Positions 1 to 28,846 of a DNA stretch of 28,846 nucleotides are shown piece by piece. Location of the stretch: IMG/VR virus record IMGVR_UViG_3300021170_000060, positions 1-28,846 of that record; one strand, written 5' to 3'. The position numbers and the translations under genes are program-made. Numbering within the stretch: position 1 is the stretch's first letter; every line of letters begins with the position of its first letter. Under the pieces are notes generated by a model. It was not told where the DNA came from, ran no database searches, and worked only from the letters and a program-made list of their open reading frames with translations. The DNA comes from a virus.

Positions 1-347
1 GGAGGAGCTGTTGCAGGATCGGCTGGTGCACCACCGAGAAGCCAAGCTACGACAAACTCGATGATATACAACACAGCGATCACGAGGAGTAGCCCGATAG
101 CGAACTCCAGGATGGATTCTGGGCTAGCCCGCATTAGTCCAGCGCCACCTCCAACACCACCAAAGACCCCTAGACAGTAGATGATAAACGCCAAGACGGC
201 CGCACCTCCCACAGCAAACTTGGCAAACTTCTTGATCCAGGGGTCGAGCTTGATGTAAGGCGAGTCAAGGGCCATGAAGATCAGACCGACGACGATACAC
301 AGCCCGAAGATATTGACGATGAAAGAAGCAAAAGTTGCGAGATTCAT
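1..347 (-). CDS. Partial small membrane protein with three predicted transmembrane helices
   Basis: The ATG at 347 is preceded by a strong AAGGAG ribosome binding site, and the frame stays open to the window edge, so the C-terminus is missing. The visible 115 residues hold three hydrophobic segments, at about residues 5-26, 42-68 and 80-105, with a charged stretch (DSPYIKLDPWIKK) between the first two. It is the most distal visible gene of the lysis module, so a second holin or an accessory inner-membrane lysis protein is possible. I recognise no family and the position is the only functional hint. Read by hand because the frame has no stop inside the window. Confidence 0.7.
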   Translation of the reverse strand, partial: MNLATFASFIVNIFGLCIVVGLIFMALDSPYIKLDPWIKKFAKFAVGGAAVLAFIIYCLGVFGGVGGGAGLMRASPESILEFAIGLLLVIAVLYIIEFVVAWLLGGAPADPATAP

Positions 348-379
348 TGAAGTACTCCTTCGTTACCAAACCCTCAAAA

Positions 380-568
380 TCAATAGTCGCGTTCGTTCAA
401 TAGTACAATCTCATCTTCATTGACTGTTAACGTCAGCCCGTGATTCTCCAGCCTGATTACCCAAGTACCCTCACGTAGGCCAGGGCCTAGGATCGTACCC
501 GGCAACTTCTTTGTTCTGCTCCCGTGACGGAAAATATAATGTACCCGCTGGTTCGGTTTGAAGCTCAT
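380..568 (-). CDS. Small basic hypothetical protein (62 aa), SH3/KOW-like beta pattern
   Basis: A 62-residue protein starting MSFKPNQRVHYIF. The alternation of short beta-type stretches (VHYIF, GTILGPG, WVIRLEN, LTVNEDEIVLL) looks like a small SH3- or KOW-like barrel, as often found in phage nucleic-acid or complex-binding proteins; this is inference. It lies 20 bp after the stop of the coiled-coil membrane protein and 32 bp before the next gene, in the same operon. No signal peptide or membrane segment is present. The ribosome binding site is weak, a G-rich stretch only. Function unknown. Confidence 0.55.
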   Translation of the reverse strand: MSFKPNQRVHYIFRHGSRTKKLPGTILGPGLREGTWVIRLENHGLTLTVNEDEIVLLNERDY

Positions 569-588
569 TGCCCCGGCCCCACATTGAC

Positions 589-1359
589 TTAGTGTCCAAC
601 CCTCGAAAGCAACTCATAAAGGATTCCCGCCCCACCAATTGCTCCAAGTATAACAATCCAGAGGTCATTTGCACCCTGCTTATGCCCAACACCAACATCC
701 TTATTGGACATGAGACTCGCCACATTTGCACTAAGCTTTGCCATCTCCGTCGTCAAGGCAGGATCAGAGTAGCTACTCCGACCTTCACCCTTGTCAAGCC
801 GCGAGTTGATGGCTGTAATCTGCGCATCATAGTTACGCCGGACCTCAACCAGGATACCAGCTTGCTGCCTAATCAACTCGGAGAACCCAGCCTCCATCTT
901 GTCGCTGGCAGCCTTGTTGCTATCATTGGTTGCAATAGCTTGCTTCTCTTGAGCCTGCAAGGCAGCGGTAAGAGCTTTGTCATTCTGTGAAAACTGGTTG
1001 GCAACGCCAGTAAACTTCTCGGAGGTCTCACCGATCTCTTTCTCGATCTTACCATTCAGGTGGGCAACAGCGGTCTCAAGCTTCCCATCAATAATAGCAA
1101 TCTTTGTATTGATCATTTCGGATACAAGGTCTCTAAGTCCACCAACAGCACGATCGACCTGGGTTGGAACGCGAACCATATCCTCATGCTGGAGTTCGGT
1201 CGCCTTGTCGATACCCGAAAAGCGGGTTTGAATAGCTTCAAATTGTGTTTGCAACTCATTACGCAACGCAACAAGAGGGTCTCCTCTAGATACCTGCACC
1301 AAAGCAGTTGAAAGCTTATTAAGCAAGTCAGACGGGGTTTGAACTTCTCCATCCGCCAT
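589..1359 (-). CDS. Coiled-coil protein with C-terminal membrane anchor, lysis-module accessory (256 aa)
   Basis: The chosen start is ATG 1359, because GGAGG sits 5 nt upstream. A longer frame from GTG 1416 adds 19 Arg-rich residues and lacks such a site, although that GTG overlaps the holin stop. The body (residues ~15-205) is heptad-rich and mostly helical (LQTQFEAIQTRFSGIDK; LNGKIEKEIGETSEKF), which predicts a long coiled coil. One hydrophobic helix near the C-terminus (LWIVILGAIGGAGILYELL) is followed by a short basic tail, so it is probably anchored in the inner membrane. Similar tail-anchored coiled-coil proteins occur beside phage endolysin/holin genes, but their role is unclear. It could be a spanin-like or holin-regulating factor; I see no lipobox. 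Confidence 0.7.
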   Translation of the reverse strand: MADGEVQTPSDLLNKLSTALVQVSRGDPLVALRNELQTQFEAIQTRFSGIDKATELQHEDMVRVPTQVDRAVGGLRDLVSEMINTKIAIIDGKLETAVAHLNGKIEKEIGETSEKFTGVANQFSQNDKALTAALQAQEKQAIATNDSNKAASDKMEAGFSELIRQQAGILVEVRRNYDAQITAINSRLDKGEGRSSYSDPALTTEMAKLSANVASLMSNKDVGVGHKQGANDLWIVILGAIGGAGILYELLSRVGH

Positions 1360-1412
1360 GACACCCTCCGAATTATGGCGGGGGCGTTGAGCTCGCCTCC
1401 GCCCTGATTGCT

Positions 1413-2048
1413 TCACGGGGCTGAGACTGGCTCCGCGCCTGACGCAGTAACACCTTCAACACTACCTTCCACCGTTAACCCTGGAGCGGGAACAGGTTTT
1501 TTGACCACGGTTGGCGCAGGCTTAGTCACCCCACCAGCATAGTGCGCGGCGATAGCATCACTTGCTGCCTGTTGAATGATAGGCGTCAAAGCTGCTGTAA
1601 GCTGACTCAGATCGGTTGGGGGAGGAGCCGTGCCTGGCTTACCAGAAATGCGGGAGGCGATGAAGTCGATATTCGCGTCCGTGATATTTCCCGTCACATT
1701 AGATGGCAACTTGGAAATGACCAGATTGACAACCTTCTTCTCGTCCATCCCCATAGACTTGACTGCTCCTGGAACCATGTCCAGGACGTACTTGGCAGCC
1801 ATAGCCGTCACCCCGGAGGCGACCGGGACGGACATCGTGCCGTCCTTGGAGGCAGCATCAATCCTGTTGATGGCGTGGTTGACACCGTTCTCGGCTGCGT
1901 TCAAGAGTGTGTTACGCGTGTTCTCGTCCTTTATGTGTCCTTGCAACCAATAGCCAAGAATGCTGAGAAACGTCAGACCGATGATCTGAGCTAGAGCCTG
2001 TACGATAGGAGCAAAGTCAAGCAAGGTCGAACCAGACGTACCGATCAT
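1413..2048 (-). CDS. Putative holin, LLH-family-like (211 aa)
   Basis: One N-terminal transmembrane helix (about residues 10-34, ending ILGYWLQGHI) is followed by an amphipathic helical region with the Ala/Glu-rich pattern of LLH-type phage holins (LLNAAENGVNHAINRIDAA, then AAKYVLDMVPGAVKSMGMDEKKVVNLVISKL). The C-terminal 70 residues are Pro/Ala/Val-rich and look disordered. The ATG overlaps the endolysin stop as ATGA, implying translational coupling, and the pair forms the usual endolysin-holin unit. Holins of this class would form inner-membrane lesions that trigger lysis. The family call rests on topology and sequence pattern, so another single-pass membrane protein cannot be excluded. Confidence 0.65.
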   Translation of the reverse strand: MIGTSGSTLLDFAPIVQALAQIIGLTFLSILGYWLQGHIKDENTRNTLLNAAENGVNHAINRIDAASKDGTMSVPVASGVTAMAAKYVLDMVPGAVKSMGMDEKKVVNLVISKLPSNVTGNITDANIDFIASRISGKPGTAPPPTDLSQLTAALTPIIQQAASDAIAAHYAGGVTKPAPTVVKKPVPAPGLTVEGSVEGVTASGAEPVSAP

Positions 2049-2902
2049 GAGATTTTTCCTACTGTGAGAGCAGCTTCAAGGGCAGAGATGGTTTCTGGGC
2101 CGGCTATACCATCAACAGTTATGTTGGCACGGTCTTGGAAAGCCGTGATCGCTTGTTTGGTCATACGGCCGTAGGAACCATCAACTATAAGCGGTGGACG
2201 CGCAATCTGCAACGTGTTAAGCGCGGCTTGAATCCAGGCAGTAGACTTCTCGTCGCTATGGATACCACCAACGCCAGTCAATTGCGCGGGCGGAGCATCA
2301 TCGGCCGCAGGCACAACATCTTGCGCACGAGGAAGCTGGAGGGAGTTATCGAACTGCGCCATCTGCCATGCAACCGGGTAGCACCCAAGCTGGCTGTCCC
2401 AGGCAGAAGCATCCCAGACACTATCTCTAATGTACTTGCCTCCATCATAGATATTTGTACCAGCCCAATCGTAGCCAGATTGTTTACCATGGCTGAGCGG
2501 ACCAAAGCCGTTGTAGAGGAGCCACTCGTAAACCGCTCTCTCCCAGGACCAATCCGTTACTTGATTGAGACGGTCCAGAGTCAAAGCATCAATGGCCCCC
2601 ATAGCCCAAGCGTTAGGACCTGTGAAAGGTCCGCGTCCACGTGGAACATGAACTGAAGGATGATTTAGGTGGTCTCCATTGCCGAGGTAAGTCGAGAAGT
2701 CGGCATCGCTTTCACGTTCGTGTATTGCTGCAACAACAATAATAGGCACCCCCGTACCAGCCGAAACATGCGCATACTTATCCTTGAATGTGAGTAGGTG
2801 CTTTGCAACCGCTTCAATACGGGCCTGCCTAGCTTGCAATATTGTAGCACGGTTGAGTTGGGCCGCAATGGTAGGCTCAAGTTCTTTGTACGGATGTTGC
2901 AC
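2045..2902 (-). CDS. Endolysin: lysozyme-like glycosidase with C-terminal peptidoglycan-binding domain (285 aa)
   Basis: It cleaves cell-wall glycan at lysis. Residues ~25-200 form the catalytic part, with the motif AAIHERESDADFSTYLGNGD (residues 58-77). Glu64 in the H-x-R-E-S context is the likely catalytic acid of this phage lysozyme/transglycosylase-like family. Residues ~222-280 are a PG_binding_1 type repeat domain (VDGSYGRMTKQAITAFQ... VDGIAGPETISALE). There is no signal peptide, so export would depend on the neighbouring holin. The start is GTG 2902 with GGAG 5 nt upstream. The gene overlaps the holin by 4 nt. Confidence 0.88.
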   Translation of the reverse strand: MQHPYKELEPTIAAQLNRATILQARQARIEAVAKHLLTFKDKYAHVSAGTGVPIIVVAAIHERESDADFSTYLGNGDHLNHPSVHVPRGRGPFTGPNAWAMGAIDALTLDRLNQVTDWSWERAVYEWLLYNGFGPLSHGKQSGYDWAGTNIYDGGKYIRDSVWDASAWDSQLGCYPVAWQMAQFDNSLQLPRAQDVVPAADDAPPAQLTGVGGIHSDEKSTAWIQAALNTLQIARPPLIVDGSYGRMTKQAITAFQDRANITVDGIAGPETISALEAALTVGKIS

Positions 2903-2918
2903 GATAGCTCCAATCTCT

Positions 2919-5369
2919 CTATGGGGACGCTCTTCTCATTCTTCGGAGGTCTTCACGCAAGTTATCATTGTCAGCCTTGAGCTCTTTGATGGCCGCTGCC
3001 AGCACCGCCGTCAACTCTTGGTACCGAACACCCTGAAGTGCTCCTTCGGGGTCCCGCCCAACCATGCGCTCATCAACGGAGGCTACCTGGTGGGCACCGA
3101 GACCGAACTGCTCATATTGGCCACTGTCACCCCATCCTTGGCGGTAGCGGAACGCGAACGGCTTCAACTTCGAAACCATGTCGAGCGCATCAGCCGGGCG
3201 CAGGGGAGCGATGATGTTCTTAGCCTCCTCCAAGGAGGCTAGACAACCAACAGTAGTGTCGGCAGTGAACTTGCCTGTGCCTGTGGTCCAACACACTGTT
3301 CCAGTTGTAGCAGCTGATGACGTCGTGATGTTGGGTTCGAAGTACTGCCCATTGATCTGGAAGTCGCCAACACTGTTAGAGGTCAAGCATCCCAAGCACG
3401 CGCTTCCATTGGCATTTATGATGAGGCGTCCGGTATTGTTTGTTCCAAGCAGAAGCGGAGCATTGTTTATCTCGCCAACAATCAGCCCATTGGTGCCAAC
3501 GTCGATCAACTCTGCCCAATTACCAATGGTCTGGCCGAAGTGAACGGTCGTCCGGCCAGCAGAGTTGGCTTGGAACAGCAAGTCAACCGCAATCGTCGAG
3601 TTGACAACTTCCACTCCGCTTGCGCCAGTAGCCGGATTTGTATTGCCCTTGATCTCGATGAAGCTCCCGGCTGCCGTAGCTGCGCCTTGAAGATTAATAG
3701 CTCCGGTAGCGTTTCCAAGACCTCCCACTGCTAGTGCACCTGCACCACAATCCGCCGCCGTCCCAATCGCAACGCAGCCACTGTCAAGAATACGCATCCT
3801 CTCGGACTGCGTCCCGGTCTGGAAGGCTATGAAATCTGTTGTGCCTGTACCAGAAGTGCTCTCCAGGATCAAGGAGCTACCAGCTGCGGTACCACCAATA
3901 ACGAGCGGGGCGGTAATGTTGGTTATGAAGGTCGGCGTGGTCGAGAGCACGACGCTACCCGACCCGGTAGTACCATTTGATAGGTCACTCGCAGCCAGTT
4001 GGCCAACCGTGAAAGCGGCTCCAGCAGAGGTCTGCTTGACGACCTGGGAGGTCCCACCAGTCGCGCTGAAGTCAGTGGTCCCGTTCGGCAGTGTTATCGT
4101 CGAGTTGGCATTCACGTTCGCGGCAACTTGGATCTTCAAGGTACCTTGGGTTGCTCCGGCGAGGTCAACGATGCCTCCATGGACGCCGACCGACCCGAGG
4201 TTCAGCTGCCCGTTCCCTGTCAGGGACGCGAACGGAAAGCTCAGGATGTTCCCCGTCACCGTGACGTTTGGCAGGTTCGCGAAGTTCGCCACTGTCATCG
4301 CGAAGTTGTTGGCTATCACGTCGCCCCCCGTATCCAAGGGAGGCACCGTGCTGATCGCCGACCCGAGCAGGAGACCCTTCTTGAACGCCCCGCCCGTGCT
4401 GCCCGGTATCCCGTCGATGACGATCGCAGCGTCGAGTCCGCTCGCCTGACCTGTACCTAGATTGGTGATCTCGACGCCGTACCGCTGTGTTGCGGTGGCA
4501 CCAGAAGCGATTCCGGCCTCAACATTCAGCGGGGCTAAAGTACCCTGAGTGGCCCCGCTCGCGAGCTGCGCGATGATGTCCGCCCCCTCCAAGAACCCAC
4601 CCTGGCTCTGGTTGGAGAAGGCGTTCGCCACAAGCGCCAGTCTGTCTCCATTGGTGCTGGTCTGGTTATTGAGTATCTGGAAAAGTGCTCCTATTATGTT
4701 CGTGCCTGTTGCAGAGCCGTCAGACAAGGACAATTGGAAGCCCCGAGCAGAAGCGTTCAAGAGCCCATTAGTAGCACCGCCCGTGGTGGGTCCGATATCA
4801 TTCGTCACGGTTATCTGATTGTACGCAAACGGTCCCGTTGGCGTCCCGCTCGCTGGGCTTGACTGTGTGACGACGATGCCTTGGTTAGTACTCAAAGCCG
4901 TTGGGTTCACGGTAAGAGGGCCACCCGTGAGTGTGGCTACAGAACCTGCAGCCGTGGAGCACTGTACGCCCGATCCGGTTCCTACCTGAAAAGCACCCGC
5001 CCCTGTACATGAGGAGGCACCAGCAACCTCGATGGTGGTTCCATTGATCTGAGCGAATAGCCCTGCACTAGTCGTCCACATGTCACCATTATTAGGACTT
5101 GACGGTGCTGTACCAGGAGGGAGATTGAATCCGGAAGCACTTGAAATTGGAGCAGCAGTGATCAACGGACCTGTCATGACTCCGCCCGCTGCGTTCAGCG
5201 GAGAGAAGCCAAGAGCGTCTTGCTTGTTAGAAAAACAAGTGTTCCACTGTCCTGCGGTCAAGACCGCACCCGTCGCGATATAAGGACAGGAAGATTGAGC
5301 TTGTGCTACACCTATAAAACCGAATAAAGCAAATAGGACAATAGAGGCCTTGGCCATCAGCTTAGTCAT
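2919..5369 (-). CDS. Tail fibre protein with C-terminal S74 intramolecular chaperone and an apparent N-terminal signal peptide (816 aa)
   Basis: The C-terminus from about residue 705 matches the Peptidase_S74 chaperone that trimerises fibres and cuts itself off. Ser712 and Lys717 have the i/i+5 spacing of the known Ser-Lys dyad, followed by the family's L.P..F.Y and GLGAHQV stretches and a terminal coiled coil (ELKADNDNLREDLRR). The middle is Ser/Thr/Gly-rich beta repeat sequence, as expected for a fibre shaft. The first 24 residues (hydrophobic core SIVLFALFGFIGV, then AQA-Q) look like a Sec signal peptide with a signal peptidase I site, which is odd for a virion fibre. GAGG lies 6 nt before the ATG, so this start is well supported. 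It overlaps the upstream Gly-rich gene by 8 nt. Confidence 0.88.
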   Translation of the reverse strand: MTKLMAKASIVLFALFGFIGVAQAQSSCPYIATGAVLTAGQWNTCFSNKQDALGFSPLNAAGGVMTGPLITAAPISSASGFNLPPGTAPSSPNNGDMWTTSAGLFAQINGTTIEVAGASSCTGAGAFQVGTGSGVQCSTAAGSVATLTGGPLTVNPTALSTNQGIVVTQSSPASGTPTGPFAYNQITVTNDIGPTTGGATNGLLNASARGFQLSLSDGSATGTNIIGALFQILNNQTSTNGDRLALVANAFSNQSQGGFLEGADIIAQLASGATQGTLAPLNVEAGIASGATATQRYGVEITNLGTGQASGLDAAIVIDGIPGSTGGAFKKGLLLGSAISTVPPLDTGGDVIANNFAMTVANFANLPNVTVTGNILSFPFASLTGNGQLNLGSVGVHGGIVDLAGATQGTLKIQVAANVNANSTITLPNGTTDFSATGGTSQVVKQTSAGAAFTVGQLAASDLSNGTTGSGSVVLSTTPTFITNITAPLVIGGTAAGSSLILESTSGTGTTDFIAFQTGTQSERMRILDSGCVAIGTAADCGAGALAVGGLGNATGAINLQGAATAAGSFIEIKGNTNPATGASGVEVVNSTIAVDLLFQANSAGRTTVHFGQTIGNWAELIDVGTNGLIVGEINNAPLLLGTNNTGRLIINANGSACLGCLTSNSVGDFQINGQYFEPNITTSSAATTGTVCWTTGTGKFTADTTVGCLASLEEAKNIIAPLRPADALDMVSKLKPFAFRYRQGWGDSGQYEQFGLGAHQVASVDERMVGRDPEGALQGVRYQELTAVLAAAIKELKADNDNLREDLRRMRRASP

Positions 5370-6498
5370 AGAAGACCTCGATCAGAATGACGCCAGACCC
5401 ACCAATCCCAGGGCCGCTCGGAGTTCCCGCTAAGCCGCCTGTACCGACACCGTAGGAGTAGCTAGCAACCGGATTGTTGACTACAAACTCAACATATTCA
5501 CCGCAGCCACCACCACCGCTCGGTGCACTCGTCGTCCCAGTTGGAATCACACCCGCACCACCAGACCCCGTATTCCCAACACCGTTAACTCCAGAGGGAT
5601 TGCTCCCACTGGAGTTGTTCATGCCAGCGCCGCCGAATGGACCACCACCCCCGTTTCCGGCAGGAGAGCCAGTCTGAGACCCCTGAGCTCCCTCACCACC
5701 AGAACCACCAGGTAACCGCAGGATTCGTGTCCCAGTACCGTCAACGCCACCACTACCGCCAACACCTCCAGCACCAGCATTTGTTCCACTGTTTGGACTT
5801 CCACCATTACCGCCCAGCGTAGTCCAACTGCCAAAGCTGGTCGTACCTCCAGTACTACCACCAGTCTGGGCACCACTACCTACACCACCCCCACCGCCGC
5901 CCCCACCGATCATTCGTATCTTGAGACGCTTGGCCCCTGCTGGAGTATTGAATGTCCCCGAGCCAGAACCTAGTGTCGTATAGGTCGGGTATAGTCCATT
6001 TGAAATAGCAGTAGCTCGTCCCTGAGCATCAATTGTTACTTGAGGGCGGACATATGTCCCAGCTGTTACACCTAAAGCAAGAAGTAGGTACGTAATGCCT
6101 AGCCAATTAGCGCCACCTGTATCTGGATTGCTTAGATTGTTGTCAACCGTTGAGAACCAAAGTGCTCCCCCACCAACAGCAGCAGCAATAACTGCGCCCT
6201 TTGGGTAGCCTCCAATTGCTGTTGAGAAAGTCTGATCAAATCCAATAGGAGCGCCAGCTTGCTGCCACTGGTTCCATTGAGTTATTAGCTTCAATATCCC
6301 GTTGAAATCTTGCCCAAATGGCCCAACCCCTCCCGCAGCGGGAGGTAAGAATGTATTAGGCGGAAAGCCATCCGTGAGTGAGGCTGCTCCGTTTTGAATA
6401 CTGATCTGCGAAGCCTGTGGGACCGTACGAATGTACGGAGACCCTGCCGAGTTAGCGAAGGGAATGGGGAACTTGGCGGGTATCTGTGAGTCTTGCAT
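5362..6498 (-). CDS. Gly-rich tail fibre / receptor-binding adhesin (378 aa)
   Basis: Residues 1-155 are a virion-attachment part resembling phage tail-collar proteins (FPIPFANSAGSPYIRTVP; QWNQWQQAGAPIGFDQTF). From about residue 175 a Gly_rich-type domain begins (FNTPAGAKRLKIRMIGGGG), followed by some 150 residues of Gly/Ser/Thr repeats that end in a hydrophobic beta strand (GGSGVILIEVFYD). Gly-rich polyglycine-helix sandwiches are used for receptor binding in T-even gp38-type adhesins; the parallel here is inference from composition. It sits between a DUF2612 baseplate protein and the S74 fibre, the usual place for host-recognition genes. There is one Cys in the loop GGGGCGEYVEF. Confidence 0.82.
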   Translation of the reverse strand: MQDSQIPAKFPIPFANSAGSPYIRTVPQASQISIQNGAASLTDGFPPNTFLPPAAGGVGPFGQDFNGILKLITQWNQWQQAGAPIGFDQTFSTAIGGYPKGAVIAAAVGGGALWFSTVDNNLSNPDTGGANWLGITYLLLALGVTAGTYVRPQVTIDAQGRATAISNGLYPTYTTLGSGSGTFNTPAGAKRLKIRMIGGGGGGGGVGSGAQTGGSTGGTTSFGSWTTLGGNGGSPNSGTNAGAGGVGGSGGVDGTGTRILRLPGGSGGEGAQGSQTGSPAGNGGGGPFGGAGMNNSSGSNPSGVNGVGNTGSGGAGVIPTGTTSAPSGGGGCGEYVEFVVNNPVASYSYGVGTGGLAGTPSGPGIGGSGVILIEVFYD

Positions 6499-6500
6499 GA

Positions 6501-7175
6501 CTAGGCGTTGACCACCACAGTTGCAGAAACACCAACAGGCTTGGGTAGCACCCCAGATTGTTCGACAATGACAAGTTCGACTGGGGAAAGTTCAAACTTG
6601 AAGAAGTACTGCATTGTCATATTGTTTCCATCGACCACGTAAGCATTCCCCCGTCCTGGAAACAAGTTGATCAGCAACTGATTGATGCTCTTAGTCGAGC
6701 CATCGGATATGTTCGCCAAGGCTTTCGCAAAAATGAGAGTGCGAAATGCAGCATCAGAGAGATTAAATACATTCGTAGCCGGCACCCCAGAATAGAATGG
6801 AGCTTGATTAAACCCTGTAAAGGCTCCAGCCCCCGCTTCGTTAAAGCCGAAGTAAGTCAACGTTCCAGGGACGTTGACCTGGCGGATGACCCCAACAATG
6901 CGACCCCAGATATCCAGGCCGTAGCCTTGAGCAGAATCGACATTCCAGATCAGATCATAGAAAGAATCGAGATTTGCAGTCGGATCGATGTACTGGAAGA
7001 AGTTCGTGATTAGTTGGGTAAGGATCGGTGAATTTGCGTACTGACTAAGGATTGTTGTCCAGTAGTCAAAGCTCGGGATCGTCCCAATAGGACTTGACCC
7101 AATAACAAACTGCCCGATGGCGTTCTGTCCCGGCCCAGTGCCAGCAGGATACCTGGGATAGGGCGGTCCAGACAC
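6501..7175 (-). CDS. Baseplate/tail protein, DUF2612 family (tail protein I position) (224 aa)
   Basis: The centre contains the DUF2612 hallmark (NLDSFYDLIWNVDSAQGYGLDIWGRIVGV, residues ~69-97) followed by FGFNEAGAGAFTGFNQAPFYSG and a C-terminal ferredoxin-like portion (LINLFPGRGNAYVVDGNN). In myophages this gene follows baseplate J and links the wedge to the fibres, as gpI does in P2. The start is GTG 7175, one nucleotide after the baseplate J stop, so translation is coupled; no strong ribosome binding site is visible. Two base pairs separate it from the next gene. Confidence 0.8.
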   Translation of the reverse strand: MSGPPYPRYPAGTGPGQNAIGQFVIGSSPIGTIPSFDYWTTILSQYANSPILTQLITNFFQYIDPTANLDSFYDLIWNVDSAQGYGLDIWGRIVGVIRQVNVPGTLTYFGFNEAGAGAFTGFNQAPFYSGVPATNVFNLSDAAFRTLIFAKALANISDGSTKSINQLLINLFPGRGNAYVVDGNNMTMQYFFKFELSPVELVIVEQSGVLPKPVGVSATVVVNA

Positions 7176-7176
7176 T

Positions 7177-8802
7177 CTACGTCACCGTTACTGAAACATT
7201 AGCCGCATTGTAAACGGGCTCTTGGTTAATGTTAACAGCAACGAGAGTCAAGCTTGCAACAGCAGTCGTAAACAGCTGTCCAACCGTGACCGCGCCACTC
7301 ACGGTGGTTGCCTGACTTGTAACGTACACCCCCGTCCCGCCGACCGAGCCACTGGATTGGCTTAGAATGGTTGTTCCAATAGGAATACCAGCCCCAGCGA
7401 TTATATTTCCTGCCTGAATTATACCCGTCAGAGCCGTAACCGTCAGTAATGTACCAGACCCAGTTGCGGTACAAGTGCCTCCAACGGTCTGGGAGTTACT
7501 GACTGTGTAGGTACCTGAACCTCCGGCTCCAGTCCCCAGCGCGGTAATCTGCGTTCCGATAGAAATGTAGCCAGAGCCGTCCGAAAGTGTCTGTCCAACT
7601 CCAAGCGAACCTGATGTCAGAGAAGTTGCTGTTAAGGTAGTTCCAGAAATGCGTCCAATCGCAATTGCGGAAGCTGAATTGTTCGAACCCAGCTGGAGAG
7701 AGCGTATCTGCGCCCAAGAACCTAGCGCCTGGATGACACCGAGGTAGCGCGTAGCTAGAAGTACCGAACCAATCCGCGCTCGCGGTCCTCCGTCTGCTCC
7801 GGTAAAGGCTGTGGCTAACGCTACTTGTATCAACGATACTGCATTAGCGGGAACAAGCGGCCCTGTAACAATATTGACAGAAAACAGAATTGCCAGAGTA
7901 CTAGGTATCTGGAATGACACGGTATATGAAGGCAGAGGAGGACTGTACCCAGAGTTAGAATCAAAGACCGTAACCGTGGTGGTACCTGTGTAACCGCATC
8001 CTGGTGCCTTCTTGGACCAGATCGCCTGAGCTACAGCAGTTGCTGAACCTCCAACAGCAGCAACATAAAGCGAATTTGGGTTGAGGGTGACCCCTCCAAG
8101 AGTCAACGTGCCATTAGTCGAATTTTCAGTGACGTAGGCATCTAAGACACCCGTAACATTGAGCACAGCCCCTAGTACAGAAGGCAGAGACCCAATCGAA
8201 TTGAGAGCAACAGACTGCTGTCGTCGGGTCTCGAACTGAGCTCTGGTCTCGGTTGCTCGGCCAATAACGCCCGAAACAACTGTGACCGAATCCCACCCCG
8301 GAATGGCTTGGTAGATTGAAACTGCGTTAGTGCCGGGAACAACCGTAGGACCAGGAACTGTGCACGCAAAGGAAAGCGTTACTGTTCCACTAATCCCTAT
8401 CGCCCCGGAACCCGTACACGTATAGAGGTTATTGGCAGTGTCTACAATCGTTGCCCCAATAGGGATAGGAACGCCTTGGGCTCCAGTACATAAAATCTGA
8501 AGTGTGGTCGGTTGTGAAGGAAGCCGATACAGGAAATAGATACGAGCAATCGCATCCTGCATCCGCCCAGAAGCGAGTGCTGGGTCAACCTGGTTGGCAT
8601 AGTACGTGAAGAGGGAATCAACATTGCCAATGATAGATGCAAAACTGGTAGCGAGCTGCCCTTGGGGAGTCGTCAGACTCGGGTTGAGATTGCCTCCAAA
8701 GGCAAGATTGAGGTCGGCTTGAACACCCGCAAGGATAGCTGCTGAAGAAGGAGCAACGAATCCGTTGGAACTGAAGGTCGGCGACGGAACGGAGGTTGCC
8801 AT
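7177..8802 (-). CDS. Baseplate wedge protein J-like with two inserted Gly/Thr-rich beta modules (541 aa)
   Basis: Baseplate_J features are clear: N-terminal GVQADLNLAFGGNLNPSLTTPQGQLATS, the central Q-A-IPGWDSVTVVSGVIGRATETRAQFETRRQQSVA stretch (residues ~165-199), and ENSTNGTLTLGGVTLNPNSLYVAAVGG. It would form the wedge arms that move during sheath contraction. Near the C-terminus the fold is interrupted by two tandem 60-residue modules (about residues 387-446 and 449-508) of the type LTVTAL..G.L.VGQ...G.G...GT.I, described separately. The last 30 residues resume normal J-type sequence. GGAG lies 6 nt before ATG 8802. Confidence 0.88.
   Translation of the reverse strand: MATSVPSPTFSSNGFVAPSSAAILAGVQADLNLAFGGNLNPSLTTPQGQLATSFASIIGNVDSLFTYYANQVDPALASGRMQDAIARIYFLYRLPSQPTTLQILCTGAQGVPIPIGATIVDTANNLYTCTGSGAIGISGTVTLSFACTVPGPTVVPGTNAVSIYQAIPGWDSVTVVSGVIGRATETRAQFETRRQQSVALNSIGSLPSVLGAVLNVTGVLDAYVTENSTNGTLTLGGVTLNPNSLYVAAVGGSATAVAQAIWSKKAPGCGYTGTTTVTVFDSNSGYSPPLPSYTVSFQIPSTLAILFSVNIVTGPLVPANAVSLIQVALATAFTGADGGPRARIGSVLLATRYLGVIQALGSWAQIRSLQLGSNNSASAIAIGRISGTTLTATSLTSGSLGVGQTLSDGSGYISIGTQITALGTGAGGSGTYTVSNSQTVGGTCTATGSGTLLTVTALTGIIQAGNIIAGAGIPIGTTILSQSSGSVGGTGVYVTSQATTVSGAVTVGQLFTTAVASLTLVAVNINQEPVYNAANVSVTVT
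7279..7458 (-). repeat. Gly/Thr-rich beta module, second copy in baseplate J
   Basis: Encodes about residues 449-508 of the J-like protein: GTLLTVTALTGIIQAGNII, GIPIGTTILSQSSG, GGTGVYVTSQATTVSG. It shares the T-V-T-A-L start, the G-T-x-I centre and the G-T-G-x-Y end with the other copies. Confidence 0.72.
7465..7644 (-). repeat. Gly/Thr-rich beta module, first copy in baseplate J
   Basis: Encodes about residues 387-446 of the J-like protein: TTLTATSLTSGSLGVGQTL, GYISIGTQITALGTG, GGSGTYTVSNSQTV. It is followed with almost no linker by a second, more diverged copy, suggesting internal duplication. Confidence 0.78.
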
Positions 8803-8816
8803 CTAAGCTCCAATTT

Positions 8817-9200
8817 CTAACCCGTTCCTTGAGGATTTACAGTACTAAATGTTGTAACAGAAACCTGGCCAGTAGTTGCACTCGTAACCTGCACCTGTCC
8901 AGAAATACCACGATTTGAAACCGAAGATATGAAACACTCCGCAGACACAACATCAGGGACAGTCAGCGCCGCAGTAACCAATTGCTGCTTTATGAATGAT
9001 AGAGGCTGATTGTGCCCAAATATCTGCGTCAGATAGGGGATACCCAGTGTCGTATCCAAGAAGCAGTCACCTAGAAAAGTCTGGATTGCACTAGCAGCAT
9101 CTTGCGCTAGAGAATACGGCGCTGACGCAACAGCTATATTATTGTTTGCGTCAAGTACGAGGTCCCAGTTCGTAAGGTCTAGCAAAAGAGTTTGGAACAT
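8817..9200 (-). CDS. Baseplate wedge subunit, gp25 / P2 gpW / Mu gp46-like (127 aa)
   Basis: A compact protein with the typical wedge-core pattern: DLVLDANNNIAVASAPYSLAQDAASAIQTFLGDCFLDTTLGIPY, then a region of two helices and strands (LSFIKQQLVTAALTVPDVVSAECF). This small protein joins baseplate J to the hub in simple contractile tails. The length is within the family range. The ATG directly follows the TAG of the spike gene upstream, indicating coupled translation. Order in the operon (spike, wedge core, J, DUF2612) is the canonical minimal-myophage order. Confidence 0.8.
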   Translation of the reverse strand: MFQTLLLDLTNWDLVLDANNNIAVASAPYSLAQDAASAIQTFLGDCFLDTTLGIPYLTQIFGHNQPLSFIKQQLVTAALTVPDVVSAECFISSVSNRGISGQVQVTSATTGQVSVTTFSTVNPQGTG

Positions 9201-9821
9201 CTAAGGCACCGTAACTGGTACACCGTTGATTTGAAGCGCCCCGGTGACAAAATTGACGAACCCTGGTCCTGTGATCATTTGGTTCCCACTAACGTCGGTC
9301 CAACTGATCCCAGACGTGCTCATGGTAATTGAATTGCCATTTAAGTCTACCAGTCTGACGCCCGTACTCGTAAAGATCAGATACTGATTGGGCGCAACAC
9401 TGAGGCAAGACCCTGCATAGATACCGTCTGCAATATCAAAACGTCGCAACGAACCGGGATTAGCACGTGCGAGCGTTGACTTTACATTGGAGATGTCACG
9501 GTCTGCAGCTACCACATAGCCAATATCATTGACTTGCGGGTCACAGATTATTGCATTTTGTCCACCTTGCACACGCGACCATGGTAACCCAAAAACAGTT
9601 CCATGCTTGAAAGAATTACCGTTTCCATCCAGCATATTGACAAGAGGAATTACATCCACCGTTCCGGCCGGGGCGGCACCCCCTCCATGGACAGCCTTGA
9701 CCTGGACGAGCTTTGTAGTCTCCATCCTGGCAATAATCTGCCTGATGATGAAGACCATCCTAGACAAGTCATCTGTCGTGTCATAAGGCGAGAGCTGACC
9801 GTAACCAAAGTTTGCGGTCAT
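9201..9821 (-). CDS. Baseplate spike / puncturing protein, Gp138-type or gpV-like (206 aa)
   Basis: The N-terminal ~110 residues resemble the OB-fold domain of Gp138/baseplate assembly protein V (VQVKAVHGG-AGTVDVIPLVNMLDGNG... GTVFGLPWSRVQGGQNAIICDPQVNDIGYVVAADRDI). The C-terminal half is short, polar and strand-rich (GVRLVDLNGNSITMSTSGISWTD), typical of a trimeric beta-helix needle. It would form the central spike under the hub. The ATG overlaps the hub gene stop as ATGA. No metal-binding HxH tip or PAAR motif is visible at the C-terminus, which ends GALQINGVPVTVP. Confidence 0.78.
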   Translation of the reverse strand: MTANFGYGQLSPYDTTDDLSRMVFIIRQIIARMETTKLVQVKAVHGGGAAPAGTVDVIPLVNMLDGNGNSFKHGTVFGLPWSRVQGGQNAIICDPQVNDIGYVVAADRDISNVKSTLARANPGSLRRFDIADGIYAGSCLSVAPNQYLIFTSTGVRLVDLNGNSITMSTSGISWTDVSGNQMITGPGFVNFVTGALQINGVPVTVP

Positions 9822-10783
9822 GAAGTGGGCGCACTAGGTATAGGGTAATTCGGATTGTAGCACCACATGCTGGACTCCCAAAGCCCCTTAGGGACAACCG
9901 AGTCCAAGGCATGGTCTAGCCGAAGGATGATCCATTGTCCCGTCGCCTTGGGCAACGAACTCTTGACATTGATCATTCCGCCAAAGCCAATTTGTGGATT
10001 GAATATCGCCTTGACCAGAATTCCATAAGCTGTATAAGAAGGGTACCCAATAAGCCCGGTGGTGGGCGAGAGCATAACGGTTGGAAGGCTTTTTCTGGAC
10101 TTCCCCCTAGGCCAGATAGCAAGAACCTGATTCCCTAGTGACCCTTGGACGACCGCAGCTTCTATATTCGCGTGAGCCGCAACGGCTCTATACTGATCCA
10201 CCCCAGACCCAACAAAATAGGAAGGAGGAAGCTTGACGTTGACGCCATTATTCTCAAAGCCGAGGTGCATCTGTGATGCTAGTCCCGACATGATCGTACC
10301 AACGTCGGTCGCTTGCGGGAAGCTGGAGGCAGGGAGAGGAATGACCGAATTCAATCCGTCAGTAAAACACTCAAAGTGCATCGGCACGTTAGGAGCCTGG
10401 TTGTAGTCTCCCGTAGCAGACATAACCGTCCCAACAAAGATAGTGCTCAGCCCGCTGACAGCATCCCCGGCTCTGATTGAAAGTGTGTTCTGTGGCACAA
10501 GTGAGAAGGCCAATCCAAGCGTTGAGAGCTCGTTAAGCAAGGAAGGCGTCAGACCCCAGACGTCTACCTGAGCTGTGGTTCCTAACGTCCCAACAGCCTG
10601 GACCCTTGCCGAAATCCGTGAACCCGAAAGTGTAACCGTGTTAGAGCCGTTGCCAAACTGATTTGGCTGATTGGTCTGTGGATTAGGCCCCAGCGTTATG
10701 TCAACTTCAAGCAGCTTCTGCGTAAAAGACTGCTTGGTCGGCGTCGGCGAAGTCGGGAAGATTGGATTAGCCACCTGGACCAT
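9818..10783 (-). CDS. Baseplate hub protein (gp27 / gpD-like position) (321 aa)
   Basis: Located between the plug-like gene and the spike, as expected for the hub that caps the tail tube. Sequence pattern fits a hub with two tube-like barrels: residues ~28-130 (VDITLGPN ... ISARVQAVGTLGTTAQVDVWGLT ... LSIRAGDAVSGLSTIFVGTVMSA) and 220-321 with a VMLSPTTGLIGYPSYTAYGILVKAIFNP stretch common to phage hub proteins. No lysozyme domain is fused. The ATG directly follows the TAG of the gene upstream. Hub assignment is from order and pattern and the exact family is not identified. Confidence 0.7.
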   Translation of the reverse strand: MVQVANPIFPTSPTPTKQSFTQKLLEVDITLGPNPQTNQPNQFGNGSNTVTLSGSRISARVQAVGTLGTTAQVDVWGLTPSLLNELSTLGLAFSLVPQNTLSIRAGDAVSGLSTIFVGTVMSATGDYNQAPNVPMHFECFTDGLNSVIPLPASSFPQATDVGTIMSGLASQMHLGFENNGVNVKLPPSYFVGSGVDQYRAVAAHANIEAAVVQGSLGNQVLAIWPRGKSRKSLPTVMLSPTTGLIGYPSYTAYGILVKAIFNPQIGFGGMINVKSSLPKATGQWIILRLDHALDSVVPKGLWESSMWCYNPNYPIPSAPTS

Positions 10784-11098
10784 CTAACTTGGCAACCCCG
10801 CAATGTCGGCCGCTTCCAAATATTGTAGCAAATACCGTGTACCAAGACCCGCATACACCGGATCGCTATTTCCCTGCGTATCCTGAAAAGCAAAATCACC
10901 AATGAAGCCAAAGTAGACATTACGCACGAGCCGGTTAGCATTCTCACAAATAACACCTTGAACGATAGGCGTATTCCCAACAAACAGATCAAAGAAGAGC
11001 CCGTAGGCATTCTGCACAAGATTGATCGTGCAGGCTTGATTTGCTAGCTGGACCTGTAAAGTTTGGTTGGGAAGGGGTTGTATCGGAACCGTCATCAT
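10784..11098 (-). CDS. Small baseplate protein, plug-like (104 aa)
   Basis: A 104-residue beta-rich protein (QVQLANQACTINLVQNAYGLFFDLFVGNTPIVQGVICENANRLV then YFGFIGDFAFQDTQGNSDPVY-GLGTRYLLQYLE). Small proteins of this pattern sit between the Dit-like/tape measure genes and the hub in minimal contractile tails and have been described as baseplate plug proteins in the cyanophage Pam3 type; I use that parallel with moderate confidence. Two tandem ATGs (11098 and 11095) overlap the upstream stop. No conserved catalytic residues are visible. Confidence 0.6.
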   Translation of the reverse strand: MMTVPIQPLPNQTLQVQLANQACTINLVQNAYGLFFDLFVGNTPIVQGVICENANRLVRNVYFGFIGDFAFQDTQGNSDPVYAGLGTRYLLQYLEAADIAGLPS

Positions 11099-11778
11099 TG
11101 GACGACTAGAGACCCCATAGGCGCAGAAGGGCCAGGCTGAGCATTCCCTAGTCCTACCTGACTTGCGTTCCCAGGCTGCTGTGTGTTACCAAAAGCCGCT
11201 GTCGATGTGATCCGAATCTCACTCAGCCAAATATCAACCATGATCAGACCCGCACCACGGTCTGCCTTACGAGCGTAGTCGTAGTGCGTAATATTAGCGT
11301 TGATGTAGGTCTCTTCAGGAGTGTAAATTGTATACAGGTTCAGAGAGTTTGCAGCAGTATCAACCTTATCTATTAGTGCTTGACGATTGACCAAGTTACC
11401 CCCTGCACAAACTCGCATTCTCCCTTCAAAGGGTGTCTGAACCTTGTCGTAACTCTGGAAGCCGCCTTGCTCGACCGGATAGTCACTCACCGTCCAGTCC
11501 CGCTTGAACTCGAAATCAACGACTGAGAACAGGTCCGAGATGTTCTGTCCTATAAGTAGCGAGCTGAACGTATTTAGCGCAGAGGCAAGAGATCCAAGTC
11601 CAAGAAGAGAAGCCAGTGAGCTTGCAATATACGGGGTTCCATTGGTGTTATAGATCCCCCACTGCGGCTGCAAGGCGCGGCTAATGATAAGAGCTGTATC
11701 AGCTATCAGTAATACTGGCGCAGCAGCACCATAGCTAGATAGCAGCGGAACGCCCAGAACATTAGGAACGTTTGGCAC
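11095..11778 (-). CDS. Dit-like baseplate/tail hub protein (227 aa)
   Basis: The N-terminal half is hydrophobic and Ala/Ser/Leu-rich (LLSSYGAAAPVLLIADTALII). The core (residues ~88-190) is FKRDWTVSDYPVEQGGFQSYDKVQTPFEGRMRVCAGG... ALIDKVDTAANSLNLYTIYTPEETYINANITHYDYARK, a pattern seen in Dit-like proteins that lie after the tape measure gene in myophage tail operons. These bridge tube end and baseplate. The start is GTG 11778, immediately after the tape measure stop, so it is probably translated by re-initiation. The C-terminal 30 residues are Gly/Pro/Gln-rich and likely flexible. Confidence 0.65.
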   Translation of the reverse strand: MPNVPNVLGVPLLSSYGAAAPVLLIADTALIISRALQPQWGIYNTNGTPYIASSLASLLGLGSLASALNTFSSLLIGQNISDLFSVVDFEFKRDWTVSDYPVEQGGFQSYDKVQTPFEGRMRVCAGGNLVNRQALIDKVDTAANSLNLYTIYTPEETYINANITHYDYARKADRGAGLIMVDIWLSEIRITSTAAFGNTQQPGNASQVGLGNAQPGPSAPMGSLVVQ

Positions 11779-13047
11779 TTATTGCGGTCCGCTGTTGAAC
11801 GGTATTGCATTGCTTTGGTGCATCGAAACCGCCCCTGGAAGGGCCTTAGCGAAACTAGCCGCGTCAGTCACTTTAGGTAGTACCAAATTGACGTTATTCA
11901 TATTGATTGCGGTTGAATGATCATTCGTTGTAGAACTACGAGACCGGTCGTTACGAACGTTTGAAACTGCTGCAGCGCCACGCGAACCAACAGGGAATGT
12001 TCCACTGCCGATCACCTGCCCACCTTCTAGGATCTGATACGACGTAGCTCCCGCTAAAGTCTCGATTCCACCACTACCACCACCACCTATTCTTGTTTTG
12101 TTAGCAGGCTCGGTTGATAATTGTGACGGACTAGGGCCGAATACAAGATCATGCAACCAGGTTAGTAATCCTTCTCTACCTTCCTCAGCAAGAGCGCCAA
12201 GATCGCTACTAGCTTTTTCAAAATCAATTTCTTTACCTCCTGGCTTTAACCATGAAGGTAGCAAAGCCGTTAACTTATCCATTGCAGGAATCAATGTATC
12301 CAAAAACACACGTGCAACGCCAGTAGTCGCATCTTCAAGTAACGCCAAGCTCGCTATAACTTTCTTAGAAGCAATACCAGTTTCTTCAGTTGTTAGAAAT
12401 GTCTTTTCGGCTGAATCACGATACTTCTTTGATCCATCCAAAAGCAAGTTGATCATATTCTGGTTCATGGCCGGTAAAGTGCGCAAAAGTGCTGAAAAAT
12501 CGGCCCGCTGGTCTGGCGTCTTTAATGTTGCTGCTTGTCGTTCTATGGTTTCCATAACCTTGAACGGGTTCATACGATCTTGCGGCGCTACGCCAAGACG
12601 AGTTAACGTTGCGAGCCAAGGTGCACCTTGTTGGGGGTTGAGCAAGAAATCCCGCATAGCCCCCACCAAAACCAGAATCGCCCCCCGCGCATCTTCAGTT
12701 GTACCTCCGGCCTGACGCATAGCACTTTGCCAGACGGCTAATTCATGAGTACTAGCTCCAAAAGAAAAAGAAAGTCGTTCAGTTGAGGCGTCTAAGTTGA
12801 TGACATGCCCAACAAGTTCTTTGAGTCCTCTACCCCCAGCAGCTAATGCAAAGAAACCTAGAAGCTCACGCTTGAGGGTAACAAAGAACTCGACCAGCTT
12901 CTTACCTTGTGCTTCAGTCTCCGTACCGGCTTTAGCGAGCTCTTCCTGAGTTTTCTTGAACGCGGCCATAGCCGCCTTCTGCGCTTCGTTAAATTTCGAC
13001 GCATCCATTCCCAAGACAACGACCAACTCGTCAATTGTCGTGGCCAT
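11779..13047 (-). CDS. Short tail tape measure protein (422 aa)
   Basis: Mostly helical with an N-terminal coiled segment (ASKFNEAQKAAMAAFKKTQEELAKAGTE), a hydrophobic patch (ELLGFFALAAGGRGLKELVGHVINL, residues ~59-83), and a C-terminal polar, Gly/Ser-rich region. The position directly after the two chaperone frames identifies it as the tape measure that sets tail length and helps DNA entry. At the usual ~1.5 angstrom per residue, 422 residues would give a tail of roughly 60 nm, which is short for a myovirus. ATG 13047 has AGGA about 9 nt upstream and lies 17 nt inside the chaperone frame ending at 13031. No lysozyme or peptidase domain is seen. Confidence 0.85.
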   Translation of the reverse strand: MATTIDELVVVLGMDASKFNEAQKAAMAAFKKTQEELAKAGTETEAQGKKLVEFFVTLKRELLGFFALAAGGRGLKELVGHVINLDASTERLSFSFGASTHELAVWQSAMRQAGGTTEDARGAILVLVGAMRDFLLNPQQGAPWLATLTRLGVAPQDRMNPFKVMETIERQAATLKTPDQRADFSALLRTLPAMNQNMINLLLDGSKKYRDSAEKTFLTTEETGIASKKVIASLALLEDATTGVARVFLDTLIPAMDKLTALLPSWLKPGGKEIDFEKASSDLGALAEEGREGLLTWLHDLVFGPSPSQLSTEPANKTRIGGGGSGGIETLAGATSYQILEGGQVIGSGTFPVGSRGAAAVSNVRNDRSRSSTTNDHSTAINMNNVNLVLPKVTDAASFAKALPGAVSMHQSNAIPFNSGPQ

Positions 13048-13674
13048 TGGGGTCTTTCCTAGCCAATTGGCGCTGGTTGTGTGCGTCTATCATAATCACT
13101 TCGATAAGGTCCCAAAGATCTTCCAACCCTAGCACCGTCGAGAGCGGCCCAGCAAGTGATTTATCGTGAGACAACAACATCCCTATTGTAGGGGGGACGT
13201 TTGGATACTCGAGGAAGTCGGCGGTGTCGTCACTGTGAATATCAACCGCCAGAGGGACTCTGCTAACGAAAAATTTGTATGGATGCGCAACACCTCCGAG
13301 CGCAACCACAGCCGTGTCTGAACTTCCTCGATATCATCTTCACTAACAAGGGTAGAGGCAACTTCTGGATGATTGGAATCACGCACCAACTGAACGCAAG
13401 TCATCATCTCGTCAAGAAGCTCATCAATAACCTTAGGGTCGATGTCCGCCCGTAGAAAAGCATTGATCACTGCGAGGGTGATACCAACCATACCAAGCTG
13501 GGCAACGTTTTCCGAAACACCAGAACCGCTACCCTTGAGAGCGATGAACATGCGGAGAGCCCACTTCTCGGCTCTCGTAGCAGACATCTCCGTGATCAGA
13601 AATACTTTGCCGGAATCTCTATTACCAGCCCAGGTGTCACCAGTTGGAACTGAAACTCTTTCACTCTTACGCAA
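13031..13674 (-). CDS. Tail assembly chaperone frameshift product (gpGT-like, 214 aa)
   Basis: Predicted fusion made when ribosomes slip -1 at the heptamer A AAT TTT (13276-13270). The first 135 residues come from the frame starting at 13674, ending HTNF. Reading then continues in the -1 frame as FVSRVPLAVD and adds 79 residues to a TGA at 13031-13033. The second frame has only GTG 13309 as a possible own start and I see no ribosome binding site there, which favours frameshifting. Lambda G/GT and most tailed phages use the same arrangement just before the tape measure gene. The fusion would recruit tail tube subunits to the tape measure protein. Confidence 0.75.
13183..13674 (-). CDS. Tail assembly chaperone, main product (gpG-like, 163 aa)
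   Basis: Starts at TTG 13674, 5 nt downstream of a perfect AGGAGG, so the unusual start codon is well supported. Residues ~1-40 are polar with beta character (KVFLITEMSATRAEKWALR), and the middle is helical (VIDELLDEMMTCVQLVRD). The position between tail tube and tape measure, and the -1 extension frame, identify it as the abundant chaperone form. Unshifted reading ends at a TAG (13183-13185), 28 codons after the slip site. The C-terminal tail of this form (TTPPTSSSIQTSPLQ) has low complexity, as expected where the sequence is constrained by the other frame. Confidence 0.8.
   Translation of the reverse strand: MRKSERVSVPTGDTWAGNRDSGKVFLITEMSATRAEKWALRMFIALKGSGSGVSENVAQLGMVGITLAVINAFLRADIDPKVIDELLDEMMTCVQLVRDSNHPEVASTLVSEDDIEEVQTRLWLRSEVLRIHTNFSLAESLWRLIFTVTTPPTSSSIQTSPLQ
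13270..13276 (-). promoter_or_regulatory. Programmed -1 ribosomal frameshift slippery heptamer A AAT TTT
   Basis: In the frame starting at 13674 the codons read ACA AAT TTT TCG. The underlying heptamer is A AAT TTT, which fits the X XXY YYZ rule with both tRNAs able to re-pair after a -1 shift. The next codon is then TTC in the frame that stays open to 13031. An alternative weaker site is the run of six C at 13191-13196, six nucleotides before the stop of the 0 frame, which also allows a -1 shift. Confidence 0.7.
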
Positions 13675-13689
13675 ACAGACCTCCTGGGA

Positions 13690-14121
13690 TTACGCTGGAG
13701 CCGGAGCAATGGATTGCCAAGTCACCTCATAACGCCGAGGCTGCAGAACCCTTTTGGCTCCAGGAGCAGGCTTGTAACCCGTCAGGAAGCCATTGATCAT
13801 GGAGAACTTAGTTGCAAGTCCAGGCAGCTTGATCAAGCCTGAGGCAGCATAGATATCTTTTGCCGCCTGCATCTGTGTCCACCACGTATCGAAGATACCG
13901 TTCGAAGCCGAGTCCGCCTGAAGGATGATCTCCTGGGGGATCTGGACATAGACGAAACCCGCTGAAAGCACACCATCAACCCCCATCATGACTTCCACCG
14001 ACTTGATTTGTGGAATGTCATACACATCATCCACAGCAAAGCCCTGCAGCTGCTGTGGGATTGGGAAGAGCGGCGGAATGGTTAGAGTCAGGACTACGCC
14101 AGCCCCAGTTATAGATGCCAT
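13690..14121 (-). CDS. Tail tube protein (143 aa)
   Basis: Sits directly between the sheath gene and the chaperone frames, the standard place of the myophage tube subunit. The sequence has a tube-like mix of strands and one helix: ITGAGVVLTLTIPPLFPIPQQLQGFAVDDVYDIPQIKSVEVMMGVDGVLSAGFVYVQIPQEIILQAD, then a helix with WWTQMQAAKDIYAASGLIKLP. Length is typical of tube proteins. ATG 14121 has GGAG 7 nt upstream. It would form stacked hexamers inside the sheath. The precise family is not recognised. Confidence 0.75.
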   Translation of the reverse strand: MASITGAGVVLTLTIPPLFPIPQQLQGFAVDDVYDIPQIKSVEVMMGVDGVLSAGFVYVQIPQEIILQADSASNGIFDTWWTQMQAAKDIYAASGLIKLPGLATKFSMINGFLTGYKPAPGAKRVLQPRRYEVTWQSIAPAPA

Positions 14122-14148
14122 GAGGAAGCTCCAACCTCTAAGAGGGAA

Positions 14149-15936
14149 TCACTGTAAGGCGACGCTGGAAAGCGCAAGTGACTGTATCGAGCCACGGTCT
14201 AGATACCAGAATGTGCAAGGTGGTGTAGTCCGCGAAGCTCTCGCTGTGGACGCAGCCTGCAGGATCTGAAGATAGTATCCCTGGGTCTGTAGCGTTGTCG
14301 CGATGTTCGCCCCCGCTTGGGCGCTCACGGCCGCGATTTGCGAAGCTGAGATCGTTCCGGGTGCGAAGGCACCAAAGTTCAGCCCCGCCGCGATTTGTGG
14401 TTGCAAGGCAGATTCAATCAGCGCCGCACCAGAAGTCGTATACGGGATGGACTTGGCATTGTTCTGCAGATTCAGGAGCGCGATCTGGAAGCCATTATTG
14501 AGCCAAATCTGGTTGATGTAGCTATCAAACCAGGTGAAGGCTCCCGTCACAGTTCCGCGCTGAAGCCAGTTGAAGTTCTGGTTGGCCGCACCAACAGCAC
14601 CAAAGTAGTTGTAGCCATTGCCGAAGCTACCAGCAACACGCGGGTCTCCACCAAGGTTGATTGCCGTAGTAGGGTCGGTCACATCCGCAACAAGACCAGG
14701 CTGGTTACGGAAGGCGAAGGTAGTACGGCCATTAGTCTGCGTAAAGTCGATCGAAGCCGCCGCACCGCAGACAAACGCGGCCATATTGAGATCTGTAAGT
14801 TCGGAGATCACAAACGTACCTGAGTCTCCATTGCCCGCTAAAACCTGCCCAAGACTTGCAGTGGCCGGCACCGTTGACCGGGGTGAAGCGTCTGTGTCCC
14901 AACAGACATAGGCATAGCGGTTATTCTGCCCGTTCTTCCAGGCGGCGAAGGCCTGCTTCACTGTGTTACCTGAACCACCGTCAGGGTCGAAAGCGGTCAT
15001 GAACGTGACCCAATTCGTGGTCAGCGTGATGATATTGTTCATGAACGTAGCGGGGACGGCGGCTCCTGTCCCCTGGGACAAGACTGCACCAGTTGCAAGC
15101 GTAAGCAGCAAGTTAGTAGCCAGCGCCCCAGAGCCAAACGTGATTGTGGAGCCACTCCCCGTCGTAGAGGAGGCTATCGTAAAGGCTCCAGAGACACTGT
15201 CGTAGGTTACCGCTGGCGCGAAGGCTGTCATCGCCGCGCTGAGGGCGCTTTGCGAGGTATTGACCTGATAAGTCCCTGTTCCCCCTGCAGCGCCCGTGAG
15301 CTGTGATACGATGTAGGTCCCTAGGGTTACCCCCGTCCCCTGGATGACCTGCCCTACGCCTAGAGTACCCGAAGCTAGGGCTGTGACAGTCAGGGTGGTT
15401 CCAGCCCCTCCGCCCGTACCCGAAGCCCCGATCGACCCCGTCAGGGTCGCGGCCTGAGCGCCCTGGATCAACAGACCGTTGTTGATGATCTGAGCCACAT
15501 TGGAGAACGAGGTCGCAGAAGCCAGACTGATGGAAGCGGTCGTCAACGAACCATTGATCGTGAGCCCTAGATTGCCTGAATACCCCTGCAACGTGGCGAG
15601 CGGTAAGGCCGAGATGTTACCGCCCCGTAGGTACGCCGCGACAGAAGCTGTATTATATTGCGCGAATAGGAGAGTAGCTGGCAACTTATTCGAATTGGTA
15701 AACCCACCAAAGTATCCAGATCCCTTTCCAAGGCCTCCCCCCGCAATAATCGCTTCTTGCGAAGTTGCGCCAAAGAAGCTGGAGACGGCAAGGACAGACG
15801 AGAAGCTCGCGACCGTTCCAATAGGAACACGCGTATTGTTCGTGAGTACAAGCGCGGTGATATCTAGCGCCGTACCGCCCACGCTAAGGACAGAGGGCGT
15901 GACTTGAGCGAAAAGATTTGCAGGAATGCTAGACAT
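14149..15936 (-). CDS. Tail sheath protein, DUF3383-like, with inserted beta module (595 aa)
   Basis: The contractile outer tail protein. N-terminal LTNNTRVPIGTVASFSSVLAVSSFFGATSQEA and KLPATLLFAQYNTASVAAYLRGG match the DUF3383 sheath pattern, and the region from residue ~245 (VTYDSVSGAFTIAS...) continues it. The C-terminal ~80 residues (INQIWLNNGFQIALLNLQNNAKSIPYT... IALQPQIAAGLNFG) contain the handshake/polymerisation part. Between about residues 165 and 237 a Gly/Thr-rich module is inserted that also occurs in baseplate J and the tail terminator gene. AAGGAG lies 8 nt before ATG 15936. The sheath is evidence for a myovirus. Confidence 0.87.
   Translation of the reverse strand: MSSIPANLFAQVTPSVLSVGGTALDITALVLTNNTRVPIGTVASFSSVLAVSSFFGATSQEAIIAGGGLGKGSGYFGGFTNSNKLPATLLFAQYNTASVAAYLRGGNISALPLATLQGYSGNLGLTINGSLTTASISLASATSFSNVAQIINNGLLIQGAQAATLTGSIGASGTGGGAGTTLTVTALASGTLGVGQVIQGTGVTLGTYIVSQLTGAAGGTGTYQVNTSQSALSAAMTAFAPAVTYDSVSGAFTIASSTTGSGSTITFGSGALATNLLLTLATGAVLSQGTGAAVPATFMNNIITLTTNWVTFMTAFDPDGGSGNTVKQAFAAWKNGQNNRYAYVCWDTDASPRSTVPATASLGQVLAGNGDSGTFVISELTDLNMAAFVCGAAASIDFTQTNGRTTFAFRNQPGLVADVTDPTTAINLGGDPRVAGSFGNGYNYFGAVGAANQNFNWLQRGTVTGAFTWFDSYINQIWLNNGFQIALLNLQNNAKSIPYTTSGAALIESALQPQIAAGLNFGAFAPGTISASQIAAVSAQAGANIATTLQTQGYYLQILQAASTARASRTTPPCTFWYLDRGSIQSLALSSVALQ
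15226..15444 (-). repeat. Gly/Thr-rich beta module, copy in tail sheath
   Basis: Encodes about residues 165-237 of the sheath, with the pattern LTVTALASGTLGVGQVI, G.GVTLGTYIVSQL and GGTGTYQVNTSQS. It is the same protein module as the copies at 7465-7644, 7279-7458 and 16296-16481, but divergent at the DNA level. Likely a surface-exposed decoration domain inserted in a loop. Confidence 0.75.
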
Positions 15937-15977
15937 TCCGTTCTCCTTCAGCCTTCTAGAGGCCGGCTAACTTTTGG

Positions 15978-16682
15978 TCAGGGAACGCGGATGAGTGTGA
16001 CAGAAACAATATCGGCAAATTGCTGCGAAATCGAAACCACCTGATTCGCCTGCATGCAGGCTTCTACGATCCAGCGATCTTCCATCTGCTCCTGGTCTGA
16101 GATGAAAACCACCTGCTTAGGATCGTCTGCGTATAGAGGTGTAACATCAAACCCAGAAGTCGCAAATTGATTGAGCGCGTAAGAATCACGAAACGTAGTA
16201 CTGATAATGGAAGCGTTATCAGAACTATTTGGACCATGGCAGTCCAACTGTATGGTCCACTCCGTTGGTTGCATTAATGCCTGCAAGCCTGCTGCCATGA
16301 TCTGGCTAGGCGTTGCAGCGGTTCCGTTAAGCTGGTAGTTCCCCGGACCCCCTGTGCCCCCTGCCGAAGCAACAATGGTGAGCGTACCTGAAAGCCCGAT
16401 GCCGAAGACCTGAGCCCCAACCGAAATCTTCCCGATGCTTATGGAATTGACGGTGAGAATATTACCGGCGATGGAAGCGTTGAATAAGCAGTCCGCAAAA
16501 CTGTCTACATTAGTCTCAAGGCGCTCTTGCCGCAGCGGCGTCATCATTACGAAGTCAGCACCAACGGGTTCAGCAACCCGGTTGACCTGAGAACGCAGAA
16601 CGTCAACGCCAGGGGGGAGAACACTCAGAAGATAGCTACGTAACACCGTGAAGATATTGGACTGATTCGGACTGACGATCAA
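15978..16682 (-). CDS. Tail terminator / neck protein, LIC_12616 (gp12-like) family (234 aa)
   Basis: N-terminal FTVLRSYLLSVLPPGVDVLRSQVNRVAEPVGADFVMMTPLRQERLETNVD (residues ~11-60) is the signature of this neck/terminator family. The C-terminal half resumes it with WTIQLDCHGPNSSDNASIISTTFRD and VEACMQANQVVSISQQFAD. The middle carries one of the shared Gly/Thr modules. It would cap the tail tube and sheath at the head-proximal end. The start codon is a TTG (16682) that overlaps the upstream stop as TTGA. No clear ribosome binding site is present, so translation probably depends on coupling. Directly upstream of the sheath gene. Confidence 0.82.
   Translation of the reverse strand: MIVSPNQSNIFTVLRSYLLSVLPPGVDVLRSQVNRVAEPVGADFVMMTPLRQERLETNVDSFADCLFNASIAGNILTVNSISIGKISVGAQVFGIGLSGTLTIVASAGGTGGPGNYQLNGTAATPSQIMAAGLQALMQPTEWTIQLDCHGPNSSDNASIISTTFRDSYALNQFATSGFDVTPLYADDPKQVVFISDQEQMEDRWIVEACMQANQVVSISQQFADIVSVTLIRVP
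16296..16481 (-). repeat. Gly/Thr-rich beta module, copy in tail terminator protein
   Basis: Encodes about residues 68-129 of the 234-aa protein: AGNILTVNSISIGKISVGAQV, GIGLSGTLTIVASAGG, GGPGNYQLNGTA. It is the most diverged copy, but the order of short motifs is the same. Confidence 0.62.
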
Positions 16683-16867
16683 GGTAGGGCCAATGCAAAG
16701 TTGATCAGGTCAGCATCGGCTAAAATTGTATAGACACCTAACGGGTTAGGAGCCAGCACGTTACCAGAACCATCAACTTGAATTTCATTATCCGCAATAG
16801 CGTCAATAAGATCGTTGTTAGTGGTAGACTTGGCAAGAATCTGCGCACGCGCGGTTGCGACGTTCAT
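16679..16867 (-). CDS. Small hypothetical protein (62 aa)
   Basis: An acidic helical protein starting MNVATARAQILAKSTTNNDLIDAIADNEI and ending in LINFALALP. AAGGA precedes ATG 16867 by about 9 nt. It is the first gene after the tRNA-like element and overlaps the tail terminator start by 4 nt. No motif is recognised, and no membrane segment. The operon position suggests a neck or tail-completion accessory, which is inference. Confidence 0.55.
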   Translation of the reverse strand: MNVATARAQILAKSTTNNDLIDAIADNEIQVDGSGNVLAPNPLGVYTILADADLINFALALP

Positions 16868-16891
16868 CAGGATTATTCCTTTGGGAAGGGT

Positions 16892-16979
16892 GCTTCCGGT
16901 GCGGATTTGAACCGCACTACAGCTTCTTACACGGTTCTGTCACGTGCCAAGAAACCGATCATCCAATGAGTTCGGAAGC
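16892..16979 (-). ncRNA. tRNA-like element (cloverleaf-like, no standard anticodon arm)
   Basis: On the minus strand a 7-nt 5' segment GCTTCCG (16979-16973) pairs perfectly with CGGAAGC (16898-16892). Abutting the 3' side is a T-arm lookalike: GTGCGG, loop TTCAAAT, CCGCAC (16917-16899). A D-arm-like hairpin with GG in its loop (TCAT-TGG-ATGA, 16969-16959) follows the 5' strand. The central arm is not a standard 5+7+5 anticodon arm. It is a long imperfect hairpin (TTCTT/AAGAA plus CACG/CGTG, 16953-16924), and I can find no normal anticodon loop. The element is about 88 nt and fills the 114-bp gap between two genes. It may be a degenerate tRNA gene, a divergent class II tRNA or a tRNA mimic. 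The encoded 3' end reads C-ACC rather than CCA. Confidence 0.45.
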
Positions 16980-16981
16980 GT

Positions 16982-17398
16982 TTAGAACGTCTGTGACTGA
17001 AGTGTCGTTAGCAAGGCAGCAGAAGAACTATCATTCTGCTGCACTAAAATTGCCTTGGTCCAGTCCGGCCATTGCTCTGGGACAGCCGTCACGAGCCAGA
17101 CTGTTCCATCAGGAAGGACGATGACGTCGCCACCTTTGATGCTGACACGCTGGCCCGCATTAACAGCACCATTTGTGTACAACGTGCGGAGCGTACCGTT
17201 CAGGTTGAGGCCTTCAATCTGATGAAGGTCTTTGATGGAAAGCTCTTGAACCTGACCTAGAACTGTGACCGGAGAAGCGTACTGTGGAACGGGAGTTCCA
17301 TCAGGGTTGACATTGCGGCCAGTGCTGACGCGAACGATGATCTGGATAGCCGGGTTAACAGCATTGATCATGCCTTGAACCAAGCCGTGAAGATTCAT
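16982..17398 (-). CDS. Neck/tail-completion-associated hypothetical protein (138 aa)
   Basis: The start chosen is ATG 17398 (MNLHGLVQGMINAVNPAIQ), which overlaps the upstream stop as ATGA. The in-frame TTG at 17404 is less likely. The sequence is beta-rich (IQIIVRVSTGRNVNPDGTPVPQYASPVTVLGQVQ; GGDVIVLPDGTVWLVTAVPEQWPDWTKAILVQQ). Proteins of this type are commonly found beside LIC_12616-type neck genes in myophage genomes, usually unannotated. A head-tail connector or stopper role is plausible from position only. The tRNA-like element begins 3 bp after its stop. Confidence 0.65.
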   Translation of the reverse strand: MNLHGLVQGMINAVNPAIQIIVRVSTGRNVNPDGTPVPQYASPVTVLGQVQELSIKDLHQIEGLNLNGTLRTLYTNGAVNAGQRVSIKGGDVIVLPDGTVWLVTAVPEQWPDWTKAILVQQNDSSSAALLTTLQSQTF

Positions 17399-17586
17399 TC
17401 CCAATTCTCACGAGAGGCTTGTTCTTGTGCATCAAGCCCTATAGCAAGTTTCTGTTCGGTAGTTAATGTGTCCCAAATTCTACGAACATTCTCACCAACA
17501 TAATTACGCCAATCATGAACACGCTCGGCTTTTTCCCAAAGCGGCGGGTCAGACAAAGGGGGAATAAGCACATCAGCGTCAGTCAT
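17395..17586 (-). CDS. Small hypothetical protein (63 aa)
   Basis: Begins MTDADVLIPPLSDPPLWEKAERVHDWRNYVGENVRRIWDTL. The preferred ATG at 17586 shares one base with the stop of the radical SAM gene (TGATG), and an in-frame GTG lies three bases earlier at 17589. The rest is helical and charged (TTEQKLAIGLDAQEQASREN). It overlaps the next gene by 4 nt. No motif is recognised. Phage genomes often carry such a small Trp-rich helical protein near neck genes. Confidence 0.6.
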   Translation of the reverse strand: MTDADVLIPPLSDPPLWEKAERVHDWRNYVGENVRRIWDTLTTEQKLAIGLDAQEQASRENWE

Positions 17587-20018
17587 CACGCAGCCTCAAG
17601 GAGTTTACGCTTCAGCTTGAAGCTCGTCATCTTCTTGATCTCTTCAACCGCACCTGAACCAAACTTGTGTTCAATTGAACAGAGATACTGTGGGTTGGTA
17701 AAATAGGTCTGGAATGCAGCATCACGGAAAGCTAGAACCTGCTTAGCAGAAAGATATTGTGTGGAAAGCGGGAGTGTATCTTCGCCATGTTGGCTGAAAC
17801 CACTCCAAGTCTTGGGTAATTCAATCCCAGCCTTGACAGCTTCCTCATAGAGCTTGGAACCCGGATATGCTTGACATGCGTAAAAATTGGCGAACTCGGT
17901 ATTCAGTTCTAGTGAGAGGTTCAAAGTAGCCTGCATAGTACTATAATCATCATCAGGCAGGCCGAAGATATAATTCCCAATAACGCAAATACCGGCACGC
18001 TGAATTCTCCGTACCACATCCACAATGTCGTCGGTCTTGAGCGCCTTGAGCGCACCGTCGCGTACATGTTTGCTCCCCGACTCGATACCAAGTGCCAACC
18101 AGCGGAAGCCCGCCTTGTGAAACATCTCCAGGGTGTGAGGCTTGACGGTGTCAACTCTGGCATACGCCCAAATGTTGAGCTCGGGACCAAGGCCAGTAGC
18201 AATCAGCTGCTTGCAGATTTCTGTGTAGTGACGTTCATTGAGCACAAACATCTCATCAACGATCTTGAAGGTCTTAACGCCATAGCGTTCGTGAAGCATA
18301 ACGATTTCGTTGACGACTTCGGTCGAGTCACGCATACGATATTTGTTAGATTCAAACGGCGCGTTTATGCAACAGAACGAACAATTTTTAACGAGTACAT
18401 TGTTTGCAAAGAACCAGCCCGTTGCTGGAACAGTTAAGCAATAAACATCATCACGATTTGGGAGCCTTCGAACGCTCATAACTCGATGGTTAGTTTCTCG
18501 GCGCTGACTATGCGGGTCAAAGCCCTTACGCCCTCTGATATCGGAGGAATTGCGAGGGCCGTTGTAACTTCGATAAGGCTCACCATTAACAGGTGTCCAC
18601 CAACAATACCCTTTTGCCTCTCGAGCAGTGGCTGCAACTTTAAGCTTCTCAATATACGCAGGGTCTTGGTTACGAATATGCGCAGCCCTTCTATAATTAC
18701 GGCGTGAAGCAGTAGAACGCACCAGCCCCGTAACCCCGACACTTATATTTTGCCGCCATTCTGGGGTTATTCCATCTTTCGCGGGATTATTATCTCGCAT
18801 ACGTTGCGCAACTTCGGGGTGGTGCTGTAGATGTTCTTTTCTTGAGTCCAAGACTAGCAGATTGTCAGGGTCGTCGTTACTTGGGATATGGTCCAAATGA
18901 TGCACAAATTCATTATCCTTTAGCTTGCGCCCTAATTTGTATTCCATAATCAATCGAGCGCGATACGCAGAGCCGTGATTCCCCCAATGCAAACTAACTC
19001 TAACTCTACCAGCTTTTACACCTCCTTCTAATCGAAGAGCTCGGACATGAGCACCTTTCTTCAAATCCTGAGCTTCACACTCCCACTGCTTGCCTTTAGA
19101 CCCAACCCTACCATTTCCCCACTTAAACTGCAAAAATTTATGATCTGGTGTACAGTCAATAAAAGTCCCATCATCAAAATAGACCCGGACCAACTGTTCG
19201 CGTTCCCCGTATTTACGAATACGAACCGAATCGGTGATAAAAACATCACGAGTCTCAGGGTCGTACGTATACACCGGAACGCCACCATCTCCGTATTTCT
19301 CCGCAAGTTCCTTGATTGGGATATCTCCATAAATTGTATTTACCGTAGTATCTCCAGACAAACACTTGAAAGAACAGCCTAATGAAGTCATGATTGAGGC
19401 ATATGGCTGGCGGGAAGACCCATCCAGGCATTGCCAATTATGTGCTCGGTACTTATTCATTGGGAGCAAGTCCCAAGCGTTACCGTGCAAATCCTTCATG
19501 TCAATTAGTGGGGCGGAAGGGTTTACGTAAGTATGATCTCCATCTCGCCAAACTAGACCGGGAATCTTTTCCGTCTCGGTTCCACCTAGCAAATTGGCAA
19601 TTGTTACAGGGCCTTCCCCCACACAGGCGAAGTCAATGGATTCTTCCTTCATTGTACGTTGTGGAAGGGCGGAAACGTGTCCGCCAACCATGATGATGGG
19701 AATTTGATCGTAAAACGGTATGTCCTTGAACGCCTTTGCAACTGCTCCCGCTCCAGCCATTTGCTGCGTAGAAGCAGAAGGTTGATGACCATAAACCGCG
19801 ATACAGATCAAGCGCGGGCGGGGTTCAAGATGAGCAGCCAAATCCGCAGGGCGAAGACCTTCCGCTTCCGCGTCTACGATCTTGACATTAAATCCTCGGT
19901 CACGAATGTAGCCAGCAATTAGGCGACACCAAAGTGGGGGTTCGCATGCGACGAGGTTGGGGTCAAGATCACCGTAAGCGGTAGAGCTAGGAGGATTGAT
20001 TATAAGCAAATCTAACAT
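17586..20018 (-). CDS. B12-binding radical SAM enzyme interrupted by an HNH intein (810 aa precursor, 483 aa after splicing)
   Basis: Residues 1-~145 form a cobalamin-binding-type Rossmann domain (LLIINPPSSTAYGDLDP; ICIAVYGHQPSAST; IIMVGGHVSALP). The radical SAM core starts at GCSFK (Cys215) and resumes after the intein with CSFCC (Cys546, Cys549). After splicing it reads GCSFKCSFC, a perfect CxxxCxxC [4Fe-4S] motif. Later core strands are visible (FKIVDEMFVLNERH; WAYARVDTV; ALGIESGS; GNYIFGLPDDD). Family members do methylation, ring or carbon-skeleton chemistry; the substrate is unknown. The gene follows a DUF4177-like gene with zero spacing and sits with sugar-type enzymes, so a role in sugar or lipid modification is inferred. 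Without splicing the iron-sulfur site cannot form. Confidence 0.88.
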   Translation of the reverse strand: MLDLLIINPPSSTAYGDLDPNLVACEPPLWCRLIAGYIRDRGFNVKIVDAEAEGLRPADLAAHLEPRPRLICIAVYGHQPSASTQQMAGAGAVAKAFKDIPFYDQIPIIMVGGHVSALPQRTMKEESIDFACVGEGPVTIANLLGGTETEKIPGLVWRDGDHTYVNPSAPLIDMKDLHGNAWDLLPMNKYRAHNWQCLDGSSRQPYASIMTSLGCSFKCLSGDTTVNTIYGDIPIKELAEKYGDGGVPVYTYDPETRDVFITDSVRIRKYGEREQLVRVYFDDGTFIDCTPDHKFLQFKWGNGRVGSKGKQWECEAQDLKKGAHVRALRLEGGVKAGRVRVSLHWGNHGSAYRARLIMEYKLGRKLKDNEFVHHLDHIPSNDDPDNLLVLDSRKEHLQHHPEVAQRMRDNNPAKDGITPEWRQNISVGVTGLVRSTASRRNYRRAAHIRNQDPAYIEKLKVAATAREAKGYCWWTPVNGEPYRSYNGPRNSSDIRGRKGFDPHSQRRETNHRVMSVRRLPNRDDVYCLTVPATGWFFANNVLVKNCSFCCINAPFESNKYRMRDSTEVVNEIVMLHERYGVKTFKIVDEMFVLNERHYTEICKQLIATGLGPELNIWAYARVDTVKPHTLEMFHKAGFRWLALGIESGSKHVRDGALKALKTDDIVDVVRRIQRAGICVIGNYIFGLPDDDYSTMQATLNLSLELNTEFANFYACQAYPGSKLYEEAVKAGIELPKTWSGFSQHGEDTLPLSTQYLSAKQVLAFRDAAFQTYFTNPQYLCSIEHKFGSGAVEEIKKMTSFKLKRKLLEAA
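18384..19364 (-). mobile_element. Intein with HNH homing endonuclease inside the radical SAM CxxxCxxC motif (327 aa)
   Basis: Spans precursor residues 219-545. Block A: Cys219 with CLSGDTTVNT. Block B: T-x-x-H as TPDH (290-293) within DCTPDHKF. Block F: DVYCLTVPATGWFFANN, ending in the C-terminal VLVKN with terminal Asn545 and Cys546 as the +1 nucleophile. The penultimate residue is Lys, not the usual His. An HNH_3-type endonuclease lies between (VHHLDHIPSNDDPDNLLVL, His373/His374, Asn381, Asn386), followed by a basic region that may bind DNA. All residues for class 1 splicing are present except the penultimate His, which many active inteins also lack. The DNA boundaries follow the Cys219 and Asn545 codons. 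Confidence 0.9.
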
Positions 20019-20180
20019 TCAATCAACCCTACGCTTGAAATAAAACCGCTCGAACAGTCCAGGCCCGCTCATGAAAATCATTACAGTAACAAGTTCCCAC
20101 CCTTGATTTCCAAGGTGGCCTAAATCAACCGTAACCTTGCCAACGTTCTGAGTTTCAACTTTGTATTCCCAACGCACCAT
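20019..20180 (-). CDS. DUF4177-like small protein (53 aa)
   Basis: A short gene found by translating the gap between the epimerase and radical SAM genes. It starts MVRWEYKVETQNVG, continues LGHLGNQGWELVTVMIF and ends FERFYFKRRVD, which matches the DUF4177 pattern (W-E-Y-K-V, LN-LG-GWELV, YFKR). Its ATG shares a base with the epimerase stop (TAATG) and its TGA is directly followed by the radical SAM ATG, so the three genes are translationally coupled. The molecular role of DUF4177 is unknown. Confidence 0.82.
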   Translation of the reverse strand: MVRWEYKVETQNVGKVTVDLGHLGNQGWELVTVMIFMSGPGLFERFYFKRRVD

Positions 20181-21109
20181 TACACATTTCCATGTACTGT
20201 ATTTCGCAACATCTGGTAGCCTTTGATTAGCTCTTCAATTCCTTTGTCGAGAGACCATCGCGGTCGCCACCCGGTTGCTTCAAGCTTAGCGTTGGACACA
20301 GTATAATCTCGCTTATCCGTGTCTTCACCGATGGGTGACTCAAGGTATACAAAACCGGGAACGTGCTTCTGGATACGTTCGCATAATTCACGCTTGGATA
20401 AATTAGCATCGGAGAGCCCTACGTTGTAGATCTGACCCTTCATCTTGGTGAAGCGATAGATCCCTTGTGCAAAGGCAGCAACCACGTCACGGATGTGGAT
20501 GTAGTTTCGCTTAAAATCAGCTTCGAATAGAATTACAGCTTTGTCTTTCACAGCACGATAGGTTAGGTCGTTCACCAACAAGTCCAAACGCATTCTAGGA
20601 GCCATTCCAAAAACGGTCGCCAATCTAAGGCTGATAGAGTTCCCACGCTCCATCACAATCTTCTCAGCCTCAACCTTAGTCCGACCGTAGAGGCTGATAG
20701 GGTTGAGCGGGCTCTCCTCCGTACATTCCTTTCCAGGCTCACCAATACCATACCCACTATTTGAAATCGGGATGATTATGGCTTGGCTTTTGGACATGTG
20801 AAGCAGAGCTTCACGGATAGCACCAACATTCGTACTCTGTGCAGCTTCCTGGTTCCGGTCGCACAGCGGTGCGCCAACAAGCGCGGCTAGTGGGATGAAG
20901 ACATCGTACCCCTTGACGATCGAAATGACCCGTGGGTCGCGAGCGTCCCCATTTATAACTCGGAAATTTGGGTCGGAACAGAGCGCATTGAGCGGGGTCT
21001 GACCGTACATGAAATTATCGATGACGGTAACTTCATTCCCATCAGCAAGTAAGGATGGAACAAGGACACTTCCTAGATAGCCGGCTCCCCCGGTGATAAG
21101 ACACCGCAC
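20180..21109 (-). CDS. NAD-dependent epimerase/dehydratase, extended SDR family (309 aa)
   Basis: A nucleotide-sugar-type short-chain dehydrogenase. The N-terminus has the NAD-binding GGAGYLG (residues 7-13) after the strand RCLIT, then an acidic end of strand 2 (VTVIDNF) that favours NAD(H). The catalytic Tyr141 and Lys145 are in SLYGRTK, and Ser in PISNSGYG completes the triad. I start at GTG 21109, because GGAG lies about 9 nt upstream and the family begins right at this point. A GTG at 21124 would add five residues and overlap the HNH gene. It most likely epimerises, dehydrates or reduces an NDP-sugar made with the PLP enzyme upstream; the substrate cannot be read from sequence. Confidence 0.88.
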   Translation of the reverse strand: MRCLITGGAGYLGSVLVPSLLADGNEVTVIDNFMYGQTPLNALCSDPNFRVINGDARDPRVISIVKGYDVFIPLAALVGAPLCDRNQEAAQSTNVGAIREALLHMSKSQAIIIPISNSGYGIGEPGKECTEESPLNPISLYGRTKVEAEKIVMERGNSISLRLATVFGMAPRMRLDLLVNDLTYRAVKDKAVILFEADFKRNYIHIRDVVAAFAQGIYRFTKMKGQIYNVGLSDANLSKRELCERIQKHVPGFVYLESPIGEDTDKRDYTVSNAKLEATGWRPRWSLDKGIEELIKGYQMLRNTVHGNV

Positions 21110-21111
21110 TT

Positions 21112-21666
21112 TCAAGCACTCCACCGAATACGAGCATTACTTTTACCTAAACAACTATAAGAACAACATTTAGCAGTACGTTCCCTAGCTGGATTTATCC
21201 AAAAGCTGGCCCCACACTCTTCGCAAAATTTTTCAATCTTACTTGATTTTCGAGGGTGTTTCCAAAAACATCTAAGAGAACAAAATTTACCGCGTCCCTC
21301 TTCCCGAGCACGCCACCCATCAATCTTAAAAGGTTGCTTACATTCAATACAGATAAATTCGACTAACTTTAATCCCTTTGGATTGTGATGGTGCGCGTGT
21401 TCTACATGGTGAATGTCAATTTCTTTGCCAACAATGACTTCACCAGTATTTAACCACCAAACAACACGAGAACGCAACGCCCCAGGAAATTTGCCTTTTG
21501 TATTTATACAAACTCTTCCGCTCTCTTTACCGAGGGACCCTCCTTGAATAAAAATACCTAGCTTCTTAGCCAGACGAATTGTCTTAGCATCAACTCGCCC
21601 TACTGGAGTATCACAAGGCGCAAAGTACCCCTTGCTCGTACGTTTTCGTTTTTCCCAGCCAGCCAC
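21112..21666 (-). CDS. Free-standing HNH endonuclease with two C-terminal zinc ribbons (184 aa)
   Basis: Start is GTG 21666 with GGAG 7 nt upstream. The N-terminal region (residues ~10-65) resembles the strand-rich part that precedes HNH in phage homing endonucleases. The HNH core is IDIHHVEHAHHHNPKGLKLVE (about residues 83-103). Two Cys4 ribbons follow: Cys106/109/129/133 and Cys148/151/168/172, presumably for target DNA binding. It lies between a membrane peptide gene and the epimerase, whose ribosome binding site is embedded in the last codons of this gene. Local GC is visibly lower than in the epimerase (about 37% against 55% in adjacent 60-bp samples), which suggests separate acquisition. 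Confidence 0.82.
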   Translation of the reverse strand: MAGWEKRKRTSKGYFAPCDTPVGRVDAKTIRLAKKLGIFIQGGSLGKESGRVCINTKGKFPGALRSRVVWWLNTGEVIVGKEIDIHHVEHAHHHNPKGLKLVEFICIECKQPFKIDGWRAREEGRGKFCSLRCFWKHPRKSSKIEKFCEECGASFWINPARERTAKCCSYSCLGKSNARIRWSA

Positions 21667-21708
21667 TCAAACTCTCCAATCTATCAAAATCCTCAAACAG
21701 AACCCCTA

Positions 21709-21804
21709 TCAAGGTGTAAAGAACGGATGAACCAGAGCGTAGGCTGCTCCATAGATGATCAAGAAATAGAGAGTAATACCAAGAAAGCGCACGAAGGTAA
21801 GCAT
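21709..21804 (-). CDS. Single-helix membrane micropeptide (31 aa)
   Basis: Encodes MLTFVRFLGITLYFLIIYGA then AYALVHPFFTP. One hydrophobic helix covers most of the peptide, with Arg near the N-terminus. The ATG overlaps the stop of the 112-aa gene (TGATG), so translation would be coupled. The peptide may be a membrane anchor or simply an expressed short ORF. I have no family for it. The remaining bases up to the HNH gene (21667-21708) hold that gene's ribosome binding site. Confidence 0.45.
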   Translation of the reverse strand: MLTFVRFLGITLYFLIIYGAAYALVHPFFTP

Positions 21805-22142
21805 CACTTTCCCATCGCGAGACGATATTCAAACGAACGATTCTCGCACCACTCCGCCCAAAGCATCTGATCACCAACGACAGAAATTTTATCGTCAGCC
21901 GTTATCAACAGATAACACCAACGAACATTACGCTTGGAAGTCTTGACCCAGATGCCACCATTGACCTTACGAACTAATTCAGCATGAACAGGTTTGGTCT
22001 CACCTTGAGCGGCACAAACTACGAAAGCAGATATGCGGGAACGCTCCGGCATTACAATAATTTCAGATTGAGGAAGACTTTCCCATCCGCCAGGATTGTA
22101 ACTTGCCCAAAGCTGGATAATACTCCGAGGTTGACACTTCAC
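21804..22142 (-). CDS. Hypothetical protein in the sugar cassette (112 aa)
   Basis: Start GTG 22142 overlaps the stop of the PLP enzyme gene as GTGA. Sequence: a Trp-containing N-terminus (IIQLWASYNPGGWESLP), a central beta stretch (EIIVMPERSRISAFVVCAAQ; HAELVRKVNGGIWVKTS), and a C-terminus with WCYLLITADDKISVVGDQMLW. It is predominantly beta and neither secreted nor membrane-bound. I do not recognise the family. Tight coupling to the dehydratase-type gene suggests a shared job, but nothing in the sequence shows which. Confidence 0.6.
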   Translation of the reverse strand: MKCQPRSIIQLWASYNPGGWESLPQSEIIVMPERSRISAFVVCAAQGETKPVHAELVRKVNGGIWVKTSKRNVRWCYLLITADDKISVVGDQMLWAEWCENRSFEYRLAMGK

Positions 22143-23299
22143 ATCAAAACCTTCTTCATCACCGCAACTGCCCTCTCAATCTTATCAGAAATATCAAAAG
22201 GAGCGTTACCGATAAAAAGTCCGGTATCATGGATTCGATCCGCATTTGGGGTAGGGTACTGCTCACGCCAGGGAGCTCCGTAGAGATGGCGTGTAAAAGA
22301 GCCGCCCGTGGGGAGCCGACTATCAATTCCCTCCTCAGCGAGGCTCGCAACGAGCTTGAGACGGGTCTCAGACGAATCGACCGTAAAGGGGAGGCCAAAG
22401 GGGCTTGGATCCAGGGAACGAATGACCTGGAGCTTGATAGGAAGGTCTTTTGTCAGCTCTCGGAAGAGGATGAGGTTCTTCTGGCGCGCTGCGATAAAGC
22501 CTTTGAGCTTCTTCAGCTGCTCACGCGCAATAGCTGCATGCATTTCGACAGGACGAAGGTTGTAACCGAAGTGCGTAAAACGATAGCTGTCATCAAAGCT
22601 GGTCGGTGGTTCGACATCGCGGGTCCAACCATGCGCCCGTAGAATACGGCAGAGCTTGGCACACTCTGCGTCATTGGTCAGAACCATTCCTCCCTCGATT
22701 GCGCTAATCTGGTGCGAATGAAAGAAGGAGAACGAACTCATCAGCCCAAAGGTGCCACATAGATCGTTAGCGTGGTAGGCACCGAGGCTCTCACAGTTGT
22801 CCTCGATGAAGTACCCACCGTGAGACTCGATTGCAACCTTGAGGAAGTTCAGTGGCGCAGGATTACCTAGGATGGAAACACCAACAACAAGGCTACTGCC
22901 AGCGACGTCAGGAAGGTCAGAACACCAAGTAGCATCACAGTCCACCACCTTAAGCCGGAGACCGTATTGCAGAAGCGGCGCATACGTAGTGCTCCAAGCT
23001 AGAGCAGGAACAATAACCTGGTTTCCACGCTTAAGGGGTTGGTCTTTCTTGGCGAAGAGCGCGGCAATCATGAGCAAGTTGGCGGAACTGCCAGAGTTGC
23101 AAGCTATGCCGTACTTCATCTTGTGGAAGCCGGCAAACTCCTCCTCGAAGGCTTCGACCTCTGGGCCCATCGTGAAGCGGCCGGAAGTAATTACTCGCTG
23201 AATCGCGTTATATTCGTGCTCGTCCCACTCCGAAAATGCTGTTGGAAAGACCCACTTGGAATCAGGTTGATGCCAATTCAATTTTACGCGGTCGTGCAT
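22139..23299 (-). CDS. DegT/DnrJ/EryC1/StrS-family PLP enzyme with His at the catalytic Lys position; likely NDP-4-keto-6-deoxysugar 3-dehydratase (386 aa)
   Basis: A full-length fold-type I PLP enzyme. Asp167 (IEDNCESLGA) would contact the PLP pyridine nitrogen. The usual SF..xK..GEGG motif here is SFFHSHQISAIEGG: His196 sits exactly 7 residues before GG, where aminotransferases have Lys. This substitution, together with LRAHGWTRD and GYNLRPVEMHAAIAREQLKKL, is characteristic of GDP-4-keto-6-deoxymannose 3-dehydratase (ColD) and of CDP-sugar 3-dehydrases. No C-terminal [2Fe-2S] cysteine set is visible, so it is closer to ColD. The expected reaction is removal of the C3 hydroxyl, giving a 3,6-dideoxy-4-ketosugar. 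The ATG overlaps the stop of the 55-aa ORF (TAATG). Confidence 0.88.
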   Translation of the reverse strand: MHDRVKLNWHQPDSKWVFPTAFSEWDEHEYNAIQRVITSGRFTMGPEVEAFEEEFAGFHKMKYGIACNSGSSANLLMIAALFAKKDQPLKRGNQVIVPALAWSTTYAPLLQYGLRLKVVDCDATWCSDLPDVAGSSLVVGVSILGNPAPLNFLKVAIESHGGYFIEDNCESLGAYHANDLCGTFGLMSSFSFFHSHQISAIEGGMVLTNDAECAKLCRILRAHGWTRDVEPPTSFDDSYRFTHFGYNLRPVEMHAAIAREQLKKLKGFIAARQKNLILFRELTKDLPIKLQVIRSLDPSPFGLPFTVDSSETRLKLVASLAEEGIDSRLPTGGSFTRHLYGAPWREQYPTPNADRIHDTGLFIGNAPFDISDKIERAVAVMKKVLM

Positions 23300-23466
23300 T
23301 AATCCCTCAAATTCTTTACGTCGCCATCTCTAATCCAACCGTTGCTTTTTCCTGTATCGCAATTCAATAATTTCCCCCATTTACCTTCGCTAGCTCTCAA
23401 AGCTTGTAGAGCTTCCTTAGGCTTATCAAACTTGCCTAAAGACTTATAAGAACCGCCTTTTAACAT
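23299..23466 (-). CDS. Small AP2-like ORF, possible endonuclease remnant (55 aa)
   Basis: Encodes MLKGGSYKSLGKFDKPKEAL... and ends WIRDGDVKNLRD. The stretch LGKFDKPKEALQALR...GKWGKLLN resembles the second half of an AP2 DNA-binding domain (LGxFxxxxEAxxA...LN), as found at the C-terminus of phage HNH-AP2 homing endonucleases. GAGG lies 9 nt before ATG 23466, and the stop overlaps the PLP enzyme start (TAATG), so it may be expressed and used for coupling. A 20-base piece (23372-23391) matches the NUMOD3 endonuclease gene (24917-24936) at 17 positions. It could be a decayed endonuclease or a small regulator. Confidence 0.55.
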   Translation of the reverse strand: MLKGGSYKSLGKFDKPKEALQALRASEGKWGKLLNCDTGKSNGWIRDGDVKNLRD

Positions 23467-23705
23467 GAATTAAAGCCTCAAACAAAAAGTACCTCCAGAA
23501 TTTATTGGTGGGATTTAACGGCTCCCACCCGGCCCGGTCATCTGTATAATCCCCTTAGCTGGCAGGGTCGGCTATGACCATCACCTTAGCCACCGTGAAG
23601 GGGTATTCTCCTGATGAGGTTTCAATTCGTCTTCGGCTTCCTGTCTGGCGCTGCCTCCTCTTGTTAGAGTTGCAACATCGACAAATCAACCATACGACGC
23701 AAGTT
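23467..23705 (-). ncRNA. 239-nt non-coding stretch with extensive pairing potential; candidate structured RNA
   Basis: No convincing gene covers this gap between the thiamine-enzyme beta gene and the small AP2-like ORF. Reading the minus strand I find a 7-bp hairpin GGTGGGA/TCCCACC with a 9-nt loop (23529-23507). CCCCTT (23603-23598) can pair with AAGGGG (23556-23551), and GGTCAT (23579-23574) can pair with ATGACC (23541-23536); the last two cross, giving an H-type pseudoknot. GGCAG (23655-23651) can also pair with CTGCC (23565-23561). GC content is higher than in the neighbouring small ORF. Options are a cis-regulatory leader of the sugar genes, a mobile-element-associated RNA (HEARO/omega type) or an intron remnant. 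I could not match it to a family. Confidence 0.45.
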
Positions 23706-24233
23706 TCAATTGCCGTAAAGCTTCAACTCTTCCACCAATAACGTAGAACCTTCACGTTCCATTGCAGCCTTGTATTCTGACACAATGAGGTCTTCCCGCC
23801 AGAGGCTGACTACTTTCACGGTCTTCAGCATTAAGCGGTAGGCCTCAGTAAATTCCCCACCAAGGTGTTGTGGACCAGGGTCAAGAGGCTGATTTGTAGC
23901 AACGGCAGTGCGGATAATGACCTTAGGCCGGTAGCTTGAGAATAGTGGCAACTTATCTAGATGGAGGACTAGCTGAGATGTTGCGAGTAACAAAAAATTC
24001 CAACGTGGATAGATGCAGACAGGTAGGTCGCCATTCAAGCTTGCACCAATTGCAGCGCCAAGCTGCATGTCTTCGGCGACGGGCCACTCAACCTTCTTAT
24101 ACTCCGGAACGTCGCGGAGCGTATTGTGCATCGACGTGCCCGCAGACGCTACCGCCTGGCCTAAGAAAATGCTGCGAGGGTGCTCGCTCAACATTTTCAT
24201 AGCCAAACACAACTGCTCAAAATACGCTGACAT
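23706..24233 (-). CDS. Thiamine diphosphate enzyme beta subunit (transketolase pyrimidine-binding domain only) (175 aa)
   Basis: Matches the pyrimidine-binding half of E1-beta/transketolase: IFLGQAVASAGTSMHNTL, then VEWPVAEDMQLGAAIGASLNG, where Glu54 is the conserved residue that activates the aminopyrimidine ring of the cofactor. It continues LPVCIYPRWNFLLLATSQLVLHLDK and ends LLVEELKLYGN. The normal C-terminal transketolase domain is absent, so this is half the usual E1-beta length, probably natural since the ending is intact. It would pair with the alpha subunit encoded 42 bp upstream. The pair may transfer a two-carbon unit to a ketosugar. There is no strong ribosome binding site at ATG 24233. 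Confidence 0.82.
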   Translation of the reverse strand: MSAYFEQLCLAMKMLSEHPRSIFLGQAVASAGTSMHNTLRDVPEYKKVEWPVAEDMQLGAAIGASLNGDLPVCIYPRWNFLLLATSQLVLHLDKLPLFSSYRPKVIIRTAVATNQPLDPGPQHLGGEFTEAYRLMLKTVKVVSLWREDLIVSEYKAAMEREGSTLLVEELKLYGN

Positions 24234-24275
24234 TTACAGTTTTACGTCCGCCCCTACAAAGGAAACCATACGGAG

Positions 24276-24869
24276 CTAGAAATTTACACGAACGCCCGCA
24301 CCCGAATGCGGGAATGGAAGCGTATAAAAGTATTCTTCGAATTTGTCAGTATAGTGCGGAGATTCGTATTCGCCCCAAACCTGCCCCGTGTCTGTACAAA
24401 CCGATTTCATATTGTTTTCCACGAAAAACTTGATTGGCAAATCCCAATTTGTAGCGTACTTCAAGCACTCATGATACATACCACCATGAGCCGTCATATC
24501 CCCCAGGAACGCAAAGACCTTCTCTTTACCGCCACTGCGCTTTATCGACCAGGCAATTCCAAGTGCGATAGGTAGGTTACCCCCTACAATTGCACTGGAT
24601 AGGAACCTGTACTCAGGGAAACATAAACAAATCGAACGGCCGGCCATGATCTCGGCTTTGACCTTAACCGGAGGGATCCCGCACAAGAGTGCCTTGTAAT
24701 GAGAACGCCACGAGCAGCAAACCCAGTCTCCAGGACGGTACTCCTGGAATATCTTGATCAACTGCTTCTCATTCCCGCCGTCCAAATGTATTGGAGCACG
24801 TATTTTGCCAGCATTGAACTCGGCGGCAATATCAGCCTCGAACGCGATGAGTTCTTCAACAGTTAGCAT
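24276..24869 (-). CDS. Thiamine diphosphate enzyme alpha subunit (E1-alpha/transketolase N-terminal-like) (197 aa)
   Basis: Residues 23-30 (IRAPIHLD) and 46-56 (PGDWVCCSWRSH) match the start of E1-alpha proteins. The diphosphate/Mg-binding motif is GDM(123-125)...NN(152-153), the GDGx~27NN motif with Met in place of the third Gly. The chain ends soon after (PHSGAGVRVNF), much shorter than the usual 320 residues. I start at ATG 24869 because the family begins there, although no good ribosome binding site precedes it. An upstream in-frame start at 24935 would add 22 unrelated residues. The start lies inside the last codons of the NUMOD3 endonuclease gene, so expression may depend on translation through that gene. 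Confidence 0.82.
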   Translation of the reverse strand: MLTVEELIAFEADIAAEFNAGKIRAPIHLDGGNEKQLIKIFQEYRPGDWVCCSWRSHYKALLCGIPPVKVKAEIMAGRSICLCFPEYRFLSSAIVGGNLPIALGIAWSIKRSGGKEKVFAFLGDMTAHGGMYHECLKYATNWDLPIKFFVENNMKSVCTDTGQVWGEYESPHYTDKFEEYFYTLPFPHSGAGVRVNF

Positions 24870-25320
24870 TAGTACCGTACTTACCGTTTTTACGTGTCTG
24901 GTTAATCCAGTTAGTATTCCCCAATTTACTTTCACTCATTCGGGCGCGGTGCTCTTCACTAAAATTACCACCGTACATTGGATTTAACGGACCCATTTTA
25001 CCCTTACTTTGTTTTTGTTTAGTGCTCTCCTTATGAGTACGCCCCAACCAACGGAGACGAGCCTTCTCCTTATTTTCAGCGGTGTGTCTCAATTCACGGT
25101 GGTTCTGTTCGACAGAAATTATTCTTACGTTCCCTACCTTGTAAGGCCCCTTGTCGCCAAGTCGAGCCATACAGTACTGACCCTTATGTTTACCCGCGTT
25201 CTCCAATTGCCCTGAATCAGTCCAAATCTTGAGCCATTGCTCAAACGTAAGAAGGAATGGAATACCCCGACCCTTTGAATTTGCTCTATGTTGCTGAAAT
25301 CTACGAAGGGGTATTGGCAT
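24856..25320 (-). CDS. HNH-type homing endonuclease with NUMOD3-like DNA-binding repeats (154 aa)
   Basis: ATG 25320 shares one base with the stop of the gene before (TAATG). Residues 18-75 (GIPFLLTFEQWLKIWTDSG...QYCMARLGDKGPYKVGNVRIIS) match a recurrent phage endonuclease core in which the last strand and the GN-V-I element resemble an HNH fold. Residues ~97-135 (KESTKQKQSKGK... NFSEEHRARMSESKLGN) contain two NUMOD3-type helices used for site recognition. The gene is AT-rich (about 33% GC in the sampled 60 bp at 24961-25020). It overlaps the alpha-subunit start by 14 bp, as if inserted exactly at the 5' end of that gene. Confidence 0.78.
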   Translation of the reverse strand: MPIPLRRFQQHRANSKGRGIPFLLTFEQWLKIWTDSGQLENAGKHKGQYCMARLGDKGPYKVGNVRIISVEQNHRELRHTAENKEKARLRWLGRTHKESTKQKQSKGKMGPLNPMYGGNFSEEHRARMSESKLGNTNWINQTRKNGKYGTNANC

Positions 25321-25946
25321 TACCAAATGTTCCAATTACCAAATTCCGCAGTGAGTTCCGCCGAAAGCGCGTCTACCTTGTAGTCACGACGACCACCATC
25401 AATATTTGCCAGTTGGTTCTTGGCAGTATTCCTAACACCGTTGATCGAATGAGTCATCTTCAATAGTTTGTCTTGCTCAGAACCACCCTCGCGCGCCTTC
25501 GTCTCATTGATCCAGATGAAATGATTGGAGAGCATAATGACTAAAATAGCATGAACCGCTGAGGCTCCTACATACTTACCATCCTTAGCGAGCTCACTAA
25601 GAATCAGATCAATATCATGCTCAATCAACGCTCGTTCCTTGACGTATTCCTCAGAACGTTCAGGAATATTGATTGCCTTAAGCTGAACAATGGACAGCCG
25701 GTCCACAAGGTCGGACAAGGTCGGTAGGTACTTGCGCTGAGGAATTTGATTTGAGACAGACACATTATTTGAAGCTCGTTGCACTGAATACGCGGCTCGA
25801 ATAGCATCACGCCGCCGCTCGTCTTCCCCACAATCCATCCTAGGAACTCTACGTTCCACAGGAAGATCTTCATCCCCAGGAAACTGAGGAATGCCTTCAG
25901 TCATGTCTTCATCATCCGGATATTCCCGCACCCCAGTCTCGCTCAC
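25320..25946 (-). CDS. Helical hypothetical protein associated with glycosyltransferase (208 aa)
   Basis: The preferred start is GTG 25946, which overlaps the glycosyltransferase stop as GTGA and has GGAG 9 nt upstream. The first ~70 residues are acidic and probably disordered (EYPDDEDMTEGIPQFPGDEDLP). Residues ~75-208 are helical: LPTLSDLVDRLSIVQLKAINIPERSEEY, a central HAILVIMLSNHFIWINETKAREG, and HSINGVRNTAKNQL. The (ELVD)KLTIL-K opening and the N-x-x-x-W-x-x-E helix recall DUF6165-like proteins of polysaccharide clusters; this resemblance is by eye and weak. No enzymatic motif is seen. Confidence 0.62.
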   Translation of the reverse strand: MSETGVREYPDDEDMTEGIPQFPGDEDLPVERRVPRMDCGEDERRRDAIRAAYSVQRASNNVSVSNQIPQRKYLPTLSDLVDRLSIVQLKAINIPERSEEYVKERALIEHDIDLILSELAKDGKYVGASAVHAILVIMLSNHFIWINETKAREGGSEQDKLLKMTHSINGVRNTAKNQLANIDGGRRDYKVDALSAELTAEFGNWNIW

Positions 25947-26893
25947 GCAGCAACTCTCCACTTCTCTACAGGCTTATTCATACTGTCCAGAATACCGATC
26001 TTCTGGAGCGCAGCGCCAACACACTTTTCAGGGCTGAGCTTAGTCTTGAACGCTTCCATCTGGGCTGCATGTACGCCCCGCCAAGCCGCACGGGCGAGCA
26101 TACACTGATCATAGAATGCATCTAGCGAAGGTGCAAACCGTACAATCTCGTCCCAAGGTTTGCTTAGTAGATGAGGTTCAGCAACCACTGGTCGGCCCAG
26201 ACAGAGCGCAGTATTGCACCGGCTAGAGCTGACCAGCCCCATATCATCGAACTTGCGCAGCTGGACGATGACCTTAGCTTCCTGCATGATATGATCGCGC
26301 TGGGTCTGGTCCTTGAAGTCGGCAATAATGCGCACCCCTTTTGGATTCCACTGGACCCGCCGTGCCAGCTTCTTGAGGATTCTCAAGCGGCGCTTGGTCA
26401 GTGATCCATAGAACCCAAACTCGAAGGTAGGCTCCTTGTTGAAGGGGCGCACGAGCGAAGGTGCGTAGCCAAGTTCACAAGGTGCAGCAGGACAGAACTG
26501 CCCGTACCAGTTGGTAACATGGTCACCAGGGACAAGATGGATAATCCCTTCAGCGTACTTAGCCGCACCAGGGAACCACTCCTGACGCTTGACCATCTCG
26601 ATCTGCGTACCTTGATTGAAGCCTTTAGGGGAAGGTTCCTCAGTTGCTAGGATGATGAAGCGCGCACCGGACTCATAACCGTGCTTCATGATCTCGATGT
26701 ACTGCGGCGTAAAGCCTTCAACCACGATATTGAGCCCCTGACCATTCAGGGTGTTAAGGAACTGATTGTTACGCTGGTCCCAGACAATCTGGTGACCTAA
26801 GGCACGAATCTGCATGCCGAAAATGCCGATGACGTCTTCAAGCGAACGCTGGCCAATGTCCGAATGATTGAGCATATTGCATAAAAAGTTCAC
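25943..26893 (-). CDS. GT-B type glycosyltransferase, CgeB/group 1-like (316 aa)
   Basis: N-terminal GIFGMQIRALGHQIVWDQ is the first Rossmann-like unit. The second half has FEFGFYGSLTKRRLRILKKLARR, the strand GVRIIADF, and the C-terminal motif AKVIVQLRKFDDMGLVSSSRCNTALCLGRPVVAEPH, in which the serine-arginine region and the downstream E-P sequence match the donor-binding side of GT-B enzymes. It would transfer a nucleotide sugar to an acceptor in the cytoplasm. GTG 26893 overlaps the previous stop (GTGA). ATG 26875 is an alternative start. As the only glycosyltransferase in the window, it is the likely user of the sugar made downstream. Confidence 0.7.
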   Translation of the reverse strand: MNFLCNMLNHSDIGQRSLEDVIGIFGMQIRALGHQIVWDQRNNQFLNTLNGQGLNIVVEGFTPQYIEIMKHGYESGARFIILATEEPSPKGFNQGTQIEMVKRQEWFPGAAKYAEGIIHLVPGDHVTNWYGQFCPAAPCELGYAPSLVRPFNKEPTFEFGFYGSLTKRRLRILKKLARRVQWNPKGVRIIADFKDQTQRDHIMQEAKVIVQLRKFDDMGLVSSSRCNTALCLGRPVVAEPHLLSKPWDEIVRFAPSLDAFYDQCMLARAAWRGVHAAQMEAFKTKLSPEKCVGAALQKIGILDSMNKPVEKWRVAA

Positions 26894-27099
26894 AATAACT
26901 CAGCGTCCTGTGGCGCATGTTCTGAACAAAAGAATTTAAAGATTCGTTCAGAACCAGGAACAGGTTCAATCTCTCCAGTAAAGTGATTAGGTTCCATCAT
27001 TGCAAGTTCAATAAAGCGTGTTGCCTGATTCCAACAACCAAGTTCTACACACATTCGCTCTGCAAGTTTAGGTTTGGGAAAACCCAAAATCTCAGCCAT
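26890..27099 (-). CDS. Small Cys/His-containing hypothetical protein (69 aa)
   Basis: Encodes MAEILGFPKPKLAERMCVELGCWNQATRF and ends KFFCSEHAPQDAELL. The pairing of C-x4-C with a later C-x2-H (residues 17, 22 and 58, 61) resembles a small zinc-binding motif. It starts two nucleotides after the stop of the neck protein gene and overlaps the glycosyltransferase start by 4 nt. A zinc-finger-like regulator or adaptor is conceivable; I do not recognise a family. Confidence 0.55.
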   Translation of the reverse strand: MAEILGFPKPKLAERMCVELGCWNQATRFIELAMMEPNHFTGEIEPVPGSERIFKFFCSEHAPQDAELL

Positions 27100-27101
27100 A
27101 A

Positions 27102-27545
27102 TTATTCCACATTGTAATCCACTGAGTTCAGCATATGTCCTGTATCAACCAACTGCTTGTCGAATTTCTTACGTTTAATCGTAGCTGGTTTCAAAGGTAC
27201 GCCAACAAAGTCTCGGATCGCAGTTTGCAACTGTCCCTTGATCGCTTCACCCGTCAGCTTTAGCGTCTTGGTGGCATCATAGTCATTTGCCTTCAAGAGC
27301 CTTGCCATAGCTTCAGACCACTCTGGACTTTTCTCCCTCACCATATTTCTAAAGAACGGCCGTGGTGGGATTCCAGCCCGAGGAGCACCATAATCTTGTA
27401 TCGCCGCAATCATAGCCACGGGTGTACCGTCAGGGTACTTAGCTCCTGACAAAAAACCAACTTTCAATGTAGCCGCGTTATTGATCTTGACCGTGAGCTC
27501 GGCCAACGCCTTCTCCAGCTTATCTCCACCCCGGATCTCGGCCAT
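27102..27545 (-). CDS. HK97-gp10-like neck / tail-completion protein (147 aa)
   Basis: The conserved block LKVGFLSGAKYPDGTPVAMIAAIQDYGAPRAGIPPRPFFRNMVREKSPEW (about residues 27-75) is typical of gp10-like/tail-completion proteins. It continues with VGVPLKPATIKRKKFDKQLVDTGHMLNSVDYNVE, the usual C-terminal ending (LVDTG-ML-S). These proteins sit at the head-tail joint or tail end. It is the last recognisable structural gene before the accessory cassette; the next recognisable one is 10 kb downstream. Start ATG 27545 lies one base after the previous stop. Confidence 0.82.
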   Translation of the reverse strand: MAEIRGGDKLEKALAELTVKINNAATLKVGFLSGAKYPDGTPVAMIAAIQDYGAPRAGIPPRPFFRNMVREKSPEWSEAMARLLKANDYDATKTLKLTGEAIKGQLQTAIRDFVGVPLKPATIKRKKFDKQLVDTGHMLNSVDYNVE

Positions 27546-27546
27546 T

Positions 27547-27885
27547 TTACCCGGCCGGAGCTGGAGCGGGCTCAGACGGCCCAGAGACGGGCGCTGGCGA
27601 GGGTTCCGCTGGAGGGCTAGTAGGGTGGGCGTGACTCCCCAAAGCCGCTTCTACGCCCGCGAGAAGCCCGCTGGTATCGTTTACCCTAGCCTCAATAGCT
27701 ACGATCTTCTCGCCGAGGGTCGAAACCGCGCCTTTGAGGGTTTCGACTTCGGCTTTATCGGCGGGGCTCAGACCCCCAGCCTCAGTCACGGCCTTTGCCG
27801 GGATACTTTCCAGGGCGGCGAGGTGACTCTCGATATCGGCTTGCCACTTACGAAGCCTAAGTGCATCGGCATCCATGTCGGTCAT
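27547..27885 (-). CDS. Coiled-coil protein with Pro-rich tail (112 aa)
   Basis: Helical coiled-coil body (LRLRKWQADIESHLAALES; EVETLKGAVSTLGEKIVAIEARV), then a disordered tail of Pro/Ala/Ser (SPPAEPSPAPVSGPSEPAPA). GGAG lies 7 nt before ATG 27885. Its stop is one nucleotide before the neck protein start. It might be a scaffold, coat-attached or tail fibre-associated protein; no family is recognised and the assignment stays open. Confidence 0.6.
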   Translation of the reverse strand: MTDMDADALRLRKWQADIESHLAALESIPAKAVTEAGGLSPADKAEVETLKGAVSTLGEKIVAIEARVNDTSGLLAGVEAALGSHAHPTSPPAEPSPAPVSGPSEPAPAPAG

Positions 27886-28151
27886 TTTTGAACTCCATAA
27901 GAATTTCTACTCCAGTTGATCCTTTTTGGATCACGAACATCATCCCAAATCTTTATCCCAACAAGCCGACCGTCAGAACTATATCCACAATCCACAGCGT
28001 GACCTATATACGGTCCCCAAGGACACCAAACAATCATAGTGTCTTCAAGGACGATCTCAGTCAGCTTCAGATCTTCGTTGTAGAAGACGCCAGGGCGGAA
28101 CTTAGGAGAGTTCCAACGAGCAACCAGGTTCTTGATAATATTCCACATCAT
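27882..28151 (-). CDS. Hypothetical protein (89 aa)
   Basis: MMWNIIKNLVARWNSPKFRPG, then LTEIVLEDTMIVWCPWGPYIGHAVDCGYSSDGRLVGIKIWDDVRDP. A mixed beta/alpha sequence with several Trp and two Cys. ATG 28151 is one of two adjacent ATGs and overlaps the preceding stop as TGATG. It overlaps the coiled-coil gene start by 4 nt. No motif recognised. Confidence 0.58.
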   Translation of the reverse strand: MMWNIIKNLVARWNSPKFRPGVFYNEDLKLTEIVLEDTMIVWCPWGPYIGHAVDCGYSSDGRLVGIKIWDDVRDPKRINWSRNSYGVQK

Positions 28152-28306
28152 CACACTTTAGGCTCTTTCAATTTCTCCACGATCAACCGTTCAATCACTC
28201 GCGTGAGCTCATTTGCACCTCGAAGTTGAGCGTAGGTAAATAATCGGTGAAGATAGATCAACTCTGCTAGACTACACTTTTCCATTTGTATTTCTTCGAG
28301 ATTCAT
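28151..28306 (-). CDS. Small helical protein (51 aa)
   Basis: Hand-translated short gene: MNLEEIQMEKCSLAELIYLHRLFTYAQLRGANELTRVIERLIVEKLKEPKV in outline, shown here only as three helices (EEIQMEKCSLAELIYLHRLF, AQLRGANELTRVIERLIV and a basic end). ATG 28306 overlaps the stop of the membrane micropeptide (ATGA) and has GGTGG upstream. The overlaps at both ends support real coding. Confidence 0.58.
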   Translation of the reverse strand: MNLEEIQMEKCSLAELIYLHRLFTYAQLRGANELTRVIERLIVEKLKEPKV

Positions 28307-28386
28307 TTTACCACCAATAAATAAGCCCATTGAATAGCAACTACAATCGCAGCCAAATAAACTGAAACTTCAGCAACTCTATGCAT
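28303..28386 (-). CDS. Single-helix membrane micropeptide (27 aa)
   Basis: Encodes MHRVAEVSVYLAAIVVAIQW and a short tail AYLLVVK. A single transmembrane helix. The ATG shares a base with the stop of the oxygenase gene (TAATG), and its own stop overlaps the next ATG (ATGA), so it is bracketed by coupled starts. No function can be assigned. Confidence 0.5.
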   Translation of the reverse strand: MHRVAEVSVYLAAIVVAIQWAYLLVVK

Positions 28387-28846
28387 TATGAACACACCAG
28401 ATGAATTGCCTGTTGCAGGACCGGATCGCTCGGGAACCTATCCCCAATCAGGGCGCGAGGGACAGGGGAGAGCTTATCCCAACCATACGAGACAGGGGGG
28501 TCACTCACCCCAAACCGCGCCCAAGCCAGCATACGCGGCTTGCTCTTGGGGCGGGGGGCCATATGCATGCCGCGCGGGTCGCTCAGGAAGATCGTACCCG
28601 CACTCCCTGTCATGACCGCGACAATAGAATCATGCGGGTTCTCGTAATCGTACCCTAGCCTCTCCTTGCTCGGGTTAGGGTAGAACTTATGTGAACCGCG
28701 TTGATAGAGATGGGCTCCATCCTCCTTGGTCGGGATGTCGGTCCCCATGAAGAACACAACGAGCTGCTGTCGGTCATCGCCATCGATGTGCCACCAGTGC
28801 GTATCGGCATACTTTGGAACATTAGGCGGAACGGGCTGTGTCCAGA
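28386..28846 (-). CDS. Fe(II)/2-oxoglutarate oxygenase, phytanoyl-CoA dioxygenase-like, N-terminus beyond the window
   Basis: The frame is open to the right edge, so only 152 residues are visible. The iron-binding H-x-D is in THWWHIDGDD, 20-30 residues into the visible part. The distal His is in DPRGMHMAPRPKSKPRML, where the Arg that binds 2-oxoglutarate lies close by. The order H-x-D ... H ... R and the jelly-roll strands (QQLVVFFMGTD; AGTIFLSD) fit the PhyH family. A shorter GTG start at 28757 would lack the H-x-D motif and is not the true start. It hydroxylates an unknown small substrate and could belong to the same sugar/lipid modification pathway. Confidence 0.75.
   Translation of the reverse strand, partial: WTQPVPPNVPKYADTHWWHIDGDDRQQLVVFFMGTDIPTKEDGAHLYQRGSHKFYPNPSKERLGYDYENPHDSIVAVMTGSAGTIFLSDPRGMHMAPRPKSKPRMLAWARFGVSDPPVSYGWDKLSPVPRALIGDRFPSDPVLQQAIHLVCS

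Follow-up and report, generated by a model that had tools for sequence, protein, structure and literature searches.

What kind of element splits the catalytic motif of a phage radical SAM enzyme, and how could it come to lie there? The question is posed by the one radical SAM gene in a 28.8 kb viral record from IMG/VR (28,846 nucleotides, referred to here as the window), whose cluster motif is interrupted by 327 residues. The answer we favour, and hold to be very probable, is that these residues form a class 1 HNH intein of almost exclusively viral occurrence, which is bound to the radical SAM motif and has moved between orthologous as well as non-orthologous phage genes.

The gene (17586..20018; like all its parts, on the minus strand) encodes a B12-binding/radical SAM protein of 810 amino acids with the intein inside. 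Its N-extein (residues 1-218, 19365..20018) terminates in ...TSLGCSFK, with the first cluster cysteine, C215, at position -4, and contains a B12-binding domain (residues 25-143, 19590..19946; PF02310, E 2e-13, over the Pfam cut-off). The C-extein (residues 546-810 and the stop codon, 17586..18383) carries the radical SAM core, which matches PF04055 on its own (E 2e-10) and within the whole reading frame (E 5e-11, from residue 545, over the Pfam cut-off). Residues 219-545 (CLSGDT...NVLVKN) fall exactly on 18384..19364, where the original prediction had located an HNH intein in a phage B12-binding radical SAM enzyme; Pfam and NCBIfam profiles bear out both the element and its host, with Intein_splicing, HNH_3, B12-binding and Radical_SAM all over their cut-offs. 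The junctions can be read to the residue and lie between K218 and C546, as proposed, and C546 (18381..18383), the second cysteine of CxxxCxxC, is also the +1 nucleophile. Joining the exteins yields 483 amino acids carrying CSFKCSFC, that is, CxxxCxxC, and the lengths anticipated for product (about 483 residues) and intein (327) are correct from the sequence. The precursor scores under the equivalog cut-offs of HpnJ (TIGR03471, 137 of 578 bits) and BchE (TIGR02026, 113 of 481 bits); judged by these profiles, the enzyme is related to both but is neither of them.

The splicing domain was recognized by Intein_splicing (PF14890, E 4e-13, 49.8 bits against a Pfam cut-off of 35.8) and by intein_Nterm (TIGR01445, 46.0 bits against an NCBIfam cut-off of 24.5), the latter with Cys at position 1 (C219, 19362..19364). 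The match to intein_Cterm is weak (TIGR01443, E 0.12, 12.7 bits, under the NCBIfam cut-off of 15.6). Between the splicing halves lies an HNH_3 homing endonuclease motif, VHHLDH..N.P.NL....H (residues 355-392, 18843..18956), in which HH.D..N..NL is conserved (PF13392, E 1e-7, 31.6 bits against a cut-off of 24.8) and which also matches phage HNH PHROGs. Block B contains the expected TxxH (T72-P-D-H75), preceded by a cysteine in IDCTPDH (C289, intein C71; 19152..19154), and block F a further cysteine in VYCLTV (C527, intein C309; 18438..18440); in the 17-row family alignment A2 the TPDH residues, Cys1 and both block cysteines are invariant. The intein closes with Asn directly before the nucleophile (N545|C546). 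A penultimate His in block G is common in class 1 inteins without strictly defining them; the window copy has Lys there, the residue varies within the lineage, and His is present in L023, L024, L026-L028 and others. Many class 1 inteins have Asp at the block F position where the window has Cys, and the role of block F is treated in PMC10663303. The window copy, having Cys1 in addition to the block F Cys, is not of class 3, whose inteins lack a position-1 nucleophile and initiate splicing at the block F Cys. Judged from its sequence, the 327-residue segment is a class 1 intein by every feature tested save the penultimate His.

Structure prediction agrees with this assignment. An AlphaFold2 model of the precursor, built from a 29-row alignment, reached a mean pLDDT of 83, with low confidence in residues 470-506 after the HNH motif. 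Its residues 217-548 resemble HINT/intein structures such as the NrdJ-1 split intein (Z 22.7, rmsd 1.6, 145 residues aligned), and the exteins match B12-type radical SAM folds across the intein gap, with AprD4 nearest (Z 29.4, 405 aligned) and AprD4, MgmA, OxsB and TsrM together at Z 25-29. By domain content and modelled fold, the exteins are of the B12-binding radical SAM type, with predicted cobalamin binding.

The search for intein-free alleles that the original prediction had called for was successful. A viral scan with the joined extein returned 12 loci. Seven viral contigs (L002-L006, L008, L009), 57-68% identical, carry an uninterrupted CxxxCxxC, and four others (L007, L011, L012, L013) hold an intein at the same position as the window. 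Full-length intein-free bacterial homologues are found on plasmids (57% identity, 100% covered), among them one on an Azospirillum plasmid (57% identity), adjoining GDP-fucose synthase, kinase and NUDIX genes, and another on a Solidesulfovibrio magneticus plasmid (45% identity, 99% covered); a plasmid search with the intein alone gave no match. Because empty alleles of the same gene exist, the 327 residues are an insertion rather than a domain of the enzyme. Beside the intein-free gene of contig L003 we observed a GIY-YIG endonuclease reading frame just downstream (L003:7802-8419, plus strand), which may encode a homing endonuclease of the free-standing kind adjacent to that gene.

A second enzyme, characterized by CxFCxWP, offers all allele types side by side: empty alleles (L082, L083), a full HNH intein (L021) and an in-frame mini-intein of 140 residues that lacks the HNH part (L029, L030), with 85-97% identity in the flanking DNA among these types. 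The ends of the mini-intein are nearly identical to both ends of the L021 intein, and L071 has a second, separate mini-intein. If splicing is needed throughout, one expects just such copies, in which the endonuclease has been lost in frame while the two splicing halves persist. These alleles also bear on the view that the segment is no intein at all. It would then be either an accessory domain fixed in the enzyme or a degenerate insertion that does not splice and leaves the gene inactive. In favour of this view one may cite the window copy, which lacks the penultimate His and whose splicing is a prediction. A fixed domain, which had been named as the finding that would contradict the intein, is ruled out by the empty alleles, as close viral relatives and bacterial homologues have the motif uninterrupted. 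Degeneration fits poorly with splicing residues and an open reading frame retained in nearly every copy, with mini-inteins that dropped the HNH part in frame while retaining both splicing halves, and with the conserved cluster cysteines of the exteins. We regard this view as barely conceivable.

The window intein is one member of a lineage confined to the cluster motif, and not the single oddity that it had seemed. Relatives were gathered by profile-guided scans with the intein, after which the exteins were read; the viral contigs are metagenome assemblies. The lineage comprises 23 non-redundant inteins from 25 viral contigs (window included) and one contig of a metagenome-assembled genome (MAG). 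All 23 occupy one site, with Cys-x-x-x before the junction and Cys-x-[FY]-Cys after it, a restriction that may be overstated, as the scans relied on short conserved peptides and could miss divergent relatives elsewhere. The C-exteins match PF04055 in 21 of 23 cases. The exteins represent at least 12 radical SAM families and form 12 groups, about 16-34% identical between groups: the window's own (window, L007, L011-L013, L017, L020, L024, L071), the CxFCxWP group (L021, L029, L054, L062) and ten with one member each. An independent DNA scan for an N-junction within the motif recovered 13 viral contigs, each of which the set already contained. Scanning 84,980 bacterial and archaeal species genomes gave one match, the MAG contig MGYJ01000025.1 (L044 / L112, 7606 b), and when 398 genomes of the MAG's phylum were searched with a profile, this contig alone was found again. 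Its neighbouring genes include no clear phage gene, and the contig may represent either a bacterial copy or a piece of phage DNA that was binned with the MAG.

Within the lineage Cys1 is kept in 22 of the 23 members, the remaining one, L068, having Pro. This copy (L068:2998-3756, plus strand) also has SPEH for TPDH, retaining the block F Cys and the terminal Asn, and is either dead, misassembled or spliced by a class 2- or 3-like route. In L062 the position of the block B Cys is taken by Phe. The same scans also returned more distant HNH inteins (L031-L041) in portal-like and other proteins; they are of the same broad HNH type, and some of their genes apparently contain two inteins.

How the element came to occupy so many enzymes can be judged by comparing the inteins with their exteins. 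An ordinary allelic homing intein, spread among orthologues only after one ancient insertion that preceded the divergence of the radical SAM families and was followed by many losses, would account for the ordinary class 1 blocks and HNH domain, for the usual gain and loss that empty alleles display within families, and for the tendency of inteins from one extein family to group together. Across families, however, likeness is greater among inteins than among exteins, the opposite of what vertical descent predicts. Near-relative inteins (58-64% identity) sit in exteins that are 22-28% identical, as in L018 and L011 (inteins 64%, exteins 25%), L024 and L027 (60% and 23-25%) and L022 and L021 (58% and 27%). 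Moreover, the inteins of the window's extein group do not form one clade, an arrangement rejected with an AU p of 5e-6, and of 7e-7 without the long mini-intein row. Two of the smaller incongruences are weak: placing L018 outside the core gives p 0.038, and placing L022 outside the second (CxFCxWP) group p 0.15. Purely allelic spread thus appears quite improbable, and because the intein tree departs from the extein families, we infer that the element moved between non-orthologous genes along the catalytic motif.

For this motif-bound intein we propose the following course. Cys1 would attack the carbonyl of K218 to give a thioester, the +1 Cys, a future cluster ligand, would receive the N-extein, the C-terminal Asn would cyclise, and ligation with amide formation would restore CSFKCSFC, the same succession of thioester, transfer, cyclisation and amide steps that is established for inteins (PMC10663303). 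As the second cluster ligand is supplied by the +1 Cys, the precursor is expected to lack a complete, correctly spaced ligand set, and the [4Fe-4S] cluster would form only in the spliced 483-residue enzyme; the earlier reasoning that the ligand set is completed only by splicing is supported by the profiles, the empty alleles and the predicted fold. The putative endonuclease would cut the motif-encoding DNA of empty genes, as suggested by the presence of that domain, by the empty alleles and by the confinement to one site. By this presumed route the element would pass between orthologous alleles and also into non-orthologous phage-borne radical SAM genes, since in many radical SAM enzymes the motif DNA encodes similar residues (G-C-P-[YF]-x-C-x-F-C). 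A weak lead on the target is the glycine codon before the motif, which is GGA at 12 of 20 occupied sites against 5.3 expected from the genes' own codon usage (p 3e-4, noticed post hoc), and at 7 of 27 empty sites against 6.8 expected; in the window's own extein family the count is 2 of 7, which is not significant.

Could splicing also respond to oxygen or iron, as had been suggested from Cys1, the +1 Cys and the block F Cys? All three are present, and the alignment of 17 sequences shows no variation at Cys1 or at the block F Cys. In a redox- or iron-gated switch, disulfides among C215 (-4), Cys1, C289, C527 and C546, or a bound metal, would hold the precursor until conditions suit the oxygen-sensitive enzyme. 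Such gating is a speculative addition that is compatible with the motif-bound intein, and we think it rather unlikely. It would draw on the invariance of Cys1 and of the block B and block F cysteines in the 17 rows, on an insertion that places cluster cysteines at -4 and +1, and on the MoaA intein of Pyrococcus abyssi, which, in the passages of PMC10663303 and PMC3922620 that describe Callahan et al. 2011, is redox-trapped, blocked by a disulfide between Cys(-3) and Cys1. Yet the spacing in the window is -4 instead of -3, the invariance may reflect catalysis alone, and the block B Cys is not obligatory, given the Phe of L062. The combined notion of a motif-adapted element, with an endonuclease that reads cluster-motif DNA in any gene and with splicing coupled to redox state or iron, seems to us similarly doubtful; if true, the element would act as a switch for the maturation of many unrelated radical SAM enzymes in phages.

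Comparison with known systems qualifies the statement that insertion into a radical SAM catalytic motif is unusual: insertion at active sites is typical of inteins, and there are precedents in MoaA and in NF038136 (intein-containing Rv2578c family radical SAM protein). Compared here by description, the intein of P. abyssi MoaA likewise lies in a radical SAM enzyme near cluster cysteines, and an extein Cys near its N-junction can pair with Cys1; it differs in belonging to an archaeal cellular gene and in having the extein Cys at -3, a position suggesting that its junction precedes the third cluster Cys. Members of the lineage align to the NF038136 profile over a stretch that runs from the motif ahead of the junction as far as the +1 Cys. 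This residue is at profile position 335 in each of four cases, and the two insertion sites are probably the same, although the scores are weak (16.9 bits for the window and 28-39 bits for L018, L027 and L044, against a cut-off of 700). An actinobacterial plasmid record searched for the NF038136 junction gave no match. The highest-scoring named intein-containing family for the intein part is NF052663 (intein-containing RctB family protein) at 44-92 bits, far under its cut-off of 1050 bits and with an RtcB-related instead of a radical SAM host.

Among phages, inteins in P-loops and similar sites, for example in mycobacteriophage TerL (PMC5050341), are comparable to the lineage in being phage-borne and placed in the catalytic motif of a superfamily. 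The enzymes described there work only after splicing and the endonucleases are active; among the tabulated hosts are terminase, nucleotidyltransferase, methyltransferase, ThyX and others, with no radical SAM enzyme. The dCTP deaminase intein of Aphanizomenon phage CL131, which spliced in E. coli (PMC6293099), shares the HintN and HNH_3 layout of the window and is 30% identical to a part of the window protein, but host enzyme and site are different and the similarity is too low to place it in the lineage. Campylobacter phage IBB_35 was considered as a precedent and set aside, as the paper names radical SAM proteins and inteins in different genes. Inteins in catalytic motifs, including those of phages (PMC5050341), and inteins in radical SAM enzymes (MoaA, NF038136) are thus already known. 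In the open-licence literature on inteins with radical SAM, MoaA or Rv2578c we found no description of this lineage, and a phage-borne lineage that tracks one cluster-motif position through many radical SAM families appears to be new.

The surroundings of the gene give some indication of its role. On the same strand are tail sheath, baseplate, tape measure and head proteins, and a nucleotide-sugar cassette (20180-24935, minus strand) adjoins the radical SAM gene. It contains an NAD-dependent epimerase (20180..21124; PF01370, E 9e-25), a DegT/DnrJ/EryC1 aminotransferase (22139..23299; PF01041, E 4e-59) and two reading frames (23706-24233 and 24276-24935) that resemble the halves of a thiamine-diphosphate (transketolase/E1) enzyme (PF02779 under cut-off, PF00676 E 4e-13). 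The intein-free phage contig L003 has the same order of DegT, epimerase and radical SAM genes, followed by tail genes. The cassette resembles the cluster on the S. magneticus plasmid, where the radical SAM homologue is accompanied by NUDIX, kinase, E1 and transketolase, GDP-fucose synthase, DegT, epimerase and nucleotidyltransferase genes. Because the plasmid homologues sit in similar sugar gene clusters, the phage enzyme probably belongs to a borrowed surface-sugar (surface-glycan) pathway. The nearest solved fold is that of AprD4, a diol dehydratase of the radical SAM type whose substrate is an aminoglycoside; the match is one of fold only. Elsewhere in the window, three structural proteins, all on the minus strand, share a recurring Gly/Thr-rich module some 70 residues long (LTVTALTSGSLGVGQ...GGTGTYTV, phrog_21413/38233): the baseplate (7177-8802), the tail sheath (14149-15936) and a third (15978-16682).

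For annotation, the lineage is a warning: a radical SAM gene that carries an intein can easily be mistaken for a broken one. It also extends the range of inteins in phages, which colonise metabolic enzymes in addition to replication and packaging genes. Across many enzymes of a single superfamily, alleles with a full intein, with one lacking the endonuclease or with none constitute a natural series, well suited to testing how inteins jump between non-orthologous genes, by way of a codon stretch fixed by catalysis. Likewise, the roughly twenty natural precursors whose splicing nucleophile is also a cluster ligand are suited to tests of oxygen or iron sensing.
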